A DNA stretch of 64,000 nucleotides. Source: Fibrobacter sp. UWB10. Lineage in GTDB: Bacteria > Fibrobacterota > Fibrobacteria > Fibrobacterales > Fibrobacteraceae. Below, in pieces: positions 1-64,000 of the stretch. The notes beneath the pieces were generated by a model, which made no database searches, was not told the origin of the DNA, and saw only the letters and a program-made list of their open reading frames with translations. Position numbers and translations under genes: made by a program. Location of the stretch: the NCBI RefSeq assembly GCF_900182935.1, contig NZ_FXUE01000003.1:124001-188000 (forward strand). The letters are read 5' to 3'. Within the stretch, counting starts at the first letter, position 1. Each line of letters starts with the position of its first letter.

Positions 1-1924
1 CAGAAATCAGGAACGATGTCATCTGGCCGACTTCCAGGTACTGCTGCATGGCGGTGAACTGCGGCAAGTTGCCCACGGCAGTCACTTTTGCGTCCGGGTA
101 AAGCTTGCGTGCGAAATTCTGCAAGTCCTCGATTTCCTTCTGGAGTTCGTTGGAGTTGTAGCTCGAAATTTCAATCATCAGGCGGAGCTTCTTGTAATCG
201 TAATCCATCCAGTAGCTCGCTTCGCTGCCGCCCGCGTTTTCGTAGAGCAAAAGCAACTGAGCGACTTCTTCTTCGGTTTCGGGAATGGCGTATTTTTCCT
301 GACGGTTTTCGTTCAGCGTGCGGTCCAAATCCTTGACGATGTCAAGAATGGAGGTGGAACGCTTGGTGAGCGGGTACTTGCCGGCATGATCCTGCAACTG
401 TTCGAGCTTTTTCAGATTCTCGACTTCCTTGGCTTTGTCGTTTGTACCAAAGTCAATCACCAGGTCGTACGAATAGAAACTTCCGATTTCCGATTCTGCC
501 ACGTAGAGCATCTTGTTCACGTATTCGACCTTGCGGCCCATGGTGCGTTCCACGTCAAAGGCGGGTTCTATCTTGGTGAGCCCGAAAGCAGAAATTGCAG
601 TTACGATGGCGAATACAATCGCAATCGGCTTGCCGTGACCGAGTACGAACTTGCCGATAGAATCAAGAATGAGTCCCATGCGCGTGTCGCCGCGTTCAAG
701 CACCTTGGCGTTCGGCTTCTTGTCTTTACCGAAGCTCAAGAGAATCGGCGAAACCGTCAGTGCTACAAGCAGAATGAATGCAATCGCAATCGACGAGAGA
801 ATGCCCACAGAGCGAATGGGCTTAAGCATCACGGACAGGAACGAGAGCAACGCCACGATGGTGGTAAGGCCAGAGAACAGCACCGACCAGCCCGTTTCAC
901 GCATGGCGTAAAGCACCGATTCCTTGCGTTTGCCCGTAAGCATCATGTTCTTGCGGAAGAAAGAATTGATGTGAATGTTGTATGCAATCGAAACGGCGAA
1001 CGCCAAAATCACGGGCACCATGATGTTGGTTACGTCCATATAAAGGCCAAGGTAACCCACTAGACCGAAAGTCATAATGACGCCAGCAAATGTCGTAATC
1101 AACGGAGAGACGATTCCGCGCAGCGAACGCGTCACCAAGAACATCACGATGATGGCGCAGAGAATCGTCATGATGAAAATGCGGCCCATTTCCTGACCGA
1201 TGTAGGTCATTTTCTCGAAGCTCAAGTAAGGCATGCCTGTTGCACGCGGGTTCAGCGGTGCATACTTTTCCTTCGCGATGATTTCAGCCGTTTCGCGGCC
1301 CGTCTGCATGTCGGGCGCTTCTGCTTTTTCGCCCTTCGCTTCGCCTTCGGCCTTCCACACGGAATCTTCAGGGAAGGGGCGCAGCTTGATGTTGATGAAG
1401 GCCTGCTTGCGGTCACTTGAAATCAGCTTCTTCGCCAGTTCCGGCTTGTCGGCCAGTCGCTTCTCAATTTCAGCAATGCCAGCCTCGTCTGTCGGGATTT
1501 CTTCGGGCACAATCTGCGTGATTTCCATGCCCTCTTCGGTGCCGAGCATGTATTCCAAATCGACAATTGAAGTCGCCTTGCCGTCGGAATACGAGAGGCT
1601 GTCGCGCAGTTCGTTCGAAAGTTCGCGCAAAAGCTTCAGGTTGTCCGGCGTCAAGATGGAATGGTCGCTTTCGACCAGCACGCCCACGAAATAGTCGTTA
1701 CCGAAAGTTTCCTTGAACTTGTCCGTTTCGACAAGCATCGGGTCGCCCTCAATAAAGTAGCTGTCCCACGAGGCTTCGACGTAGATTTTTTTCATGCCCA
1801 CGATCGAAACCGCAAGCAAAACGACAAACGCCACCAGCAAAATGGCGCGGTGACCGAGCAAAAATTCGCCAAAACGGCCGAATCGCTCGTTGATTTTTTC
1901 AATGTTGATCTTTGGTAGGCTCAT
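1..1924 (-). CDS. RND/MMPL-family exporter, C-terminal part outside window
   Basis: The reading frame begins at an ATG (complement 1922-1924) behind a GAGGA ribosome site and stays open to the window edge, giving about 641 residues without the C-terminus. Seen: an N-terminal membrane helix (around residues 25-43), a large extracytoplasmic domain starting VEASWDSYF, then a cluster of hydrophobic helices, and a second half repeating the layout. This is the pattern of the RND superfamily, MMPL/SSD branch, inner-membrane proteins that move lipids or hydrophobic compounds using the proton gradient. It resembles the second pump at 6273-8624, so the two are paralogues. It is divergent from feoA at 2083 and shares the same promoter element with it. 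The substrate cannot be told from sequence. Confidence 0.85.
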   Translation of the reverse strand, partial: MSLPKINIEKINERFGRFGEFLLGHRAILLVAFVVLLAVSIVGMKKIYVEASWDSYFIEGDPMLVETDKFKETFGNDYFVGVLVESDHSILTPDNLKLLRELSNELRDSLSYSDGKATSIVDLEYMLGTEEGMEITQIVPEEIPTDEAGIAEIEKRLADKPELAKKLISSDRKQAFINIKLRPFPEDSVWKAEGEAKGEKAEAPDMQTGRETAEIIAKEKYAPLNPRATGMPYLSFEKMTYIGQEMGRIFIMTILCAIIVMFLVTRSLRGIVSPLITTFAGVIMTFGLVGYLGLYMDVTNIMVPVILAFAVSIAYNIHINSFFRKNMMLTGKRKESVLYAMRETGWSVLFSGLTTIVALLSFLSVMLKPIRSVGILSSIAIAFILLVALTVSPILLSFGKDKKPNAKVLERGDTRMGLILDSIGKFVLGHGKPIAIVFAIVTAISAFGLTKIEPAFDVERTMGRKVEYVNKMLYVAESEIGSFYSYDLVIDFGTNDKAKEVENLKKLEQLQDHAGKYPLTKRSTSILDIVKDLDRTLNENRQEKYAIPETEEEVAQLLLLYENAGGSEASYWMDYDYKKLRLMIEISSYNSNELQKEIEDLQNFARKLYPDAKVTAVGNLPQFTAMQQYLEVGQMTSFLIS

Positions 1925-1949
1925 TGTATCCTCTTTTTTTTGCGGTGCA

Positions 1950-2004
1950 AAAATAGGGAGATTGGCCTAAAAATTCTACTCCAAATGGTTTTGCTTAAAA
2001 CCGA
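1950..2004 (-). promoter_or_regulatory. TCGG-N14-RTTTGGAG promoter element for the RND gene
   Basis: Read on the minus strand: TCGG (2004-2001), 14 bases, ATTTGGAG (1986-1979), then TAGAAT in the -35 position, a 17-base spacer and TATTTT as -10 (1955-1950). The same 55-base layout recurs at 2022, 16496 and 18200. The element abuts -35, as an activator site would. Confidence 0.65.
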
Positions 2005-2021
2005 ATGGGTTGTAAATCCCC

Positions 2022-2076
2022 TCGGAGTATTCAAAACCTATTTGGAGCGGTTTTTTGAGCGTTTTTCGGCTACTTT
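2022..2076 (+). promoter_or_regulatory. TCGG-N14-RTTTGGAG promoter element for feoA-feoB
   Basis: TCGG (2022-2025), 14 bases, ATTTGGAG (2040-2047), CGGTTT at the -35 position, 17 bases, TACTTT as -10 (2071-2076). The predicted transcription start coincides with the feoA ATG at 2083, which has no Shine-Dalgarno sequence, so the mRNA may be leaderless. Confidence 0.6.
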
Positions 2077-2082
2077 TGGCGC

Positions 2083-2334
2083 ATGAAAAACGCTGAATTT
2101 GTTGACCGTTTGAGTCTCGCCGAAATGGGCGAAAACCGTTGCGGGACGGTCGCCCAGATCGAGGGCGATTCCCGCTTTATTTCAAGAATCGTTTCCATCG
2201 GGCTTACACCGGGTTCCGCCTTTACGCTCCTCAAGAATGACGGGCGCTCGCCGGTGCTCGTTTTTTGCCGCGATACGGTTATCGCTGTCAACCATAAAGA
2301 ATGTTCACAGATTTTTGTCAAGGTAGAATCGTAA
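2083..2334 (+). CDS. feoA: FeoA-like protein (copy 1)
   Basis: An 83-residue protein with the small SH3-like FeoA fold pattern: LSLAEMGENRCGTVAQIEGD, then SRIVSIGLTPGSAFTLLKNDG and a C-terminal strand. FeoA is a cytoplasmic accessory of the ferrous iron transporter FeoB. It sits 2 bases before feoB, so the two are translationally coupled. It is clearly diverged from the two other FeoA copies in the window (36910, 50204), which resemble each other closely. There is no ribosome site before the ATG, in line with the leaderless promoter just upstream. Metal preference is unknown; given the divergent FeoB partner, something other than routine ferrous iron uptake is possible. Confidence 0.85.
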   Translation: MKNAEFVDRLSLAEMGENRCGTVAQIEGDSRFISRIVSIGLTPGSAFTLLKNDGRSPVLVFCRDTVIAVNHKECSQIFVKVES

Positions 2335-2336
2335 AG

Positions 2337-4385
2337 ATGAGCGAAATCAAGACTATTGCTTTGCTCGGACAGCCCAATTCCGGTAAATCGACACTTTTTA
2401 ACAACCTTACGGGACTTCACCAGCGCGTGGGCAACTGGCCCGGCAAAACGGTGGAACAGGCCGAAGGTTCTTTTGTTTTTGATGGTGTTACGTACAAGGT
2501 GGTTGACCTTCCGGGTAGTTACGGCCTTTCGGCGAACTCCGAAGAAGAAGTCGTTACCCGCGACTATATTCAGAGCGGCAAGGCGGACCTCGTGTGCATT
2601 CTGGTGGATGCTTCGCAGCTGGAACGCAGCCTTTACATGCTGGCGGATTTTGTGGGCATTCGTATGCCGGTGATGTTGGTGCTCAACATGATGGATGTGG
2701 CTGAAGCGGCGGGCAAGAAAATTGATGTGGCTGCGATTGAAAAGCGCCTCGGCGTTCCGGTGCTCGGTTTCAGCGCGGCCGAAACGGAACGTTATCCTGA
2801 ATTTTTCAAGAAGATGGTTTCGGCCATCAAGACGCCTGTTTGCCTTGATAGCGGGAGCCTGCGCGAGGAACTCGTTGGCGGGGGAGAGCTTGCTGAAAAA
2901 ACGGATAGTCTCATTAGCCGCATCGAAGCGGCTTTAGGCGATTTTGAATACGGTGTATGTGAAAAAATCTGGATTGTGGAAAAACTCCTCGAAAAAGACA
3001 AGCTCATTTGCGGTGTCGTGAATGAAATGCTTCCGTTCGCTAGGAAGAATGCGATTGATGCAATCCTCGATAGCGAAGAAGGGCGTGACGGTGGTATTCT
3101 TACTGGTGAAGCCAAGTATCGCTGGGTTTCAAAGATTGTGCGTGAATCGGCGACGCCCAAGTCCATCGAGAAAGTCTTTAGCAAGTGGGACCGCATTGCC
3201 ACGCACCATATCAAGGGCAAGTTCTTTGCATTCGGCATCATGGTTGTGTCGCTGATTGCGTGTATGATTCTCGCGTTCCCCGGAATGGGAATCGGTTTTG
3301 GAATGCAGCCTGTATTGCAGTCGCTCGTAGAACGTGTTGGCAACGCGCTTGGCGTCTGGCCTGTGGTGATTTCGTTCATCAATCTGGTGCTCGTCGGTGG
3401 AACTTGCATCACGATTTGTATGACGAGTTTCATTTTCGCCATCATTTTCGTATTCCGCATTCTCGAAGAAATCGGCTACATGGCGCGTTTCTCGTATGCG
3501 TTCGACAACTGGCTTTCGCGCCTGGGCCTGCAGGGTAAGGCGATTATGCCGCTGTTCTCTGGAATTGGATGCACGGCGGGTGCAGTTTGCGGTACGCGCG
3601 TGCTTGATACTCGCGGACAACGCCTGCTTGCGCTCGTTTTGTTGTGGGCGATTCCGTGCGGGAGCAAGGTGGCAGTGGTGCTGTTCCTGGCGTCGACTTT
3701 CTTCGGGTCGGCCGCACCGCTGTTCGGCATCGGCTACGTGGCACTGATTTTCGCCAGTTTCTACCTGTCTTCGCGCCTGTTCGGTAAAAAGCTTGTCCCG
3801 CAGAATGAACGCGTGGGCATGATTATGGAACTGCCGCCGTATCACAAGCCGCATTGGAAGATGATCGCTGCGATGGTGGGGCGCAGCACCTGGGGAATTT
3901 TCAAGAAGGCGTTGAAGATGATCCTGATGGTGGCGGCTCTTTTCTGGGCGCTCTCTTACGCAGGCGACGGGAATGTGGAAAATACGCTCCTGTACAAGAT
4001 AGGCAATGCGATTGAGCCGGTAACGATGTTCTTCGGAATGCGCTGGGAATTGTTCGTCTCTTACTTGGGCGGTATGTTCAGTAAGGAAGCTTCGCTCGGT
4101 ATCATGAGCACGCTCTTCAACCTCACTGGAGAGGCGTTCTCGCTGGTGACCCGCGTGGCTGCAAGCGAAAACTTGGGCGAGGCACTTGCAAGTACCATCA
4201 CCAAGCCCGAAGCGCTCGCGTTCCTGTTTGCGTCGATGTTCAATGTTCCCTGCGTGCTGGCGATGGGCACGACCTACCGCGAGGCAGGCTCGTTCAAGTG
4301 GCTAGCAACCATCATGGGTTACTATCTCGCCCTTTCGCTTGGGCTTGCCTTTGTCGGCTACCACATCGGATTGCTGATTTTCTAA
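2337..4385 (+). CDS. feoB: FeoB-like ferrous iron/metal transporter (copy 1, divergent)
   Basis: A 682-residue inner-membrane transporter. I start it at the ATG at 2337, directly after feoA, because the 12 residues encoded upstream overlap feoA and precede the conserved G domain. Seen: G1 P-loop GQPNSGKST (residues about 9-17), DLPGSYGL (G3), NMMD (G4), then a helical linker and the permease with gate segments GIGCTAGAVCGTR and WAIPCGSK, and SKEASLGIMSTLFN near the end. FeoB imports Fe2+. This copy differs from the other two: the G1 lacks the NPNCGKT form, the gate motif differs, and there is no acidic insert after the second gate. Known FeoB paralogues can move manganese, so substrate is uncertain. 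It converges with the ZIP gene, stop codons 8 bases apart. Confidence 0.88.
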   Translation: MSEIKTIALLGQPNSGKSTLFNNLTGLHQRVGNWPGKTVEQAEGSFVFDGVTYKVVDLPGSYGLSANSEEEVVTRDYIQSGKADLVCILVDASQLERSLYMLADFVGIRMPVMLVLNMMDVAEAAGKKIDVAAIEKRLGVPVLGFSAAETERYPEFFKKMVSAIKTPVCLDSGSLREELVGGGELAEKTDSLISRIEAALGDFEYGVCEKIWIVEKLLEKDKLICGVVNEMLPFARKNAIDAILDSEEGRDGGILTGEAKYRWVSKIVRESATPKSIEKVFSKWDRIATHHIKGKFFAFGIMVVSLIACMILAFPGMGIGFGMQPVLQSLVERVGNALGVWPVVISFINLVLVGGTCITICMTSFIFAIIFVFRILEEIGYMARFSYAFDNWLSRLGLQGKAIMPLFSGIGCTAGAVCGTRVLDTRGQRLLALVLLWAIPCGSKVAVVLFLASTFFGSAAPLFGIGYVALIFASFYLSSRLFGKKLVPQNERVGMIMELPPYHKPHWKMIAAMVGRSTWGIFKKALKMILMVAALFWALSYAGDGNVENTLLYKIGNAIEPVTMFFGMRWELFVSYLGGMFSKEASLGIMSTLFNLTGEAFSLVTRVAASENLGEALASTITKPEALAFLFASMFNVPCVLAMGTTYREAGSFKWLATIMGYYLALSLGLAFVGYHIGLLIF

Positions 4386-4393
4386 GTGAAATT

Positions 4394-5182
4394 TTATAGC
4401 GCGCTGTCGAGCACCATCATGAGCGTGAAACCCACGGCAAAAAGGATGGTGCCCGCGTCAAAATGCTCTCCTTCGCTGACTTCGGGGAGCATTTCTTCGA
4501 TGACAACATAAATCATGGCGCCCGCCGCAAGCGAGAGCAAGTAGGGCATGAACGGCGAGAGCGCCTCAGCCGCAAGCAGCGTGATTAAGGCCCCTACGGG
4601 TTCTACCGCTCCGGAAAGCGCGCCAAGTGCGAAAGCCTTTTTGCGGGAAGCCCCTTCGGCACGGAGCGGGAGCGAAACCACCGCCCCTTCAGGGAAATTC
4701 TGGATGGCGATGCCTATGGCAAGCGCAAACGCACCCGAAAGCGTGATGGCGACATTCCCAGAAAGCCAGCCTGCGAAAACGATGCCGACGGCCATTCCCT
4801 CGGGCAAGTTGTGCAAAGTTACCGCCAGCGTAAGCATGGTCGTGCGCTTGAGTTTTGCCTTGGGGCCTTCGGGCGTGGCGCTGCCCAAATGCAAGTGAGG
4901 TGTTATTTTATCCAAAACAAACAGGAACAAAATGCCTGCCCAGAATCCGACCGTCGCCGGGATGAACGCCAGTTTTCCCATGGATTCGCTGGCGCTGATG
5001 GCGGGCAAAAGTAGGCTCCAGACGGAGGCCGCCACCATGACGCCCGCCGCAAAAGAGAGAAGACCCCGCTTGAGATTTTGCCCCATCTGCTTTTTCATAA
5101 AGAATACGCAGGCGGCTCCGAAAACCGTCCCTAAGAACGGGATGGCAAGACCTTGGGCAATTTGTAATATGGGCTCGTTCAT
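4394..5182 (-). CDS. ZIP-family divalent metal transporter
   Basis: A 262-residue membrane protein with about eight hydrophobic segments. The two signature helices are visible: HNLPEGMAVGIVFAG (residues about 127-141) and NFPEGAVVSLPLRAEG (about 165-180), whose His, Glu and Pro residues form the metal site of ZIP transporters of the ZupT/GufA branch. These import zinc, and often iron or manganese, into the cytoplasm. A cytosolic loop before the first motif is short and lacks a His-rich stretch. It lies 19 bases after the stop of the lipoprotein gene at 5202-6179 and is probably co-transcribed with it. Next to feoB it adds to the metal-uptake character of the region. The exact metal cannot be inferred. 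Confidence 0.88.
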   Translation of the reverse strand: MNEPILQIAQGLAIPFLGTVFGAACVFFMKKQMGQNLKRGLLSFAAGVMVAASVWSLLLPAISASESMGKLAFIPATVGFWAGILFLFVLDKITPHLHLGSATPEGPKAKLKRTTMLTLAVTLHNLPEGMAVGIVFAGWLSGNVAITLSGAFALAIGIAIQNFPEGAVVSLPLRAEGASRKKAFALGALSGAVEPVGALITLLAAEALSPFMPYLLSLAAGAMIYVVIEEMLPEVSEGEHFDAGTILFAVGFTLMMVLDSAL

Positions 5183-5201
5183 GCTGAAATGATATTATGT
5201 T

Positions 5202-6179
5202 TTATCTTCCGTAGTATACCGAGATTTCATTAATGCACTTGTCAAATTCATCGAGTCCCTTCGTGTACACGATTGTTCCCTTGATGGCAAGCTCTTCATT
5301 GAAGACCCTGTCGGCATCGTAGTCTTGTAAACCTTCTGTAGTCTGGTCCTTGCAGTTTTTCTTCGTCACGTTTACTTGACGTTCTTCGTACGTACATTCC
5401 TTGTCACCCGATTTTACGCTGATAGCGACCTTGTAGTCCAAAGAATCCCGTTCTACATCCTTTACCTTGACCTCATATGTCTTTCCGCCCAACTTGAATT
5501 TTTTCGCTGTTTTTGTTTGCTCTAAAACATCGATGTTGTGTTCTTTTTCTATAACCTTTATGTAGGATGTCTGTTCGGGAGAAAACAAAGTGCCGAACAT
5601 GCCGATAGATGGCCATGTGTAATCGTTTTCAAGAGCCGCATAAAGGTTGGGAAGGTATACAGAATTCATGTAGTCGTCATATTTAAAATATGCGGGCTTA
5701 TATACAATTTCTTCCTGAAATTTATTTTCGGAAATAGTCAAAATGAATTCGTCATATTGTTCTCTAAAGTCGCGCTCCTCTTGAGGCTGACAAATTGTTT
5801 TGTCTTGATATTTAGAGCAATTAATATTCTTCCATGTACCATAAATTTTATCGGTAGAAGCGCCAAGGTAGTAGTGCGGATCATCCGTATTGCCATAGAA
5901 GAAAACGACAAGTGTGTCGCCGTGAATCTCGAAGGTCGTTACATCTGAGTCTTGATTCGCTTCATAAGAAACTTCGCCCCAGTTAAAGGATCCTTGGTGT
6001 AAAATGCAATATTCCTCGGAGTGAGCGTCCTGGTTTACAGTGATGCGGTGGTTCTCTTTGTCTATAGACACCTGCTGGTATTCTGTTTTTTCAGAATTTT
6101 CCGGTGAACTTGTGCCGTTGTCGTCAGTGCAGGCGAAAAAGAATAAAGTTGATGCTAACAGATAAATGTAGCGATTCAT
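5202..6179 (-). CDS. Hypothetical lipoprotein
   Basis: A 325-residue predicted lipoprotein. The start is the ATG at complement 6177-6179, preceded by a strong TAAGGAGGA site; a frame extension of seven codons upstream lacks one. The N-terminus MNRYIYLLASTLFFFAC is a signal peptide with lipobox Cys 17, followed by a polar Ser/Glu-rich linker. The rest is acidic, beta-rich in appearance, with six or more cysteines (for example CSKYQDKTICQPQ and KECTYEERQVNVTKKNC) that could form disulfides outside the cytoplasm. I do not recognise the family. The style matches Fibrobacter lipoproteins. It precedes the ZIP gene on the same strand. Confidence 0.75.
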   Translation of the reverse strand: MNRYIYLLASTLFFFACTDDNGTSSPENSEKTEYQQVSIDKENHRITVNQDAHSEEYCILHQGSFNWGEVSYEANQDSDVTTFEIHGDTLVVFFYGNTDDPHYYLGASTDKIYGTWKNINCSKYQDKTICQPQEERDFREQYDEFILTISENKFQEEIVYKPAYFKYDDYMNSVYLPNLYAALENDYTWPSIGMFGTLFSPEQTSYIKVIEKEHNIDVLEQTKTAKKFKLGGKTYEVKVKDVERDSLDYKVAISVKSGDKECTYEERQVNVTKKNCKDQTTEGLQDYDADRVFNEELAIKGTIVYTKGLDEFDKCINEISVYYGR

Positions 6180-6272
6180 ATTTGTCCTCCTTATATCCAA
6201 AAAATATGCTTTTTTAACTTGTTTGTCAAACAGATCGTTTGCATTTATGAAGAATAAAAGGGAACTATTGTT

Positions 6273-8624
6273 CTATCGTCCTTTTCCGTATGGTTTTGTG
6301 AGGTAAACAAGGGCGGTGGTGAGCGTGTAGTCGGCGATGAGTGCGGCACCGAGGCCCACGATAGAAAGCAGGCCCACGTTGTGGAGCGCGCCCATGGGGC
6401 TGAAGATGAACACGAAGAACATTGCGCAAAGAATGAAGGTGGTCATGCCCATGGTCTTTCCGATTTCGCGGTAAGAGAGCAGTAGCGCGTGCCTGTAGCT
6501 GCCCGTGCGTTCAAAGCCGTATTTGATGTGGTTGTTCATGTGGATGGTGTCGTCGACGGCAATGCCCAGAATCATTGGCATCACGATCATCGTTATCATG
6601 TCGAGCGGCATGCCCGAATAGCCCATGACGCCGCCAATCAGGAGGACGGGCGCGACGTTTGGAATCATCCCGATAAGGCCCGCCTTGATGCTCCCGAATG
6701 CAAGAATCATCATGATGGCGATAATCACGAACGACCCGCCGAAGGAGCGCAATAGCCCGCCGACCAGCTTGCCGTTCATTTCGGCGTAGTTCACGACTTC
6801 GCCCACGACGGAAACTTTCGCGTCGGGGAAAATCTGTGCGCCGTAGCTTTTGGCGGAATCCAGGTCTTCTACGATTTTATTTGCGTCATAGCCTGCAAGC
6901 TCTATGTGGATGTAAGTCATCTTGTAATTTTCGTCCATGCGTTCAAAGAGAGCGTCCGGGTCCGAAATTTCGTACAGGAACAGCAATTGCGTGAGCATGT
7001 CCTGCGCATCGGGAATCTTGTAATATTCGATGCTGTCGGCATTCAAAGTGCGGTTCATCTCTTTCACGAGGCGTGTCACCGATTGTACGCGTGGCTTGTC
7101 GCCCGAAATTTTCGTGAGCTGGAGCGTACCGAGCTTTTGTTCGAGTTCTTCGATGCGCTTCATGTTGGCGGGATCCTTGAGCGCATCGTCGTTCTCGAAT
7201 TCCACCATCACGTTAAAGTCGTAAAGACTTCCGAGCTTTCCGCTGAGCATGTCCTTGAGCCGCGTCACGAAGGGGATCTTTTCGCCCATGGTCTCGGTGT
7301 AGTCCATGTTCACGTCAATGTGCATCATGCCCGGAACTTGTAATAGCATAATTGCAGCCGAAATCGTTGCGACAATCCAGCTGTGTCTGCAAACCTTGCG
7401 CCCGAAAAATTCAAAGAGGATGTCTGCCTTGGTGGCTCCTGCCGATTTTACTTGCGTCGGGTTCGGTTTCGCGTTTTTGCCGAAACTCATGAGAATCGGA
7501 ATTAGGATGATGACATACAGATAAACCATCGTGACGATGCCCGCCGAAATCCCGCCAATCCAACGGATGGGGCGGATGCCTGCGAACAGGAACGAAATCA
7601 GCGATGCAACCGTAGTAATGACCGTAAAGAGGATGGGCCAGCCCGTTTCTTCGACGGCGCAAATCACGGATTCGCGGCGGTTGCCCGTGCGCCTAAAATG
7701 CATGCGGAATGAATTGATGTAGTGGATGGAGTAGCCCACCGAAAGTGCCATGCCCAAAAGCACCGGGAGCGCGACCATGCTTTCGTCGCCAACAACACCG
7801 AGCCAGGCGTTGATGCCGAGTACCGAGGCGATGCCGCCGACCGTTGCAATCGCGGGCACCACCACGCCGCGCAACGATCTTACAAACAAGATAAGGCATA
7901 CGAGCATCACCAGGAATCCGAAACCGATACGCATGGCGCATTCACGCGAGATGACCTCGTTTTCTTCCATCTCGGTGTAGCTCATGCCTGTCGGGAGTAT
8001 CTCGAACTTGTCGCTCTTGAATTCGTCGGAATAAATGACTTCGCGGGCGAAAGGCGCGATACTGTCCTTGCCGAAATCGACGCCGCCTTCGTAAGATTTC
8101 AGTGAGAGGATAATCCATGTTTCTTTCGCGTCGTCCGAGACGATGTTGTTCACGAGCGATTCACGGGAAAGAATCAGTTGCTTTTTCGCTTCCAGTTCCT
8201 GCGGGTCCTCGGGAATGCCGCTCTCGAACGGGTCTTTGACTTCGAAACCCTCGTCGTTTGCGACCGGAATCGACAAATTGTGCGTCAGAGAAACCACGCG
8301 GTCGGCATAGGGCACCTCGTTTTCGAGCCTGCGGGAAAGCCTGTCAATTGCCTGCAACACCTCTGGTGCGAACACGTCGTCGGCGCGGACCATCACCATG
8401 TAGGTATCATCGCTGCCGAATTTTTCTTTAAAATGCGCTTGGTCAATCTTTACCTTGTCCCAGTCGTCAAACCATTCCTCTTCGCTGCTCGTCATCTGCA
8501 GTCGAGGCAAGCCGAGACATGCTAAAACCGTCACAATAACCGTCGCCAGCAATATCAGCCAGCGAAACTTGACCTGAAAACGCCCTACTCGGGCAAAAAC
8601 CTTATTGACACGAGAAACTTGCAT
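6273..8624 (-). CDS. RND/MMPL-family exporter (complete)
   Basis: A 783-residue inner-membrane protein with the duplicated RND plan: one N-terminal helix (LILLATVIVTVLACLGL), a periplasmic domain, five helices, then the same again. The second half contains ILGIAVDDTIHMNNH, the acidic helix-4 motif typical of MMPL/SSD-type RND proteins, where Asp residues relay protons. It resembles the truncated pump at 1-1924 and shares its promoter element, so both are probably induced together. Likely role: export of lipids, hydrophobic compounds or siderophore-like products across the inner membrane. No membrane-fusion or outer-membrane partner is adjacent. The start is the ATG at 8624, whose GAGGG site lies inside a perfect 17-base palindrome. 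Confidence 0.88.
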   Translation of the reverse strand: MQVSRVNKVFARVGRFQVKFRWLILLATVIVTVLACLGLPRLQMTSSEEEWFDDWDKVKIDQAHFKEKFGSDDTYMVMVRADDVFAPEVLQAIDRLSRRLENEVPYADRVVSLTHNLSIPVANDEGFEVKDPFESGIPEDPQELEAKKQLILSRESLVNNIVSDDAKETWIILSLKSYEGGVDFGKDSIAPFAREVIYSDEFKSDKFEILPTGMSYTEMEENEVISRECAMRIGFGFLVMLVCLILFVRSLRGVVVPAIATVGGIASVLGINAWLGVVGDESMVALPVLLGMALSVGYSIHYINSFRMHFRRTGNRRESVICAVEETGWPILFTVITTVASLISFLFAGIRPIRWIGGISAGIVTMVYLYVIILIPILMSFGKNAKPNPTQVKSAGATKADILFEFFGRKVCRHSWIVATISAAIMLLQVPGMMHIDVNMDYTETMGEKIPFVTRLKDMLSGKLGSLYDFNVMVEFENDDALKDPANMKRIEELEQKLGTLQLTKISGDKPRVQSVTRLVKEMNRTLNADSIEYYKIPDAQDMLTQLLFLYEISDPDALFERMDENYKMTYIHIELAGYDANKIVEDLDSAKSYGAQIFPDAKVSVVGEVVNYAEMNGKLVGGLLRSFGGSFVIIAIMMILAFGSIKAGLIGMIPNVAPVLLIGGVMGYSGMPLDMITMIVMPMILGIAVDDTIHMNNHIKYGFERTGSYRHALLLSYREIGKTMGMTTFILCAMFFVFIFSPMGALHNVGLLSIVGLGAALIADYTLTTALVYLTKPYGKGR

Positions 8625-8628
8625 AAAA

Positions 8629-8645
8629 CCCTCAAATTTTGAGGG
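8629..8645 (-). promoter_or_regulatory. Perfect 8-1-8 palindrome at the RND start
   Basis: CCCTCAAA-T-TTTGAGGG lies between the predicted -10 (8652-8647) and the ATG at 8624. It spans the expected transcription start and includes the Shine-Dalgarno GAGGG. It could be a repressor operator or, if transcribed, a hairpin hiding the ribosome site. Confidence 0.5.
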
Positions 8646-8646
8646 A

Positions 8647-8683
8647 AAAATAGAGCCTTAGCGCTGTTTTTTCTACTCCAAAT
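8647..8683 (-). promoter_or_regulatory. RTTTGGAG promoter element for the second RND gene
   Basis: On the minus strand ATTTGGAG (8683-8676), TAGAAA at -35, a 17-base spacer and TATTTT as -10 (8652-8647). The right half and spacing match the four other copies exactly. The upstream TCGG half is absent here. Confidence 0.55.
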
Positions 8684-8709
8684 GGACGGACTCAAAAAAT
8701 ACGGCTCGT

Positions 8710-9570
8710 TTACCCTTTCTGCGGTAAGCGTTCCTCGTAATCGTCCAGGAACGAATGCAGTTCGCCGCCGGCCTTGTAGCCGGGGAACGTCTCGATGCAG
8801 ACGGAGTGCAGGCTGTTGAAGATGCTCTTTTCGATGTTCGGGTTTTCGCGCTTGAGGCGCTTGATGAGCGCCTTGATTTCTTGGCGCTTGCTACCGCCAC
8901 CGCCGTTGTCACAGACGGTGCAACTTTCGGTAAAGCGGCAGGCGCACTGGATAAACTGCAGCCCGTTGTAATTTTTCCAGTTGATAATGTCTTGCTCGTT
9001 GATGCAATACATGGGGCGGATGAGTTCCATGCCGCCGAAATTCAGGCTGTGGAGTTTGGGCATCATGCCCTGCAGTTGCGAGCCGTAGAACATCGCCATG
9101 ACGGTGGTCTCGATGACGTCGGAGAGGTGGTGACCCAGCGCAATCTTGTTGCAGCCTAGGTCTTTTGCCTTGTGGTAGAGGTGGCCGCGGCGCATCTTGG
9201 CGCAAACGTAGCAGGGGGAACGTTCGGTGTTGTTTGCCACATCGAAAATGTTCGTCTCGAAAACGGTGATGGGAATTTCCAGGAGCTTTGCGTTGCTTTC
9301 GATTTTCTGGCGGTTGATTTCGTTGTAACCGGGGTCCATCACCAGGTATTCCACGTCGAATTTCACGTCGCTGTGGCGGTGAAGCATCTGGATGAGCTTC
9401 GCCATGAGCATGGAATCCTTGCCGCCAGAGATGCAGACGGCGATTTTGTCGCCTTCTTCGATGAGCTTGTAGTTCTTGATGGCGGTAATGAATGGCGTCC
9501 AGAGCCTTTCGCGGTATGTTTTCGAAATGCTCCGTTCTACGCTTTGGACAAATGAAAGTTCTCTTGCCAT
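8710..9570 (-). CDS. ttcA: TtcA-like PP-loop tRNA thiolation ATPase
   Basis: A 286-residue cytoplasmic protein of the TtcA/TilS PP-loop family. Seen: the ATP-pyrophosphatase loop ISGGKDSML (about residues 47-55), the CYVCAKMRRG motif in the middle and GHHLSDVIETT; in TtcA such cysteines hold an iron-sulfur cluster and sulfur for making 2-thiocytidine at tRNA position 32. A further CACRFTESCTVC cluster sits near the end. I use the ATG at 9570 because AAAGG lies at the right distance; the longer frame to 9600 overlaps the upstream gene. It follows the cysteine desulfurase immediately, which fits a sulfur donor and acceptor pair. A related thiolase with another tRNA target is possible. Confidence 0.8.
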   Translation of the reverse strand: MARELSFVQSVERSISKTYRERLWTPFITAIKNYKLIEEGDKIAVCISGGKDSMLMAKLIQMLHRHSDVKFDVEYLVMDPGYNEINRQKIESNAKLLEIPITVFETNIFDVANNTERSPCYVCAKMRRGHLYHKAKDLGCNKIALGHHLSDVIETTVMAMFYGSQLQGMMPKLHSLNFGGMELIRPMYCINEQDIINWKNYNGLQFIQCACRFTESCTVCDNGGGGSKRQEIKALIKRLKRENPNIEKSIFNSLHSVCIETFPGYKAGGELHSFLDDYEERLPQKG

Positions 9571-9590
9571 TTTCATTACCTTTTTTGCGT

Positions 9591-10712
9591 TTATTTGCAA
9601 AGTTCCTTGTAGCAGCTGTCGAATGCGGCCATGAATTCGTCGATTTCTTTTTCGGTGGTGAGGTGCGAAAGGCTTATGCGCCAGGAGTTCAAAGCATTTT
9701 TGCGGTCGCGGCAGACGGCAAAAACGGCGCGGGAGGGGAGCGCATCTACGCTGCAGGCGGATTTGACCGACACGTAAATTCCTTTGTCGGAAAGAACTTT
9801 CTGGAAAATGTTCCCGCGGACTCCCGCGACACTCAGGTTTAAAATGTGCGGAACAGCGTCTGCGGGGGAATTGATGCGGACTTTCGTATAGCCGCAGAGT
9901 TTTTCTTGCAAAATCTTTCGCAGCTCCTTGACTCGGGCAAATCGTTCTTCGAAATGCTCCACGGCAAGCGACAGTGCCGTTTCGAGGGATGCGTCCAACG
10001 CGAGTGTCGGGGTGCCGCTGCGGTAAATGGTGGTGCTTGCTCCGCCGTAAATGAGCGGTTCCATGGCGATTCCGCTTTTCTTGTACAAAAGCCCGCTGCC
10101 CGAAAGCCCATAGAACTTGTGCGCGCCGATGCTTGCCGTGTCTGCCAAATTCAGGTTTATAGGCGTTTTGCCGATGGCTTGCGTTGCATCCACGTGAAGG
10201 CTGCAGCTCGGGAACTCGCGGACAATTTTGCTGATGGCTTCCAGCGGTTGTACCGTCCCGAGTTCGCTATCGACCGCGTTTACCGTCACAAGCACCGTAT
10301 CTTTGCGGAGCAGGCTCTTCAAGTCTTCCAGGTCGATTTTCCCGTCGGTGCCGATTTTTGCCATCTCGATTTCGTAGCCCGCTTCTTGCAGGGCCGTGAG
10401 CGTTGCGCTTACCGAAGAATGTTCCAGCGGGTTCGTGACGATGTGCTTGCCCACATGGCGCTTGGCCTGGACGATGCCGCGGATGGCGGTATTGTTGCTT
10501 TCGCTGGCGCCCGAGGTGTAAATGATTTCGTCGGGGTTTACGCCCAAAAGTTTCGCGATGGAATCGGTCACCTGGGCGAGAAATGCTTTTGCTGCATGCC
10601 CTGCTTCGTGATTCGAATTGGCGTTGCCGATAAACCTGCGTTCAACTTCGCAGAATCGTTGCAAGGCTTCTTCGCATGCCGGGGTATTTGCCGTGTAGTC
10701 GAAGTAGGACAT
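9591..10712 (-). CDS. Cysteine desulfurase (NifS/IscS-like)
   Basis: A 373-residue PLP enzyme that takes sulfur from cysteine, giving alanine and a protein-bound persulfide for iron-sulfur clusters or tRNA thiolation. Seen: YTSGASESNNTAIRG, NPLEHSSV with the ring-stacking His, HVDATQAIGK, the PLP lysine in SIGAHKFYG, and the sulfur-accepting loop KSACSVDA near residue 317. The start is taken at MSYFDYTANTP, where family alignments normally begin; the frame is open 26 codons further up but that part overlaps a terminator hairpin. It is directly upstream of the TtcA-like gene. Length is slightly short of IscS (about 400), as in the NifS-like group that serves dedicated partners. Confidence 0.88.
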   Translation of the reverse strand: MSYFDYTANTPACEEALQRFCEVERRFIGNANSNHEAGHAAKAFLAQVTDSIAKLLGVNPDEIIYTSGASESNNTAIRGIVQAKRHVGKHIVTNPLEHSSVSATLTALQEAGYEIEMAKIGTDGKIDLEDLKSLLRKDTVLVTVNAVDSELGTVQPLEAISKIVREFPSCSLHVDATQAIGKTPINLNLADTASIGAHKFYGLSGSGLLYKKSGIAMEPLIYGGASTTIYRSGTPTLALDASLETALSLAVEHFEERFARVKELRKILQEKLCGYTKVRINSPADAVPHILNLSVAGVRGNIFQKVLSDKGIYVSVKSACSVDALPSRAVFAVCRDRKNALNSWRISLSHLTTEKEIDEFMAAFDSCYKELCK

Positions 10713-10747
10713 AACTACCAAAAAGATAGAAAAATGGGGAACGGCAA

Positions 10748-10778
10748 AGCCCCAACGGAATGTTGTTCCGTCGGGGCT
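10748..10778 (-). terminator. Terminator-like hairpin after the flavodoxin gene
   Basis: A 13-base stem with one G-T pair (AGCCCCGACGGAA / TTCCGTTGGGGCT on the minus strand) and a 5-base loop, followed by a short T tract. It lies between the flavodoxin stop and the cysteine desulfurase start. Confidence 0.65.
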
Positions 10779-10816
10779 GAAGCTAACCAAAACACTATAA
10801 AAAAGAAAATGTCATT

Positions 10817-11245
10817 TTAGGCGGTGGCGAGAGTCTTGCCGAGTTCCTGGCAAGCTGTCTTGCCGGCGTCATCGGGGGCGTTCTCGATGGCGAGGGGATC
10901 TGCCACAAGCACGAGCCCAGCGGCTTCAGCGTCGGCCTTCCACGGATTCATCCATTCGCCGCCACCCCAGCCGTAAGAGCCGAACAGGGCAACTTTCTTG
11001 CCGTTAAGTGCTGGCTTGACGGCTTCGTAGAAGGGCTGGAATTCGGAATCTTCGAGTTCCTCGGCGCCCATGGCGGGGCAACCCAAAGCATAGCGGGCAT
11101 ATTCAGCCAGCTGATTCTGAGAAAAATCCGAAACGCTGAACACGTCGGCTTCGGCACCTGCTGCTTTGGCACCTTCGGCAACGTATTTTGCCATCATTTC
11201 GGTGTTTCCTGTTCCGCTCCAGTAGATTACTGCAATTTTTTCCAT
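10817..11245 (-). CDS. Flavodoxin
   Basis: A 142-residue short-chain flavodoxin. The FMN phosphate loop WSGTGNTEMMA is at residues 9-19, and the flavin-stacking loops FGSYGWGGGEWM (about 88-99) and the ALGCPAMG region are present. Flavodoxins carry electrons in place of ferredoxin and are typically made when iron is scarce. An AGGAG site precedes the ATG. It is downstream of the DUF3793 gene and shares its promoter, which carries DtxR-like boxes, so iron-starvation induction is a sound inference. The hairpin at 10748-10778 ends the unit. Confidence 0.92.
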   Translation of the reverse strand: MEKIAVIYWSGTGNTEMMAKYVAEGAKAAGAEADVFSVSDFSQNQLAEYARYALGCPAMGAEELEDSEFQPFYEAVKPALNGKKVALFGSYGWGGGEWMNPWKADAEAAGLVLVADPLAIENAPDDAGKTACQELGKTLATA

Positions 11246-11286
11246 TGTGATTCTCCTAGGTGATTTAAAGAGGTTAAGATTATGGG

Positions 11287-11853
11287 CTACGCTGCGTTTC
11301 GGACGGTCAGCATCGGCAGCGAGTAGCCTTTTTCAAATAGTTTGTTGAACACGTTGAAGCATTTGCGAAAGCAGGCGAACCGTTTTTCGCATTCGGTTAC
11401 ATCGCCGTAAACTTTCCAGTAGCCCGTATATTTGCTATTCCTGCCGCCGTTGATAATGAACCCTTTCACGTCTTCGAGGGGGTAGCCCAAGAAAAGTCCG
11501 ACTTCGTGCGGAAAACAGTGGCATTTGCGGATGCGCGCCGTCATGTATGCGAGTGCACAGTCGGTGCTAAAGTCTGTGTAGCCGTAGGCGGCGAGAAAAT
11601 GGCGGATTTCCGGCTCGGCAATAAGCTTTTGCAGGGCGTCTTCGCGATAGACGTAGATAAAACTGCGACCGCAGCGTTCTGCGATAACGCGCACGCACAC
11701 GCCGCGAGGGTTGAGTTCCTTGTTCCAGTGGGCGAGTTGTTTGCACAGCGTTTCGCTGGGTGAAGATTCCATGCAGAATAGGCTTCCGACCTTGAGCCCA
11801 GCGAGTGTTGGTGCGCATTGGCGAACGAGACGGTGATCTAAAAGACGGTTCAT
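11287..11853 (-). CDS. DUF3793 family protein
   Basis: A 188-residue cytoplasmic protein that I recognise as DUF3793 from its layout: an N-terminal CAPTLAGLKVGSLF, a central FIYVYREDALQKLI, then CHCFPHEVGLFLGYPLEDVKGFI and YTGYWKVYGD before a Cys-containing helix. No biochemical function is known. In many anaerobes members of this family sit beside a flavodoxin and iron transporters, exactly as here (flavodoxin 41 bases downstream). It has no clear Shine-Dalgarno site. The promoter at 11900-11929 has two DtxR-like boxes, so it is likely expressed under iron limitation. Confidence 0.8.
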   Translation of the reverse strand: MNRLLDHRLVRQCAPTLAGLKVGSLFCMESSPSETLCKQLAHWNKELNPRGVCVRVIAERCGRSFIYVYREDALQKLIAEPEIRHFLAAYGYTDFSTDCALAYMTARIRKCHCFPHEVGLFLGYPLEDVKGFIINGGRNSKYTGYWKVYGDVTECEKRFACFRKCFNVFNKLFEKGYSLPMLTVRNAA

Positions 11854-11883
11854 TTTATTGCAAACTACAAATAAATTGTAAAG

Positions 11884-11935
11884 TTAGATTTCTCTAACAA
11901 ATATACAAAAAAGCCTTGAAGTTTGTCAAGGCTAA
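11884..11935 (-). promoter_or_regulatory. Iron-type promoter with two TTAG-N6-CTAA-like boxes
   Basis: Minus strand: TTGACA (11929-11924), 18 bases, TATATT (11905-11900). A perfect box TTAGAGAAATCTAA (11897-11884) follows the -10, and a one-mismatch box TTAGCCTTGACAAA (11935-11922) covers the -35. The -35 lies inside the terminator hairpin of the upstream ABC operon. Confidence 0.7.
11906..11933 (-). terminator. Terminator of the AraC-ABC operon
   Basis: Minus strand stem AGCCTTGA / TCAAGGCT (11933-11926 and 11919-11912), 6-base loop, then a run of T. It starts about 10 bases after the ABC stop codon at 11943. Confidence 0.75.
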
Positions 11936-11942
11936 TTTTGTA

Positions 11943-13673
11943 TTAATTTTTGTTCATTTGCAATTCAAGCATCTTGCTGAAGAGGCCGCCTTTCGCCTTG
12001 AGTTCGGCGGGGGAGCCTGTTTCGGCAATGTGACCGTCTTGCAGCACCACGACCTTGTTGGCGTTTGCGATGGTACGCATGCGGTGTGCGATGATGATGA
12101 CGGTCTTGCCCTTTACCAACTGCGAAATACCGCGCTGGATCTTGGATTCGTTTTCTACGTCGAGGCTTGCGGTTGCTTCGTCGAGCAAGATGATCGGAGC
12201 GTCTTTCAACAGGGCGCGCGCAATGGAAATGCGCTGGCGTTCGCCGCCCGAGAGCGTGTCGCCATTTTCGCCGATGACGGTATCGTAACCCTGCGGCATT
12301 TTCTGCACGAAATCGTCGCAGCCGGCAAGTTTTGCGACTTTCAGGATTTCTTCGTCGGTTGCTCCGCGCTTACCGATGCGGATATTGTCCTTGATGCTCG
12401 TGTTGAACAGCACCACGTCTTGGAAGACGATGGAGAAGTTCTTGAGGAGCGTTTCGGGGTCAATCTTGCTGATATCTTGGCCGCCGAGCGTTACCGTTCC
12501 GCCTTGAATGTCCCAGAATCGTGCGGCAATTTTGGCGGCGGTTGTCTTTCCGCTACCGCTCGGCCCCACAAGTGCGGTGATTTCGCCCTGCTTTGCGGTG
12601 AACGAAACTTTTTTCAGAACTTGCTTGTTTTCGTTGTAGTTAAAATCGACATCCTTGAATTCGATGTCATAGTTGGCGGGAGTGAATTCCGTGTCGCCAT
12701 GCTGTATGGGCATCTGATCCATTTCGCGGAAACGGCGCAGGCGCACGTTCACGAAGAACAGTTCGACGAGGTTATTGAATACGAGGAAAACCGGATTGTA
12801 GACAGTCGCCGCGCATACGATGAACACCAGGTAGGTAAACACGTCGATTTCGCCCTTGGTCCAAAGCCTTGCGCCTGTAATCAGCACCGTGGCAAGACCC
12901 ATCTTGAGAATGCCCTGCGCCGAATTCAGGAACGAACCCACCTTCACGTCGGAATCCATCTGCGTTTTTTCGTATTTGATGCAGTCCTTGTCGAAATGGT
13001 CGAGGTAGGCGGCTTCGCCCGAGTAGGAACGGATTTCCTGCACGTTTTCGAGACTTTCCTGGATATCTTCCATAATCACGCGGCGGGCGTTATATGAATT
13101 TTCGAACCAGCGGTCCTGAATTTTCTTGGAAAGCGCAATGAGCAATGCCGCTGCGGGTACCACCCAGAAAAGCGCGATAGACATTTTCCAGTTGTAGCAG
13201 AACAGCATGATGCCAATTATGGTGACGCTTCCGATGGCGGCGAAAAGTTCCGGCACCGCATGCGAGAAAATCATTTCGAGCGCATTGCAGTCGTCCATGA
13301 TGGTCGACGTCAAATCCGAAAGGTTCTTCTTGCCAAAGAAGGAGAGCGGCAACTTGCGGAGTTTTTCGGCAATCGAGACGCGGCGGCGCATGCTTTCGTC
13401 GTACACGCTACTGTAAGTCGCGCTGTACGAGAACCTGTAAATGACAAGCATCACGATAAACAGGACTGCAGCAATTCCCACATAGAACAAGGTCCCGTGC
13501 GGAGTTTTGCCTGCAAATTCACCAATGCCCATCTGCTCCATCAAAAAATAAAAGAGCATCATCATCGGGAACATTAGCGAAACAAAGTGCAGGAATGTCC
13601 AGACGACGCCACGGACAAACGTGCGCGAGCCTTCTTCCGAAAGAGCAAAAGTATTCTGAACCCACTTATACAT
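11943..13673 (-). CDS. ABC exporter half-transporter (second of pair)
   Basis: A 576-residue fusion of six membrane helices and an ATPase domain. The ATPase shows Walker A GPSGSGKTTAAK, Q-loop FQDVVLFN, signature LSGGERQR, Walker B IILLDEATASLD and the H-switch IAHRM. The start is the ATG of MYKWVQNTF, behind a perfect AAGGAGG, and overlaps the stop of the preceding ABC gene by 8 bases; the frame is open further upstream only within that gene. Pairs of this type under a PchR/YbtA-like AraC regulator are known around siderophore systems (YbtP/YbtQ are the model). Here the pair probably forms a heterodimer handling iron chelates or a related small molecule; direction is uncertain. Confidence 0.88.
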   Translation of the reverse strand: MYKWVQNTFALSEEGSRTFVRGVVWTFLHFVSLMFPMMMLFYFLMEQMGIGEFAGKTPHGTLFYVGIAAVLFIVMLVIYRFSYSATYSSVYDESMRRRVSIAEKLRKLPLSFFGKKNLSDLTSTIMDDCNALEMIFSHAVPELFAAIGSVTIIGIMLFCYNWKMSIALFWVVPAAALLIALSKKIQDRWFENSYNARRVIMEDIQESLENVQEIRSYSGEAAYLDHFDKDCIKYEKTQMDSDVKVGSFLNSAQGILKMGLATVLITGARLWTKGEIDVFTYLVFIVCAATVYNPVFLVFNNLVELFFVNVRLRRFREMDQMPIQHGDTEFTPANYDIEFKDVDFNYNENKQVLKKVSFTAKQGEITALVGPSGSGKTTAAKIAARFWDIQGGTVTLGGQDISKIDPETLLKNFSIVFQDVVLFNTSIKDNIRIGKRGATDEEILKVAKLAGCDDFVQKMPQGYDTVIGENGDTLSGGERQRISIARALLKDAPIILLDEATASLDVENESKIQRGISQLVKGKTVIIIAHRMRTIANANKVVVLQDGHIAETGSPAELKAKGGLFSKMLELQMNKN

Positions 13674-15450
13674 TTTCGCCTCCTTCATTATCCTTGGAAT
13701 TGTCGAGGGTCCATGTGACGGACTGCTGGTATTCGGCCCACATCTTGGCATAAATGCCGTTCTTTTCAAGTAATTCGCTGTGCGTTCCGCGTTCAGCGAT
13801 TTCGCCTTCTTCAACAACGATAATCTGGTCGGCGTTCACCACGCTTGTAAGCCTGTGGGCAATCATCAGCACGGTCTTGCCGGCGGCCAGTTTGTGCAAG
13901 GCTTCTTGAATCAGGCGTTCGTTTTCGGGGTCAGCAAAGGCGGTTGCCTCGTCGAGCACCACGATGGGGGCGTTCTTCAAAATGGCGCGCGCAAGTACCA
14001 CTCGCTGCTGCTCGCCACCCGAAAGATAAGTTCCCTTGCTTCCGATAACGGTATTAATGCCAGCAGGCAACTTGTCAATGATTTCGCGGCACTGCGCAAG
14101 ATCAAGCGCCTTGTTTACCTGCTCAAGAGTCGCATCGGGCATGCCGTAACGAACGTTGTCCAAAATGCTCATCTTGAAAAGGCGCGTATTCTGGAACACG
14201 AACGAAACGTTCTTCATCAGTTCCTTCGGATCAATCTGCTTTACGGGAATACCGCCAATAGTAATTTCGCCGCTATCGACATCGAAGAAGCGCGGTAGGA
14301 GTTTTGCGATCGTGCTCTTGCCGCCGCCCGAAGGCCCGACAAGTGCTACCGTGTGGCCCGCCGGTACCGTGAGCGAAATGTCGCTCAATACCTGTTTGTC
14401 GGTATCGGGGTAGGTGAAGTTCACGTTCTGGAATTCCACATCGAACTTTTGCATCGGTACCGGATTTTCGCAAACCTCCAAATCTTTGGTGCGGGCGATA
14501 TCGTTGATGCGGTCAACCGCGATTCCCGCCTGGTTCGTGGCATTGCTCAGGTACATGCTGCGCATCACGCACTGCGAGAATAGCGGCGTAACCAATACGT
14601 AAATCATCATGTTCACGATGGTGAGTTTTACATCGCCGTCGTTACCGATAATGAGCGCTGCCGTCGGCACCAGGAACAACACGAATCCGTTCACGAGAAT
14701 CGTGTAGATGCAGTAAGGGACCTTCCAGTTGTTGGAATAGGCTGTGACCATCTTGTGGTAAGTCACGATGCTGTTGTAGAAACTCTTGAATGAAAAAATC
14801 GTCTGCTGGAAAACCTTGACTACGGGAATCCCGCGCACGTATTCCACTGCTTCGGAGTTCATCTCTTCAAGGGCCTGCATGTAGCGTTCCATGAACTTGG
14901 TTCCCCTGCGGCCAAGGGTACCCAAAATGAACAAGGCGTAGGCGATAGGCACCAAAGAGGCAAGGCCGAGTCGCCAATCGAAAACGAACATCATCACAAG
15001 CGCCACGATGGGAATCAGGATGGTGCCCGAAATATCGGGCATTTCGTGCGCGACGAAGGTGTGCGTAATTGCAGCATTGTCGTCGATAATCTTGCGGAGT
15101 TTGCCCGTCGGGTTCTTGTCGAAAAATCCAAGCGGAGCTGACATCAACTTTTTCATGGCGAATCGACGCAGGTCGCCTTCGAGCCTGAATGCTACCATGT
15201 GCGAGCAGGCGAGGGCCGCAAAGTAGAGCAATACGCTTGTGACCGAGGCGAGAACCGCTCCGATGGAGTAGTCAAAAATCTTGATGTTCGTCATGTCGCC
15301 GCCAGAGATCACCTCGCGGACAATGAGCCACATCAGTAAAAACGGCACGAGCCCCGCGATGGCGCTCAATGCCGAGAGAATCAATGCTAAGGGGAACAGC
15401 GGTTTTCGCGAACCCATGTAAGCGTAGAGTTTAGAGAATGTCTTTTTCAT
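13666..15450 (-). CDS. ABC exporter half-transporter (first of pair)
   Basis: A 594-residue membrane-ATPase fusion, the partner of the gene at 11943. Seen: six hydrophobic helices in residues 15-300, then Walker A GPSGGGKSTIAK, Q-loop FQNTRLFK, signature LSGGEQQR, Walker B IVVLDEATAFAD and H-switch IAHRLT. The D-loop reads AFAD rather than SALD. It starts 2 bases after the AraC-type regulator and overlaps the second ABC gene, so three genes form one operon. The same order (regulator, then two half-transporters) is seen in yersiniabactin-like iron loci. Location: inner membrane. Substrate inferred only from context. Confidence 0.88.
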   Translation of the reverse strand: MKKTFSKLYAYMGSRKPLFPLALILSALSAIAGLVPFLLMWLIVREVISGGDMTNIKIFDYSIGAVLASVTSVLLYFAALACSHMVAFRLEGDLRRFAMKKLMSAPLGFFDKNPTGKLRKIIDDNAAITHTFVAHEMPDISGTILIPIVALVMMFVFDWRLGLASLVPIAYALFILGTLGRRGTKFMERYMQALEEMNSEAVEYVRGIPVVKVFQQTIFSFKSFYNSIVTYHKMVTAYSNNWKVPYCIYTILVNGFVLFLVPTAALIIGNDGDVKLTIVNMMIYVLVTPLFSQCVMRSMYLSNATNQAGIAVDRINDIARTKDLEVCENPVPMQKFDVEFQNVNFTYPDTDKQVLSDISLTVPAGHTVALVGPSGGGKSTIAKLLPRFFDVDSGEITIGGIPVKQIDPKELMKNVSFVFQNTRLFKMSILDNVRYGMPDATLEQVNKALDLAQCREIIDKLPAGINTVIGSKGTYLSGGEQQRVVLARAILKNAPIVVLDEATAFADPENERLIQEALHKLAAGKTVLMIAHRLTSVVNADQIIVVEEGEIAERGTHSELLEKNGIYAKMWAEYQQSVTWTLDNSKDNEGGENV

Positions 15451-15452
15451 AA

Positions 15453-16289
15453 TTATGCGACGTTTGTCATCCTGTATTTTTTCCTGTATTCCTTGGGGGT
15501 CATGCCCATCACATCCTGGAAGGCGTGGGCGAACTTGCTCCCGTTATTGTAACCGACTTCGCCTGCGATCTCGAGAATTCCACGGTCGCACTCGCGAAGT
15601 TGCTTGGCTGCCAGTTTCATGCGCTCGCGGCGAGCGTAAGTGAATACCGGCAAACCGAACACGTTCTTGAAGCAGAGTTTCATTGCGGTAGGCGGCATGT
15701 CAAACTTGTTGGAAAGTTCCTCGATGGTGAAATGACTGTCCATGTTTTCGCAGATAAAAGAACGGATGCAGTAGATTTTTTCAATTTGCATCGAAGATAA
15801 ATTGCATTCGCGGCAAATGGATTCTCGCTGCGTGTCTAGGTTTTTCAGGGTGAGCAAAAGCTCCAAAATGGCGAGCCTGCCATATTCCGCCTGCAAATTC
15901 TTTGACTTGTTGTCGATCTTTTCGAAGGCGCTGGCCACTTCTTCTTTAGTGTGGACGATAAACGGTCGGCCCGGTCGGCACATTTTCTGTGCGAGCATCT
16001 TGATGTCAATCAGAAAACCTGCAAAATGTTCGCGGATGTACTTTATCGATTCTTCAAAGAACAAAATGCGGTCGCCGCAGTAATCGGCGGAACGCGTTAG
16101 CGCTCCCGAAGTCCACGCGTCGTAAACCAGCATTTCTCCTGCCTTCAGCTGATTGCAGGGGAGTGCTCCGCCGGCCCAGCTGATTTGCCCCTTTCGGCAA
16201 AATTCAAGAACCAGGAGCGGATCCCTTTCAAGCGTTGTATGGTAGCACCCGACTTTGTGCAACCATTCAATTCCGTTAATATTCAACAT
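15453..16289 (-). CDS. AraC-family regulator, PchR/YbtA-like
   Basis: A 278-residue DNA-binding regulator. The N-terminal 165 residues form a ligand-sensing domain typical of the PchR/YbtA group; the C-terminal 100 contain two helix-turn-helix units, FTIEELSNKFDMPPTAMKLCFKNVFG and ILEIAGEVGYNNGSKFAHAFQDVMGMTPKEYRK. In the model systems this protein binds a ferric siderophore and activates transport genes. A TGAGGG ribosome site precedes the ATG at 16289. The promoter upstream carries DtxR-like boxes and shares a 17-base stretch over the -35 with the DUF3793 promoter, possibly the binding site of this regulator. It is the first gene of the AraC-ABC-ABC operon. Confidence 0.88.
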   Translation of the reverse strand: MLNINGIEWLHKVGCYHTTLERDPLLVLEFCRKGQISWAGGALPCNQLKAGEMLVYDAWTSGALTRSADYCGDRILFFEESIKYIREHFAGFLIDIKMLAQKMCRPGRPFIVHTKEEVASAFEKIDNKSKNLQAEYGRLAILELLLTLKNLDTQRESICRECNLSSMQIEKIYCIRSFICENMDSHFTIEELSNKFDMPPTAMKLCFKNVFGLPVFTYARRERMKLAAKQLRECDRGILEIAGEVGYNNGSKFAHAFQDVMGMTPKEYRKKYRMTNVA

Positions 16290-16322
16290 ATTTCCCTCAA
16301 AAATCTCTTTAAACCGGCTTTG

Positions 16323-16383
16323 TTAGTCTAGTCTTAAAAAGTAAGCCAAATCTAATTAGTAAACGAAACTTCGTCAAGGCTAA
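16323..16383 (-). promoter_or_regulatory. Iron-type promoter of the AraC-ABC operon
   Basis: Minus strand: TTGACG (16377-16372), exactly 17 bases, TAGATT (16354-16349). One-mismatch DtxR-like boxes lie over -35 (TTAGCCTTGACGAA, 16383-16370), over -10 (TTAGATTTGGCTTA, 16355-16342) and downstream (TAAGACTAGACTAA, 16336-16323). ACAAAATTAGCCTTGAC is shared word for word with the DUF3793 promoter. Confidence 0.65.
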
Positions 16384-16495
16384 TTTTGTGACGGCAATAG
16401 AAAAATTTTATTGCAAGAGCGTCTGAATGGAGTGAAAAATGACTGAATGGAGTTAACACAAAACGAAAAAGACGATTTCCCCCTTAAAAATCCAA

Positions 16496-16550
16496 TCGGA
16501 TTTTTCCACCTCCGTTTGGAGTAGAACCGCTCCAAAGACATTTCTAAAAT
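16496..16550 (+). promoter_or_regulatory. TCGG-N14-RTTTGGAG promoter element for the propeller lipoprotein
   Basis: TCGG (16496-16499), 14 bases, GTTTGGAG (16514-16521), TAGAAC at -35, 17 bases, TAAAAT as -10 (16545-16550). TTTGGAG is mirrored by CTCCAAA at 16530-16536, forming an inverted repeat with an 8-base spacer. The rest of 16290-16601 has no gene. Confidence 0.65.
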
Positions 16551-16601
16551 GCTCCGCAAAATTAACAAACGCGGTTTTTCCGCACCATTTCAGGAGCTAA
16601 T

Positions 16602-17942
16602 ATGAAAAAAAGATTCTTGGCGGCGCTCATTGTGTCGCTCGGTATGCTGGTTGCTTGCGACGATTCCTCTTCGGCAAGCTCTGACAACGACAAGGAACTC
16701 TCTTCCTCTTCGACTGAAAAGTCCGGCGATAGCAAGGACAAATCTAGCAGCAGTAAGGGCAAGTCCAGCAGCAGCGAAGCTAAATCTAGCGATAGCAAGG
16801 ACAAGTCCAGCAGCTCTAAGAAAGAAGACAAGGGCGAATACAAGCGTGAATTCGCTACATCGATCGCTTCGGGCGAAACGATGTTCATTGGCACCATGTC
16901 TCTGGATCACACCGGTGATTTGGGCAAGGACTATATTGAAGTCGGCACCCGCGCAGGTGTCGTTTATTACGATGGATCTCTGTTCATTGCAGACCTTGAC
17001 ATCGGTTCCATTGCCCGCTACAGCCTCGATGCCAACAACAAGATTGGTAAAAAGTCTGCTGAACTCACGCTCCCGGGCGTTTGGGTGAACCACATTTACT
17101 TTGTGAACGAAGAAAAGGCCTATTTGGGCGGCATGCTTGATTCGCTCCTTATCATCAATCCGAAGACCATGAAAACCACTGGCGCAATAGACCTTTCTAA
17201 GTACAAGGGTGATGACGCTCTCGTGGTGAGCCCGGGTACTGGCGTGATTGTGGATGGTCGCCTCTATGTCGGTCTCTTGCAGAACGTGAGCGACTATGCT
17301 ACCGGTAATACGGCTCAAGTCGCTATTATTGACGTCGAAAAGGATTCCGTGATTGCCGTGGCCGAAGATGACCGCGTTGCTGCTGTGGGCTCTCTTGATG
17401 ATTCTCAGAATCAGGCATTCATCGTCGCTGATGGTTACATTTACTGCTACAGTAACGCCTCTTGGGGCTACGCTCCGGGCCAGGTTGACGGTTTCCTGCG
17501 TATCAAGGTGGGTGAAACCAAGTTCGATAAGGATTATGCTTGGCTCGTAACTAAGGAAGTCGCTATCGATGATGTTACCAAGAAGGGTAACTTCAAGTAC
17601 CTGAGCCCCACTACCTACGCTAATGGAACTAAGGTTTATGCATTCTTGAACGTGATGGTGGACCTGCAGCAGGTTTGGACCGATATGGATAGCTACCACA
17701 ATAACACTTGCAAGCCGGTGGAAATCGATCTTGCCAAGAAGACTATGAAGGCTCTGCCGATCGGCTATTCTTCTAGCTGGGCTAGCTACGGTAAGTACAT
17801 TGATGAAGACGGTACCGTGATTTTTGCTGTGTCTACTGAAGAAGACGGCAATGCCTACTTCCGTTATGACCCGAAGACGGAAAAGGCCGAAAAGATTGCT
17901 ACGGTGGAACCGATTCCGATGTGGATCGTGCCACTCAAGTAA
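16602..17942 (+). CDS. Beta-propeller lipoprotein, XusB/DUF4374-like
   Basis: A 446-residue lipoprotein: signal peptide with lipobox LVAC (Cys 20), a long Ser/Lys/Asp linker (about residues 22-75) typical of Fibrobacter, then a domain of repeated strands such as VVYYDGSLFIADLD, NHIYFVNEEKAYLGGML and GVIVDGRLYVGLL that reads as a beta-propeller. The layout resembles DUF4374 lipoproteins such as XusB of Bacteroides, a surface protein that holds ferric enterobactin and works with the TonB receptor XusA. Here a TonB receptor follows at 18263 under the same promoter element. Family assignment by eye is moderate; a generic YncE-like or quinoprotein-type propeller is the alternative. Confidence 0.65.
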   Translation: MKKRFLAALIVSLGMLVACDDSSSASSDNDKELSSSSTEKSGDSKDKSSSSKGKSSSSEAKSSDSKDKSSSSKKEDKGEYKREFATSIASGETMFIGTMSLDHTGDLGKDYIEVGTRAGVVYYDGSLFIADLDIGSIARYSLDANNKIGKKSAELTLPGVWVNHIYFVNEEKAYLGGMLDSLLIINPKTMKTTGAIDLSKYKGDDALVVSPGTGVIVDGRLYVGLLQNVSDYATGNTAQVAIIDVEKDSVIAVAEDDRVAAVGSLDDSQNQAFIVADGYIYCYSNASWGYAPGQVDGFLRIKVGETKFDKDYAWLVTKEVAIDDVTKKGNFKYLSPTTYANGTKVYAFLNVMVDLQQVWTDMDSYHNNTCKPVEIDLAKKTMKALPIGYSSSWASYGKYIDEDGTVIFAVSTEEDGNAYFRYDPKTEKAEKIATVEPIPMWIVPLK

Positions 17943-17987
17943 GAAAAAATCTCCATAAAACCTCAATATCCTCATAAACACAAACTT

Positions 17988-18018
17988 CCGTTCTTGCTCA
18001 GGCGAGAGCGGATTTTTA
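17988..18018 (+). terminator. Intrinsic terminator after the lipoprotein gene
   Basis: Stem TCCGTTCT / AGAGCGGA with one wobble pair and a 10-base loop, followed by ATTTTTA. The remaining bases up to the promoter at 18200 show no gene. Confidence 0.65.
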
Positions 18019-18199
18019 TTTGCTTCGCAAATTCAAAATCTTGCGCCTCGGTCATGTGCAAGTAAAGTTGACGCTTCGCGTCCGTGGCTGCATTTATCAA
18101 ATATAAGTCCATAAATGGCTTATGCTTGAATAAATTTGCGCACTCTTGCCCGCGACACTCGGCTTGGCGAATTTTGCTTTATGAAAAGGAAAAAACTAT

Positions 18200-18254
18200 T
18201 CGGGTTTTTAGCAGCCTATTTGGAGTAGAATTTTGAGCGAAAATTTGCTCAATT
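18200..18254 (+). promoter_or_regulatory. TCGG-N14-RTTTGGAG promoter element for the TonB receptor
   Basis: TCGG (18200-18203), 14 bases, ATTTGGAG (18218-18225), TAGAAT at -35, 17 bases, then TCAATT (18249-18254) at the -10 position, the weakest -10 of the set. The ATG at 18263 follows 8 bases later without a ribosome site, so the transcript would be nearly leaderless. Confidence 0.6.
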
Positions 18255-18262
18255 GCGCTGCG

Positions 18263-20509
18263 ATGAAAAAGATGTTTATTTACAAAGCAGCTACGCTTGC
18301 CCTTATATTTGCTACGGTTGGTGCGGTTTCGGTCCGTGCTCAAGATGATGAAATTACCTCGATAGACGATTTTCTAGAAGAAACTGTTCCAGAAAATTCG
18401 GAGTCTGCAAATGTGTCGAATTCAGATGCCCCTGCACAAACAAGTGCGTCGGGGGTCACTCAGCTAGATGAACTTTCGGTGGAATCTGAAATAGAAGCGG
18501 AACAGGCTAAACAGGCAAAAAAGGCCGAATCGGTTGCGACGATTGATGCTGCTGAAATGCAGAATACCAGCAAGACTGTTTCGAAGGCGGTCAATTCAGC
18601 TTCGGGCGTGAAGGTCCGTAAGTCGGGTGGCATGGGTAGCGAAGGCAAAGTCAACATTCGCGGCATGGAAGGCAAGAATATCAAGGTGCTCGTGAACGGT
18701 GTCCCTGTCGAAACACAGGGCAACTTGGGCCTCGACGATATTCCTATTGATCAGATTGCCGATATTGAAGTCTATAAGGGCTATGTTCCGGCGCGTTTTG
18801 CAACAGATGGTGCTGGCGGTGCTATCAATATTATTACCAAGAAACGTCCTGCCAATTCGATTGATGCTTCTTACAGCCTTTCGAGTTTTAATACGCACAA
18901 GGCCTCTGTAACGGCGAGCCATTTAATTGATAGTATTGTGGGTGGCGCAGGCTTGGAAGTGGGGGTGTCGGGGTATTTTAACCATTCCGACAACGATTAC
19001 AAATTTACTTCGCCTTATATGAAAAGTTCTACGGGCGGAGATACGAGCATTGTTCGCGATCACGACCGTTACACCTCTTACAATGTACAGGCTTTTGCAA
19101 ACTTGATGAATGCTTGGTTTGACCAGGTTTCGCTGGGCGTAAGCTACGGTGCGTTTGAAAAGGAAATTCAAGGCGATGTAAATCGTATTGTGGACGCAAT
19201 GTCCGAAGGTTATAATTTCGGTGCGACTTTTGGGCTCGATAAGAAAAACATCTTTGTGAAGGACCTGAATTTGGGTAATCATTTTTCGTTCGGATATGGC
19301 GAAAATAAAGTCATTGATACGAGCCGAGTGCATTGCCGCAATTGGTATAGCTGCGATACCGCCAAGAAGAATGTGGGCGAACTTTCGTCAATGGGACTCC
19401 CAAAATTGAGGACTGTTCAGTCGTACGATTTCAATGATTTGCTGAATCTGGATTATCAGTTCTTCAAGAATCAGATTGTTTACTGGAATACGCTTTTTAG
19501 GTATCATAAGGAAGACCCTGAAGATGATGTGGGCTCCGAAATGGTTGGCTTTAATACGGCCGGTTTCCCTGGAAAGACGATTTCTGTGACGACGGGCCTT
19601 TCGCTTGAAGATAATTTCTTTGATTCTAGGTTGCAGAACTTACTTGGTTTCAAATTTCACTACTTGAAGGCTGAAATTTCTAACACATCGACGAGCTTGT
19701 TGCAGCAGGCTTCTGTAGAATCGAACGATTATACGGATTTCAGTTACGATGAAAGCTTGATGTTTAGGATTGTAAAGCCGCTTTCAATCAAGGGCTCTTA
19801 CCAGCATGCGGTGCGCTTGCCCACGCCTGACGAACTCTTTGGCGATGGGGTGCGCGTGAGTGCCGCGACAAATCTCAAGCCCGAAGAAGCTGACAATTTT
19901 AACGTGGGACTGTCTCTTGATTTGCAGGAAATCCCGTTGTTTGCACGATTCCGATTTGACGGAGACGTGTTTTATTCCTATTACAAGAACCGCATCCATT
20001 ATATGGGTACTTCACAAATGTCGGTGCCGTACTTTAACATGGACCCGATTCGCGGCTGGGGCTACGAAGGCGACGCAAAACTCGATGTGAATGAATGGGT
20101 GCTGCTCGGAACGAACTGGACTTTCCAGGATTTGCGCAATATAGATTATAACGCCAAGCAGGGAATTCTTGAAGATGCAATCATCCCGAACATTCCTCGG
20201 TTCTTTATGAATTATATGGCCGAATTCCACATGGGTGATATACTCAACAAGAACGATTTTGTCAAGTTCTGGTGGGCTGCAAATTACACCGATGAATACT
20301 ATTACGGCTGGAAAGTCAGTTCCCGCCAGAGTAGAAAAATCGATGCGTCGTTCACGCAGGATTTAGGTATTGAATATTCCGTGTGGGAAAACAAACTCGC
20401 CTGGAGCTTTGAAGTCGATAACTTTATGGACGAAACCGTTTACGATAAGTATGGAGAATCTAAACCGGGACGCACTTTCGCGACTAAGATTAGATACAGT
20501 TTTAGGTAG
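18263..20509 (+). CDS. TonB-dependent outer-membrane receptor
   Basis: A 748-residue outer-membrane receptor. I start at the ATG encoding MKKMFIYKAATLALIF, a clear signal peptide; a TTG ten codons upstream is less likely. The plug domain (about residues 90-205) shows VRKSGGMGSEGKVNIRGMEG, VLVNGVPVE and VYKGYVPARFATDGAGGAINIITKK, all classic. The barrel ends with TFATKIRYSFR, a typical final strand. Between signal and plug there is an acidic, Glu/Lys-rich stretch. Such receptors take up ferric chelates, cobalamin or other large ligands. The upstream propeller lipoprotein and the shared promoter element suggest a XusAB-like xenosiderophore or haem system. No TonB-ExbBD is in the window. Confidence 0.9.
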   Translation: MKKMFIYKAATLALIFATVGAVSVRAQDDEITSIDDFLEETVPENSESANVSNSDAPAQTSASGVTQLDELSVESEIEAEQAKQAKKAESVATIDAAEMQNTSKTVSKAVNSASGVKVRKSGGMGSEGKVNIRGMEGKNIKVLVNGVPVETQGNLGLDDIPIDQIADIEVYKGYVPARFATDGAGGAINIITKKRPANSIDASYSLSSFNTHKASVTASHLIDSIVGGAGLEVGVSGYFNHSDNDYKFTSPYMKSSTGGDTSIVRDHDRYTSYNVQAFANLMNAWFDQVSLGVSYGAFEKEIQGDVNRIVDAMSEGYNFGATFGLDKKNIFVKDLNLGNHFSFGYGENKVIDTSRVHCRNWYSCDTAKKNVGELSSMGLPKLRTVQSYDFNDLLNLDYQFFKNQIVYWNTLFRYHKEDPEDDVGSEMVGFNTAGFPGKTISVTTGLSLEDNFFDSRLQNLLGFKFHYLKAEISNTSTSLLQQASVESNDYTDFSYDESLMFRIVKPLSIKGSYQHAVRLPTPDELFGDGVRVSAATNLKPEEADNFNVGLSLDLQEIPLFARFRFDGDVFYSYYKNRIHYMGTSQMSVPYFNMDPIRGWGYEGDAKLDVNEWVLLGTNWTFQDLRNIDYNAKQGILEDAIIPNIPRFFMNYMAEFHMGDILNKNDFVKFWWAANYTDEYYYGWKVSSRQSRKIDASFTQDLGIEYSVWENKLAWSFEVDNFMDETVYDKYGESKPGRTFATKIRYSFR

Positions 20510-20516
20510 TTCTTTC

Positions 20517-20566
20517 TAACTAAGTTGTATCGCTACTAACTAAGTTGCAAGTTGTCAACTAAATTT
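20517..20566 (+). repeat. Direct repeats AACTAAGTTG, about 20-base period
   Basis: TAACTAAGTTG occurs at 20517-20527 and 20537-20547, exactly 20 bases apart, with a degenerate third copy AACTAAATTT at 20557-20566 and a GTTGCAA/TTGCAAC pair around it. It lies between the TonB receptor and the small-protein/P-type ATPase operon and may be an operator for the latter. Confidence 0.5.
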
Positions 20567-20707
20567 CAAATTTGCAACATTGTTAGTCGCTTGGAAAGCT
20601 TATGGGACTAAGGCTCTAAGTCTGTTTATTAGTTTGTGTGTAAGTTGCTTTTTGAAGTAAAAAGAGATAGATTTATAGTAACAAACAATCAACAAAAGGA
20701 GTAAACT

Positions 20708-20932
20708 ATGTCCGTATGGAAAAATGAAAAGTTCTGGTTGGTGATGGCTGGTGCTGTAGGCTCCGCTATTGCAAAGAAAATCCTCAAGGCTCCGAAGACT
20801 CGCGAATATGCCGTCAAGGGACTTGCTCAGGGCATGAAGTTCACTGCCGACGCTAAGGCCACCTTCCAAGACATGAAGGACGAAGCTGCCGACATCTGCA
20901 ACGACGCAAAGAAAGAAGCAGAAGCGAAGTAA
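20708..20932 (+). CDS. Small membrane-anchored protein next to P-type ATPase (DUF6110-like)
   Basis: A 74-residue protein with a strong AAAAGGAG ribosome site. The N-terminal third (FWLVMAGAVGSAIAKKIL) is a Gly/Ala-rich hydrophobic segment; the rest is a charged amphipathic helix (TREYAVKGLAQGMKFTADAKATFQDMKDEAADI). This shape matches the small DUF6110-type proteins found just before P1B-type ATPases in many anaerobes. Together with the next gene, 3 bases downstream, it resembles the small membrane components of ferrosome (fez) clusters. No function is shown by sequence alone; it may recruit or scaffold the ATPase in the membrane. Confidence 0.7.
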   Translation: MSVWKNEKFWLVMAGAVGSAIAKKILKAPKTREYAVKGLAQGMKFTADAKATFQDMKDEAADICNDAKKEAEAK

Positions 20933-20935
20933 TCC

Positions 20936-23017
20936 ATGAAATTCAAGATTGTTTACGATCAGCCGGGGCGAATCCGCTTTCGGGCGGGGGCCTACGCATT
21001 TGAAAAAATGCATGAACCGCGCATCCACATGGTATGCGTGAGTGAACCTTATGTCCAGAAAGCGGTAGTCCATTCGGAAAACGGCGGTATTCTGCTGGAA
21101 TACGAAGATGGCTATCGTGAACAGGTGATTGATTTCGTTCGAAATCTGAACATTGCAAATCTTCCGGAAATCGAACCCGATACCGAATATCAGCTGCAGG
21201 CTCTTGATACGGATTTCAAGAATAAGCTCGCGTTCATGATTGCGCGGCGTTACTTGGCCAAGTTGTTTATTCCGGCTCCTATCCGCACGGTGCACCTGAT
21301 TTACAGGGGCCTCAAGTTTGTGGCTAAGGGCTTGAATTGCCTTGGTGAAGGAAAGCTTTCTGTCGAGGTGTTAGATGGAGCCGCTATCGGAGCGAGCATC
21401 CTGCAGCGCAATTACGAATCGGCGGGAACCATTATGTTCTTGCTGAACGTAAGTAGCCTTTTGGAAGATTATACTAAGGCGCGTACCCGCACCGCCCTTA
21501 CTGCAAGTCTTGCCGTGAAGGTGGACAAGGTGTGGGTTGTTCGCGATGGTGTCGATGTTCAGGTGCGCATGCAGGACGTTCAGGTGGGCGACCTTGTGCG
21601 TGTGCGTTCCGGCAGCATGATTCCGGTGGATGGAACCGTTACCGAAGGCGATGCCTTTGTGAACGAAGCGACCATGACGGGCGAATCGCAGGCGGTTCAT
21701 AAGACGGTCGGAAAGTCCGTTTTTGCGGGCACCATCGTAGATGAGGGCTCGATTGTCGTGTCGGTGCGTGCCGTGAGTGGCAATACCAAGATTCAGAAGA
21801 TTATCGAGCTTATCGATCGCTCCGAGGACTTGAAGGCTTCTATCCAGAGCCGTGCTGAACGCTTGGCTGATGGTATTGTGCCGTTCAGTTTCCTCGGTTT
21901 CGGGCTCACGCTCTTGTTTACCCGCAACATCACTAAGGCCGTCTCGATTCTGATGGTGGATTATTCTTGCGCCATCAAGCTTTCGACCCCGATTTCGGTG
22001 ATTTCTGCGCTGCGCGAAGCCGCTGACCGCAACATGACCGTGAAGGGCGGCAAGTACCTGGAAGAATTTGCGCTTGCCGATACCATTGTTTTCGACAAGA
22101 CAGGAACTCTCACCAAGGCGGAACCGAAACTTGAACGTGTTATTCCGTTCGGAAACCGCAGCGAAGACGAAATCCTTCGCATCGCCGCTTGCATCGAGGA
22201 GCATTTCCCGCATAGCATGGCGCGCGCCATTGTGCGCGGGGCTGCCGAAAGGGGAATCGACCACGAAGAAGAACACGCTGACGTGAAGTACATTGTGGCA
22301 CATGGAATCGCGACGACTCTCGATGGCGAACGCGCTGTTATCGGTAGCAAGCATTTCGTAGTCGAAGACGAAAAAATCGCGGTGGGCGAGGCGGAACAGA
22401 AAAAGATTGACGAACTCGCCGGAGCCGCTTCTGTGATTTACCTAGCCATTGGCGGAAACCTTGCGGGCGTACTTTGCATTAGCGACCCTCCGCGTGATGA
22501 AGCTGCCGAAGCGGTTCGCATGCTCCGCGAACGCGGAATCAAGCATGTGGCGATGATTACTGGCGATAGCCAGAAAGCTGCTGAACGTACAGCTCAACTT
22601 TTGGGCATTGACACCTTCTTTGCGCAGGTGCTGCCCGAAGACAAGCACCGCTATGTGGAACAGATGAAGGCGGAAGGCCGCCGCGTGATTATGGTGGGCG
22701 ATGGAATTAACGATGCGCCCGCCCTTGCCGCCGCGAATGTGTCGGTTGCTATGAGTGACGCCAGCGATATTGCCCGCGAAACGGCAGATGTGACGCTCCG
22801 CAGCGAAGATTTGCGCGATCTCGCCGAACTCCGTACGTTGAGTACGCTGCTTATGGAACGTATCCAGGCGAATTACCGCTTTATTGTGGCCTTCAACACG
22901 TCGTTACTGGCGGCAGGCTTCTTCGGTTTCTTGGCGCCCTCGACCTCGGCCTTGTTGCACAACCTCTCGACCATGGGAATCTGTGCCAAGAGCATGACGC
23001 CGTTGAAGCAGAAATAG
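20936..23017 (+). CDS. P1B-type metal-transporting ATPase, possibly FezB-like
   Basis: A 693-residue metal ATPase. Seen: an N-terminal HMA-like domain without CxxC but with PGRIRFRAG, the actuator loop MTGESQA (about residue 247), an intramembrane motif DYSCAIKLSTP (about 341) in place of the usual CPC, the phosphorylation site DKTGTLT (about 387), PHSMA of the nucleotide domain and VGDGINDAPAL (about 587). SCxxxxSTP membrane motifs and Cys-free N-termini belong to poorly studied P1B groups, including P1B-6 ATPases of ferrosomes and manganese/iron exporters such as CtpC. Paired with the small upstream protein and embedded in iron genes, an iron-storage organelle role is plausible, efflux is the alternative. 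Confidence 0.85.
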   Translation: MKFKIVYDQPGRIRFRAGAYAFEKMHEPRIHMVCVSEPYVQKAVVHSENGGILLEYEDGYREQVIDFVRNLNIANLPEIEPDTEYQLQALDTDFKNKLAFMIARRYLAKLFIPAPIRTVHLIYRGLKFVAKGLNCLGEGKLSVEVLDGAAIGASILQRNYESAGTIMFLLNVSSLLEDYTKARTRTALTASLAVKVDKVWVVRDGVDVQVRMQDVQVGDLVRVRSGSMIPVDGTVTEGDAFVNEATMTGESQAVHKTVGKSVFAGTIVDEGSIVVSVRAVSGNTKIQKIIELIDRSEDLKASIQSRAERLADGIVPFSFLGFGLTLLFTRNITKAVSILMVDYSCAIKLSTPISVISALREAADRNMTVKGGKYLEEFALADTIVFDKTGTLTKAEPKLERVIPFGNRSEDEILRIAACIEEHFPHSMARAIVRGAAERGIDHEEEHADVKYIVAHGIATTLDGERAVIGSKHFVVEDEKIAVGEAEQKKIDELAGAASVIYLAIGGNLAGVLCISDPPRDEAAEAVRMLRERGIKHVAMITGDSQKAAERTAQLLGIDTFFAQVLPEDKHRYVEQMKAEGRRVIMVGDGINDAPALAAANVSVAMSDASDIARETADVTLRSEDLRDLAELRTLSTLLMERIQANYRFIVAFNTSLLAAGFFGFLAPSTSALLHNLSTMGICAKSMTPLKQK

Positions 23018-23041
23018 CCTCGAAATCTATAAAATCTCGTC

Positions 23042-23067
23042 AAAAGGTGGTGTTGTACCACCTTTTT
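23042..23067 (+). terminator. Intrinsic terminator after the P-type ATPase
   Basis: Stem AAAAGGTGGT / ACCACCTTTT with a 5-base loop and a T run, 25 bases after the stop codon. Confidence 0.8.
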
Positions 23068-23093
23068 CGTGTTGTTTACGGATGCATTCTTTT

Positions 23094-23126
23094 GCGACGC
23101 TATTTGTCGCAGTCACAGGCTATTTT
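23094..23126 (+). promoter_or_regulatory. WYL-type promoter site of the MoxR-VWA operon
   Basis: Palindrome TGCGAC-N7-GTCGCA (23093-23111). Its right half TTGTCGCAG is followed after 8 bases by TATTTT (23121-23126), the arrangement of PafBC-dependent promoters. Same design at 29298, 34852 and 36018. Confidence 0.65.
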
Positions 23127-23171
23127 TAGTGAATAACGGATTTCACTAAAAAACTCCAAAAGGGAGCTCCA

Positions 23172-23843
23172 ATGACAAGGATTCTTTCACGCGCACCGCG
23201 GTGGGATATTCTCCAAAATTTCTACCGCGACTTCGATAACGGTCGCAAGCGCGGTTGTGTCGAGAAATGGAAAAAGGAAAAGCCCCAAAACAGGCTCGAA
23301 CAGGAACTTTTCGAAACCAGAATCCACACCGAATTCTTGAATGACCGCTACAAAAAGCTGAACAAGGAATTCCGCTGGACCTACTCGAACATGAAAAAGC
23401 TCATCGCGCTCGACCAGCGTTTCCGGGAATTACATCGAAGTATTGCCCGCACCTTCGAGGCAACCAAAAGGGACATCGCCGCACTCACCGCGCAAAATCA
23501 CAAGTGGTACAGGGAATACGAACTCGAATCGGAAATCTGCCCTGCGAACGACTGGGATATTCCCGGCGAACACGAGTACATCAGCGATCTGCTATTCTGG
23601 TACGCAAACTGGGGTTCCATCAATACCTGCTCCAACACGAACGAACACTATTCCGAACGCCACAAAGTCTACCTCGTCCCTGCTTGGAAACAATTGCAAT
23701 TCATTGACAAGTTCGTCAAAGACGATGTCACCTGGGAACTCGACTCGCTCCTCTACGACAGCGAATCAAGCCTCTACACCTTCCACGACATGGTCCACAT
23801 GAAACCGGAACAATTCGAAGTGAGCTACACATTGAGATTTTAA
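23172..23843 (+). CDS. Hypothetical protein, first gene of MoxR-VWA operon
   Basis: A 223-residue basic, aromatic-rich protein of no family I recognise, with an AAAGGGAG ribosome site. The first half is helical and charged (KKLNKEFRWTYSNMKKLIALDQRFRELHRSIARTF), the second has many Trp and Tyr residues (NDWDIPGEHEYISDLLFWYANWG). No signal peptide or membrane helix. It opens a same-strand run of tightly packed genes (17 bases to the next) leading to the AAA ATPase and VWA protein, so it may be a substrate, adaptor or effector of that pair. Its promoter carries the WYL-type palindrome. Confidence 0.75.
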   Translation: MTRILSRAPRWDILQNFYRDFDNGRKRGCVEKWKKEKPQNRLEQELFETRIHTEFLNDRYKKLNKEFRWTYSNMKKLIALDQRFRELHRSIARTFEATKRDIAALTAQNHKWYREYELESEICPANDWDIPGEHEYISDLLFWYANWGSINTCSNTNEHYSERHKVYLVPAWKQLQFIDKFVKDDVTWELDSLLYDSESSLYTFHDMVHMKPEQFEVSYTLRF

Positions 23844-23859
23844 ACAAAAGCGAGGTGCT

Positions 23860-24519
23860 ATGAGAAGACGATACATTTATCAGTTGGCGGCAACGATACT
23901 GCCGAATGGGCTGGGCTACGACACCGTTGACCATGACCTGGGAATTTTCACGTCGCTACGCACCGCCAAAAAAGTTCTGCGGGATTACGTCAAGGGCGGA
24001 GATTTCTATTGCCCGGTCTATAGTTTTTCCATCATGTTCCTGCCCGTCAATGACGATTTGGAGTATGAATCTGAACGGCAAATCAATGTCTATTCGCCCG
24101 ATGGCAAATTACAACTTTCGGAATACAACATGATGTCTTGTAACGGGGCTTGGAGCAAGAATCTGAATATAGATCTTCGCGCCGTCATCGACATTGGCCC
24201 CGGCAAAAAGCCGTATTTCACGCTGTACAACCATTGGCGCCGAGGACTCGCGACCAAGTGTGCACGCATCTCCTTTCTAGAACCCAAATACGAATTGGGC
24301 TCCTCGTACAACAAATCCATTTGGTTCCTGAACGATGTTGAGAAAAAGATGCTCATGAAGTTCCTGAAAACAAAATGCAGAAGCATCTTTAGCGACAAGT
24401 GCACGAACAACTGGATGAGCGTCATCGGGGCATTCAACAACGAAGTCAAAGGCGATGATGACAGCCGCATCCTGCCCTACGATTTACCCATCCCGAATTA
24501 CAACAAATTGGAACCGTAA
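23860..24519 (+). CDS. Hypothetical protein, second gene of MoxR-VWA operon
   Basis: A 219-residue soluble protein, not recognised. It begins MRRRYIYQLAATILPNG behind GAGGTG and ends two bases before the AAA ATPase gene. Hydrophobic and charged residues alternate in a mixed alpha/beta manner; there are scattered cysteines (YCPVYSF, MMSCNGAW, KCARISF, KCRSIFSDKCTNNW) without a zinc-finger spacing I can defend. Operon position points to a partner of the MoxR-VWA machinery. Confidence 0.75.
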   Translation: MRRRYIYQLAATILPNGLGYDTVDHDLGIFTSLRTAKKVLRDYVKGGDFYCPVYSFSIMFLPVNDDLEYESERQINVYSPDGKLQLSEYNMMSCNGAWSKNLNIDLRAVIDIGPGKKPYFTLYNHWRRGLATKCARISFLEPKYELGSSYNKSIWFLNDVEKKMLMKFLKTKCRSIFSDKCTNNWMSVIGAFNNEVKGDDDSRILPYDLPIPNYNKLEP

Positions 24520-24521
24520 AT

Positions 24522-25592
24522 ATGCCTGTACAGATTAACGCATTAGAGTTACAGAAAATTCTAGAAATTACTCCAGCATCACAAAATATCATGCTTACGG
24601 GGAAGCATGGTATTGGAAAATCGCAGATTTTGGAGAAATTCTTTGCCGAACGGGGTGAAAAAGTTGTCATTCTTTTCCTTGGTCAGATGAGTGACCCAGG
24701 CGATTTGATTGGGCTCCCGCGACTTGACGAAAAAACGGGCAAAACGTATTTTATGCCCCCATATTGGTTCCCGACAGACGGGACTCCAGTCGTTCTCTTT
24801 TTAGATGAACTCAATCGTGCCCGTCCAGAAGTATTGCAGACGATTATGGATTTGACGCTAAATTGTACGCTTGCAGGTCGCAAACTTCCTGAAGGTTCTC
24901 GGGTCATCAGCGCGGTCAATGACGGTGAGGAGTATCAATTAACCGACCTCGATCCCGCTTTAGTAAGTCGTTTTAACATCTACAATTTTCTGCCCACTGT
25001 TCAAGAATGGTTGTTGTGGGCGACAAAAGCAGGCTTAGATAAGCGTGTACTTGACTTTATTTCAAGATACCCCGAAATGCTTGACGGAAAGGAATTCTCG
25101 CGAGAAGATCAAGGACTAGAAAAATCTCCTGACCGAAGAGGTTGGGAGCGAGTGTCTAAAATTTTGCAGCAAAACGAAGCGGAACCACTGTTAAAGACCG
25201 TTGTTGCGGGAATTATCGGAATGCCTGCGGCATCAAAGTTCTTCGCATTCTTTAATCAAAAACTTTTGCCAAATGCAAAGGAAATATTGCTTGGATCCTT
25301 CGCGAACATCAAATCAACTCTGAAGAAATGCACAACTCCAGAATTAGCGACCATCAACGAGGAATTATTCCGCTTTATAGAAACTAAGGGCTTCGCAGAA
25401 AATGACGAAAGTGTGGTCTCAAAGAATCTGTTGGCATATTTTTCTTTTCTGACAGACACGAAAAAACGAGAGGCTCAGGCTCATTTTGCCAATCAGTTTT
25501 CATCTTCGCAATATCCCACTGCAATGACATTCATCATTATGCATTGTCCTGAATTGTTCAAAGAAATAACGTCATTCGTAAAATCAATATGA
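24522..25592 (+). CDS. MoxR-family AAA+ ATPase
   Basis: A 356-residue AAA+ ATPase. Seen: Walker A GKHGIGKSQ (about residues 27-35), Walker B VVLFLDELNRA (about 90-100) followed by the MoxR-style PEVLQTIMDLTLN, sensor 1 RVISAVN, and DPALVSRF with the arginine finger. The C-terminal 150 residues are a helical lid. MoxR proteins act as chaperone-like ATPases together with VWA-domain partners to activate or assemble targets. Here the VWA gene overlaps it by 4 bases (ATGA), which is the usual pairing. No ribosome site is needed as the start lies 2 bases from the previous stop. Confidence 0.9.
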   Translation: MPVQINALELQKILEITPASQNIMLTGKHGIGKSQILEKFFAERGEKVVILFLGQMSDPGDLIGLPRLDEKTGKTYFMPPYWFPTDGTPVVLFLDELNRARPEVLQTIMDLTLNCTLAGRKLPEGSRVISAVNDGEEYQLTDLDPALVSRFNIYNFLPTVQEWLLWATKAGLDKRVLDFISRYPEMLDGKEFSREDQGLEKSPDRRGWERVSKILQQNEAEPLLKTVVAGIIGMPAASKFFAFFNQKLLPNAKEILLGSFANIKSTLKKCTTPELATINEELFRFIETKGFAENDESVVSKNLLAYFSFLTDTKKREAQAHFANQFSSSQYPTAMTFIIMHCPELFKEITSFVKSI

Positions 25593-26836
25593 CCGCTATT
25601 GAAAGAATCAAGAAAATAAGTGAAGAGTGGTTCTTGACGGAACCTCTACTTTTTGTCGCATACTGTAGCCATGAATTATGCGAGAATTCTGAGATAAGTG
25701 TTCCTATGCGAACTGGAAATCGAAAAATTGAGTTTTCGCCTCAAATTCTTGACAAAACATCTGACGAAATGTTGGAGGAATATTTGAAAATTGAAATATT
25801 CCGAATACTACTAAAACACCCCTACCAACGGCAGCCCCCTTTTGCACAAAAGGCTTTGCTTGCCATGGCGAGTAATGTTACTATTGCCGATGTTTATGAA
25901 GTTCCGAAAGTAATTAAAGATCAAATGAGTGGAACAGAATATTCTTTGCCAACTGGTTTATGTTTTGAAGAATACTACTGTCTATTAAAAGAAAATCCCT
26001 CGACGAAAACAAATGGGGCAAATTTTGGAGACCATGCAGAAAAAAAGCAATCGCAAAGTGAAAATAGTGAATATGAAATCAATTCCAATGAAAAGGGAAA
26101 CGGTAAAGTAGAATGCGGCTCGAATGAAAATCTGCAAAATATCCACAATGCACAAATAGCGGGACTTTGGGAAGAAGACGATGAATCTTGCTGCGCTATA
26201 AATGACTTAATTGAAGTCGCTTTGGCGAATAATACGTGGGGCACTGTTCCCGGTCAAATGCAGAGCCTTATTAAGGTGAGCCTAAAAGTGGATATGGATT
26301 ACCGTAAAATGTTAAGTACATTTAAAACTTCGGTAATTTCAAGCAAGCGATATCTTACGCGGATGCGGCCTAATCGTCGTTTCGGATTCAATGCAATGGG
26401 AAATCGTTATAAACTGGCGACAAATTTGCTCATTGCTATTGATGTAAGCGGTTCCGTAACAGATAGAAGCATTTCTTTCTTTTTGTCGGTACTCAATAGA
26501 TTTTTCAAGTATGGTGTCGAAAAAGTGGATGTCCTCCAATTTGATGCAAATATTCAAGGTGACATAAAGCCTTTTAAAAAGGCCTGCAAAGCTATTGAAG
26601 TTGTAGGGCGAGGAGGAACAAGTTTTCAGCCGGCTGCGGATTACTATTGCGCCCATCCGGAATATGACGGGTTGATTTTCTTTACCGATGGATACGCCAA
26701 ACTTCCCGTTTACAAAACTAAGCGCCCTATTGATGTATTGTGGGTCCTTTGTAGTAAAAATGCGTATAAAGATAACTGCGGATGGATTAGAAAATTAAAA
26801 CGGAACCGAGTCACTTACATACCGAGGAATGAATGA
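25589..26836 (+). CDS. VWA-domain protein, DUF2201-like
   Basis: A 415-residue protein with an N-terminal domain resembling the putative metallopeptidase-like part of DUF2201 proteins, a Ser/Asn/Lys-rich linker (about residues 140-185) and a C-terminal von Willebrand A domain. The metal-dependent adhesion site is intact: IAIDVSGSV (about residue 282), RGGTSFQPA and FFTDGYA (about 367). The usual HExxH of the metallopeptidase part is not seen; LLKHPYQRQ occupies the place. Partner of the MoxR ATPase. MoxR-VWA pairs occur in metal insertion, stress tolerance and phage defence; nothing here decides among these. Confidence 0.85.
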   Translation: MTAIERIKKISEEWFLTEPLLFVAYCSHELCENSEISVPMRTGNRKIEFSPQILDKTSDEMLEEYLKIEIFRILLKHPYQRQPPFAQKALLAMASNVTIADVYEVPKVIKDQMSGTEYSLPTGLCFEEYYCLLKENPSTKTNGANFGDHAEKKQSQSENSEYEINSNEKGNGKVECGSNENLQNIHNAQIAGLWEEDDESCCAINDLIEVALANNTWGTVPGQMQSLIKVSLKVDMDYRKMLSTFKTSVISSKRYLTRMRPNRRFGFNAMGNRYKLATNLLIAIDVSGSVTDRSISFFLSVLNRFFKYGVEKVDVLQFDANIQGDIKPFKKACKAIEVVGRGGTSFQPAADYYCAHPEYDGLIFFTDGYAKLPVYKTKRPIDVLWVLCSKNAYKDNCGWIRKLKRNRVTYIPRNE

Positions 26837-26841
26837 AATAA

Positions 26842-27183
26842 GTGCAAAATCCTATAAAACTGGAAGAGGCAAAGGAAGAGAAAATTGTGGATGTAATGGA
26901 GCAGAATATCAATGCCGTCATTCCGCAAATGATGGCTTCTGCTGGGTATATATGGAACCTATATTATGACGTTACAAGAAAACATTATGTGTTACAGGTG
27001 AAATTGAAAAGACGAAAGATGATTGAGATTAACCTTAACGAAAATAATTTTCTGACAATAATTCCCGAACAGTTGACTATTATCGCTCAAATTTATCAGG
27101 TGTTTGAAAAAGTCCCCTTTGCAGTGAACATTAGGAATTGTGGCCGAAACATCGATTGGAAAACAGGGAATACGCGGATTTAA
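26842..27183 (+). CDS. Small hypothetical protein sharing a domain with the 29363 gene
   Basis: A 113-residue protein, starting at a GTG 5 bases after the VWA stop, so likely translated by coupling. It aligns by eye with the C-terminal 75 residues of the protein at 29363: both have a (M)xSxxYxWNL turn, a short beta strand with LxV, a strand ending in (E)xNxxNF/NYL, and PxxLxxIxxxxExFxKxxPxxI. Many lines of the pattern match although identity is low. The fold is unknown. The two genes belong to the same island and may act on the same target. Confidence 0.65.
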   Translation: MQNPIKLEEAKEEKIVDVMEQNINAVIPQMMASAGYIWNLYYDVTRKHYVLQVKLKRRKMIEINLNENNFLTIIPEQLTIIAQIYQVFEKVPFAVNIRNCGRNIDWKTGNTRI

Positions 27184-27275
27184 TATGGTGAACAAAATGT
27201 ATTCCATGTTGGAGTAATTTTCTTGAGTTTTTGGAGGAAAATAAGTATAGATTTAGAAGAAAAAGAGGTGCTACC

Positions 27276-28691
27276 ATGCTTTATAGTGTCAATTTCAATA
27301 AAGACAATATAAATTCCTTCGTTAATTCCGATGAGGATGAACAGAAAAAAGAATTAATAACGGAGAAACTCAAAAAATTGAAGACTATACAAAGTCTTTC
27401 TTTTGAACAATTAACAAATCGAATGAAAGAAAAGGAAGTTGTCAAAGTTGTTAGCTGCTATTATGGTATAAATCAATTAAATGATTTCTTAAAAAATTTA
27501 ACCGGGAGAAATCGGTCTACTGATGTTATTCTTTGTGCAACTGGAGTCTCTAAGGAAAATTGGGATGTTCAAGTGAAAGCGTTATTAGATGATAAAATGG
27601 GCGTTCGATTGGGACAACGGCAAAATGTTTACTTGTATACGAAATTTGCTTTATTGCATTCTAAAATCTATTTCTCTAAAAGTATTCGCTATTCATCTGC
27701 TTATGGGGCTACATGCCTTTTGGGAAGCGCCAATCTTAGTCAAAATGCATTTGAATGCAACGAGGAAATTTTAGCTGATATATATGATGATGAAACAAAA
27801 AATGCTGTTGAAAACTATATAGATTTCATTTTAAGTGATAAAGACAACCTTATTGATATTAGGGCTTTGCAAAACCAAAAACGAAAGGAAGGGGCAAACT
27901 TTAAACTTGATTTGACAAATTACGGACAACAAACAACAAGTGTGTTAGATTGCTTGTTGTCTGGCTATTTGGCTTTTAAGTGCAGTCGTAATTTTTCTTT
28001 AGGTTTTTCGAATGACGATTGGAGAAAGGAAATCAATAATACTACAGAGAACACTGAATATATAAAAAATCAAAAAACTCTTGATATGGCCGCTGTTTTG
28101 GGTGTCGAGGGGTTAGATGAATTTAATGATGATTCAGAGGAAGAAAAAAAATCAGACTCAACATCACAAAAGAAACATCGTATTTCAATAAGAGCAAATT
28201 CAATAGAAACATGCTTTGGATATTGGGTTCCTCAAGAAGCTATTGCTAAAATATATTCTTTAATAAAAAATCCACAAAAAGAGGATGATTACAAAAAAAT
28301 TAAAGAGGTGATTAAAGGAGCGCTTGAAAACAATCAAAAAAAACTAACAGATGACGTGCATAAAAGGTTGATGAAAGCTTTTGATGATGTCGGATTGGCT
28401 GAATCAAGGAGAGATTATTTTGAAGCTAAAATTGTTGATCATATAGAAACAAAGTTGCGTTACTATGAAAAAAATAAGAGTCTCTACCTTTCTGGCTGTT
28501 ATTTTATTACGCCCATGCCGAATTTCTTTGAAGATCCTACCACTAAATTGGAGTTCCTAGATTCTTTTTGGGAGAATGTACAATTTAGAAGAGATTCAAA
28601 CTATATTGCTAAAAATATATATAATCTTTTTAAGGGAGATGGCGATGAAATGATGGATTTGTCTAATGAACTGAATGAAGTTTGGGATTAA
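27276..28691 (+). CDS. Phospholipase D-like domain protein
   Basis: A 471-residue soluble protein. The start is the ATG at 27276 behind AGAGGTG; a TTG at 27231 in frame is unlikely. A PLD-superfamily half-site is visible: FALLHSKIYF (about residues 125-134) and, after a loop, TCLLGSANLSQNAFECNEE (about 146-164), i.e. HxK followed by GSxN. Only one such site is present, as in PLD-type nucleases that dimerise. The C-terminal 250 residues are charged and unassigned. The gene is AT-rich relative to the flanking core genes, a sign of transfer. Likely a nuclease or phosphodiesterase effector. Confidence 0.8.
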   Translation: MLYSVNFNKDNINSFVNSDEDEQKKELITEKLKKLKTIQSLSFEQLTNRMKEKEVVKVVSCYYGINQLNDFLKNLTGRNRSTDVILCATGVSKENWDVQVKALLDDKMGVRLGQRQNVYLYTKFALLHSKIYFSKSIRYSSAYGATCLLGSANLSQNAFECNEEILADIYDDETKNAVENYIDFILSDKDNLIDIRALQNQKRKEGANFKLDLTNYGQQTTSVLDCLLSGYLAFKCSRNFSLGFSNDDWRKEINNTTENTEYIKNQKTLDMAAVLGVEGLDEFNDDSEEEKKSDSTSQKKHRISIRANSIETCFGYWVPQEAIAKIYSLIKNPQKEDDYKKIKEVIKGALENNQKKLTDDVHKRLMKAFDDVGLAESRRDYFEAKIVDHIETKLRYYEKNKSLYLSGCYFITPMPNFFEDPTTKLEFLDSFWENVQFRRDSNYIAKNIYNLFKGDGDEMMDLSNELNEVWD

Positions 28692-28716
28692 TCATTAGTC
28701 TTTGTTAACTTTAAAG

Positions 28717-28743
28717 CGGCAACCAAGGTAATCTTGGTTGCCG
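28717..28743 (+). terminator. Bidirectional terminator hairpin
   Basis: Perfect 11-base stem CGGCAACCAAG / CTTGGTTGCCG with a 5-base loop, between the convergent PLD-like gene and the small gene at 28771. T-rich on both sides. Confidence 0.75.
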
Positions 28744-28770
28744 TTTCGAAAATAGCGAGCACTCAAGGAA

Positions 28771-29091
28771 CTAATTTATATAAATAGTGACCACTTTTCT
28801 CGGCTTAACGAAACAATCACAAAGCATATTGTCATCTTTACACTCATAAGCCATCGCTTCGCCCGTTTCCATAAGGCTCTTTAGGCTCTCAAAAATGAGC
28901 CACATCTCTTTATGATATGTCGTGATGGCATACACGAGATTCTTTGGGTTGATGGATGCTACTCTAATTTTTTCGTTTCTGTAAAGCATGTCCTTGATAT
29001 TCTGCGATTTTCCATTAGCCAAAAAATGGAAATGAAGAATATATTCGTTTTGTCTTTGCATAGCCGACTTCATCGGATTCGTTTCAATCAT
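28771..29091 (-). CDS. Small hypothetical protein
   Basis: A 106-residue soluble protein with a good AAAGGGG ribosome site. Middle part: YRNEKIRVASINPKNLVYAITTYHKEMWLIFESLKSL; C-terminal part has DDNMLCDCFVKPRKVV with two cysteines. Not recognised. It is transcribed toward the PLD-like gene and away from 29363. A 12-base inverted repeat (29122-29149) lies just upstream of its start and may regulate it. Confidence 0.6.
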   Translation of the reverse strand: MIETNPMKSAMQRQNEYILHFHFLANGKSQNIKDMLYRNEKIRVASINPKNLVYAITTYHKEMWLIFESLKSLMETGEAMAYECKDDNMLCDCFVKPRKVVTIYIN

Positions 29092-29121
29092 AAAAGACCC
29101 CTTTATATAAAGTTACACAAC

Positions 29122-29149
29122 TAGCATCTATTTCATAAAATAAATGCTA
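29122..29149 (-). promoter_or_regulatory. 12-base inverted repeat upstream of small gene
   Basis: TAGCATCTATTT / AAATAAATGCTA with one wobble and a 4-base loop, 30 bases upstream of the ATG at 29091. Operator or leader hairpin. Confidence 0.4.
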
Positions 29150-29174
29150 TCCTATATTGAAACGCTATATTGAT

Positions 29175-29194
29175 TTTAACGAGTTGTCGTTAAA
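29175..29194. promoter_or_regulatory. Perfect inverted repeat TTTAACGA-N4-TCGTTAAA
   Basis: Eight-base arms with a 4-base spacer in the divergent intergenic region between 29091 and 29363. No T run follows on either strand that would mark a terminator, so an operator is more likely. Confidence 0.4.
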
Positions 29195-29297
29195 TATGTT
29201 TGTATTTTAATATGTTTAAAGCAGCTAATTGTTGCTTAATATACAAAATAGAAAATTTTTATTAAAACTACAACAGTAATAATCATTTTTTTTCGTA

Positions 29298-29330
29298 ACG
29301 TCTCTATTTGTCGCGTAGAGTATGTATTTT
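29298..29330 (+). promoter_or_regulatory. WYL-type promoter site of the 29363 gene
   Basis: CTATTTGTCGC is identical to the site at 23100-23110. TTGTCGCGT is followed after 8 bases by TATTTT (29325-29330). The left palindrome half is degenerate (ACGT instead of GCGA). Confidence 0.55.
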
Positions 29331-29362
29331 GAAGATGTCTATTCACTTCTCCAACCTACTCT

Positions 29363-30097
29363 ATGCATAATCATTCAGAAAATTCCGCCAAGTCCAAATC
29401 CGACGCTTGTCATAATTTCTGGCAGCCGCTTGTCAAGAAGATTTATGCCTGCAATACCGACGGAATCTTCCCGGATAAGGATGGTGTTTATGCGGCTTTT
29501 GTTCGCTTGCAAAAGACGCGGCCAAATGGAGGCTTCGAAATTTCTTATAAGCAAGAATCCAGGGGCTATCGCGAATGCGATAAGACGCAGGCCATCTGCA
29601 TTTCGAAATCTTTTGAGGGGCGGGGATCTATCGGCCTTATCGTGAATTGCGAGGCCGAGTTTTTAAGCATTCATTTTGAGTATGCGGATATAGAAGCGTT
29701 CAACGTCCCTTTTCGGCGCTGTCAATGTGACCTCGGCGCCACTCTCGATAATTTCGCAAATTTCATCGAGGAATTTCCAAGTTACTGCGAACAGTCTTCA
29801 AGAATCATAACCGAGATCGAAAAAGAGCGGAAGCTGGAAGAAATCGCACGGGATACAATCCGTGCGACGGTTTCGCACATTATGGAATCTTCAAAGTACT
29901 CCTGGAATTTGACCGAAAATGAAAATACCTTTTCGCTAGAAGTCTCAATTAATGACGAATACACCGTCGAAATGGATTTCAACACTCAAAATTATCTAGA
30001 ACGAATCCCGGCTTTGCAAGGTATCTTGAAACAAACGGAAAACTTCTTAAAAGAAATTCCGCTCCCGATAACGATTCAGTTACAAGAAAAATCTTGA
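29363..30097 (+). CDS. Hypothetical protein with C-terminal domain shared with 26842
   Basis: A 244-residue soluble protein, not recognised. Residues about 1-150 are unique (for example GIFPDKDGVYAAFVRLQKTRPNGGF), and the last 75 match the small protein at 26842 in pattern (MESSKYSWNL, then a strand, NTQNYLERIPAL, and a helix ending KEIPLPITI). No signal peptide. It has its own WYL-type promoter, and no clear ribosome site before the ATG. I infer that it belongs to the same functional module as the MoxR-VWA operon. Confidence 0.7.
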   Translation: MHNHSENSAKSKSDACHNFWQPLVKKIYACNTDGIFPDKDGVYAAFVRLQKTRPNGGFEISYKQESRGYRECDKTQAICISKSFEGRGSIGLIVNCEAEFLSIHFEYADIEAFNVPFRRCQCDLGATLDNFANFIEEFPSYCEQSSRIITEIEKERKLEEIARDTIRATVSHIMESSKYSWNLTENENTFSLEVSINDEYTVEMDFNTQNYLERIPALQGILKQTENFLKEIPLPITIQLQEKS

Positions 30098-30218
30098 GGT
30101 GCAAAAATTTCCTCCTTTAATTGTTGTTCCCCTTGACAATCGTCATCCATGAATTTATATTTGTAGTGAACAAGTGTGTAGTCTCGTCTTTTTTGCATGT
30201 AGACGAGAAGGAGTTTAG

Positions 30219-31196
30219 ATGAAGAACGATGTAACGGCGATTGCCAAATCCGAATTTTCCCTGATAGACGAAAATATGCTCAAGTCGCGGATATATACAA
30301 TTCGCGGGCTCAAGGTCATGCTTGATGCCGACTTGGCGGAAATTTATGGATATAGTACGAAGGCTTTTAACCAACAGGTTAAGAATAATATCGAAAAATT
30401 TGATGAAGACTTTCGATTTCAGCTGTGTAGAAATGAATACCGTGAAATTCTAGGGTCAAAATTTTTGACCCTAGAACAGGGAAAATATTCAAAAACAAGC
30501 CCTTACGCCTTTACTGAGCAAGGCATTTACATGCTTATGACCGTTCTTAAAGGTGAGCGAGCGACGGCGCAAAGCAAGGCTCTTATCCGTCTTTTTAAGC
30601 AGATGAAGGACTACATCATTGCGGAAAATCGGAATTTATTGGGTTATGACGGCATTGCCCAAATTGCCGTGCAAACGGAACGGAATACCAAGGATATTGC
30701 GGACATTCAGTCCGACCTTCAGAAGGTTATGGAAAATTTTGTCGATCCTTCGACTTTCAAGCATTTCTTGATTTTGGATGGGCGGAGGCTGGACGCTGAT
30801 GTCGCCTATACGCAAATTTACGGTATGGCGAAGAAGTCCATCACGATTATCGATGACTATGTCGGTGTAAAGACGCTTGACCTGCTGCGCGGAATCGCCA
30901 AGGGCGTTTCCGTAACGATCTATAGCGATGAAAATGGTTACGAATCACTGACTGAACAGATTCAGAAGGATTTCTTGAAGGCGCGCCCTGATGTTAAATT
31001 CAATAAGAAAGAAACGAAAGAAAAATTCCACGACCGCTATATCTTTCTGGACTACGGATTAAGAGGAGAAAAACTTTTCCACTGCGGCGCTTCAAGTAAA
31101 GATGCGGGCAACAAAATCACTACCATCATGCAGATTGAAAACACGGAAATTTATCATGTTTTGGTGGAAAAATTATCCGTCAAGCCTCAGTTATGA
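30219..31196 (+). CDS. ORF6N-domain protein with C-terminal HDR/PLD-like domain
   Basis: A 325-residue protein. Residues about 20-125 are an ORF6N domain (IYTIRGLKVMLDADLAEIYG, then FQLCRNEY), a DNA-associated module of phages and mobile elements. A coiled stretch follows (NTKDIADIQSDLQKVM). The last 140 residues (DGRRLDADVAYTQIYGMAKK, IIDDYVGVKTLDLLRG, HDRYIFLD, HCGASSKDAGNKIT) share motif order with the RhuM-family protein at 41654 and look like a PLD-type fold with an HDR motif at about residue 272. A GAAGGAG ribosome site precedes the ATG. Its 3' end overlaps the convergent SLOG-like gene by 17 bases. Confidence 0.8.
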   Translation: MKNDVTAIAKSEFSLIDENMLKSRIYTIRGLKVMLDADLAEIYGYSTKAFNQQVKNNIEKFDEDFRFQLCRNEYREILGSKFLTLEQGKYSKTSPYAFTEQGIYMLMTVLKGERATAQSKALIRLFKQMKDYIIAENRNLLGYDGIAQIAVQTERNTKDIADIQSDLQKVMENFVDPSTFKHFLILDGRRLDADVAYTQIYGMAKKSITIIDDYVGVKTLDLLRGIAKGVSVTIYSDENGYESLTEQIQKDFLKARPDVKFNKKETKEKFHDRYIFLDYGLRGEKLFHCGASSKDAGNKITTIMQIENTEIYHVLVEKLSVKPQL

Positions 31197-31590
31197 TTCT
31201 GTACGGTTTCTTCAATTCCTTTATGCGGCGGATGTTTTCGCCGGTGCCTTTGCTTTTTCCGTCCCAAACCATGAGAGCCGTATCGCAGTCTTGCGCCATT
31301 TGGATGTCTTTCACATACTGGAATGCGTTTCCTGTAAGGCCTTTGGCGGCTTCTGCGCAAGAACGCACTTTTGCACCTGTAACATAGTTGTTCCTTGGCG
31401 TTTCACCGCTGCAATAAATGGTCACGTTACCGCACCCTTTGGATTCCAAATACTTTTGTACCGCAACGTCAACGCCGTAACAATCTCCTACAAGAAATTC
31501 TGTACCCAGGGCAATATGTTCGTCAAGTAAAGATTTCACTTCTTCGGACAATGCCGAAATTGACTTTGAACCGGAGATGAAAACTTTCAT
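31180..31590 (-). CDS. SLOG-like nucleotide-sensing protein
   Basis: A 136-residue protein with a Rossmann-like pattern: MKVFISGSKSI at the start, EFLVGDCYGVDVAVQKYL (Gly-Asp-x3-Val-Asp phosphate loop), VTIYCSGETPRNN and DTALMVWDGKSKGTGENI. These are the marks of the SLOG superfamily, which binds nucleotide ligands such as NAD- or ADP-ribose derivatives, and often occurs in conflict systems. The start codon shares one base with the stop of the preceding gene (TGATG). It is the last gene of a four-gene operon starting at 33657. Confidence 0.7.
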   Translation of the reverse strand: MKVFISGSKSISALSEEVKSLLDEHIALGTEFLVGDCYGVDVAVQKYLESKGCGNVTIYCSGETPRNNYVTGAKVRSCAEAAKGLTGNAFQYVKDIQMAQDCDTALMVWDGKSKGTGENIRRIKELKKPYRIITEA

Positions 31591-31967
31591 CAGCCCTCCT
31601 TTTTTATATAGAAGAATCGGTTAAGTTCGTGGTCGGTTCCGATGGTTTTACCATAGCAGATAAGAACCCACGGGTTTGGCCACGCCTTGTCAATGGCGTC
31701 TAAGAAGGCTTTTTCCATTTCTACGGCTCTTTTGTCAAGATCCGTGGCGTCGACAACGATGTCGATGTGGGCAAGGAGCCCTTTATGTTCGGTAAGCCGC
31801 GAAAACGCCTCTAAATTGTTTTCCTGGATCTCGTTCCCATTGTTCGCAAGAATGTAGCCTGCGATATATTCCCACATCTCGTTCCGTTCTTTTTCGTCTG
31901 CATACGAACGCTTTACTAGCGATTTCAAGTCGTTGTATTTTTGTGTCGATGTCATAATAGTGTTCAT
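31590..31967 (-). CDS. Hypothetical protein in SLOG operon
   Basis: A 125-residue soluble protein with a GGAG ribosome site. Helical N-terminus (YNDLKSLVKRSYADEKERNEMWEYIAGYIL) and a strand-rich C-terminus (AHIDIVVDATDLD, PNPWVLICYGKTIGTD). No family recognised. It sits 11 bases after the hydrolase gene and overlaps the SLOG-like gene by one base, so all three are co-translated. Confidence 0.7.
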   Translation of the reverse strand: MNTIMTSTQKYNDLKSLVKRSYADEKERNEMWEYIAGYILANNGNEIQENNLEAFSRLTEHKGLLAHIDIVVDATDLDKRAVEMEKAFLDAIDKAWPNPWVLICYGKTIGTDHELNRFFYIKKEG

Positions 31968-31978
31968 ATTTGAACTCC

Positions 31979-32590
31979 TTATTTTAATTTATCTTCAGAA
32001 TTTAGCAACTTCATCAACTCTATTAGTCGAAATTCATTTCTTGAAAAATGATGGTCTTGCCCTGGCACAACCACAACGTGCATGTTTTCACGTTCGTGGA
32101 GCTTGAGAAGGCCTGCTAAATGTGTCGAAGGGTCAAGACTTCCGAAAACGAATATCATCATGTCGCCATCAAACGCCTTGGCGCTACGGCATATCCTAGT
32201 TGTGTTTATCATGAGCGGAGGGTTCACCAATAGAAAACGGCTGATTTCTGGGAACAGCGCTCGGCCTATGCACCCGATGGATGCGCCCATCGACATTCCC
32301 ATAAAATAGATTTGTGTCTGCCCGCTAATCTCAAATTCAGATTTTACCACTTCGGCAAATTGAATCATTTGGATTATGTCCGATGATGGAGTAGATGCGC
32401 AAACTACCGAAAACCCGTACAGGTCCCGCATTTCGCAAGCGAGTTTCAAGTACTTGTTGCGATACCCGTAAATGGAACCATCTTGTCCAGCTTTTATCAG
32501 CAGAATTTTCTGTCGATTGCCGCCGAAGATGAATCCGTAATCAACTTGATTTTCTCCATCGCCCAAAGATTTAATTAAATCGAATTGCAT
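31979..32590 (-). CDS. Alpha/beta hydrolase-like protein
   Basis: A 203-residue protein with an alpha/beta-hydrolase arrangement: the nucleophile elbow GMSMGAS (G-x-S-x-G, around residue 98), an acid in FVFGSLDPS (about 150) and a His in VPGQDHHF (about 178). No signal peptide, so cytoplasmic. The enzyme could cleave an ester or thioester; the substrate is unknown. Its first codons overlap the end of the 360-residue gene upstream by 16 bases. In the context of a SLOG-like sensor and WYL control it may be the effector of a stress system. Confidence 0.75.
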   Translation of the reverse strand: MQFDLIKSLGDGENQVDYGFIFGGNRQKILLIKAGQDGSIYGYRNKYLKLACEMRDLYGFSVVCASTPSSDIIQMIQFAEVVKSEFEISGQTQIYFMGMSMGASIGCIGRALFPEISRFLLVNPPLMINTTRICRSAKAFDGDMMIFVFGSLDPSTHLAGLLKLHERENMHVVVVPGQDHHFSRNEFRLIELMKLLNSEDKLK

Positions 32591-33657
32591 TGTGTACCCC
32601 TATATGGTTTATTTAAAAGACAATCCTTAAATCCGTTTTCCATCTTAAACTTTCTGTTCAGCAGGAGCTCAAGGCGTTTCTCGTCCCGCTTTCGGCAATT
32701 GACTTCGTGCAGCATGAGAATTTTTTGTGTAACCATTTTGGGGGAAGGCAATTCAAAATGGTATGTTCGAGTAGGATATATTGAAGAATCGTCATCAATA
32801 TAATTTGGTCTGATGACAACAAATTCTCCTTCTTTACCGTCAACATGCTTCCATAGAAAATTATCAAAATCAAGCGAATTAGTCGTATTTACAGCATATA
32901 TCCAATTGATAGATAATCTCTTTGATTCAGCAATCCAATCGCAGTGGATTATATACTTGGCATTCTTTGGAATATCCAATCCCATCATATACGGAAACGA
33001 GACTGTTTCCTCTAATGAAGATAACTCGTATTTTAATCGAGAACAAAATACACCATGATAACAAGCCTCATCCGCTTTACTAGATAGAATTAAATATGTA
33101 CCTGCGGGAACTTCATCTCCTGATAGCGAAAAATTCGGAGATTTCTGAGCAAGAGCCAAAAACATCTCCAGTTTCTGTACCGTGATTGTTTCTGCCCAAT
33201 TCCATAATTCAACGAACATCGAAAACAATCGATTGTGTTTCTCGCCATCAAATGCATCGCTTTCAAATAAGACTATTTCATCTTCAAAGTAACCCACCGA
33301 ATAGCTGTCGTTATATTTTTTCACGAGCGTCATGCCATATCTTCTTTGCGGAAGAAGAAATAGGCTCATGTCAACGCATCTGCAGTGACGAACTTCGACG
33401 TTTTTCGTGGAAATCAATTGTCTCAATAGTTTCCAATCGACATTGTTTGAAATGTCCGTCAATATCCGCAATTTCCCAGCGCCAACCGAAAGTGTCATTC
33501 CTGCAGAGTAATCAGGATGAACGGGAGTATTTTCTTTGCCGGGTGTAGATAAGGTTCCCAAATTTAGGCTAGGAATGCAAATCCTTCGTTCTTCGTCATC
33601 CTTCGTGAAAAATTTTGCCAATCGACTGCAGGCGTCATCATCTACACAGATATTCAT
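32575..33657 (-). CDS. Hypothetical protein, paralogue of the 33707 gene
   Basis: A 360-residue soluble protein of unknown family, starting behind GGGGACATT. It shares a core with the next upstream gene: KLRILTDISNNVDWKLL / VEVRHCRCVDMSLFLL here, KIRILTDVLNNPNWSTL / IEIRHIQNLNMLLFVH there, then a helical part with LFSMFVELWNWAETIT versus LFDSFWEDAEPIT. The RILTD and EVRH strands look like the start of a PLD-type fold, but no HxK catalytic site is seen. A WYL-type palindrome lies 19 bases upstream. Confidence 0.7.
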   Translation of the reverse strand: MNICVDDDACSRLAKFFTKDDEERRICIPSLNLGTLSTPGKENTPVHPDYSAGMTLSVGAGKLRILTDISNNVDWKLLRQLISTKNVEVRHCRCVDMSLFLLPQRRYGMTLVKKYNDSYSVGYFEDEIVLFESDAFDGEKHNRLFSMFVELWNWAETITVQKLEMFLALAQKSPNFSLSGDEVPAGTYLILSSKADEACYHGVFCSRLKYELSSLEETVSFPYMMGLDIPKNAKYIIHCDWIAESKRLSINWIYAVNTTNSLDFDNFLWKHVDGKEGEFVVIRPNYIDDDSSIYPTRTYHFELPSPKMVTQKILMLHEVNCRKRDEKRLELLLNRKFKMENGFKDCLLNKPYRGTQCNSI

Positions 33658-33675
33658 AATGTCCCCTTTTTTGCT

Positions 33676-33692
33676 ACGATAAATGCTGTCGT
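33676..33692 (-). promoter_or_regulatory. WYL-type palindrome, degenerate copy
   Basis: ACGA-N9-TCGT, same 4-9-4 geometry as the other sites but with A for the first G and no good -10 at the expected place. It sits between the two paralogous genes, 19 bases from the start at 33657. Confidence 0.4.
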
Positions 33693-33706
33693 AAATGTTT
33701 AATACA

Positions 33707-34822
33707 TCACGGTATTACCTCGCTCCATTTTACGAAACATGTTTCCTTGAGCGAGTCGGCAAATGCAGCGTCCGTTTGGAATTTCTTGGTTAGCGCATTT
33801 TCGATTTTCTTGGTGTATTCTTCGAAATGAAAATCAAATACATCCATTGCCATATAGATATTCTTGCTGTAGTAGCGTTTGGGGCGTGGGTAAGTATCCG
33901 CAACGGACGAATCTTTGTCCCATTTTTGAACAATGGAAAAGCCATGCTCCGGGTAATAGGATTCAAGGGTTTCGTCTATTTCTCGGATGGGATTGTTTCC
34001 GAAAACTCGGAAGGTTTGGTCGTGTTTGATATGTTTCGTCTGTGTGTCCATGTGGCAAATGACGATTTGTTCCGCATCTTTGGGAATCTTGATGCCCACG
34101 AAATAGGCGAAACTATAGATGTCGGAGTCACCACGTTCTATTTCGCCGCTGAAGATGCTACGGTTTATTGCGCTTTCATCCCGTTCCTCCCATAATTCAG
34201 AATCATCCTTTTTCCCCTCAGGCAAAAGGAAATAGGTGTGTTGCAGGAGTTCTTTGTCAGAATCTTCTCTATCGTCGCCCCATAGCCTGTTAAAATGCTC
34301 AATCTTTTCACCCGTAATCGGTTCGGCATCTTCCCAAAAGCTATCGAATAATCTTTGGAATGGTTTGTAATCTGTGGTTTTCGTGGCAATGGAATTGTCT
34401 TCGAAATCATCATAAGAACCGTCGCAAGGTGTTGGGCTCACGATGCTGAAGGCCTGCTTTTCTCCAAGATGAACGAATAGAAGCATATTCAGATTTTGGA
34501 TATGTCTGATTTCGATATCAGAATATTGCAAAAAGTCCCAAAGTGTGCTCCAATTTGGATTGTTGAGGACATCCGTCAAAATCCGGATTTTAGAACCTTC
34601 TTCAATTCGACTCATCTCTAACGAATCAGGATCATCAGGGTCTTCGTCATCTTCGTCTTCAATGAATGATGTGTAACCGTCAAAAAGCCCTGGGACATTA
34701 TCATTCAGCGATGGAAGCGCCACGAGGCGTTCCCCGTTGTTGGCATCCCAAAAGTCATGCATCAGGTTCATCAGGGGGTTGCCTTCGTAAACCTTGCCGT
34801 CAACTTTCTTTGCATTTTTCAT
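33707..34822 (-). CDS. Hypothetical acidic protein, paralogue of the 32575 gene
   Basis: A 371-residue, strongly acidic soluble protein (for example FIEDEDDEDPDDPDSLE around residue 55) with an AAGGAG site before the ATG. It shares the RILTD...NW...EIRH core with the gene downstream. The C-terminal part (RYYSKNIYMAMDVFDFHFEEYTKKIENALTKKFQ) is also echoed there. Family unknown. It has its own WYL-type promoter at 34852-34884. Confidence 0.7.
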   Translation of the reverse strand: MKNAKKVDGKVYEGNPLMNLMHDFWDANNGERLVALPSLNDNVPGLFDGYTSFIEDEDDEDPDDPDSLEMSRIEEGSKIRILTDVLNNPNWSTLWDFLQYSDIEIRHIQNLNMLLFVHLGEKQAFSIVSPTPCDGSYDDFEDNSIATKTTDYKPFQRLFDSFWEDAEPITGEKIEHFNRLWGDDREDSDKELLQHTYFLLPEGKKDDSELWEERDESAINRSIFSGEIERGDSDIYSFAYFVGIKIPKDAEQIVICHMDTQTKHIKHDQTFRVFGNNPIREIDETLESYYPEHGFSIVQKWDKDSSVADTYPRPKRYYSKNIYMAMDVFDFHFEEYTKKIENALTKKFQTDAAFADSLKETCFVKWSEVIP

Positions 34823-34836
34823 GTTTGCGCTCCTTA

Positions 34837-34855
34837 TTTTGATATATCATCAAAA
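34837..34855. promoter_or_regulatory. Palindrome TTTTGAT-N5-ATCAAAA in 5' leader
   Basis: Perfect 7-base arms overlapping the predicted -10 (34857-34852) of the 33707 gene and ending 14 bases before its start codon. A second regulator or a leader hairpin is possible. Confidence 0.35.
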
Positions 34856-34884
34856 TAGGTTTTTACTGCGACAAATAATGTCGT
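34852..34884 (-). promoter_or_regulatory. WYL-type promoter site of the 33707 gene
   Basis: Palindrome GCGACA-N5-TGTCGT (34868-34884). On the minus strand TTGTCGCAG, 8 bases, TATTTT (34857-34852). TACTGCGACAAA is shared with the site at 36031. Confidence 0.65.
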
Positions 34885-34970
34885 GTTTGAAGGCGTGAAA
34901 AAAAACGCATTAGGCGGGCATGATAAGTAGAAGCCATTGTTTTTGCGAGGCTCTAGAATGTTTTTTTGCT

Positions 34971-35999
34971 TTACCGCCAGGGGTTTTGGCGGTAGGTGCT
35001 GTCGAGGAAAAACGAAAAGTCGCGGAGCTTTTTGCGGAGCGAAATAGGTTTGATGACTTCGGCACTATCGGCGTATGAGAGTACCCAGCGGAAAAGAAGA
35101 TCGTCGTTGAGAGCTTTCATCGTGACAAGTAGGCGACCATTGCGAAGTTTTTCCACTTTCATGGATCTTTGGAAAGGTCTTTCTTCAAGGTAGGCCTGCA
35201 CATCATCCTTGAAAATGATTTCGACATCTTCGGCATTCGGGTCTTGCGGCCCAAAAATGGCAGAACCGAGCTGCACACGCTTGCGCAACATTTCAAGAGT
35301 CTTTGGGTTGTCCTGAAAGGTTTCCTTGGTGAGTTCGACCTTCTGAATTCGACGGAATTTGAGTGTATAAGTCTCGCCAGGATGCGACTGCGACTCGCAA
35401 CCGATGTAGATTTCGCCCTGGTACAAGATGACCATCAGCGGAATCCGCATATGAGGGATATTCCCAGTTTCGCTGATATAGGTGACGAGGATTTTTCGGC
35501 GTTCGTGAATCGCCCGCAGAATCACCTTGAGTTTTTCGCTGGAATCTTCCTCGAACATGGGAGGGGTTCCCGCAAAAAGAATTCGCGAATTCAGGTCTTG
35601 AGCGAGCTGTTCCACGGCCTTTTTTTCGTTCGAAGGCAGACTTTTCTGGATTTTTTCAAGCAGATCCGTGACAGTCTCGCTTGCGGCGGGGTACATATTC
35701 GCGATGCGCTGCAGGAACACGAAATGCAGCATGGTGTTTTCAAAATTCGGGAACAACAGGTTGTCCGCCGATTTAATTGCAGATTGATAAAGGTAGGCTC
35801 GTCGGTCGCCGCTCACGCGGATATAGGCGCCTCCATTAATGGAGGCAAGGAAATTCATATCTCGTTGCACATTGCGACGCTCGTTTTCAGGAATCTCCAA
35901 TGCGGCCATCAAATCGTTGATGGTGTAGGCTCTGCTCGGATTCGAAATCAGGAGCGCAAAAAGCTGGACGGTGCGTTCGCCGCGGGTAATTTCTGCCAT
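34971..35999 (-). CDS. WYL-domain transcriptional regulator
   Basis: A 342-residue regulator. N-terminal winged HTH (LISNPSRAYTINDLMAALEIPENERRNVQRDMNFLAS), then a helical linker, a WYL domain (about residues 165-235: HERRKILVTYISET, PLMVILYQGEIYIGCES, LKFRRIQKVEL) and a C-terminal WCX extension. In the signature turn Trp is replaced by Ile (EIYIG). WYL proteins such as PafBC and DriD sense nucleic acid fragments, for example single-stranded DNA, and activate damage responses; others repress defence genes. A palindrome at its own promoter recurs before four other genes of this island, so it is probably the island's master regulator. Confidence 0.9.
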   Translation of the reverse strand: MAEITRGERTVQLFALLISNPSRAYTINDLMAALEIPENERRNVQRDMNFLASINGGAYIRVSGDRRAYLYQSAIKSADNLLFPNFENTMLHFVFLQRIANMYPAASETVTDLLEKIQKSLPSNEKKAVEQLAQDLNSRILFAGTPPMFEEDSSEKLKVILRAIHERRKILVTYISETGNIPHMRIPLMVILYQGEIYIGCESQSHPGETYTLKFRRIQKVELTKETFQDNPKTLEMLRKRVQLGSAIFGPQDPNAEDVEIIFKDDVQAYLEERPFQRSMKVEKLRNGRLLVTMKALNDDLLFRWVLSYADSAEVIKPISLRKKLRDFSFFLDSTYRQNPWR

Positions 36000-36017
36000 A
36001 ATAAACCTCTAAAACTT

Positions 36018-36050
36018 AATATATCTTATTACTGCGACAAAAGATGTCGC
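36018..36050 (-). promoter_or_regulatory. WYL-type promoter site of the WYL gene itself
   Basis: Palindrome GCGACA-N5-TGTCGC (36034-36050). On the minus strand TTGTCGCAG, 8 bases, TATATT (36023-36018), 19 bases before the ATG. This suggests autoregulation. Confidence 0.65.
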
Positions 36051-36108
36051 GATGCTTCTGCTTTTGCGTTTTTTTGGTGAAAAATGTAGGACAACTTGAA
36101 TAGTAAAC

Positions 36109-36145
36109 AAAAATGCCCCTGCTCAGAGCTACTTGAGCGGGGGCA
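36109..36145 (-). terminator. Terminator hairpin inside a divergent intergenic region
   Basis: 12-base stem with one wobble (TGCCCCCGCTCA / TGAGCAGGGGCA on the minus strand), 8-base loop, then TTTTTG. No protein gene lies upstream on this strand, which implies a short non-coding transcript. Confidence 0.65.
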
Positions 36146-36240
36146 CCTTTATTCCCAAAGAGACACAAAAGAGGGAATTGGATTTTTTGATTCAACCTAG
36201 CAAGCCCGCATCTGAATGCTATGGCAACAATCAGAGTTAG
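36109..36240 (-). ncRNA. Candidate iron-regulated small RNA
   Basis: About 130 bases on the minus strand between two perfect TTAG-N6-CTAA boxes (36237-36250 and 36258-36271, 21 bases apart) and the terminator at 36145-36109. No open frame of note. The boxes are 150 or more bases from the DtxR-type gene on the other strand, so they may serve this transcript. The promoter itself is weakly defined. Confidence 0.35.
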
Positions 36241-36271
36241 ACTTGGCTAACTAAAAGTTAGATAAAACTAA
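36237..36271. promoter_or_regulatory. Two DtxR-like boxes, 21 bases apart
   Basis: TTAGACTTGGCTAA (36237-36250) and TTAGATAAAACTAA (36258-36271). Both fit TTAG-N6-CTAA exactly. Confidence 0.65.
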
Positions 36272-36323
36272 CTACAAAAACAAGGGCAAAATCGCGAAAA
36301 TAATGTAAATTTTTTTTATAATA

Positions 36324-36408
36324 TTAGTTTAATCTAAATAAATACGCTTCCTATAATAATTTTAGCCTTGCCTAATTAGATTTATTAAACTATATTAGCC
36401 GCGTCTAA
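36324..36408 (+). promoter_or_regulatory. Promoter with three DtxR-like boxes for the regulator-feo operon
   Basis: Boxes at 36324-36337, 36362-36375 (TTAGCCTTGCCTAA) and 36395-36408 (TTAGCCGCGTCTAA), all perfect. TTGCCT (36368-36373) inside the second box and TATATT (36391-36396) touching the third are 17 bases apart and form a promoter that a bound repressor would block. Confidence 0.75.
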
Positions 36409-36423
36409 ATAAGGCTGGTTAAA

Positions 36424-36861
36424 ATGGACCATACGAAACTAACTCAAAGTTTAGAAGACTACTTGGAAATGGTGCACATGTTGCGCTTGGCGAACGGGCT
36501 TGCCCGCGTCAAGGATATTGCGGCGGCTCTTGCCGTGAAAATGCCGTCGGTCGCAAAGGCCATGGTTGAACTCAAGAAGATGGGCCTTGTAAGGCAGGAA
36601 CCCTACAGCGGTGTAGAACTCACCGAAGAGGGCGAACGCGTTGCCGCCATGATTTTGAACCGTCATATTCTTCTGAAGGGATTCCTGATTAAGCTGGGCG
36701 TGTCCGAGGCGATTGCCGATAAGGATGCCTGCAGTATGGAACATATTCTTTCGGCAGAAACGCTCGGTAAGATTGAAGATTTTGTGAAACCGTCGAATGC
36801 GATTGCCTCGGCAAAAGTTTCTTCGGTGAAAAAACTAAGGGTTGTCAAAAACACAAAGTAA
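36424..36861 (+). CDS. DtxR/MntR-family metalloregulator (copy 1)
   Basis: A 145-residue regulator. The N-terminal winged HTH (SLEDYLEMVHMLRLANGLARVKDIAAALAVKMPSVAKAMVELKKMGLV) and the dimerisation/metal domain (GERVAAMILNRHILLKGFLIKLGVSEAIADKDACSMEHILS) match the DtxR family; the Cys, Glu and His residues of DACSMEH correspond to the metal site. There is no SH3-like third domain, so the length is that of MntR-type members. It heads an operon with feoA and feoB and has perfect boxes in its promoter, so it very likely represses iron uptake when Fe2+ is plentiful. Close paralogue at 49773. Confidence 0.92.
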   Translation: MDHTKLTQSLEDYLEMVHMLRLANGLARVKDIAAALAVKMPSVAKAMVELKKMGLVRQEPYSGVELTEEGERVAAMILNRHILLKGFLIKLGVSEAIADKDACSMEHILSAETLGKIEDFVKPSNAIASAKVSSVKKLRVVKNTK

Positions 36862-36909
36862 ACAGGAAGGCTCCGCTCAAGAGTTTTCCCGTTTTTATAT
36901 GAGGATGAT

Positions 36910-37194
36910 ATGAGCTGTAATTGTGGTTGCGGCGGAAAGTCGCAAACGAAAAAGTGGAGTACCGAGCCCAAGTTCTCGGAACTCAAAAAGGGCGACAAGG
37001 TGGAAATCGTCGGCTATAACGAAGGCGATTCTCGCTACAAGTCCAAGCTTCTTTCGATGGGGCTTGTGCGTGGCGTTCAGATCGAAGTCTTGCAAGCTGC
37101 CCCGCTCGGCGATCCGATCGAAGTGGCCGTGCTTTCTTATAGACTCTCGCTCCGTAAAGAAGAAGCGAACGTGCTCAAGCTGAGGAGGGTATAA
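36910..37194 (+). CDS. feoA: FeoA-like protein with Cys-rich N-terminus (copy 2)
   Basis: A 94-residue FeoA with a good GAGGA ribosome site. The FeoA core runs from FSELKKGDKVEIVGYN to EANVLKLRRV and is nearly identical to that of copy 3 at 50204. It has an extra head, MSCNCGCGGKSQ, with three cysteines in five residues that could bind iron or another soft metal; copy 3 lacks it. Cytoplasmic partner of FeoB. Its stop overlaps the feoB start by one base (TAATG). Confidence 0.9.
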   Translation: MSCNCGCGGKSQTKKWSTEPKFSELKKGDKVEIVGYNEGDSRYKSKLLSMGLVRGVQIEVLQAAPLGDPIEVAVLSYRLSLRKEEANVLKLRRV

Positions 37195-39941
37195 TGGCTG
37201 CTAGAAAACTTTTGACGATTGCTATTGCCGGTAACCCGAACTGCGGTAAGACGGCTCTCTTTAACGCCCTTACGGGTGCCCGTCAGCATGTGGGTAACTG
37301 GCCCGGCGTGACTGTCGAAAAGAAAGAAGGTTATTTTGAACTGGGTGACCGTCAGATTCGCCTGGTGGACCTTCCGGGTACTTACGCTCTGTTCGCAAAT
37401 GCCGAAGACGAACGCGCTGCTGTCGATTACTTGCTTAGCCGCGAAGCAAGCTTGATCATCAACATCGTCGATGCCACGAACCTGGAACGTAACCTGTTCC
37501 TCACGAGTCAGCTTGCCGATATGCATATCCCGATGGTGATTGCCGTCAATATGATGGATATCGCCGAAAATCGTGGAATCCAGCTGGATCTCGATGAGCT
37601 TTCTGACGTTTACGGCGTGCCGTGCATTCCGCTTTCCGCTGTGAGCGAAAAGAGCGTCACCAATTTCATTAGCCAGATGGGCCATGTGCTGGCATCTCCG
37701 ATGCCGCTCCCGAAACAGATGGTTTATGGTGACAAGATTGAAGAAACCGTTAAGGTCTTGGAACCGAAGGTGGCTCCGGTCGCAAAGCTCTTGGATGCGG
37801 ACGCTCGTTGGGTTTCGCTCATGTATTTGGGCAACCAAAACAGCTATGCCGACAAATTTGCCGAAGCTGGCGTGAAGATTAACAAGGCTGACGTTACAAA
37901 GATTCTTGGTGAAGAACCGGAATTTGCAATGGCCGAAAACCGCTATTCCATTTCGCACAATGTGGCTGGCAAGGCAATTGTCGCTGCACGCGAGAAGAAG
38001 ACCTTCTCGGATAAGCTTGATGCTGTGCTTTTGAACCGCTGGGCGGCGCTCCCGATCTTCCTTGTCATCATGTATTTGGTGTTCTGGGTAGCAGTCACTA
38101 TCGGTTCTGCATTCATTGATTTCTTTGATGTACTGTTTGGTGCAATTTTTGTGGACGGTCTCGGCTACGTGCTCACGGATGTTCTCCATGCGCCGGGCTT
38201 TGTGTCCGCTATTCTCGCCGACGGTATCGGTGCCGGTATCCAGACGGTTTCGACCTTCATTCCGGTCATCTTCTTCATGTTCCTGTGCCTTTCGTTCTTG
38301 GAAGACTCGGGTTACATGGCTCGTGCCGCTTTCGTTGCAGACCGCTTCATGAGATTCCTTGGCCTTCCGGGTCGCGCCTTCGTGCCGATGATGGTGGGCT
38401 TTGGTTGCGGCGTGCCTGGCATTATGGGCTCTCGCGTGCTGGAATCCAAGCGTGAACGTTTCCTCACCATCTTCTTGGTGCCGTTCATGAGCTGCGGCGC
38501 TCGCCTTCCTGTGTATGCGCTGTTCGCTGCTGCATTCTTTGGCAAGATGGCTGGCACGGTCGTGTTCCTGCTTTACCTTGCTGGTGTATTGTTCGCTGTT
38601 GCTTACGGTCTCTTCTTGAAGAAGTCCCTGTTCCAGGGCCAGGCCAGCAACTTTGTGATGGAACTTCCGCCGTATCACTTGCCCAAGTTCAAGTCCCTGA
38701 TGATTCACTGCTGGCAGCGCCTGCGCGACTACATCTGGCGTGCTGGTAAGGTGATTACGCTTGCCGTTGCAATACTTGGCTTCCTCAACAGCTTCGGCAT
38801 TGTGGAGAAGTCTGTGGACGAAAATGCTCCGGCCGATGAACCGGCAGGTTTTGAATTTACAGCCGGTAACGGGGATTCCGAAAATAGCTTGCTCTCTGTA
38901 ATCGGTAAGGCGATTACGCCGGTGTTCGAACCGTTCGGTGTCGAAAAGGAAAACTGGCCGGCCTCTGTGTCCTTGTTCACGGGTCTTTTGGCCAAGGAAG
39001 CCGTTATCGGTACCATGAATTCGCTGTATTCTATGGCGGGTGAAAATGCAGAAGCTCCTGCAGAAGAGCCGAAGGCAGAAGAACCTGCTGCAGAAACTCC
39101 GGCTGCTGAAGCCCCGGCTCCGGAACAGGTTGCCGCTGTTGCTGACAGTGCCGCTGCTCCTGCAGAAGCTGCCGAAGCACCTGCTGAAGAAAAGGCTGAA
39201 GAAGAAAAGGTGCTTATCGCCGGTGTAGACGAATGCCCCGCCGAAGAAGAGGAAGAAGGTGGCGCTCCCGATATCAAGGGTGCCGTACTTGAAGCTCTCG
39301 GCTCGATTCCGGCAAATCTCTCTGAAGTCATCGGCTCGCTTACCGACATTCTCGGAACCGCCGGTGAATTGGAAGGCCAGGAAGCTGCCGAACTCAAGAA
39401 AGAAACTCTCGACAAGATTACTGATGCCAAGGTGCTGACCTGCGAAGAATTTGCTGCCATCGCTACCTTCGGCGAAGAAGAAGAGGATGAAAAGACCCGC
39501 GAAGCCGTGTTCGAAAAGCTCGCTGCTGCTGGCATCACGCTCGACGAAGACGAAATGGGTGCTCTCGAAGAAGGCGACCTTTCCGAAACCGCCGACATCT
39601 ACGCTAACCTCCGCTCTTACTTCCACAATCCGGATAAGAACGGTAACCCGGTGGATGGCTTTAACTGGCAGGTGTTCGCATTCCTCATCTTTATCTTGCT
39701 CTATGTACCTTGCCTTGCTGCAATGGGTGTCGTAGCCCGTGAAATCGGCCTCGGCCTTGCTATCCTTATGGCAACGGTTCAGACGATTCTTGCTTGGGCT
39801 GTGGCTGTTCTCCTTTACCAGGTGCCGGTTGGAGGCGATACCAAGTGGATTGTTGCCGCTATCGTGGCTCTTGTGGGTACGGGAATCTTCCTCAAACTCT
39901 TCGGCATGAAGGCTAATAAGGAAAAGAGATTCGAAGACTAA
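37194..39941 (+). CDS. feoB: FeoB ferrous iron transporter with long acidic insert (copy 2)
   Basis: A 915-residue FeoB, longer than the usual 700-780. The G domain has GNPNCGKTALFN (G1), DLPGTYAL (G3) and NMMD (G4). The permease carries gate motifs GFGCGVPGIMGSR and PFMSCGARLPVY, and AKEAVIGTMNSLY. After this point, residues about 616-815 are an insert rich in Glu, Ala and Pro (repeats like PAEEPKAEEPAAE), ending just before the final helices FAFLIFILLYVPCLAAMG. E. coli FeoB has a shorter loop at the same place. Imports Fe2+ across the inner membrane. Third gene of the DtxR-feoA-feoB operon. Confidence 0.93.
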   Translation: MAARKLLTIAIAGNPNCGKTALFNALTGARQHVGNWPGVTVEKKEGYFELGDRQIRLVDLPGTYALFANAEDERAAVDYLLSREASLIINIVDATNLERNLFLTSQLADMHIPMVIAVNMMDIAENRGIQLDLDELSDVYGVPCIPLSAVSEKSVTNFISQMGHVLASPMPLPKQMVYGDKIEETVKVLEPKVAPVAKLLDADARWVSLMYLGNQNSYADKFAEAGVKINKADVTKILGEEPEFAMAENRYSISHNVAGKAIVAAREKKTFSDKLDAVLLNRWAALPIFLVIMYLVFWVAVTIGSAFIDFFDVLFGAIFVDGLGYVLTDVLHAPGFVSAILADGIGAGIQTVSTFIPVIFFMFLCLSFLEDSGYMARAAFVADRFMRFLGLPGRAFVPMMVGFGCGVPGIMGSRVLESKRERFLTIFLVPFMSCGARLPVYALFAAAFFGKMAGTVVFLLYLAGVLFAVAYGLFLKKSLFQGQASNFVMELPPYHLPKFKSLMIHCWQRLRDYIWRAGKVITLAVAILGFLNSFGIVEKSVDENAPADEPAGFEFTAGNGDSENSLLSVIGKAITPVFEPFGVEKENWPASVSLFTGLLAKEAVIGTMNSLYSMAGENAEAPAEEPKAEEPAAETPAAEAPAPEQVAAVADSAAAPAEAAEAPAEEKAEEEKVLIAGVDECPAEEEEEGGAPDIKGAVLEALGSIPANLSEVIGSLTDILGTAGELEGQEAAELKKETLDKITDAKVLTCEEFAAIATFGEEEEDEKTREAVFEKLAAAGITLDEDEMGALEEGDLSETADIYANLRSYFHNPDKNGNPVDGFNWQVFAFLIFILLYVPCLAAMGVVAREIGLGLAILMATVQTILAWAVAVLLYQVPVGGDTKWIVAAIVALVGTGIFLKLFGMKANKEKRFED

Positions 39942-39960
39942 CCTTTTAGAATCAAGAACC

Positions 39961-39999
39961 ATTAAGGGCTGGTAGGCCCAAAACCTGCCAGCCCTTAAT
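39961..39999. terminator. Strong hairpin after feoB copy 2
   Basis: 16-base arms ATTAAGGGCTGGTAGG / CCTGCCAGCCCTTAAT with one wobble and a 7-base loop, 19 bases after the stop. No long T run follows, so termination or mRNA protection are both possible. Confidence 0.6.
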
Positions 40000-40012
40000 T
40001 AAAAAGCTTGAA

Positions 40013-40026
40013 TTAGATTTGTCTAA
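40013..40026 (+). promoter_or_regulatory. DtxR-like box upstream of the porin promoter
   Basis: TTAGATTTGTCTAA, perfect, with arms extended to AATTAGA / TCTAATT. It lies 25 bases upstream of the sigma-54 promoter of the porin-like gene. Confidence 0.65.
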
Positions 40027-40051
40027 TTTGTGAAACTAAACTGAAACATCT

Positions 40052-40067
40052 TGGCACGCATTTTGCA
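40052..40067 (+). promoter_or_regulatory. Sigma-54 promoter of the porin-like gene
   Basis: TGGCACGCATTTTGCA matches the -24/-12 consensus TGGCACG-N4-TTGCW exactly, about 108 bases before the ATG. Confidence 0.85.
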
Positions 40068-40174
40068 ATAATAGCACACAGAAGGCGATAGCCAAGCGTT
40101 TTTGTAGCACTATTTGTAAAAAACCTGACGGAGTGTTACAAAAACAGAAAATAAATCCGTCAAGGGAGAGAAAA

Positions 40175-41575
40175 ATGAAGAATCGTTTGACGTCTAATCT
40201 TTTGTTCGGCCTTGCCGCCGCTTCCTTCTTTGCAGTGTCTGCATTTGCTCAGGAAGCCGCCCCTGCCGCCGAAGCCCCCGCTGCAGCCCCTGTTGCTGAA
40301 GCTCCTGCTGCAGCCCCTGCTGAAACTCAGGCCGCTCCTGCTCAGGAAGCCCCTGTCGTCGCTCCGGCACAGGAAACACCGGCTGAACAGCCTGTCGCTG
40401 CCGCTCCTGCTGAAGAAGAAAAATCCGCTGAATCTGCTCCTGCTGAAAATACAAACCCGGGCGAAGTGGCCGACGCTGCCGGTAACGCTTTCGACATGCT
40501 CAAGGCCAGCATGAGCGAAGGTACTTCTGAAGCCAAGATGGAAGTTAAGTATAATGGCGAAGTTGAATTTGACATCTACACGGGCAATGTCTTGGAAGAT
40601 GAAGACCTGAACCATTCCTATGCTTCTACCTTTGACCTGAATTTTGAAGTCAAGTTCAATGAAAAGTGGTCTGCTTTCGTGGGTCTTGAAGCCGATGGTG
40701 AAACGACGGATCCGTTTGCCATTTACAATGGTGCCTACATTCAGTATCAGCCGGCTGAATTCTTCGCCGTCAAGCTGGGTGACCTGACCTTCTCGGAAGG
40801 TGCATTTGTTGCCTACTATGACTACGATGATCCTGCTGACAATGCTGCTGGCATGAAGGAACATGATATCCGTGGTTTTGAAATTGACTTGGCTGGCTTT
40901 ATTCTTGGCTTTGGCTTTGGTCGTGGCGGTAACGACTGGGCCGACGAAGATGGTGCCAAGGTTTACGATGTCCACGCCGCTTACGAATTCGACTATGCCG
41001 GTCAGCACTTGCGTCCGTATGTGGACTACAAGAGCTTCCAGACCACTCAGCATAACGAACTCCATGCCGGTGTAGAAGCGGGCCTCTCTCTCGGTGGCTT
41101 TGGCTTCAGGGCTGTGTATGGTTTCCATGCTGATTACCTGATGGACGACGGTGATGTCGTGGAAGGTCAGGACTGGACTTCTACTGCCCACGCCTTCTTG
41201 GTTGAGCCGACTTTCGAAGTGGGTATGTTTGATATCAAGACGACTGCCTTCTACGCCCTCATCGACAGAGGTGATGCAGCCGAGGATGCTAGCGACCTTG
41301 ATAACGGCGAAATCCCGGAATACTTCTTCCTGTACGCCGAACCGGCTTTCAAGTTTGCTGAATTCATCAAGGTTGGCATTCCTGTAGAATACCACACGCA
41401 CACTTTGGATGATGATGACGATACCGCTGCTACGTTCGATGTCGGTGCCCGCGTCTACATCACTCCGGTCGAAAACCTGGAAATCACCGCTTTCGGCATG
41501 GTGGATGTTGCCGTGCAGGATAACGAAGACGATGACGCTCTGCGTTTCGGTCTTGAAACGGTGTACAGCTTCTAA
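40175..41575 (+). CDS. Porin-like outer-membrane beta-barrel protein
   Basis: A 466-residue secreted protein. Start at the ATG at 40175 behind AAGGGAGAG; an upstream GTG in frame is not convincing. Signal peptide ending SAFAQ (about residue 25), then a Pro/Ala/Glu-rich tail (repeats of PAAEAPAAAP, residues about 26-105), then a barrel domain with alternating aromatic strands (DIYTGNVL, YIQYQPAEFFAVKLGDLTF, FGLETVYSF at the C-terminus). Strongly acidic overall. Probably an outer-membrane channel; substrate unknown. It has a sigma-54 promoter plus a DtxR-like box, an unusual combination, and follows the feo operon on the same strand. Confidence 0.75.
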   Translation: MKNRLTSNLLFGLAAASFFAVSAFAQEAAPAAEAPAAAPVAEAPAAAPAETQAAPAQEAPVVAPAQETPAEQPVAAAPAEEEKSAESAPAENTNPGEVADAAGNAFDMLKASMSEGTSEAKMEVKYNGEVEFDIYTGNVLEDEDLNHSYASTFDLNFEVKFNEKWSAFVGLEADGETTDPFAIYNGAYIQYQPAEFFAVKLGDLTFSEGAFVAYYDYDDPADNAAGMKEHDIRGFEIDLAGFILGFGFGRGGNDWADEDGAKVYDVHAAYEFDYAGQHLRPYVDYKSFQTTQHNELHAGVEAGLSLGGFGFRAVYGFHADYLMDDGDVVEGQDWTSTAHAFLVEPTFEVGMFDIKTTAFYALIDRGDAAEDASDLDNGEIPEYFFLYAEPAFKFAEFIKVGIPVEYHTHTLDDDDDTAATFDVGARVYITPVENLEITAFGMVDVAVQDNEDDDALRFGLETVYSF

Positions 41576-41600
41576 TTACCTCGCATAATGCGCAAAAAGG

Positions 41601-41632
41601 GGACTGTGGCGTTTTGCCGCGGTCCTTTTTTT
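41601..41632 (+). terminator. Intrinsic terminator after the porin-like gene
   Basis: Stem GGACTGTGGC / GCCGCGGTCC with two wobble pairs, loop GTTTT, followed by seven T. Confidence 0.85.
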
Positions 41633-41653
41633 ATGTGAAGGGGAATGGCGGGC

Positions 41654-42643
41654 TTATTTCCCCTTCATACTTGCCTGGATTTTGGCGATGACTTCTTCTG
41701 GCGTCACGAAATTCAAAACGCTGAAAGCCGTCATTTCATTACCCATGTCCTTGAACGAGGCTCCAAAGTGATAAACCGTATCATCCACAAGCAAAAATCG
41801 ATCGTGAATAGTGCGCATGGTCTTCAGTTCTAAGTCGGGATATTGCTTATTGTGCATGTCCTTGGCTGCCTTAAATTCGGGAGTGATACGTGCGGAATAA
41901 ATGACAGCCTTAACATCTTTCGCACGCATTGCGGCAAATTTTAAAACCTCGAGATTTGCATATGGATCGATAAACACCACGGACCGCTTCGCGGATTTCA
42001 CCAAATCAGCAATCAGAACAAGTCCGTCAAACCGAGTTCCTGTCGCAAGGATGCCTCCTGTGGGTGTTTGGACGGCTTTGACAAAGAAATCAATATGTTT
42101 TTCAACGGTCGAAAGACGATTGTCCACATTTTCGAGTTTCGTTCCCTGGTTTTCAATTAATTGCCGTTGTTCCTGAAACTGATTGGCGATCTGCATTCCA
42201 GTCGCAACCATTCGTTGATTTACGGCATAACCTTTGAGCATGTAGTCTTTCAGGATTTTATTTGCCCACTGGCGAAAACGTGTTCCTGCAATGGACTTGA
42301 CTCGATAGCCGACGGAAATGATGACATCTAAATTATATAGGACGACTTCCGAAGATTGTGTTTTCCCTTTGATTGCGCCATGCGGAGTGGTATGTGCAAA
42401 ATTTGCACATACCACTTTGGAATCTAATTCGCCTTCATTGAACGCGTTTTTGATTTGCTTTGCAATAACGGAACGATCTCTCTCGAATAATCGTGCCATC
42501 TGTGCCTGCGTGAGACAGACCGTCTCGTTTTCAACGCGCACCTCCAAGCGGACTTCACCTTCCGGCTGGTAAAGGACGATTTCACCAGAATCCGATTTCG
42601 CAATCGGATTCAACGAATCTCCATTTTCCTTGGTTTTTCCCAT
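41654..42643 (-). CDS. RhuM-family protein with C-terminal HDR/PLD-like domain
   Basis: A 329-residue protein. The N-terminal two thirds match the RhuM (virulence protein) family: VCLTQAQMARLFERDRSVIAKQIKNAF, then VVLYNLDVIISVGYRVKS and RFRQWANKILKDYMLKGY, a DNA-related module spread by mobile elements. A coiled stretch follows, then a domain with RSVVFIDPYANLEVLK, TIHDRFLLVDDTVYHFGASFKDMGNEMT (HDR about residue 278) that resembles the end of the ORF6N protein at 30219. The start at 42643 is supported by AGGTAAGG; a longer frame reaches 42664. Possible nuclease or defence factor. Confidence 0.8.
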   Translation of the reverse strand: MGKTKENGDSLNPIAKSDSGEIVLYQPEGEVRLEVRVENETVCLTQAQMARLFERDRSVIAKQIKNAFNEGELDSKVVCANFAHTTPHGAIKGKTQSSEVVLYNLDVIISVGYRVKSIAGTRFRQWANKILKDYMLKGYAVNQRMVATGMQIANQFQEQRQLIENQGTKLENVDNRLSTVEKHIDFFVKAVQTPTGGILATGTRFDGLVLIADLVKSAKRSVVFIDPYANLEVLKFAAMRAKDVKAVIYSARITPEFKAAKDMHNKQYPDLELKTMRTIHDRFLLVDDTVYHFGASFKDMGNEMTAFSVLNFVTPEEVIAKIQASMKGK

Positions 42644-42694
42644 AGCCTTACCTATGGAACGCATGCCCCGTAACGGGCCCCTGTCGGGGGATAT

Positions 42695-42719
42695 AAAAAA
42701 GCGTCAGTACTTCCGACGC
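42695..42719 (-). terminator. Attenuator-like hairpin upstream of the RhuM gene
   Basis: GCGTC / GACGC stem (42719-42715 and 42705-42701) followed on the minus strand by six T, about 50 bases upstream of the start. Two more GC-rich hairpins (CCCG-TAA-CGGG at 42667-42677 and CCCC-N4-GGGG) follow. Leader attenuation or the end of another transcript. Confidence 0.4.
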
Positions 42720-42977
42720 AGAATGAAATATACAATACTATTCCAAGTTGGACTATGCCAAAATCGATGATTTTACCGAAATTTGCCTATTCTTGTGCTT
42801 AGATGGTATTTTCTTCTGTAATTATCGCTCACTTTGTAAATATTTATGTATTTTTGAAAGTAAATAGAGTTTTAGCTCTTGTTCTCACATTGAAATCGGG
42901 AAAATTTCAACTTACACGAGGACAAGGCGAACGCTCACGCAGGCACGCCGTTTTTGCGGTGTGTTTCAGTTTGCTGT

Positions 42978-43111
42978 GCCGACTTTTAGTCGGCCTTTGG
43001 TTGCATGACCAATGGGCAACAGCCCTTTCGGGGCGTGGGTCGTTTGCGTTTATCGTGTAAGGGCCCTTTCCCGAGCCTCAATGTGGTAAATGCAACGACT
43101 CACGCCTTTTT
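42978..43111 (+). other. Structured intergenic region with nested inverted repeats
   Basis: The 500 bases between the RhuM gene and 43182 hold no convincing gene. Seen: hairpin GCCGACT-TTT-AGTCGGC (42978-42994), and a long imperfect inverted repeat 43032-43052 / 43087-43106 (about 20 bases each) followed by five T. It may be a non-coding RNA with terminator or a dispersed palindromic repeat unit. Confidence 0.4.
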
Positions 43112-43181
43112 GTGTTCCTAAAATTGACTGGGTTCTTTGCGCCAGAGTTAATCTCTATGCGTTAATGAAGGGGAATGCCGT

Positions 43182-43898
43182 ATGCCGTTCAAAGTAGAAA
43201 TGGTGAAATCTGAGAACGAAAAAAATCGTGAAGAATTGTGGAAATTTTACGAAAAGGCTATAGAAGGAAGGAATGCTTTTTATAACCATTATGTTAAATA
43301 TGTGAATTTATACGCAATATTTACTGGTGCATTGTTTGTAGCTTTCTATACCTTGTTAGGAAAGGGTGATTGCAAACTATATGCTGTGTTAGTTGCTTGT
43401 TTGGGAATGATTACATCCATTTTATGGTTGTGCAGTGTAAAAGGGTACTATTCCTGGATTATAAGTTGGATTAATGTGGTTAAATATTATGAAGAACGTT
43501 TAAACAGTGGTCTCTCTGTTCACGAAGCATGTTTTGTGTATGGGCTGTATTATGATTGCAATAAAGATTCCTGTATTTTAACAAAACCATCAAGTTTTTC
43601 GACGCAGAAATTGACTATGCTTTTTGTCGAATTAATGATTATTGGCTGGTTCTTTTCGATAATTCTATTGTTTGCGTCCAAACAGATTACAGAAATTTTC
43701 CAATTTTTGTTCGTTTTTTATCCAGTTGTAGTGTATCTGATAATTTTCTGCGTTGTTTTTGCTTCAATAATCGTTTGTGGGCGTATTCGGGAAAAAATAA
43801 AAGACAATGTAGAAGATCATTATAAATTGAAGCGTACAACTAGAGAGCATTTTTCTGTGGAGTCTCCACTTCCCCCAAATTGTCGCAACAAAGCCTAA
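43182..43898 (+). CDS. Hypothetical four-helix membrane protein
   Basis: A 238-residue protein with two pairs of membrane helices: YVNLYAIFTGALFVAFYTLL and LYAVLVACLGMITSILWLC, then LFVELMIIGWFFSIILLFA and FLFVFYPVVVYLIIFCVVFASIIV. The N-terminal 40 residues and a middle segment with several cysteines are soluble; the end is basic. The layout recalls small RipA/SLATT-like membrane proteins seen in conflict systems, but I cannot assign a family. AT-rich. It stands alone, just before the giant GLUG gene, which may be co-transcribed. Confidence 0.65.
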   Translation: MPFKVEMVKSENEKNREELWKFYEKAIEGRNAFYNHYVKYVNLYAIFTGALFVAFYTLLGKGDCKLYAVLVACLGMITSILWLCSVKGYYSWIISWINVVKYYEERLNSGLSVHEACFVYGLYYDCNKDSCILTKPSSFSTQKLTMLFVELMIIGWFFSIILLFASKQITEIFQFLFVFYPVVVYLIIFCVVFASIIVCGRIREKIKDNVEDHYKLKRTTREHFSVESPLPPNCRNKA

Positions 43899-43926
43899 AC
43901 GCTTAACCTTTATACAAGAGGTTTCT

Positions 43927-46900
43927 ATGATGATGCAAAAAATCAAAAAGATTGCCTTGGTTTGTGCCACATGGATTGGCGTGCTGAATGCTGCACCCGC
44001 AATTTGGGATGGTTCAGCCGATATTTCTTGGTATGAACCCGGGGCGCAAGCTTATAACCTGACCACTGCGGAACAGCTCGCAGGTCTTGCAAAGCTTGTG
44101 AATGAGGGAACATCTGATTTTGATGGTAAAACAATTACTTTAGGATTTGATATTTTCTTGAATGATACTGCAGGAATCGGAGATACTTCATGGTATAATA
44201 TTTCTCACACTGAATGGACTCCTATTGGAACTAAAAAAAATCCTTTTAGGGGAGAATTTGATGCGCTAGCAGGGAAAAATAATCGCAAAATATTCGGGTT
44301 GTACATTAAGAATGGAAATGATTATGCGGGCTTTTTTGGATACACAGAACATTTAAAGGTGAGTAACCTTGATTTAGTTGCAGGAAGTATTACTGCCCAA
44401 AATTATGTTGGAGCTGTTGCGGGATATGCGATAAACGCAATCATTACGAATGTACATAGTAAGGTGAATGTGTCAGGAGCCAATTGTGTTGGAGGCTTAG
44501 TAGGTTTCTCAACGGGAAAATTAAATGCAAGTTCTGTGGAAAGTCGTGTTTTGGGAATAGATTCTGTTGGTGGCGTTGCTGGTTATGTTGATGAAATTGA
44601 ATCTAGCGTTCACGACAAAGGATATGTTCAAGGTCGTAATTATGTTGGTGGAATCGCTGGCGCGTCTGCAGTGATATCTGGTTCCCATCACGAAGGTGGT
44701 GATGTTGTTGGCTTAGGTTCCTACATTGGAGGCGTGGTTGGACAATGTTCTTCTGTAAATAACAGCTTCGCAGAAAGTTCTGTGAGGGGTGTTTCTTATG
44801 TAGGAGGAATTGCGGGAATTTCAGAAGAGATAAAAAATGTTCATCATTGCGTGGGAAATGTAATTGGAAGTGGTCATTATGTTGGCGGAATAGCCGGCTT
44901 TAGTAATTCAATATATACTAGCTATGCAGAAGGAGATGTTATAGGAGATTCAAGTTATGTTGGTGGTGTAGTTGGATCTGCAAAGGGATTGTTAAGTACG
45001 GTTTATCATACGGGTGGTAACATAACCGGTCGCGCCTATATAGGTGGATTAGCTGGAAATACAAATCGAATACATTTGTCATATTCAGAAGGAAATGTTG
45101 TGGGCGAAGATAACTTTGTTGGTGGTCTCGCCGGCTATGCTAGAGGGACGATTGATTCGTCGCATTCAAAGGGAAATGTAAATGGAACTGAATATGTTGG
45201 CGGCTCTGTTGGTTTTTCAAAAGGTTTGTTGAATGGAGTTTATCATATTGGTGGTGACATAACTGGTCATGCCTATGTAGGAGGCTTAGTAGGAAATGCA
45301 AACCGAATACGTTCGTCATATTCAGAAGGAAATGTTGTGGGCGAAGATAACTTTGTTGGTGGTCTCGCCGGCTATGCTAGTGGAACGATTGATTCGTCAT
45401 ATTCAGAAGGAAATGTAGGTGGTATTGACTATGTTGGTGGTCTAGTTGGTTTTGCTTTAGCATCCATAACAGAATCTTATTCAAAGGGGAATGTCTCGGG
45501 ATTAAACAATTTCATAGGTGGTTTAGTTGGTCAATCGTCGGGAACAATCTTCAACTCGCATTCATTGGGGAATGTCGAGGGTGAGAATTATATAGGAGGG
45601 TTGGTTGGACATTCTTATTTCTATAGCAAAACAGACAGAGATACAATTGTTCATGTTGTGCGAAACTCATATGCAATAGGTGATATTCGAGGACAAAATT
45701 ATGTGGGAGGTCTCGTGGGTTTAGACTCTATTTACAATGGCGATTCGACGACCGTAGATACTATAACAACATTATCGTTAATAACCAAAGTGATGTATAA
45801 TTCTTATTCTAAAGGGACGGTAACGGCTGAGGGGAATTATGTTGGAGGAGTTCTTGGAAAATCAAATTATAATTATGGCGTCAAAAACTCCTTCTTGCTG
45901 ATGGAGTCAGTACATCATATGGATGGTAGTATAAATGGGATCTCCTACGTTGGAGGATTGGCTGGACAATTGACCGGATCTATAACGAATAGCTTTTCGG
46001 AAGGATCTGTGATTGGCGAATGCGATTATGTTGGCGGCTTGGTTGGATTGAATTTTTATGCTTTTCAATCAGATGGCAATGCGGTCTCAACTCATGAATC
46101 TCGAAAAATCAAAGTTTTACAGAATTCGTATGCTACGGGGGATGTATATGGTAAAAATTTTGTCGGTGGATTAGTTGGAACCGATTATTTTTATGCAGAT
46201 ACTATTCTTTATAAACAAATTTCAAATACCCCAATTCGAATAATTTATAAATCACATTTTAAAGGTAGAGTTGTTGGTAAACATGATTATGTCGGAGGAT
46301 TGTTGGGAAGGACCGATTATCCAGATGAAGAACATTATAGTATGCATATAGATTCTTCGTTTCATATAGAAGGACATATAGAAGGAATGGGATTTGTCGG
46401 TGGTGTTGCAGGATTATTGTTTGGAGAAATTGAGAATTCTTATTCTAAAGGAAATGTCTCGGGCGTAACCGATTATGTAGGCGGCGTCGTAGGATATGCT
46501 TCATATGTAGTTGATTGTTTTTCAGAGAGTGATGTGATGGGTGGAAACTATGTTGGAGGCGCCGTAGGATTTATTTCATCTAAAACAAAAAATGGGGCAG
46601 GGTATTTGCGAAATACTCATTCTTCAGGGCTAGTAGTTGGTTCCGGTGATTATGTAGGTGGAGTTGCGGGTAAAGCTCTGATTGGCAGCATTAGCCCAAT
46701 TGATTCAATCTATCATATCAATGGCGATGTAAAGGGAGCCTCGTATGTGGGTGGCCTGGTCGGTCATGCTTCGTATTTAAAAAATTCATATTCAAAAGGG
46801 AATGTGTATGGACGCGGAAATTATGTCGGAGGAATCGCGGGATATACGGGAACGATAAGAATGTCCAATTCTATTGGCGATGTTAAAGGATCTGGCGAAT

Positions 46901-49515
46901 ATGTTGGGGGTGTTGCTGGCTATGCGGTTACAAAAATTGATTCGTCTTCTCATATAGGTGGGGATATTACAGGCGAAAAACTTGTAGGAGGCTTAGCTGG
47001 ATATGCTCGGGAGGTGACGAATTCGTCGTCAGAAGGAAATGTCTTCGCTTCAGGAGATGTTGTTGGTGGCATAGCAGGAAATTCTCGAATTATAAATAAT
47101 GTTTGTCACAAACAGGGAAATGTTGTTGGTGTAAATAATGTGGGAGGGATTGTTGGAAAAGGTGGTAGTATTGAAAATTCCTTTTTTATTGGAAATGCTT
47201 TTGGAAAAGATTCTGTCGGTGGCGTTGCTGGATCTGCGGAAAGTGATATTTTTAAATCCTACTTTATTGGCGATTCTGTAATAGGCATTTACCAAGTGGG
47301 AGGTCTTGTCGGAGTCGTGAATGGTCGAGTAGATTCTTCCTATTCGACTGCAAATGTCAAAGGTGACGATAACGTTGGCGGTTTGATTGGAAGTTCCTAT
47401 GGAAATATCTCTTGTTCGTATGCAACGGGTAATGTGATTGGCGATGTTGACAATTCTAGTGCCGGTAACGATAACTTGGGTGGTCTTGTCGGGTATGCTT
47501 ATAAAGGCTCTATCTCAAAATCATTGGCTATAGGTGATGTTAGCGGAACGACAAAATTAGGGGGACTTGTCGGTCGATTTGATGGAACAAGTATTTCGCA
47601 GAGTTATGCTCAGGGAAATGTAACTGGTTCATATTATGGAAATCCAGCCGATGAAGTGGGAAACTTCTATATCGGTGGCTTGATTGGCTATGGAAAGGGG
47701 TCTGTTTCCGAAACATATGTAAGTGGCTCGGTAAAAGGCATTGAAGATGGTCCCGTTTATACAGGTTGTATTGTAGGCTATGTAAATGGCTCTATGGAAA
47801 TAGCGGATTCCTATTTTGATAGCGAAAAATGTAATCTTACGTTTGAAGGCAAGACGGGAATCGCCACAATTTCTAATTCTCCAGCACAAACGACTGCTGC
47901 AATGCAATCATCGTCTACTTATGGAAATTGGGACTTTATAGATACATGGAGAATTATCGGAGAGTCTTACCCAAGATTATCATGGTTCGTAGGAACTCTT
48001 GCCGAGGCGATTGTGGAAACAGCTTCGCTTAAAGATTTTGTTTATGACGGCAAAGAAAAAAAGCCTGCTGTGAAGTCTATAACATTGTACGGAACAGCAT
48101 TATATGAAGGAACCGATTATACGGTTTCATACCAAAATAATGTAAATGCTGGAACTGCTATAATAAATATTTGTGGAATTGGGACGTATTCAGGGTGTAA
48201 ACCTGTTTCTTTTGAGATTTCTCCAGTAAACGTAGCTGTTTCTATCGCTGCAATAGATAATCAGGTTTATAATGGAGATTCTATAACGCCAAATATTTCA
48301 GTGCTAGTTGCCGATACCGTGATAAACCCGATAGATTATCGATTATTTTACACTAATAACATTAACGCGGGGAAGGGCTCTGTTCAGGCCGTTCTTACGG
48401 GTAATTACTCTGGTTCCGCAAAGGCTGATTTTATTATTGAAAAGGCCCCTTCGACAATTTTAGAGTTACCGACTGCAAAGGATGTCTATTTCGGTCAAAC
48501 ATTGGCAGATGCGATAATTGACGGCGGCGATGCCAATGTGGATGGCTCTTTTATCTGGTCTGAATCCAATGTGATTCCGGATGTAGTAAATAAAGGCTAT
48601 GAAATTACATTCGTTCCTGCGGATGCACAAAATCACCTTACTGCAACTGCAATAATTCCTTTAACAGTTAAGAGAAATGTGATTGTATTTACATATGGCA
48701 AAGATACTTTACAGGTAGATACATTGCTATATGGGGATCTACCTCAATTTGATGGAGATTTGCCAAAGAAAGAATCCGCTCAATATGTATATACCTTCAA
48801 AGGGTGGTCTCCCGAAATTGTAAAGGTTGCTGGTAGCGCTTCTTATAAAGCAGTCTATGATAGCACAATTCGCAAATACACCATTAGTTTTTATAGCGAA
48901 GATAGTCTTTTGCAGTCTTCTGAAATTGAATATGGAAAAATGCCGGTTTTGAAGACATCTAATCCTAAAAAAGCTATGAGTACGGCTTATACATACCAAT
49001 TCAAGGGATGGTTCCCAACGCTTGTTTCCGTTGCAGGAGATGCTGAATACAAGGCTGTATTCGACAGTACAATTAGAATGTATCAGATTTCTTTTGTGAA
49101 TGGCAGAGATACCCTGCAAAAAGATTCTATTGCTTATGGAGATTCGCCAAAATACACTGGCAAAACACCAACAAAGGCTTCGACAAAGAATTACAGCTAT
49201 GAATTTACAGGTTGGTCCCCTAAGATAGAGAAAGTTGTTGGCGAGGCTGCCTATCATGCGGTATTCGATAGTACGAAGTTGGCCGGAATAATGGATAATC
49301 AATTTGCTAATTTGGAAATGTCTGTAAGCGTAATTTCTCGCAATATTCAGATTTCAACTGCTCCGGTAGGCTCTGTTTATGCAATCTTTGATGTGCAGGG
49401 GAGTGTGTTGAAGAACGGCTATGTTGAATCTGCCAATTTCAATATTGCCGTACCGCAAGCAGGTAATTATATGATACGAATCGGAAATCATGTTCAGAGA
49501 ATTAGCGTAAAATAA
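43927..49515 (+). CDS. Giant GLUG-repeat surface protein, probable type IX cargo
   Basis: A 1862-residue secreted protein with a signal peptide ending LNAAPA. From about residue 150 to 1310 it consists of some 38-39 GLUG repeats (YVGGLVGYA...SYSEGNVxG), forming a long beta-solenoid. Then two MBG/bacterial Ig-like units (about 1366-1580: FVYDGKEKKPAVKS, NQVYNGDSITPNIS), three InlB/Flg_new-type repeats (YTISFYSEDSL...FKGW, about 1586-1785) and a C-terminal 75 residues (ISTAPVGSVYAIFDVQG...YMIRIGNHVQRISVK) like type IX secretion sorting domains. Role: adhesin or surface fibre, possibly for fibre or host contact. A 65-base identical stretch marks a recent internal duplication. Confidence 0.85.
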   Translation: MMMQKIKKIALVCATWIGVLNAAPAIWDGSADISWYEPGAQAYNLTTAEQLAGLAKLVNEGTSDFDGKTITLGFDIFLNDTAGIGDTSWYNISHTEWTPIGTKKNPFRGEFDALAGKNNRKIFGLYIKNGNDYAGFFGYTEHLKVSNLDLVAGSITAQNYVGAVAGYAINAIITNVHSKVNVSGANCVGGLVGFSTGKLNASSVESRVLGIDSVGGVAGYVDEIESSVHDKGYVQGRNYVGGIAGASAVISGSHHEGGDVVGLGSYIGGVVGQCSSVNNSFAESSVRGVSYVGGIAGISEEIKNVHHCVGNVIGSGHYVGGIAGFSNSIYTSYAEGDVIGDSSYVGGVVGSAKGLLSTVYHTGGNITGRAYIGGLAGNTNRIHLSYSEGNVVGEDNFVGGLAGYARGTIDSSHSKGNVNGTEYVGGSVGFSKGLLNGVYHIGGDITGHAYVGGLVGNANRIRSSYSEGNVVGEDNFVGGLAGYASGTIDSSYSEGNVGGIDYVGGLVGFALASITESYSKGNVSGLNNFIGGLVGQSSGTIFNSHSLGNVEGENYIGGLVGHSYFYSKTDRDTIVHVVRNSYAIGDIRGQNYVGGLVGLDSIYNGDSTTVDTITTLSLITKVMYNSYSKGTVTAEGNYVGGVLGKSNYNYGVKNSFLLMESVHHMDGSINGISYVGGLAGQLTGSITNSFSEGSVIGECDYVGGLVGLNFYAFQSDGNAVSTHESRKIKVLQNSYATGDVYGKNFVGGLVGTDYFYADTILYKQISNTPIRIIYKSHFKGRVVGKHDYVGGLLGRTDYPDEEHYSMHIDSSFHIEGHIEGMGFVGGVAGLLFGEIENSYSKGNVSGVTDYVGGVVGYASYVVDCFSESDVMGGNYVGGAVGFISSKTKNGAGYLRNTHSSGLVVGSGDYVGGVAGKALIGSISPIDSIYHINGDVKGASYVGGLVGHASYLKNSYSKGNVYGRGNYVGGIAGYTGTIRMSNSIGDVKGSGEYVGGVAGYAVTKIDSSSHIGGDITGEKLVGGLAGYAREVTNSSSEGNVFASGDVVGGIAGNSRIINNVCHKQGNVVGVNNVGGIVGKGGSIENSFFIGNAFGKDSVGGVAGSAESDIFKSYFIGDSVIGIYQVGGLVGVVNGRVDSSYSTANVKGDDNVGGLIGSSYGNISCSYATGNVIGDVDNSSAGNDNLGGLVGYAYKGSISKSLAIGDVSGTTKLGGLVGRFDGTSISQSYAQGNVTGSYYGNPADEVGNFYIGGLIGYGKGSVSETYVSGSVKGIEDGPVYTGCIVGYVNGSMEIADSYFDSEKCNLTFEGKTGIATISNSPAQTTAAMQSSSTYGNWDFIDTWRIIGESYPRLSWFVGTLAEAIVETASLKDFVYDGKEKKPAVKSITLYGTALYEGTDYTVSYQNNVNAGTAIINICGIGTYSGCKPVSFEISPVNVAVSIAAIDNQVYNGDSITPNISVLVADTVINPIDYRLFYTNNINAGKGSVQAVLTGNYSGSAKADFIIEKAPSTILELPTAKDVYFGQTLADAIIDGGDANVDGSFIWSESNVIPDVVNKGYEITFVPADAQNHLTATAIIPLTVKRNVIVFTYGKDTLQVDTLLYGDLPQFDGDLPKKESAQYVYTFKGWSPEIVKVAGSASYKAVYDSTIRKYTISFYSEDSLLQSSEIEYGKMPVLKTSNPKKAMSTAYTYQFKGWFPTLVSVAGDAEYKAVFDSTIRMYQISFVNGRDTLQKDSIAYGDSPKYTGKTPTKASTKNYSYEFTGWSPKIEKVVGEAAYHAVFDSTKLAGIMDNQFANLEMSVSVISRNIQISTAPVGSVYAIFDVQGSVLKNGYVESANFNIAVPQAGNYMIRIGNHVQRISVK
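45079..45380 (+). repeat. Identical 65-base repeat inside the GLUG gene
   Basis: 45079-45143 and 45316-45380 are identical over 65 bases, 237 bases apart, while most GLUG repeats differ at the DNA level. This points to a recent duplication or gene conversion of a two-repeat unit. Confidence 0.8.
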
Positions 49516-49536
49516 TTCCCAACAAAAGCGAAGTTT

Positions 49537-49561
49537 GGGCGGACGTCATGTCCGCCCTTTT
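49537..49561 (+). terminator. Terminator after the GLUG gene
   Basis: Perfect stem GGGCGGAC / GTCCGCCC with a 5-base loop and TTTT. Confidence 0.8.
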
Positions 49562-49575
49562 GCGTTAGGGATAGT

Positions 49576-49655
49576 CGCCCGAAGGGCGGAGACTTGCTTG
49601 CAAGGCTCGGTGAGCGAAGCGAGTATAGCCCGACCCGGCGAGGGACGAGCCGGGT
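49576..49655. repeat. GC-rich palindromic cluster
   Basis: CGCCC-GAA-GGGCG (49576-49588) and ACCCGGC / GCCGGGT (49633-49655) plus smaller palindromes in an otherwise gene-free 250-base gap. Looks like a dispersed extragenic palindrome unit. Confidence 0.4.
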
Positions 49656-49686
49656 AACACCCCTTTTTACCCCCAATTTCCATAGC

Positions 49687-49734
49687 TTAGCCTTTACTAA
49701 TTAGCCGTGGCTTTCTAAATTTAGCGTTGACTAA
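49687..49734 (+). promoter_or_regulatory. Promoter with two DtxR-like boxes for the third feo cluster
   Basis: Boxes TTAGCCTTTACTAA (49687-49700) and TTAGCGTTGACTAA (49721-49734), both perfect. TTTACT (49693-49698), 17 bases and TAAATT (49716-49721) form the promoter. Same plan as at 36362. Confidence 0.7.
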
Positions 49735-49772
49735 TATATAAGGTGTGTTTTTCGTCTAATCGGAGCCGTCCT

Positions 49773-50192
49773 ATGGAACAAGTAAAGTTAAGCCAGAGCC
49801 TTGAAGACTACTTGGAAATGGTGCACATGCTGCGCCTTGCGAACGGGATTGCCCGTGTCCGCGACATTGCGGCGGCGCTCAAGGTCAAGATGCCGTCGGT
49901 TGCCAAGGCGGTAATCGAACTCAAGAAGCTGGGCCTTGTGACGCAGGAACCGTACAGCGGCATCGAACTCACGTCGGAAGGTGCGCTTGTGGCGTCCCAG
50001 ATTCTGAACCGTCACATCCTGCTGAAGGGTTTCCTGATTAAGCTCGGTGTGTCCGAGGCGATTGCCGACAAGGATGCCTGCTGCATGGAACACATTCTTT
50101 CGGCGGAGACTCTCGAGAAAATCGAGGAATTTGTGAACACGCCCAATGAATCGGCGAAAAAGCCGAACGCCGCTAAATCTAAGAAAAAGTAA
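49773..50192 (+). CDS. DtxR/MntR-family metalloregulator (copy 2)
   Basis: A 139-residue close paralogue of the regulator at 36424, with the same HTH (MPSVAKAVIELKKLGLV) and the same metal domain ending DKDACCMEHILSAETL; the Ser before Met in copy 1 is Cys here. I start at the ATG at 49773 with GGAG upstream, matching copy 1; a GTG ten codons earlier is in frame. The tail is Lys-rich (AKKPNAAKSKKK). First gene of a regulator-feoA-feoB operon. The two regulators probably recognise the same box and could cross-regulate. Confidence 0.92.
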   Translation: MEQVKLSQSLEDYLEMVHMLRLANGIARVRDIAAALKVKMPSVAKAVIELKKLGLVTQEPYSGIELTSEGALVASQILNRHILLKGFLIKLGVSEAIADKDACCMEHILSAETLEKIEEFVNTPNESAKKPNAAKSKKK

Positions 50193-50203
50193 ATCGTTGG
50201 TGT

Positions 50204-50443
50204 ATGAATAACGAACCGAAGTTTTCGGAACTAAAAAAAGGCGACAAGGCCGAAATTATTGGATACAACACGGGTGATTCTCAATACAAGTCCAAACTTT
50301 TGTCGATGGGGCTTGTGCGTGGCGTGGTGCTGCAGGTTTTGCAGGTGGCTCCGCTCGGCGACCCGGTCGAGGTGAGCGTGCTTTCGTACAGGCTCTCGCT
50401 CCGCAAACAAGAAGCCAATGTGCTCAAGTTGAGGAGAGTCTGA
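50204..50443 (+). CDS. feoA: FeoA-like protein (copy 3)
   Basis: A 79-residue FeoA, FSELKKGDKAEIIGYNTGDSQ through EANVLKLRRV, nearly identical in its core to copy 2 but without the cysteine-rich head. Follows the regulator by 11 bases and overlaps feoB by one base (TGATG). Cytoplasmic accessory of FeoB. Confidence 0.9.
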   Translation: MNNEPKFSELKKGDKAEIIGYNTGDSQYKSKLLSMGLVRGVVLQVLQVAPLGDPVEVSVLSYRLSLRKQEANVLKLRRV

Positions 50444-52794
50444 TGCCTATCGAGAAAGAAGTTTTCACGATTGCGATTGCAGGCAATCCGAACTGCGGAA
50501 AGACGGCGCTCTTTAACTCGCTTACCGGCTCGAACCAGATTGTGGGCAACTGGCCTGGCGTGACTGTCGAAAAGAAGGAAGGCCAGTTCAAGCTCGACAA
50601 CCACACGATTCGCGTGGTGGACTTGCCGGGTATTTACGCGCTGTTTGCGAATTCTGAAGACGAACGCGCCGCTCTCGATTACTTGCTCAAGGGCGAGGCG
50701 GACCTGGTCGTGAACATTCTAGATGCTACGAACCTGGAACGCAACCTGTTCCTCACGAGCCAGCTGATGGAAAAGGGCGTGCCGATGGTCTTGGCGGTGA
50801 ACATGATGGATATCGCGGCGAGTCGCGGCATCCATGTGGACCTGCACAAGCTCGAAGAAATTCTCGGCGTGACGGCGATTGGCCTTACGGCGGTTTCGCC
50901 CAAGAGCTGCGAAGGATTCGTGAACGACTTGCACAAGTTGCTGCATAACAGCCGCGAGCTTCCGCTCCCGAAGGCGGTCAAGCATTCCGAAGTTCTGGAA
51001 AAGCTGATTGAAGAAATTGCGGTGCCGCTCAAGCCCGTAGCCGACAAGCTTGGCGCAAGCCCGCGCTGGACGGCGGTGCAGTACCTGGAGCATAGCGGGC
51101 GAGTGCAGGAACTTGCCGACGAACTCGGTGTCGAAATCCCGCACGACAAGATTGAAGAAGACTTGGGCGAAGAGGTGGAATTTGCACTGGCCGATTCCCG
51201 CTACTCCTATGCCCGCGACATCGCGAAGGCCGTCATCCGCGACAATACTACCAAGCGCACGCGGACCGACAAGCTCGACAAACTATTTCTGAACCGTATT
51301 CTAGGAATACCGCTTTTCCTTATTGCCATGTATCTGGTGTTCTGGTTTGCGGTGAAGGTCGGCAGCGCGTTCATCGATTTCTTCGACATCCTGTTCGGCG
51401 GAATTTTCGTGGACGGAATGACGGAACTTCTGACGAAGATTGGTGCGCCGGGCGTTGTCGTGGCGCTGTTGGCGAACGGCATCGGTACGGGTATCCAGAC
51501 GGTATCGACGTTCATACCTGTCATTTTCTTCATGTTCCTTTGCCTTTCGTTCCTCGAGGATTCTGGCTACATGTCGCGTGCGGCGTTTGTGGCGGATCGC
51601 TTTATGCGGTTCCTCGGGCTCCCGGGAAAGGCTTTCGTGCCGATGATCGTTGGCTTTGGCTGTTCGGTGCCGGCGCTCATGGGCACGCGTACGCTCGAAA
51701 ACAAGCGCGAAAGGTTCCTTACTTTGTTCTTGGTGCCGTTCATGAGTTGTGGGGCGCGCCTTCCGGTGTATGCGCTATTTGGTGCGGCTTTCTTCGGCGA
51801 AAGCGCAGGCACGCTCGTGTTCGGGATTTACCTGACGGGCATCGTGATTGCGCTGATTTACGGCCTGCTCTTGCGCCATACGGTTTTCATGGGCAAGGAA
51901 TCGACGTTCATCATGGAACTGCCGCCTTACCATTTGCCCAAGGCGCGTAACCTTTTCCGTCACGCATGGCTCCGCCTCAAGGAATTCGTTTTCCGCGCGG
52001 GCAAGGTCGTGCTCATTATGGTGACGGTGCTCGGCTTTATGGGCTCCGTCGGCACGGACGGAAGTTTCGGCAACGACAACAACGAAAAGTCGGTGCTGAG
52101 CGCCGTGGGAACGGTGATTACGCCGGTGTTCGAACCCTTCGGTGTTGAACGCGACAACTGGCCTGCATCTGTCGCGCTCTTTACGGGGCTCTTCGCGAAA
52201 GAGGCGATTGTCGGAACGCTCAATTCGCTGTATGCCATCGAGGGCACGGGCGACGCTGACGCTGCTAACGCTGCCGAAAAAGCGGAGGAGGCGGGCGCGC
52301 TTGCTGCTGCCGACGCGGCCCCGGAAGAAACTGCCGCGGACGAAGGCTTTAGTCTGAAATCGACGGTGAAAGAAGCTCTCGTGAGTGTCCCGGCGAACCT
52401 GGTAGAAGTCTTTACCTCGATTGCAAACCCGCTGGGCGTCAAAGATGCCATCGATGAATCCGAAAGTGCCGGGAACGAAGGGGCGTACAAGACGATGCAG
52501 GCGCATTTCAATCTCGGGCGTTTTCAGGTGCTGGCCTACCTGCTGTTCATCTTGCTCTATGTGCCGTGCCTTGCCGCCATGGGAACCGCCTTCCGCGAAC
52601 TCGGGCGCTTCTACGGAACGCTCATGATGGTTTTCCAGACGGTTATCGGCTGGAGTCTCTCGGTACTGTTCTTCCAGGTGACCTGCGGGCATTCTACCGC
52701 ATGGATTTTCACCTCGGTGGTACTCCTCGCCGGTGTGGTCGTGAGCCTCGTGCTGATTGGCCGTGACCAGCGCAAGAAGAAAGTGTTCGAATAA
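50443..52794 (+). CDS. feoB: FeoB ferrous iron transporter (copy 3)
   Basis: A 783-residue FeoB. G domain: GNPNCGKTALFNSLTG, DLPGIYAL, NMMD. Permease: GFGCSVPALMGTR and PFMSCGARLPVY, AKEAIVGTLNSLY. The loop after this (about residues 596-688) has an Ala/Glu-rich part and then FSLKSTVKEALVSVPANLVEVF, shorter than the 200-residue insert of copy 2 and close to the E. coli length. Its coding sequence is more GC-rich than that of copy 2 while the proteins are alike, so they diverged some time ago. Imports Fe2+; end of the third feo operon. Confidence 0.93.
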   Translation: MPIEKEVFTIAIAGNPNCGKTALFNSLTGSNQIVGNWPGVTVEKKEGQFKLDNHTIRVVDLPGIYALFANSEDERAALDYLLKGEADLVVNILDATNLERNLFLTSQLMEKGVPMVLAVNMMDIAASRGIHVDLHKLEEILGVTAIGLTAVSPKSCEGFVNDLHKLLHNSRELPLPKAVKHSEVLEKLIEEIAVPLKPVADKLGASPRWTAVQYLEHSGRVQELADELGVEIPHDKIEEDLGEEVEFALADSRYSYARDIAKAVIRDNTTKRTRTDKLDKLFLNRILGIPLFLIAMYLVFWFAVKVGSAFIDFFDILFGGIFVDGMTELLTKIGAPGVVVALLANGIGTGIQTVSTFIPVIFFMFLCLSFLEDSGYMSRAAFVADRFMRFLGLPGKAFVPMIVGFGCSVPALMGTRTLENKRERFLTLFLVPFMSCGARLPVYALFGAAFFGESAGTLVFGIYLTGIVIALIYGLLLRHTVFMGKESTFIMELPPYHLPKARNLFRHAWLRLKEFVFRAGKVVLIMVTVLGFMGSVGTDGSFGNDNNEKSVLSAVGTVITPVFEPFGVERDNWPASVALFTGLFAKEAIVGTLNSLYAIEGTGDADAANAAEKAEEAGALAAADAAPEETAADEGFSLKSTVKEALVSVPANLVEVFTSIANPLGVKDAIDESESAGNEGAYKTMQAHFNLGRFQVLAYLLFILLYVPCLAAMGTAFRELGRFYGTLMMVFQTVIGWSLSVLFFQVTCGHSTAWIFTSVVLLAGVVVSLVLIGRDQRKKKVFE

Positions 52795-52836
52795 CGCCCG
52801 TTCTCGCGCAATTTGCGTCTGATTTACGGGCGTTTA
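52793..52836 (+). terminator. Terminator-like hairpin after feoB copy 3
   Basis: AACGCCCGT / ACGGGCGTT (52793-52801 and 52826-52834) enclosing an inner CGCAATTTGCG hairpin, then TTT. It overlaps the stop codon. Confidence 0.5.
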
Positions 52837-52964
52837 CGAAATTTGTAAAAATGCTGTAATTCTTTACAATTTTTGAAATCGAAAATTTAGCTGAATTTTA
52901 GGATTCGGCTTTCGTTTTACATTTTTGACCGCTTTTTCAATAATTGACGGGTGTTTTGTCTGTT

Positions 52965-52980
52965 TGGCACGGATTTTGCA
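52965..52980 (+). promoter_or_regulatory. Sigma-54 promoter of gltBD
   Basis: TGGCACGGATTTTGCA fits TGGCACG-N4-TTGCW exactly, 37 bases before the gltB ATG. It implies RpoN control and a nitrogen-responsive activator. Confidence 0.88.
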
Positions 52981-53017
52981 AATACGGAGCGCAAAAAAGT
53001 AAAAACAAGGATTATTT

Positions 53018-56000
53018 ATGAACGCTCAAGCACTTTACGATCCGGCCAACGAACACGACGCCTGCGGTGTCGGCCTAGTTGCCAATATTAATAATGTTGC
53101 CTCGCACCAGATTGTGTTGCAGGGTATTACGGTCTTGAAAAGGCTCATGCACCGCGGTGCGGCTGGTGGCGACCCTGAAACGGGTGACGGCGCTGGCCTT
53201 TTGCTTTCTATGCCGCATAAGTTCTTCCGCAAGCTGTACCCGAGTCTTCCGGCCCGTTACGGCGTGGCAATGTACTTTGTGGAAAACACGCTTGCCGCCG
53301 ATGCTTTGGATGCCGAAATCAAGCGTGTTGCCGAATCTGAAGGTGTAGATGTCATTCAGTTCCGCGAAGTTCCGGTGAACCCCGCTACCATCGGTCACAC
53401 GGCCCGCGAAACCTTGCCGCACATTCGCCAGGTGTTCTTTGACGGCTCCAAGTTCAAGACCAACGAAGAATTCGATATCAAGCTTTATGTGGTGCGTCGC
53501 TTGGTCGAAAAGACCTGCAAGGGCGTGTATGTTTGCAGCTGCAGCCGCAAGAGCATCGTTTACAAGGGCCTGTTGCTCGCAAGCCAGATCGAAGGCTTCT
53601 ATAAGGACCTGAACGATCTCGATTTCGAAAGCCCCTTGGCTCTCGTTCACCAGCGTTATTCTACCAACACGTTCCCGACTTGGCCGCTGGCTCATCCGTT
53701 CCGTTACCTCGCTCACAACGGTGAAATCAACACCCTGCGCGGCAACCTGAACAGCCTTCGCGCTCGCGAACCGCTCCTGAAGAGCGAAGTCATCGGTGAC
53801 GATTTGCCGAAGCTCTTGCCGCTCATTATGCCGGGCCAGAGCGACTCTGCCAGCCTCGATAACATGTTTGAGCTTCTCGTCGCTGCGGGCCGTAGCCTCC
53901 CGCATGCGATGATGATGCTCTTGCCGCAGGCATGGGGTCAAAAGCATTACCTCGGCCGCGACGTGCGTGGCTTCTTTGAATACGAATCCATGCTTATGGA
54001 ACCGTGGGACGGCCCTGCTGCCGTCGCGTTCAGCGACGGTGTGAATGCCGGTGCAATCCTCGACCGCAACGGCCTTCGTCCGGCACGTTACACTTTATGT
54101 AAAGACGGTCTCTTCGTGATGGCCTCTGAAACGGGCGTGCTCGACCTGCAGGATGACGAAGTCGAAGAAAAGGGCCGCCTCAAACCCGGTGAAATCATTT
54201 ACCTCGACCTCGAAAATCACCACATCTTGAAGAACGCCGAAATGAAGGCTTACGTGGCCCGTAGCAAGCCGTACCGCCGCTGGGTCGCCGAAAACAAGAT
54301 GAGCGTTCGCGGCCTCTTTAGCGAAATCAACCCGGCCGACGTTCCTGACGATATTCTGGTGCAGCAGAAGCGCTTTGGTTACTCTGCCGAAGACCTCTCC
54401 ATCATCTTGCAGCCCATGGCCAAGAACGGTGCAGAACCTATCGGTTCTATGGGTAACGACGCCGCTCTCGCCGTGCTTTCTGACAAGCCGCAGCCGCTGT
54501 TCAACTACTTCAAGCAGCTGTTCGCTCAGGTGACGAACCCGCCGATTGACCCGATTCGTGAAGAATTGGTGATGAGCCTTACGACCTACATCGGTAACCA
54601 CGGCAACATCCTCGAAGAAACTCCGGAACAGGCGCACCTCATCAAGATTCCGCGCCCGATCGTGACCGAAGACGAAATCCGCCGCTTTGAAAACATCGGC
54701 GATAAGGCCTTCAAGGCCAAGGAACTCAAGATGCAGTTCCCGCTCGGTGGCAATGGGGAAGTCCTCGAGGCTGCCTTGCAGAACCTTGCTGGCGATGCCG
54801 TGCGTGCCGTGAACGAGGGCTTCGATATCATCGTGCTTACCGACAAGAACGTCGATTGGGGCTACGTGCCTATTCCGTCGCTGCTTGCTACGGCCAGCGT
54901 GAACCGCGCCCTCGTAGAAGCTGGCGTACGTCCTGAAATCGGTCTGGTGGTGCAGTCCGGCGAAGTCCGCGAAGTCATGCACTTTGCCCTGTTGCTCGGT
55001 TTCGGTGCCACGGTCATCAACCCGTATCTGGCCTTCCAGAGCATTACTAACATGTGCCACAACGGCGACCTCGATGTGGATCCGGTCACTGCTGCCGCCA
55101 ACTACGTGAAGGCTGTTGACAAGGGCCTCCTCAAGATTATGTCGAAGATGGGTATTTCTACCCTCCGTAGCTACCGCAGCGCCCAGATTTTCGAAGCAGT
55201 TGGCCTGAACAAGGAACTCGTCGAAAAGTTCCTGCCGGGTACCGCAAGCCGCATCGAAGGTATCGGTCTCGAAGAAATCGCTACCGAAGTGGGCGAACGC
55301 CAGAAGATTGCCTTTGCCGACGCAAGCAAGGTGCTTCAGTCCGGCGGCCAGTACGCTTACCGCAAAGAAGGCGAAAAGCACTTGTGGACTCCGCAGTCCT
55401 TGGCTGCATTCCGTCAGGCTGTGCAGGGCGGCGACTACGAAAAGTTCAAGGTTTACAGCAAGCTCATTAACGATCAGTCCGAACGTCAGGCAACGCTCCG
55501 CGGCCTCTTCAAGTTCAAGGATGCGACTCCGATCGACATTTCCGAAGTCGAAAGCCGTGAATCCATTGTCAAGCACTTTGTGGCAGGCGCTATGAGCCTT
55601 GGTTCTTTGAGCCCTGAAGCTCATGAAACCATCGCTATCGCCATGAACCGTATCGGTGCCATGAGCAACTGCGGTGAAGGTGGTGAAGACCCGGATCGCG
55701 ATACTCCGGCTCCTAACGGTGACATTCGTAGCTCTGCTATTCGTCAGATTGCGTCTGGCCGCTTTGGTGTCACGATTGACTACCTGCGCCATGCAAAGGA
55801 TTTGCAGATCAAGATGGCTCAGGGAGCAAAGCCCGGTGAAGGTGGCCAGCTGCCGGCTCACAAGGTGAACGACTTTGTGGCTCGCATCCGTCATAGTACG
55901 CCGAATGTGTCTCTGATTTCTCCGCCGCCGCACCATGATATTTACTCTATCGAAGACTTGGCTCAGCTCATTTACGACCTGCGTAACTCCAACCCGAAGG

Positions 56001-57436
56001 CTCGTGTTTCCGTAAAGCTCGTGTCCGAAGTGGGTGTGGGTACGGTTGCCGCTGGTGTTGCCAAGGCTCATGCCGACGTGGTGCTCATTTCCGGCCACGA
56101 TGGCGGTACGGGTGCATCTCCGCTCACCTCTATTAAGCATGCCGGCCTTCCGTGGGAACTCGGTATTGCCGAAGCGGAACAGACCCTTGTGCTCAACGAC
56201 TTGCGCGGTCGTATCAAGCTCCAGGTCGATGGCCAGCTCAAGACGGGCCGCGACATTGTGGTGGCAGCACTCCTCGGTGCCGAAGAATTCGGCTTTGCTA
56301 CGAACCTTCTCGTTAGCCTTGGCTGCGTGATGGACCGCAAGTGCCATACGAACCAGTGTCCCATGGGTATTGCAACGCAGGATCCGGACTTCCGCAAGCG
56401 CTTTGCGGGCAAGCCGGAATACGTTGAAAACTTCCTGTTCTTCATCGCCGACGAAGTCCGCGAAATCCTCGCAAGCCTCGGTCTCCGTTCTCTCGAAGAA
56501 GCCTGCGGCCGTAGCGACCTCCTCGAAAAGGATTCTGCCATCGCCTTCTACAAGGCCAAGAACCTCGACTTCTCCAAGATTTTCGAAACCGTCAAGGGTG
56601 GCGTCAAGTCCTTCGACAAGAACTATGTCAAGGAAGAACTGGTCAACTTCGACCGCCGCGAACTCTTGCCGTTCGTCAAGGAAACCCTCGAAAAGGGTAC
56701 TGCCGTGGAACTTTGCACGGTGGTGCACAACACCGACCGTACGGTGGGTACGGAACTTTCTGGCGAAGTGGACGAACACTTTGGCGTGAAGGGCCTTCCC
56801 GAAGATACGATTCGCATTCACCTTCAGGGTGTCGCGGGCCAGAGCTTCGGTGCCTTCCTTGCTCCGGGTGTCACGCTCGATTTGGAAGGCGAAGCCAACG
56901 ACTTTATGGGTAAGGGTCTCTCGGGCGGTAAGATTATCGTGCGTCCGCCGCACAACGCCACCTTCAAGGCCGAAGACAACGTCATTGCCGGTAACGTCAT
57001 CGGTTACGGTGGTACTAGCGGTAAGGTGTTCATCAACGGTCTCGCTGGCGAACGCTTCGGTATCCGTAACTCCGGTATGCTCCTGGTAAGCGAAGGCGTG
57101 GGCGACCACGGCTGCGAATACATGACGGGTGGCCGCGTGGTCGTGCTCGGTCGCGTAGGCGTGAACTTCGCCGCAGGTATGACGGGTGGCTTTGCTTACG
57201 TGTACGACGAAACGGGTCACTTCGACCTGAGCTGCAACGTGGGCTCTGTGGACCTTGAAAGTGTGCTTGCCGGTACTGACAGCGAACGCGAACTCATTGA
57301 CTTTATTGAACAGCACGTTCAGGCAACGGGTAGCGAAAAGGGTAAGCGCATCCTTGAAAACTGGAACAGCGAACGTCCGAAGTTCGTAAAGATCTTCCCG
57401 GTCGACTATCGTAACGCATTGGCAAAGAAGGGCTGA
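53018..57436 (+). CDS. gltB: Glutamate synthase, large subunit
   Basis: A 1472-residue enzyme that moves the amide nitrogen of glutamine to 2-oxoglutarate, giving two glutamates. After a short propeptide, the catalytic Cys is in HDACGVGLVANI (Cys 16), the glutaminase nucleophile. Then a central domain, the FMN-binding synthase domain (GAKPGEGGQLPAHKV, HDGGTGASPL), the 3Fe-4S cysteines CVMDRKCHTNQC, and the C-terminal beta-helix with GGTSGKVFINGLAGERFGIRNSG. Full length. Followed after 7 bases by gltD; driven by a sigma-54 promoter, so expected to rise under nitrogen limitation. Confidence 0.97.
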   Translation: MNAQALYDPANEHDACGVGLVANINNVASHQIVLQGITVLKRLMHRGAAGGDPETGDGAGLLLSMPHKFFRKLYPSLPARYGVAMYFVENTLAADALDAEIKRVAESEGVDVIQFREVPVNPATIGHTARETLPHIRQVFFDGSKFKTNEEFDIKLYVVRRLVEKTCKGVYVCSCSRKSIVYKGLLLASQIEGFYKDLNDLDFESPLALVHQRYSTNTFPTWPLAHPFRYLAHNGEINTLRGNLNSLRAREPLLKSEVIGDDLPKLLPLIMPGQSDSASLDNMFELLVAAGRSLPHAMMMLLPQAWGQKHYLGRDVRGFFEYESMLMEPWDGPAAVAFSDGVNAGAILDRNGLRPARYTLCKDGLFVMASETGVLDLQDDEVEEKGRLKPGEIIYLDLENHHILKNAEMKAYVARSKPYRRWVAENKMSVRGLFSEINPADVPDDILVQQKRFGYSAEDLSIILQPMAKNGAEPIGSMGNDAALAVLSDKPQPLFNYFKQLFAQVTNPPIDPIREELVMSLTTYIGNHGNILEETPEQAHLIKIPRPIVTEDEIRRFENIGDKAFKAKELKMQFPLGGNGEVLEAALQNLAGDAVRAVNEGFDIIVLTDKNVDWGYVPIPSLLATASVNRALVEAGVRPEIGLVVQSGEVREVMHFALLLGFGATVINPYLAFQSITNMCHNGDLDVDPVTAAANYVKAVDKGLLKIMSKMGISTLRSYRSAQIFEAVGLNKELVEKFLPGTASRIEGIGLEEIATEVGERQKIAFADASKVLQSGGQYAYRKEGEKHLWTPQSLAAFRQAVQGGDYEKFKVYSKLINDQSERQATLRGLFKFKDATPIDISEVESRESIVKHFVAGAMSLGSLSPEAHETIAIAMNRIGAMSNCGEGGEDPDRDTPAPNGDIRSSAIRQIASGRFGVTIDYLRHAKDLQIKMAQGAKPGEGGQLPAHKVNDFVARIRHSTPNVSLISPPPHHDIYSIEDLAQLIYDLRNSNPKARVSVKLVSEVGVGTVAAGVAKAHADVVLISGHDGGTGASPLTSIKHAGLPWELGIAEAEQTLVLNDLRGRIKLQVDGQLKTGRDIVVAALLGAEEFGFATNLLVSLGCVMDRKCHTNQCPMGIATQDPDFRKRFAGKPEYVENFLFFIADEVREILASLGLRSLEEACGRSDLLEKDSAIAFYKAKNLDFSKIFETVKGGVKSFDKNYVKEELVNFDRRELLPFVKETLEKGTAVELCTVVHNTDRTVGTELSGEVDEHFGVKGLPEDTIRIHLQGVAGQSFGAFLAPGVTLDLEGEANDFMGKGLSGGKIIVRPPHNATFKAEDNVIAGNVIGYGGTSGKVFINGLAGERFGIRNSGMLLVSEGVGDHGCEYMTGGRVVVLGRVGVNFAAGMTGGFAYVYDETGHFDLSCNVGSVDLESVLAGTDSERELIDFIEQHVQATGSEKGKRILENWNSERPKFVKIFPVDYRNALAKKG

Positions 57437-57443
57437 GGTATAT

Positions 57444-58808
57444 ATGGAAGAAATTAAAAGAATTGCAGATGTTTACCGCCCTGTCGAAGAGCGAATCAAG
57501 GACAACAACGAAGTCGAACGCAAGTTGACTTCTCTCGAAATCGTGCAGCAGGGTTCACGTTGCCATAGTTGTGGAATCCCGTTCTGTCACGGTGCGGGTT
57601 GCCCGCTTGGTAACCTGGTGCCCGAATTCAATGCGGCTGTCGCAGCAGGGAATGCGGAACGTGCCTACAACGTTATCAGCAAGACGGCGTTCTTCCCCGA
57701 ATTTACGGGCCGCGTTTGCCCCGCACTTTGCGAATCCGCTTGTACGGGCAATGTGCATAACGACCCGGTGATGGTTCGCCAAATCGAAAAGTACATCATC
57801 GAAACCGCCTTCGAAGAAGGCCGCGTAACGCTCCCTACTGCAGAATGGAACGGTAAAACCGCTGCAGTTATCGGCTCGGGTCCTGCAGGCCTCTTTGCTG
57901 CCGAAGCGCTCCGCCGCAAGGGTTACGCCGTTACCGTTTACGAAAAACGCGAAAAGGTGGGCGGTCTTTTACGCTACGGCATTCCGAACTGGAAACTCGA
58001 CAAGTCCGTTATCGATCGCCGCGTCAAGCTCCTCGAAGAAGCCGGCATCAAGTTCGTTTGCAGCACCGAAATCGGCAAGGACATCTCTGCCGAATACATC
58101 CACAAGAATTTTGACGAAGTCTTCCTCGCTATCGGTACGCCGAACGCCCGCGACTTGAAAATCCCGGGCCGCGAAGCCGAAGGAATCTTCCTTGCGCTCG
58201 ACTTCTTGCACGGCGCAAACAAGCCTGGCGAAACGAATCCTGAAAAGTTCAGCGCCAAGGGCCGCAAGGTCTTGGTGATTGGCGGTGGCGATACGGGTAA
58301 CGACTGTGTGGGCAAGGCGATCCGCGAAGGCTGCGAAAGCGTGCTCCAGGTGGAATTCATGCCCAAGCCGCCTGAGGAACGTTCTCCGTCTACTCCGTGG
58401 CCGGATTGGCCGTACATGCTGCGTACCAGCTACGCCCAGCATGAAGGTGGCGAACGCCGCTGGAATGTGTCTTCCAAGCAGTTCATTGTGAAAGATGGCC
58501 GCGTCGCAGGCGTCGAAGCTGTCCGCGTGGAATGGGAAATGTCCCCGCAGGGCCGCCCGCTCAAGCCGAACGAAGTCCCGAATTCTACCGAAGTCATCGA
58601 AACCGACCTAGTTGTGCTCGCCATGGGCTTTACCGGGGTTCCGGCCGAAGGCATCGTGAACGATTTGGGCCTCCAGCTCACGCCGCGTACCGCAATCATT
58701 CCGGACCCCGCTCGCCACATTTACGCAGTCGGCGACTGCGCAAATGGCGCGTCCCTTGTGGTCCGTGCCATGGCCGATGCTAAACGAGTCGTAAACGGAC
58801 TTGTATAA
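57444..58808 (+). CDS. gltD: Glutamate synthase, small subunit
   Basis: A 454-residue FAD and iron-sulfur protein that passes electrons from NAD(P)H to GltB. Seen: 4Fe-4S cysteines in CHSCGIPFCHGAGCPLGN and CPALCESACTGN, the FAD loop IGSGPAGLFAAE (about residue 140), GGLLRYGIPNWKLD, the nucleotide loop IGGGDTGND (about 280) and the closing AVGDCANGASLVVRAM. Full length. Second gene of the gltBD operon. Confidence 0.97.
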   Translation: MEEIKRIADVYRPVEERIKDNNEVERKLTSLEIVQQGSRCHSCGIPFCHGAGCPLGNLVPEFNAAVAAGNAERAYNVISKTAFFPEFTGRVCPALCESACTGNVHNDPVMVRQIEKYIIETAFEEGRVTLPTAEWNGKTAAVIGSGPAGLFAAEALRRKGYAVTVYEKREKVGGLLRYGIPNWKLDKSVIDRRVKLLEEAGIKFVCSTEIGKDISAEYIHKNFDEVFLAIGTPNARDLKIPGREAEGIFLALDFLHGANKPGETNPEKFSAKGRKVLVIGGGDTGNDCVGKAIREGCESVLQVEFMPKPPEERSPSTPWPDWPYMLRTSYAQHEGGERRWNVSSKQFIVKDGRVAGVEAVRVEWEMSPQGRPLKPNEVPNSTEVIETDLVVLAMGFTGVPAEGIVNDLGLQLTPRTAIIPDPARHIYAVGDCANGASLVVRAMADAKRVVNGLV

Positions 58809-58837
58809 AGCAATGTAAGTTACTATCTTTGAGGCGA

Positions 58838-58878
58838 GTCAGTTCGAAATCCATCCTGACTATAAACAAAACTAGGAG
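58838..58878 (+). promoter_or_regulatory. PreQ1-I riboswitch candidate upstream of queC
   Basis: Stem GTCAG / CTGAC (58838-58842, 58856-58860), a 13-base loop starting TTC, and the tail TATAAACAAAACTAGGAG. Stem, TTC and A-rich tail match the class I preQ1 aptamer (compare the tail TTAACAAAACAAGG of the T. tengcongensis switch). Loop TCC can pair with GGA of the Shine-Dalgarno, giving translational shut-off by preQ1. Confidence 0.8.
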
Positions 58879-58883
58879 CCTCA

Positions 58884-59537
58884 ATGAAAAATGCTTTGTT
58901 GGTCTTGTCCGGTGGAATGGACAGTGTGACCTTGCTATACGAGCGAGCCGCAGAAATTGCGCTCGCCGTATCTTTTGATTACGGCGGAAACCATAACGAC
59001 AAGGAAATCCCTTTCGCTCGCATGCATTGCGAACGCCTCGGAATCCCGCATATCACGATTCCGCTCAAGTTCATGCACGACTATTTCACGTCGTCGCTGT
59101 TGTCGGGGGCCGATGCGATTCCCGAGGGCAATTACGATAGCGAAAATATGAAGTCGACGGTGGTCCCGTTCCGAAACGGCATTATGCTTTCCGTGGCCGC
59201 GGGCCTTGCCGAAAGCCGTAATCTTTCCAAGGTGATGATGGCGAATCATTTTGGCGACCACGCAATCTATCCGGATTGTCGTGAATCGTTCGTCAAAAAC
59301 ATGTCTGCGGCCATTTCTGCTGGCACTTACGCGGGCATTACGATTGACGCTCCGTACACGAATATCTCCAAAACAGACATTGCCCGCAAGGGTAAATCGC
59401 TCGGTATCGATTACAGTGAAACCTGGTCTTGCTACAAGGGTGGAAAAATCCATTGTGGCAAGTGCGGAACCTGCCTGGAACGCAAGGAAGCCCTTGCCGA
59501 AGCGGGCATAAACGATACAACAGAATACGAGGCGTAG
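58884..59537 (+). CDS. queC: 7-cyano-7-deazaguanine synthase
   Basis: A 217-residue PP-loop enzyme that turns 7-carboxy-7-deazaguanine into preQ0 with ATP and ammonia. Seen: LVLSGGMDSVTLLY (ATP loop, residues 5-18), MANHFGDHAIYPDC, TWSCYKGGKIHCGKCGTCLERKEAL with the four zinc cysteines. First gene of queCDE; the AGGAG ribosome site lies inside the predicted preQ1 riboswitch. Confidence 0.95.
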   Translation: MKNALLVLSGGMDSVTLLYERAAEIALAVSFDYGGNHNDKEIPFARMHCERLGIPHITIPLKFMHDYFTSSLLSGADAIPEGNYDSENMKSTVVPFRNGIMLSVAAGLAESRNLSKVMMANHFGDHAIYPDCRESFVKNMSAAISAGTYAGITIDAPYTNISKTDIARKGKSLGIDYSETWSCYKGGKIHCGKCGTCLERKEALAEAGINDTTEYEA

Positions 59538-59538
59538 A

Positions 59539-59868
59539 ATGTACAGAGTCATCAAACGAATGGAAATTTCCGGGGCTCACAAACTCACGCTCCCGTACGA
59601 AAGCAAGTGCCGCGGACTTCATGGCCACAACTGGATTATCACGGTGTTTTGCCAAAGCGAAACGCTCGATGAAAACGGGATGGTGGTTGATTTTTCGCAC
59701 ATCAAGGAAATTGTGAAGGGACAACTCGATCACAAGTTCTTGAACGATGTAATGGACTTGAATCCGACAGCCGAAAATATGGCCCGTTGGATTTGTGAAC
59801 AGGTCCCGCATTGCTACAAGGTGCAGATTCAAGAAAGCGAAGGCAATCTCGTCGAATACGAACGCTAA
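59539..59868 (+). CDS. queD: 6-carboxytetrahydropterin synthase
   Basis: A 109-residue enzyme making 6-carboxy-5,6,7,8-tetrahydropterin from dihydroneopterin triphosphate. The zinc and catalytic residues are visible: SGAHKLTL, CRGLHGHNW (Cys and two His), DFSHIKEIVK and DHKFLNDV, and the closing Glu in QIQESEGN. It starts one base after queC. Confidence 0.95.
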   Translation: MYRVIKRMEISGAHKLTLPYESKCRGLHGHNWIITVFCQSETLDENGMVVDFSHIKEIVKGQLDHKFLNDVMDLNPTAENMARWICEQVPHCYKVQIQESEGNLVEYER

Positions 59869-59877
59869 GGGCTTGTC

Positions 59878-60543
59878 ATGAAAGTCTCTGAAATTTTTAA
59901 AAGTATCGAAGGCGAAGGTCTTCGAACAGGGCAAGCCGCTGTATTTGTACGCTTACACGGCTGCAACTTGCGTTGCGCCTACTGCGATTCCATGTATGCG
60001 GTCGAAGGCGATGACTTCAAACAAATGAGCGCCGATGAGGTTTTGATGGCGGTAGAATCGTACCGTACTGAATCGGGCGTAAAGTGTGTTACGCTTACCG
60101 GTGGCGAACCGTTAATTCACGAGGGTGCGAGTGAACTTCTTTCGAAATTCAGCGACGCAGGCTTTGAAGTCAATGTAGAAACGAACGGGACCGTTCCTTG
60201 TAAATGGCGGCTTCCCGGACTCTTTTACACGATGGACTGGAAATGCAAAAGCAGCGGCATGTCGGCGAAAATGAAAATTCAGAACATGCAGACACTTTGC
60301 GAAAATGATGTCTTGAAATTTGTTGTCGGTAATATCGAAGACTTGCAAGAAGCGGAATCAGTCGTGGCGCAACTTTTGCCTGAACGGATGCCGCATATTT
60401 ATATCTCGCCGGTTTTTGGCTCCATTCCAAACGAACAGATTGTCGAATGGATGGTTGACAGTAAGATAATGACCGAAAACAATGCGAGGTTCCAGGTGCA
60501 ACTCCATAAAGTTGTCTGGAACCCCGACATGCGTGGTGTGTAG
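59878..60543 (+). CDS. queE: 7-carboxy-7-deazaguanine synthase
   Basis: A 221-residue radical SAM enzyme. The cluster motif is CNLRCAYCD (CxxxC variant with CxxC: Cys 30, 34, 37), preceded by SIEGEGLRTGQAAVFVRLHGC; TLTGGEPLIH is the SAM-binding strand, VNVETNGT follows. It converts the QueD product to the deazaguanine ring. Last gene of queCDE; converges with the lipoprotein gene. Confidence 0.95.
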   Translation: MKVSEIFKSIEGEGLRTGQAAVFVRLHGCNLRCAYCDSMYAVEGDDFKQMSADEVLMAVESYRTESGVKCVTLTGGEPLIHEGASELLSKFSDAGFEVNVETNGTVPCKWRLPGLFYTMDWKCKSSGMSAKMKIQNMQTLCENDVLKFVVGNIEDLQEAESVVAQLLPERMPHIYISPVFGSIPNEQIVEWMVDSKIMTENNARFQVQLHKVVWNPDMRGV

Positions 60544-60558
60544 CGTTTTAGGTTAATT

Positions 60559-62082
60559 TTACCAGGCCACCATGGGATCGCAATCCTTGTCAGGATCGCA
60601 TGTCTGGCAGGATCCGTTGTTTGCGCAGGGGAGCAATTCTGTTACTTCGCGAATTGTTTGGACGCTTCTTTCTCCGTTTTTGTACTTGACGTACTTGACG
60701 TTTGCGTAGACCTTGCTGACGGTGAACGTGAGTACGCCTATTTCAAAGGAACTTACGTTTGCCCCGTCAGGGTAAATGACATCTACGATTACGGTGTCGC
60801 CAGAAAGTTCCGTGTAAACATCTTCAATAACAAAGTTATTGGAAGCGTTGTACCCGTCATCGCGAATGGTAATGGTATTGTCTTCGTTCTTTACCATTAC
60901 GGCGCTCGGGGCTACGGCTGGGCCTTCACGGCGCTGCAGGGAGGCGTTACGTGCCTGGGAATAGGTGCTGTCCGGGCCCGGAGGCGGCAGGTACACCCAC
61001 TTGTTTTCAATGCACTGGTAACTGCGTCCGTAGAAATAGAGCAATGTGTCGGTATCGCAGGGCTCCAAGTCGATTCTGCGAACTCCGTCAGGAATGCCGT
61101 CACCGTCGCAATCGCTGCCCGGTGCGCAAATCTCTGCTAAAGTCCAGTAATTTGCAGCACAAATGTATTCTTTGCCGGTAACGCAATCGATAACGGTTTC
61201 GGTGTCGGTACTGGAGTTGCAATTGGCACCTTGCTTCAATGCTTCGTTATCTGAAATGTGCCTGCACGTTTCGACAACCTCATTGGAGCTGGAAGATCCC
61301 GGTGCCACTTCAGAAGAGGAGCTCGTGACACCCGCAGAAGAACTCTCGCCAACCCATTCAGTTTTGTCAACTGCGGGGCACTGCTCCTTCTTAACACTAG
61401 ATTCTACGGTATTTTCGATAATTACCGGTTCCTGGTTCAGGTCGCCGCAGTAGCTGACCAAGAATCGAACAAACATGTCTTTAGTAGTCTCTTCGCAGTT
61501 CTTGGCGGCAATGCCGGTAACCTTCAAGGTGTCGGACGATACGTATTCCAGAACGAGACCGGTGTACTTTTCGCTACCGTAACTGTTGTAAGAATAGAGG
61601 GCGCATTCGTTGGTGCCGTTCTTGATGGCGTCAACCGTTGTGGCGTAAGTTTCGGCTGCATTCGGGAAGTATTCCTCGATTTCACCGATGTTTTCTTGCG
61701 TGAACTTGGCAACGCCCTCCTTTTCAAATTCCGTATAAGGATCGGAGCCGTCCATTGGCTGCTGCTTGAGCAAGTAGGGGCCAGTGCTGACAGCTATCAC
61801 AGCCTTGTCAAAACGCACCTTGTTTTGCAGGCCGAAGGTTTCCACGTATGCGTCCAGCGAATTGCCTCCCGCAGGCGGGGTATGGGTTTCTCCGCTGGAA
61901 CTGCTCAAAGCCAGCTTGTCGGTGGAGCTAGAGGACTTGTCCTGTTCGGAACTGGAGGAACCCTTGTCAGCGACTTCGTTCACGTCTTCGGAGGTGCCCG
62001 AAACGTTTACGCTATTGGAATCTCCGCAGTTGGTGCAGAGAAGGGCGAGTGCGCCCGCAATGCAAATGTTAAGCTTCTTCAT
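60559..62082 (-). CDS. Ser-linker lipoprotein of unknown function
   Basis: A 507-residue lipoprotein: hydrophobic leader MKKLNICIAGALALLCTNC with lipobox Cys 16 or 19, a Ser-rich linker, a conserved domain to about residue 235, a second Ser/Glu linker, then a Cys-rich domain (CRHISDNEALKQGANC, CVTGKEYICAANYWTLAEIC, CDTDTLLYFYGRSYQC) and a calcium-loop-like stretch GSDCDGDGIPDGV. The last residues are CDPDKDCDPMVAW. The two-domain, Ser-linked style is typical for Fibrobacter. It overlaps the end of the TIGR02147 regulator gene and is likely controlled by it. Confidence 0.75.
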   Translation of the reverse strand: MKKLNICIAGALALLCTNCGDSNSVNVSGTSEDVNEVADKGSSSSEQDKSSSSTDKLALSSSSGETHTPPAGGNSLDAYVETFGLQNKVRFDKAVIAVSTGPYLLKQQPMDGSDPYTEFEKEGVAKFTQENIGEIEEYFPNAAETYATTVDAIKNGTNECALYSYNSYGSEKYTGLVLEYVSSDTLKVTGIAAKNCEETTKDMFVRFLVSYCGDLNQEPVIIENTVESSVKKEQCPAVDKTEWVGESSSAGVTSSSSEVAPGSSSSNEVVETCRHISDNEALKQGANCNSSTDTETVIDCVTGKEYICAANYWTLAEICAPGSDCDGDGIPDGVRRIDLEPCDTDTLLYFYGRSYQCIENKWVYLPPPGPDSTYSQARNASLQRREGPAVAPSAVMVKNEDNTITIRDDGYNASNNFVIEDVYTELSGDTVIVDVIYPDGANVSSFEIGVLTFTVSKVYANVKYVKYKNGERSVQTIREVTELLPCANNGSCQTCDPDKDCDPMVAW

Positions 62083-62902
62083 TGTTGCTCTCCTTTATGC
62101 TTTTAGTAAGCGGGAATAATTGTAAATTCAAACGGTAAACTTGTTCGATGCTCTTGTCTTCGGCGGCAATCGCAATAATCTGTCGACGGCATTCGTCCAA
62201 CACTTTGACAATGCGGTCGTAGCTTTCGCGCGACACTCCCATGGTGACGCCGCTAAAGTTGCGTTCGTCAGCAGGGAGGTCAATCGCGGGCGTGGCGAGC
62301 TTGGACATCATGCGATGCATACCCCTTAAAGCAAGTCGCGTGGCGTCCGGTGTGCCCTTGATCGATGTCTCGGCCAGCGTAAAGGAATCTCCGGCCTTCT
62401 TTAGGAGACCCGCTTTGGTCAAGAAGTTCAGACTCTGCTGCACTTCGGCTGCCGAAACTTCGGGATAGCACATTTTGGCCATCTCGCCGGGGGTTGCTCC
62501 TGGCATCAAGGGTGCAAGCTCGCGTACCACCGGGTTTTGCCAGGAATCGTAGAATTCGAACAGGTCGCCTTCCATCACGCGGACTTTGTGAACCTTGGCA
62601 ATCGAAAGCATGCTCTCGTACGCAGCCTTCTTCTTCGCCTCGGTCCCGGCCTGCCCAAATTCCACGAGGGCTCGGAAATACTCCATTTCAAATCCCACGA
62701 GGCCCATGGCGACCCCGGTGCGTTCCACGCCGATTTTACTCAGCTTGCTTTTGCCATCGCACACGACCTTCATGTACGACGACGAGGTAAATCCAGCGGC
62801 CTTCGAAAAATCACGCCACGAAAACGCGGAACGACGCTTGCGGTCTTCGTAGTAGTCCAACATCAGTTGGCGAAAGTCGGTGTATTCAGTTATCGGTTTC
62901 AT
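62069..62902 (-). CDS. TIGR02147 family (DUF4423) protein, likely regulator
   Basis: A 277-residue protein of the TIGR02147 family, which is expanded in Fibrobacter. The start at MKPITEYTDFRQLMLDYYEDRKRRS is typical for the family and is preceded by GGATGG; the frame extends 23 codons further up without support. Seen: SWRDFSKAAGFTSSSYMKVV (HTH-like), PEVSAAEVQQSLNFLTKAGLLKK (winged helix-like), and a C-terminal DUF4423 helix RIVKVLDECRRQIIAIA. Probably a DNA-binding regulator of its neighbour lipoprotein. Three evenly spaced 14-base repeats lie upstream. Confidence 0.8.
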   Translation of the reverse strand: MKPITEYTDFRQLMLDYYEDRKRRSAFSWRDFSKAAGFTSSSYMKVVCDGKSKLSKIGVERTGVAMGLVGFEMEYFRALVEFGQAGTEAKKKAAYESMLSIAKVHKVRVMEGDLFEFYDSWQNPVVRELAPLMPGATPGEMAKMCYPEVSAAEVQQSLNFLTKAGLLKKAGDSFTLAETSIKGTPDATRLALRGMHRMMSKLATPAIDLPADERNFSGVTMGVSRESYDRIVKVLDECRRQIIAIAAEDKSIEQVYRLNLQLFPLTKSIKESNNEEA

Positions 62903-62960
62903 TGTTTTCCATCCTGTTACACCAAGAATATATCTCTTTTTTACACCCTTGTCAATAGTT

Positions 62961-63084
62961 TTATGCAACAAAAGTTAAGTTTTTTAAGAAAAATCACAAG
63001 ATTTTGTCAATTATTCTAAAATTATTTTCTATATGCAACATTTGAGCTGTATATGCATCACTTGCTTTCTATATGCAACATTTG
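62961..63084 (-). promoter_or_regulatory. Direct repeats ATATGCAACATTTG with 20-base period
   Basis: Copies at 63031-63044, 63051-63064 (two changes) and 63071-63084, exactly 20 bases apart, plus a half-matching copy at 62961-62974. They lie between tatC and the TIGR02147 gene. Spacing of two helix turns suggests a cooperative protein-binding array upstream of the regulator gene. Confidence 0.65.
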
Positions 63085-63117
63085 TTGGATGGTCCTCGGC
63101 GAAATGAGAAAACGCAA

Positions 63118-63846
63118 TCAGGCGTTTTGGTCAGGAGATTTCTTTTTAAAGCGCCTTGCGGCCAAAAGTCCGGCTTCAAAAAGCAGGTAAGTTGGTGCGC
63201 CCAGAATAATCTGGCTTAAAATATCGGGCGGCGTGAGCAATGCCGCTATTACGAGAATGCCAATGACAACGTAGGGCCGCTTGTCGCAAACGGTTTCGTA
63301 GCTCACGATGCCACCGCGAATTAAGGCGTACGTCACCAGCGGGAATTGGAACATGCAGCCGAACGCAAGCGAAAGCCAGAGCGCAAGCGAAATCAAATTC
63401 GAAACGCCAAATACAGGCGTAAGGGTTTTGCCCGCAAAGCTCATGCCGAACTGCACAATCAACGGAAAACAGACAATCAAGCAAAACGCGACGCCCGCTA
63501 TAAAGAGCACACTCGTAAGCCAAACAATCGAGCGAATGAACCGCTTTTCTTTTTCGTAAAGTGCTGGCAGCACGAACTGCCAAATGTTCCAGGCGATATA
63601 AGGCGAAAATAAAACGACGTCCAAAAGAGCTGCAATCTTAAGCTGCAGCAGGAATACTTCCATCGGAGAAAAGTAATGCAGCGTGATTCCGCTCTGTAAG
63701 GTAATTTGTTCGCAAAACCAGTCTAGGACGTAGGGCGAAGCTAAAAAGAGCGGGACAATGCCAATCGCAAGCGCTACAAAAGAACGGATCAGCGCTCGCC
63801 GGAGCGCTTCCAGGTGAGAAACTAAACTAGATTCCGCGTCTTGCAT
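63118..63846 (-). CDS. tatC: Twin-arginine translocase subunit TatC
   Basis: A 242-residue inner-membrane protein with six helices. Family marks: SHLEALRRALIRS at the N-terminus, the FxPY-like LFSPYIAWNIWQFVLPALYEKEKR and the C-terminal LTPPDILSQIILGAPTYLLFE. TatC binds the twin-arginine signal of folded exported proteins. It starts 11 bases after the tatA-type gene. Confidence 0.95.
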   Translation of the reverse strand: MQDAESSLVSHLEALRRALIRSFVALAIGIVPLFLASPYVLDWFCEQITLQSGITLHYFSPMEVFLLQLKIAALLDVVLFSPYIAWNIWQFVLPALYEKEKRFIRSIVWLTSVLFIAGVAFCLIVCFPLIVQFGMSFAGKTLTPVFGVSNLISLALWLSLAFGCMFQFPLVTYALIRGGIVSYETVCDKRPYVVIGILVIAALLTPPDILSQIILGAPTYLLFEAGLLAARRFKKKSPDQNA

Positions 63847-63857
63847 TCTAAGCGAAT

Positions 63858-64000
63858 TTACTTCTTGTCTTCGGCCTCGGCAGCCTTTTCGACAGTCTTC
63901 TGTAAGTCTTCGGCTTCTTCCTTCAGGGCATCCTTTGCCTTCTTGTATTCGTTCTGGGCCTTGCCGAGCGAGCGGGCGAGTTCAGGAATGCGCTTTGCAC
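63858..64000 (-). CDS. TatA/TatB-type protein, C-terminal part only
   Basis: The frame enters from the window edge and ends at a TAA (complement 63858-63860). Visible residues: KRIPELARSLGKAQNEYKKA and a Glu/Lys-rich tail ending AEDKK. KRIPELARSLGKA is the amphipathic helix of TatA/TatB after the membrane anchor, which is outside the window. Partner of TatC, 11 bases downstream. Confidence 0.85.
   Translation of the reverse strand, partial: AKRIPELARSLGKAQNEYKKAKDALKEEAEDLQKTVEKAAEAEDKK

What the first reader, a model, noticed from the sequence alone, without database searches (positions are those of the whole stretch)
36109..36271. Candidate RyhB-like small RNA under iron control
A terminator with TTTTTG on the minus strand (36145-36109) lies in a region between two divergent genes, where no protein transcript should end. 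About 100 bases upstream on that strand are two perfect iron boxes 21 bases apart. A short, iron-repressed non-coding RNA is the simplest explanation.
Basis: inference. Interest (0 to 1): 0.6.

Follow-up and report, generated by a model that had tools for sequence, protein, structure and literature searches.

The report
Iron-sparing small RNA in Fibrobacter
Next to its ferrous-iron uptake genes this rumen bacterium (Fibrobacter) carries a conserved, metal-controlled small RNA whose exposed loop matches the translation start sites of many iron-containing enzymes, so it probably switches those enzymes off when iron is scarce, as RyhB does in E. coli.

Summary
A minus-strand terminator (36145-36109) and two perfect TTAG-N6-CTAA boxes (36237-36250, 36258-36271) lie between a WYL gene and dtxR-feoA-feoB. 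The box occurs only 21 times in the 3.48 Mb genome, five of them within 172 bp here. The block is conserved in 33 of 80 Fibrobacter genomes. Conservation stops at the terminator and the gene beyond it varies (WYL in 8 of 29), so this is a stand-alone ~140-nt RNA, not a WYL leader. It folds into a 5' stem-loop with compensatory changes, a hairpin with an invariant GUGUCUCUUU loop, and a terminator. In the window's genome the loop complement, RGAGACAC just before a start codon, marks 11 genes; six are iron enzymes or their operons (nuoA, class I fumarase, nifH, sdhC, PFOR, an Fe-S-type flavoprotein). One-base control motifs gave 0 of 15. In other genomes superoxide dismutase and sulfite reductase also carry it. 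Fumarase and nuoA sites were seen only in genomes with the RNA. Best read as a functional analogue of RyhB, not a homologue, under a DtxR/MntR-type repressor. Transcript, metal response and repression are untested, and some sites (sdhC, PFOR) also exist in genomes without the RNA.

The parts
36109..36248 (-). sRNA gene, about 140 nt (5' end inferred at ~36248)
   Evidence: Conserved block in 33/80 genus genomes; 141-nt fold z = -3.2; start inferred from conserved promoter and 5' stem-loop
36278..36283 (-). -35 element TTGTTT, inside conserved CCCTTGTTTTT (36276-36286)
   Evidence: TTG[TC][TC]T in all 32 sRNA-bearing loci with the block, constant 17-bp spacer
36255..36260 (-). -10 element TAACTT
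   Evidence: TAACTT in 31 of 32 loci; weak match to TATAAT
36258..36271 (.). distal DtxR-type box TTAGATAAAACTAA, overlapping spacer and -10: the main operator
   Evidence: Perfect box in 31 of 32 loci
36237..36250 (.). proximal box TTAGACTTGGCTAA, overlapping the inferred +1 and forming part of the 5' RNA stem
   Evidence: lost as a box in one subgroup while the RNA stem is kept
36199..36248 (-). 5' stem-loop of the RNA
   Evidence: 5 pairs with changes on both sides in an alignment not fitted to the structure
36219..36225 (-). invariant GCCATAG at the apex of the 5' stem-loop
   Evidence: Invariant in all aligned copies
36151..36178 (-). seed hairpin ATTCCC-(16-nt loop)-GGGAAT
   Evidence: TTCCC/GGGAA stem kept in all 20 aligned sequences; loop sequence invariant
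36160..36166 (-). seed GUGUCUC in the loop; complement GAGACAC at target ribosome-binding sites
36109..36145 (-). intrinsic terminator with T-run
36324..36408 (+). facing dtxR-feoAB promoter region with three boxes (36324, 36362, 36395); -35 TTGCCT 36368, -10 TATATT ending 36396
36424..36861 (+). DtxR/MntR-family metalloregulator, probable repressor of the sRNA
   Evidence: Pfam PF01325 and PF02742; MntR best PDB match
36910..39941 (+). feoA (36910-37194) and feoB (37194-39941), ferrous iron uptake
   Evidence: Pfam FeoA, FeoB_N, Gate, FeoB_C

Best explanation
The minus strand at about 36248-36109 encodes a ~140-nt trans-acting small RNA. When metal (most likely Fe2+) is plentiful, the DtxR/MntR-type repressor made by the facing gene binds TTAGN6CTAA boxes over the sRNA promoter and over the dtxR-feoAB promoter and shuts off both. 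When iron is scarce both are released: Feo brings in iron, and the sRNA presents its invariant loop UUGUGUCUCUUU. The loop pairs with RGAGACAC(A) at the Shine-Dalgarno/start region of mRNAs for iron-rich enzymes (complex I, class I fumarase, succinate dehydrogenase/fumarate reductase, PFOR, nitrogenase iron protein, sulfite reductase, Fe/Mn-SOD family) and blocks their translation, sparing iron. Shown here: sequence, boxes, conservation, structure, target-site distribution. Inferred: transcription and its start, repressor binding and metal, pairing and repression.
For: 1) Box rarity and clustering. 2) The block is conserved in 33/80 genomes beside the same dtxR and stops at the terminator, while the gene beyond differs (WYL in only 8 of 29). 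3) Conserved TTGTTT-17-TAACTT promoter overlapped by the distal box. 4) Structure: z = -3.2; 98.1% of cells paired against 94.7% in shuffles and 27-53% in slid controls; 6 pairs with changes on both sides. 5) The loop GTGTCTCTTTGGG is invariant in all copies found by pattern. 6) In the window's own genome AGAGACACAA occurs 4 times outside the sRNA locus; 3 of the 4 directly precede start codons: nuoA, class I fumarase, an acyl-CoA ligase. RGAGACAC before a real gene start: 6 of 11 are iron enzymes or their operons, against 0 of 15 for one-base control motifs, Fisher p = 0.002 (Pfam; NCBIfam). 7) Four other sRNA+ genomes carry 16 such iron-gene sites, four sRNA- genomes 6. 8) Fumarase site 6/22 sRNA+ vs 0/26 sRNA- (p = 0.006); nuoA 10/24 vs 0/31 (p = 7e-5).
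Against: No transcript, binding or repression data. sRNA-positive genomes are mostly one clade, so the Fisher p-values overstate independence. Two sRNA-negative genomes (G034, G041) also have GGAGACAC at sdhC and PFOR, one of them also at a rubrerythrin, and G047 has it at nifH, so some sites predate or do not need this RNA. Counted without regard to gene starts, the 8-mer near ATG is not enriched in sRNA+ genomes (4.4 vs 3.8 per genome). Several seed-bearing genes are not iron genes (folD, rplJ, acyl-CoA ligase). Many sRNA+ genomes lack the fumarase or nuoA site. The regulator's closest solved relatives are Mn-sensing MntR, so the metal is not certain.
Confidence: 0.78

Rival explanations
1. 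The terminator is an attenuator or riboswitch in a long leader of the WYL regulator gene (35999-34971), which would be the real iron-controlled gene.
For: The WYL gene is 110 bp downstream on the same strand in the window.
Against: Only 8 of 29 conserved copies have WYL downstream; elsewhere there is a convergent P-type ATPase or other genes in either orientation, while the RNA up to the T-run stays conserved. No Rfam riboswitch matches.
Confidence: 0.04
2. It is a real metal-regulated sRNA, but its direct targets are few or different (for example it pairs through GGUUGAA or GCCAUAG, or binds a protein); RGAGACAC at iron-enzyme starts mostly reflects shared ancestry of ribosome-binding sites.
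For: GGTTGAA and GCCATAG are as invariant as the loop; sdhC and PFOR have the motif in two genomes without the sRNA; no overall genome-wide excess of the 8-mer.
Against: Iron-gene enrichment over matched control motifs and restriction of the fumarase and nuoA sites to sRNA-bearing genomes.
Confidence: 0.13
3. The system answers manganese rather than iron (MntR-type regulator), the sRNA being part of a manganese-scarcity response.
For: Closest solved relatives and NCBIfam matches are MntR; the N-terminal Asp/Glu metal ligands of MntR are aligned with identical residues.
Against: The operon encodes FeoA/FeoB, an Fe2+ transporter; a Cys replaces MntR's Glu99, as in DtxR (ligand numbering from general knowledge); candidate targets are iron enzymes.
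Confidence: 0.08
4. The region is only a bidirectional operator plus a fortuitous hairpin, with no stable RNA.
For: Terminator-like hairpins of this kind are expected by chance in this region.
Against: Compensatory changes and an invariant non-operator loop in about 30 genomes.
Confidence: 0.03

Closest known systems
RyhB (Enterobacteria, Rfam RF00057)
   Same: Metal-regulator-repressed short RNA with a terminator; predicted targets overlap the known RyhB set (sdhC operon, fumarase, nuo operon, Fe-SOD), by pairing at ribosome-binding sites
   Different: No sequence or Rfam match; repressor is DtxR/MntR type, not Fur; lies beside dtxR-feoAB; Hfq dependence unknown
MrsI (Mycobacterium tuberculosis)
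   Same: ~100-nt iron-sparing sRNA with an IdeR (DtxR-family) box in its promoter and a 6-nt seed (PMC8628891)
   Different: Different phylum and sequence; reported targets hypF, bfrA, fprA; not reported beside feoAB
FsrA (Bacillus) and IsrR (Staphylococcus)
   Same: Iron-sparing sRNAs whose single-stranded pyrimidine-rich regions pair with Shine-Dalgarno/start regions of Fe-S enzyme mRNAs (PMC9410917)
   Different: Fur-controlled, C-rich motifs, unrelated sequences; here the seed is GUGUCUC in one hairpin loop

Membership tests
RyhB (RF00057) | Match to the Rfam covariance model | tested here: not met
   No gathering-threshold match in the window; no RyhB hit even at E up to 10 for 36000-36430
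RyhB (RF00057) | Fur box in promoter | tested here: not met
   Boxes are TTAGN6CTAA, shared with the adjacent dtxR-feoAB promoter; the adjacent regulator is DtxR/MntR family
RyhB (RF00057) | Hfq-dependent action | not testable with these tools
   Needs an experiment; hfq gene not searched
Iron-sparing sRNA (functional class: RyhB, PrrF, FsrA, IsrR, MrsI) | Short RNA with its own promoter and terminator, separate from neighbouring genes | tested here: met
   Computational only:
Iron-sparing sRNA (functional class: RyhB, PrrF, FsrA, IsrR, MrsI) | Promoter under an iron-responsive repressor | tested here: inconclusive
   Operator boxes shared with dtxR-feoAB; binding and metal not shown
Iron-sparing sRNA (functional class: RyhB, PrrF, FsrA, IsrR, MrsI) | Conserved exposed seed complementary to translation starts of iron-enzyme mRNAs | tested here: met
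   6/11 vs 0/15 in controls, and related genomes
Iron-sparing sRNA (functional class: RyhB, PrrF, FsrA, IsrR, MrsI) | Induced by iron limitation and represses those mRNAs | not testable with these tools
   Needs Northern blot / RNA-seq and target assays

The most novel reading that the evidence does not exclude
The first iron-sparing sRNA of the Fibrobacterota, controlled by a hybrid MntR-like DtxR protein and acting through one 7-nt loop seed matched to a recurrent ribosome-binding-site word (RGAGACAC) carried by central fermentation and nitrogen-fixation genes. The word is present at sdhC and PFOR even in genomes without the sRNA, so the RNA would have arisen late in rumen Fibrobacter and exploited a pre-existing shared Shine-Dalgarno word, with further targets (fumarase, nuoA, sulfite reductase) then gaining it repeatedly.
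Probability: 0.35. Interest if true: 0.75.

Novelty: new member of a known kind. Interest (0 to 1): 0.62.

Why it matters
No small RNA of Fibrobacter was found in the papers searched. A RyhB-like response here would mean iron-sparing sRNAs evolved again in a deep phylum, under a DtxR/MntR-type rather than Fur repressor. It would link iron supply to succinate production, PFOR, complex I and nitrogen fixation in a dominant rumen cellulose degrader. Because the RNA is present in some species and absent in close relatives, the birth of an sRNA regulon and its target sites can be followed directly.

Tried and rejected
Rfam at gathering and permissive thresholds: no credible match. WYL-leader attenuator: rejected by changing downstream genes. 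Peptide coding: no conserved ORF; non-triplet indels between copies. A shorter RNA from a TAGNNT -10 (about 107 nt) was considered; it lacks a plausible -35 and would cut off the conserved 5' stem, so the upstream promoter is preferred. Genome-wide count of AGAGACACN{1,12}ATG, sRNA+ vs sRNA-: no difference, probably because many such hits are not at real gene starts; inspection of real gene starts was needed. A second GTGTCTC hairpin found by pattern is a terminator behind a Cys-rich leader peptide, unrelated. Duplex energies for candidate targets are circular, as targets were picked by the seed, and are not used as evidence. A diverged copy of the RNA beside dtxR in sRNA-negative genomes: none found.

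Full report
OBSERVATION. The box is rare: 9 in the window against 0.54 expected and 21 in the entire 3.48 Mb genome. Five lie within 172 bp here (two on the sRNA side, three in the dtxR-feo promoter), two precede a second dtxR-feoAB operon (49687, 49721) and one precedes the porin-like gene after feoB (40013). The hairpin by itself would not be remarkable (8 such sites found, 6.5 expected).

STAND-ALONE RNA. The 200-bp block is found in 33 of 80 genomes of the genus, beside the same dtxR homologue in the loci examined. Alignment shows that conservation ends at the T-run. The sequence beyond is WYL in only 8 of 29 copies; in the others it is a convergent P-type ATPase or one of several unrelated genes in either orientation. 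This argues strongly against a WYL leader or attenuator and makes the block its own transcription unit. A covariance model found no further clear copies in the family beyond these Fibrobacter genomes.

PROMOTER AND OPERATOR. Every copy with the block keeps CCCTTG[TC][TC]TTT, and 17 bp after TTGTTT the hexamer TAACTT (31 of 32). In the window these are 36278-36283 and 36255-36260 on the minus strand. The distal box (36258-36271) sits on the spacer and -10 and is perfect in 31 of 32 copies. The proximal box (36237-36250) overlaps the inferred start (about 36248) and is lost in one subgroup, where the RNA stem it forms is nevertheless kept. The start site is inferred, not measured.

STRUCTURE. 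The 141-nt RNA from that start folds with z = -3.2, better than a 107-nt version from a later start (z = -2.2). In nearly all of the 28 distinct sequences the model gives a 5' stem-loop with GCCAU in or beside the apical loop, a linker with GGUUGAA, a hairpin UUCCC...GGGAA carrying the loop ...UUGUGUCUCUUU, and the terminator. On a MAFFT alignment not fitted to structure, RNAalifold finds the same. 98.1% of cells form standard pairs against 94.7% in shuffles and 27-53% when the partner is slid; 23 cells in 6 pairs change on both sides (shuffle mean 7), five of those pairs in the 5' stem-loop. The loop GUGUCUCUUU is identical in every copy found by pattern.

TARGETS. The complement AGAGACACAA occurs four times in the window's own genome outside the sRNA. 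Three of the four stand directly before start codons: nuoA (first gene of a complex I operon), a class I (Fe-S) fumarase and an acyl-CoA ligase. Widening to GAGACAC 1-13 nt before ATG gave 25 places, of which 11 are real gene starts, all RGAGACAC: nuoA, fumarase, nifH, sdhC (followed by the flavoprotein gene), pyruvate:ferredoxin oxidoreductase, a flavoprotein with a CxxCxxCx5C motif, and five without known iron (folD, rplJ, acyl-CoA ligase, a TSCPD protein, an unknown). Families; sdhC was recognised by sequence and operon, as no Pfam model matched, and folD and rplJ by sequence alone; the Fe-S nature of the flavoprotein is from its motif. Control motifs with the central C replaced (RGAGA[AGT]AC) gave 15 gene starts and none of them a recognisable iron enzyme: 6/11 vs 0/15, p = 0.002; 5/11 still p = 0.007.

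COMPARISON ACROSS GENOMES. In four other sRNA+ genomes the same search gave 16 iron-gene starts: sdhC in 4 of 4, sulfite reductase in 4 of 4, PFOR, Fe/Mn-SOD family, rubrerythrin-like, fumarase, nifH, flavoprotein. In four sRNA- genomes it gave 6: sdhC 2, PFOR 2, nifH 1, rubrerythrin 1. For two orthologues the upstream regions were read or searched in more genomes: AGAGACAC before fumarase in 6 of 22 sRNA+ and 0 of 26 sRNA-; before nuoA in 10 of 24 and 0 of 31. The fumarase sites have differing flanks, suggesting repeated gain. Caution: sRNA+ genomes are mostly one clade, so these are not independent observations, and a crude genome-wide count shows no excess.

MECHANISM. The simplest account is metal-DtxR repression of two facing promoters, released together when iron is low: Feo uptake on one side, translational silencing of iron-rich enzymes by loop-to-Shine-Dalgarno pairing on the other. 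The repressor belongs to the DtxR family, closest to MntR among solved structures, with MntR-like Asp/Glu N-terminal ligands but a Cys where MntR has Glu99 (ligand roles from general knowledge of MntR and DtxR). Its place beside feoAB and the iron-enzyme targets favour iron as the signal, but this is inference.

KNOWN RELATIVES. No Rfam family matches, and no paper in the library describes such an RNA in Fibrobacter. It is an analogue of RyhB, PrrF, FsrA, IsrR and MrsI, which themselves share neither sequence nor synteny with IsrR (PMC9410917). MrsI, with an IdeR box, is the precedent for DtxR-family control (PMC8628891). The novelty is a new, independent member of a known functional class in a phylum where none was found described.

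Noticed in passing
window 49687-52794: A second dtxR-feoA-feoB operon (DtxR paralogue, ~78% identical to the first) with two TTAGN6CTAA boxes in its promoter but no sRNA beside it.
   Followed up: partly
window 40013-41575: A single TTAGN6CTAA box precedes a porin-like outer-membrane protein gene just after feoB; probably a further member of the regulon, perhaps an iron-entry porin.
   Followed up: no
window 11884-11897: A TTAGN6CTAA box in the intergenic stretch before the gene ending at 11853 (minus strand); gene function not examined.
   Followed up: no
L369, L371, L374, L378 (around the GTGTCTC hairpin, about position 1220-1530): A short leader peptide rich in cysteine (such as MTTNFANMCCWCCCRCRAGD) followed by a terminator, upstream of a sulfhydrylase/cystathionine-type PLP enzyme: looks like cysteine-codon attenuation in Fibrobacter.
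   Followed up: partly
L023, sRNA region: One genome carries a 20-bp tandem duplication CGGGCTTGTCTGGTTGAAGC inside the sRNA, doubling the 3' arm of the 5' stem and the GGUUGAA motif.
   Followed up: no
L406 (and L455, L456, L458): Contigs labelled Clostridia, Kiritimatiellae or Prevotellaceae carry this Fibrobacter-type dtxR (L406 also the sRNA), so these are probably mis-binned or mislabelled metagenome bins.
   Followed up: no
L126-L185, upstream of fumarase and nuoA: 5' regions of Fibrobacter genes are full of fast-changing low-complexity repeats (CAACCTATAACC, GTCTTTCGTCTCTCGTC), so ribosome-binding-site surroundings turn over quickly between close relatives.
   Followed up: no

What the first reader, a model, noticed from the sequence alone, without database searches (positions are those of the whole stretch)
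40013..40067. Porin gene under both sigma-54 and an iron box
A perfect TGGCACG-N4-TTGCA promoter lies 25 bases after a perfect DtxR-like box. Combining RpoN and a DtxR-type regulator on one outer-membrane protein is unusual and links it to both nitrogen-type signals and iron.
Basis: partly seen in the sequence, partly recalled or inferred. Interest (0 to 1): 0.5.

Follow-up and report, generated by a model that had tools for sequence, protein, structure and literature searches.

The report
Porin with metal and nitrogen switches
In the fibre-digesting bacterium Fibrobacter, an outer-membrane pore gene next to iron-uptake genes carries two separate conserved switches, one of the metal-sensing kind and one of the nitrogen-type (sigma-54) kind, and the start of its message holds a further conserved element that may be a control site on the unusual, downstream side.

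Summary
It is not chance. A conserved leader of about 110 nt below the promoter was found at 52 places in 50 of 80 genomes of the genus (Fibrobacter). All 52 have the sigma-54 site (15-16 of 16 positions) at a nearly fixed offset, feoB upstream and the porin downstream; 51 have the box. Box-to-promoter spacing runs from 8 to 70 bases, and some relatives have one module without the other, so these are separable modules, not one composite promoter. The box belongs with the dtxR-feo set (8 of 21 genomic sites lie in this 13.5 kb). The leader matches no Rfam family. It holds two sites 31 bp apart resembling the tandem enhancer that I found upstream of gltB, glnN, dapF and purF, but downstream of the promoter, and it can pair into a pseudoknot abutting the ribosome-binding site. 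Both sites score well in only 29 of 52 places, and covariation does not prove the fold. Nitrogen-type control thus has sequence support; the metal link is by association. Nothing here is expression data.

The parts
36424..36861 (+). DtxR/MntR-family regulator gene
   Evidence: Pfam Fe_dep_repress and Fe_dep_repr_C over cut-off; best NCBIfam MntR, below cut-off
36237..36408 (.). five TTAG-N6-CTAA boxes before dtxR-feoA-feoB (36237, 36258, 36324, 36362, 36395)
36910..37194 (+). feoA
   Evidence: Pfam FeoA
37194..39941 (+). feoB
   Evidence: TIGR00437 over cut-off
39962..39998 (+). hairpin after feoB, terminator-like (no T run)
   Evidence: sequence; a hairpin with other letters stands there in some relatives
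40013..40026 (.). DtxR-type box TTAGATTTGTCTAA
   Evidence: present at 51 of 52 leader-bearing places
40052..40067 (+). sigma-54 -24/-12 site
   Evidence: 15-16 of 16 positions at 52 of 52 places
40067..40177 (+). conserved leader, from the last base of the promoter to the start codon; transcript start about 40078 (inferred from the usual distance to -12)
   Evidence: covariance model, 52 strong places in 50 of 80 genus genomes
40103..40121 (.). possible activator site 1 (5.2 bits)
   Evidence: matrix built from gltB sites
40134..40152 (.). possible activator site 2 (11.8 bits), 31 bp from site 1
40099..40110 (+). S1 5' arm
   Evidence: pairs with 40133-40144
40133..40144 (+). S1 3' arm
40126..40132 (+). 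S2 5' arm
   Evidence: pairs with 40156-40162; one double change
40156..40162 (+). S2 3' arm, directly before the ribosome-binding site
40163..40168 (+). ribosome-binding site AGGGAG
   Evidence: sequence
40175..41575 (+). porin gene, 466 residues
49687..49734 (.). two boxes (49687, 49721) before a second dtxR-family gene
50443..52794 (+). second feoB
   Evidence: over cut-off
52832..52880 (.). tandem activator sites before gltB (52832 and 52862, 22.3 and 18.5 bits)
   Evidence: part of the set the matrix was built from
52965..52980 (+). sigma-54 site of gltB

Best explanation
The porin gene behind dtxR-feoA-feoB has two stacked, separable inputs. Module 1 is a DtxR/MntR-type operator of the kind set before both dtxR-feo clusters; with metal in plenty the repressor should shut an ordinary promoter at or near the box (inferred). 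Module 2 is a sigma-54 promoter that fires when an activator of the nitrogen-type set is active. In most of the genus that activator's sites would lie not upstream but within the first 75 or so bases of the transcript, as a pair 31 bp apart like the one upstream of gltB. The same letters are kept in the RNA, where they can pair into a hairpin or pseudoknot that ends at the ribosome-binding site and may also tune translation or mRNA stability. The product is a porin that would widen outer-membrane entry for small solutes, perhaps towards FeoB, when metal or nitrogen is short. Shown by sequence: the elements, their conservation, separability, near-fixed offset, porin fold. Inferred: the proteins that bind, direction of control, start sites, signals, RNA folding.
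For: 52 of 52 leaders have the sigma-54 site, feoB upstream and the porin downstream; 51 have the box, at spacings from 8 to 70. Box without promoter or leader in L045 and L077-L081; promoter (13-14 of 16) without box or leader in L054, L158, L159. Boxes cluster at the feo genes. A matrix from gltB sites alone finds pairs at glnN (29 bp), dapF and purF (31 bp each), genes not used to build it, and in the porin leader (31 bp; 5.2 and 11.8 bits); in the 64-kb window this and gltB are the only pairs of 4 bits or more at 27-34 bp. L054 and L159 have a pair upstream of the porin promoter (8.0 and 13.9 bits, 29 bp). Exact dyads: 25 in the genome against 6 in the control, 3 within 200 bp upstream of sigma-54 sites against 0.08 expected.
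Against: No expression or binding data. In the leader both sites reach 4 bits in only 29 of 52 places (one reaches 5 in 48), and site 2 has lost its right half in many, so the downstream-enhancer step is not secure; matched sites upstream of gltB score 15.8-23.4. A site starting about 50 bases past -24 is close to the polymerase footprint. No promoter for module 1 was identified. The short box is not specific by itself: of 8 sites outside the feo cluster that I looked at (of 13), 4 lie inside ORFs.
Confidence: 0.5

Rival explanations
1. The leader works only as RNA: a pseudoknot (S1 and S2) that masks or frees the ribosome-binding site in answer to a metabolite, metal or protein, a riboswitch-like element made by the sigma-54 promoter. 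The likeness to activator sites is a by-product of its TGTNACA words.
For: S1 core pairs in 99.3% and S2 in 89.3% of cells of 40 distinct leaders; slid versions pair in 36-49% overall. One double change in S2 (L124, L130) and a U-A, U-G, C-G series in S1. Six leaders fold with z of -1.7 to -4.1. S2 spacing varies while pairing stays, odd for a DNA site. Fibro-purF RNA begins 11 bases after the -12 element of purF's sigma-54 site, so a structured leader on a sigma-54 transcript has a precedent in this genome.
Against: On 40 leaders covariation does not exceed column shuffles (score reached by 451 of 500; paired cells by 62 of 500); on the first 20 it did better (10 of 500 and 1 of 500). The structure was read off these sequences, which favours it over slid controls. 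The dyad spacing match to gltB, dapF and purF would be coincidence.
Confidence: 0.3
2. Box and sigma-54 site form one composite promoter, the metal regulator acting directly on the sigma-54 polymerase.
For: They lie 25 bases apart here and at 17 of the 51 box-bearing leader places.
Against: Spacing runs from 8 to 70 bases; some relatives have one module without the other.
Confidence: 0.1
3. Only the box matters, or only the sigma-54 site; the other is a relic or chance.
For: Single motif matches are weak evidence; with 2 mismatches the -24/-12 pattern shows no excess in the window. L109 has the promoter and leader with a decayed box (7 of 8).
Against: Sigma-54 site at 52 of 52 and box at 51 of 52 leader-bearing places, while the sequence between them does not align between groups.
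Confidence: 0.07

Closest known systems
Sigma-54 promoters with tandem NtrC-type enhancers (glnA of E. coli; recalled)
   Same: -24/-12 site, RpoN and activators in the genome; at gltB, glnN, dapF and purF paired dyads 29-31 bp apart, 70-145 bp upstream
   Different: At the porin the only candidate pair lies downstream of the promoter, in the leader; sites there are weaker
Downstream enhancer of rocG in Bacillus subtilis (passages of PMC4941409)
   Same: A sigma-54 activator site on the downstream side of the promoter
   Different: rocG's site lies 1.5 kb downstream; here the pair would sit in the first 75 or so bases of the transcript
DtxR/MntR operators
   Same: Inverted TTAG...CTAA box repeated before dtxR-family and feo genes
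   Different: Here the metal-type operator is paired with a sigma-54 promoter on a porin; the metal is unknown
Fibro-purF RNA (Rfam RF02974)
   Same: Leader RNA of a sigma-54-type transcript in this genome
   Different: No sequence or structure match; Rfam finds nothing relevant at the porin leader
LamB/ScrY/OprD and Campylobacter MOMP porins
   Same: Barrel fold: LamB Z 23.4, 3.4 A over 305 residues; MOMP Z 22.1, 3.5 A over 303
   Different: 7-18% identity in the listed rows; no Pfam or NCBIfam family for the window protein; Ala/Pro/Glu-rich linker before the barrel

Membership tests
Sigma-54-dependent promoter | -24 GG and -12 GC elements in the consensus TGGCACG-N4-TTGCA | tested here: met
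   Exact; kept at 15-16 of 16 positions in 52 of 52 places
Sigma-54-dependent promoter | RpoN and AAA+ activators in the genome | tested here: met
   1 RpoN match, 10 activator-domain matches of which 7 strong
Sigma-54-dependent promoter | RpoN-dependent transcript start about 12 bases after -12 | not testable with these tools
   Needs 5'-end mapping
Sigma-54 enhancer | Activator sites near the promoter | tested here: inconclusive
   Pair in the leader at the spacing of gltB, but both sites reach 4 bits in 29 of 52 places only
DtxR/MntR operator | Inverted repeat box shared by regulator and transporter promoters | tested here: met
   8 of 21 genomic sites in the feo cluster
DtxR/MntR operator | Metal-dependent binding of the regulator | not testable with these tools
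   Needs EMSA with the two regulators
Structured cis-regulatory RNA | Covariation beyond chance | tested here: inconclusive
   Pairs kept (95.4% of cells; slid controls 36-49%), but shuffles not exceeded on 40 leaders; better on 20
Structured cis-regulatory RNA | Match to an Rfam family | tested here: not met
   Three matches in 36000-41700, all far below gathering scores and none in the leader
Outer-membrane porin | Signal peptide and beta-barrel with porin fold | tested here: met
   Model pLDDT 90.4, about 18 strands by my count; best solved matches are porins; signal peptide judged by eye

The most novel reading that the evidence does not exclude
One conserved stretch of about 65 bases in the porin's leader does two jobs: as DNA it is a tandem sigma-54 enhancer sitting just downstream of its own promoter, and as RNA the same letters fold into a pseudoknot that gates the ribosome-binding site, with a separate metal operator above. 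A pore gene would then integrate metal, nitrogen and an RNA-level signal.
Probability: 0.25. Interest if true: 0.75.

Novelty: new variant of a known kind. Interest (0 to 1): 0.5.

Why it matters
My searches of one held library listed no study of sigma-54, DtxR or nitrogen control in Fibrobacter. The work gives a testable activator motif and a target set (gltB, glnN, dapF, purF, probably glnK and urtA) for a fibre digester of the rumen, shows a porin under two separable nutrient-type inputs, and offers a conserved leader in which a downstream enhancer and RNA folding can be told apart by simple mutations.

Tried and rejected
Composite promoter: rejected as the main reading, because spacing varies from 8 to 70 bases and modules separate. 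Chance: rejected. Known RNA family at the porin: none. Heat-shock-type control of the porin by the same sites: the clpB, dnaK and hsp20 regions have no gltB-type dyad (best scores negative), so they seem to answer to another activator. Perfect short palindromes before ten sigma-54 genes gave no common motif; the motif came from the gltB footprint. The activator is not identified: the NifA-like protein encoded after dapF-dapL (L227:3355-4881) scores 462.5 against a NifA cut-off of 528.85 and is only a candidate. A porin profile found no solved relative by sequence at E up to 1. An 18-residue piece of the P-II protein was too short to find relatives.

Dropped before counts: the two weak model matches L140 and L141 (E 0.0154 and 0.0588; no promoter, no porin); L059 and L060 from the first leader alignment, since their -24/-12 look-alikes are not at a leader. 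For the gltB matrix I used 15 loci of the 30 fetched: not used were L189 and L190 (my offset did not fall on the start codon), L192, L195, L197 and L201 (incomplete start or contig end) and L202-L210 (outside the order). One of the 15, L191, is of another genus. The 29 sites are those of the 30 best two per locus that match 9 or 10 of 10 positions. The cut-offs of the random-sequence test were set after seeing the sites.

Full report
Setting. The window is C3:124001-188000 of a 3.48-Mb genome; among named records the porin's closest relatives are Fibrobacter succinogenes and Fibrobacter sp. MAGs, so I call the genus Fibrobacter. Gene order: dtxR (36424), feoA (36910), feoB (37194-39941), box, -24/-12 site, porin (40175-41575); further on two boxes (49687, 49721) before a second dtxR-family gene, a second feoB (50443-52794), and gltB (53018) with its own exact -24/-12 site at 52965.

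Observation. The motif is as described: box 40013-40026, promoter 40052-40067, 25 bases between. Genome-wide the exact promoter pattern occurs 12 times against 3 for the reversed control. Two of the 12 lie inside genes; the other ten precede genes for ClpB, DnaK, an Hsp20 protein, a sigma-70-family factor, a P-II protein, type III glutamine synthetase (glnN), GltB, UrtA, a 152-residue ORF next to an activator gene (its start codon only 5 bases after -12, so doubtful), and the porin. TTAG-N6-CTAA occurs 21 times, 8 of them within 13.5 kb around the two feo clusters and the porin, and once more in the window at 11884. Of the 13 sites outside the cluster I looked at 8: 4 are inside ORFs, so the short form alone is not specific.

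Conservation. The porin has matches in 40 of 60 related genomes. Of the 30 loci first fetched, 23 have feoB upstream, 22 an exact box and 22 a promoter of 15-16 of 16 at a leader. Below the promoter about 110 bases are conserved up to the start codon. A covariance model from 20 sequences found 52 strong places in 50 of 80 genomes of the genus (two further weak matches are false) and, over 167 genomes of the phylum, matches in one of 40 genera only (stricter filters). At all 52 places the promoter scores 16 of 16 (47) or 15 of 16 (5) and abuts the leader (offset -1 to +2), feoB lies upstream, and a porin (53-100% identical where aligned) follows. Box: 51 of 52, at 8 (1 place), 18-25 (28), 43 (4) or 68-70 (18) bases. 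L045 and L077-L081 have the box but neither promoter nor leader; L054, L158 and L159 have a promoter (13-14 of 16) with neither box nor leader. So the modules come and go independently.

Nitrogen-type sites. The DNA before gltB in 15 loci shows dyads TTTNCA-N5-TGNAAA in pairs: 30 bp apart in 11 loci, 29 in one, 84-85 in three. A matrix from 29 of these sites was tried on genes not used to build it. It finds pairs at glnN (19.2 and 18.1 bits, 29 bp), dapF (20.5 and 21.4, 31 bp) and purF (19.3 and 11.8, 31 bp), weaker sites at glnK (10.8) and urtA (10.5), 6.3 at the sigma-factor gene, and only negative scores at clpB, dnaK, hsp20 and the L002 ORF. The exact dyad occurs 25 times in the genome against 6 in the control, three times within 200 bp upstream of a -24/-12 site with at most 1 mismatch, where 0.08 are expected. 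dapF and dapL are followed by a NifA-like activator gene, a candidate for the protein that binds.

At the porin no site of positive score lies in the 250 bases upstream. The two best are in the leader, 31 bp apart, 5.2 and 11.8 bits. In the 64-kb window this pair and gltB's are the only ones of 4 bits or more 27-34 bp apart; of 3000 random sequences of local composition none had a comparable pair, and 1.5% had a single site as good (cut-offs set after the fact). Over the 52 places the spacing is 31 (48) or 30 (4). At least one site reaches 5 bits in 48, but both reach 4 in only 29, since site 2 has often lost its right half. In L054 and L159 a pair (8.0 and 13.9 bits, 29 bp) sits upstream, the usual side; L158 keeps sites of 8.7 and 6.2 bits there at another spacing. 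Sigma-54 activators can work from downstream, as at rocG of Bacillus subtilis (passages of PMC4941409), so a downstream pair is possible, but I know of none this close.

RNA. S1 (40099-40110 with 40133-40144) and S2 (40126-40132 with 40156-40162) cross each other, so together they would make a pseudoknot whose last strand abuts the ribosome-binding site at 40163. In 40 distinct leaders 99.3% of S1-core and 89.3% of S2 cells pair, against 36-49% overall in slid controls; yet the covariation score is reached by 451 of 500 column shuffles and paired cells by 62 of 500. On the first 20 sequences, with a longer S1, these were 10 and 1 of 500. Support rests on one double change in S2 (L124, L130), a U-A, U-G, C-G series in S1 and fold energies (z -1.7 to -4.1 in six leaders). 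No Rfam family matches the leader. A parallel: at purF, whose sigma-54 site has one mismatch, Fibro-purF RNA (RF02974, E 1.4e-24) begins 11 bases after the -12 element.

Product. The barrel part (residues 113-466) models at pLDDT 90.4 with about 18 strands by my count. Foldseek ranks Campylobacter MOMP first (7.5e-12); VIA-align 2 puts LamB (Z 23.4), ScrY (22.6) and MOMP (22.1) near the top. The window protein reaches no Pfam or NCBIfam family (10 of 47 relatives touch Porin_O_P, best E 0.0014). The substrate is unknown; a path for metal towards FeoB is inference from gene order.

Literature. PMC12316311 (passages) predicts sigma-54 control of chaperone genes in Planctomycetota and Bacteroidota; its main text does not hold the stem Fibrobact. 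Searches for Fibrobacter with sigma-54, rpoN, riboswitch, DtxR, ferrous iron plus porin, and NtrC plus nitrogen assimilation listed no paper on this locus (listings only); nor did feoB, porin and sigma54 together in the 10 of 14 titles shown. A search for Fibro-purF returned none.

Verdict. Observation confirmed; interpretation partly supported. The porin has separable metal-type and sigma-54 modules, and sequence evidence ties the latter to the nitrogen set. The conserved leader is the unexpected part; whether it is a downstream enhancer, an RNA switch or both is open.

Noticed in passing
L001, L005, L010, L012 (promoter at locus position 1501 on its own strand): Exact sigma-54 sites precede clpB, dnaK, an Hsp20 gene and a sigma-70-family gene: heat-shock genes under sigma-54 in Fibrobacter, as PMC12316311 predicts for other phyla.
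   Followed up: partly
L228:2202-2276 (-): Fibro-purF RNA starts 11 bases after the -12 element of a sigma-54 site with tandem activator sites upstream, so this known RNA motif appears to be the leader of a sigma-54 transcript.
   Followed up: partly
L227:1087-4881: dapF-dapL followed by a NifA-like activator gene behind the strongest tandem activator sites seen (20.5 and 21.4 bits).
   Followed up: partly
L061, L064-L068, between box and leader: In one group a short ORF (about 34 codons, with a ribosome-binding site) lies below the box and overlaps the sigma-54 site; possibly a leader peptide.
   Followed up: no
37194-39941: This FeoB (915 residues) carries a long Ala/Glu/Pro-rich insert in its C-terminal half.
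   Followed up: no
11884-11897: A further TTAG-N6-CTAA box 38 bases before a 188-residue ORF on the minus strand without NCBIfam match.
   Followed up: no
L025: A box lies 108 bases before an ORF that looks like NuoB (named by eye from its sequence).
   Followed up: no
43927-49515: A 1862-residue protein with GLUG motifs between the two feo clusters.
   Followed up: no
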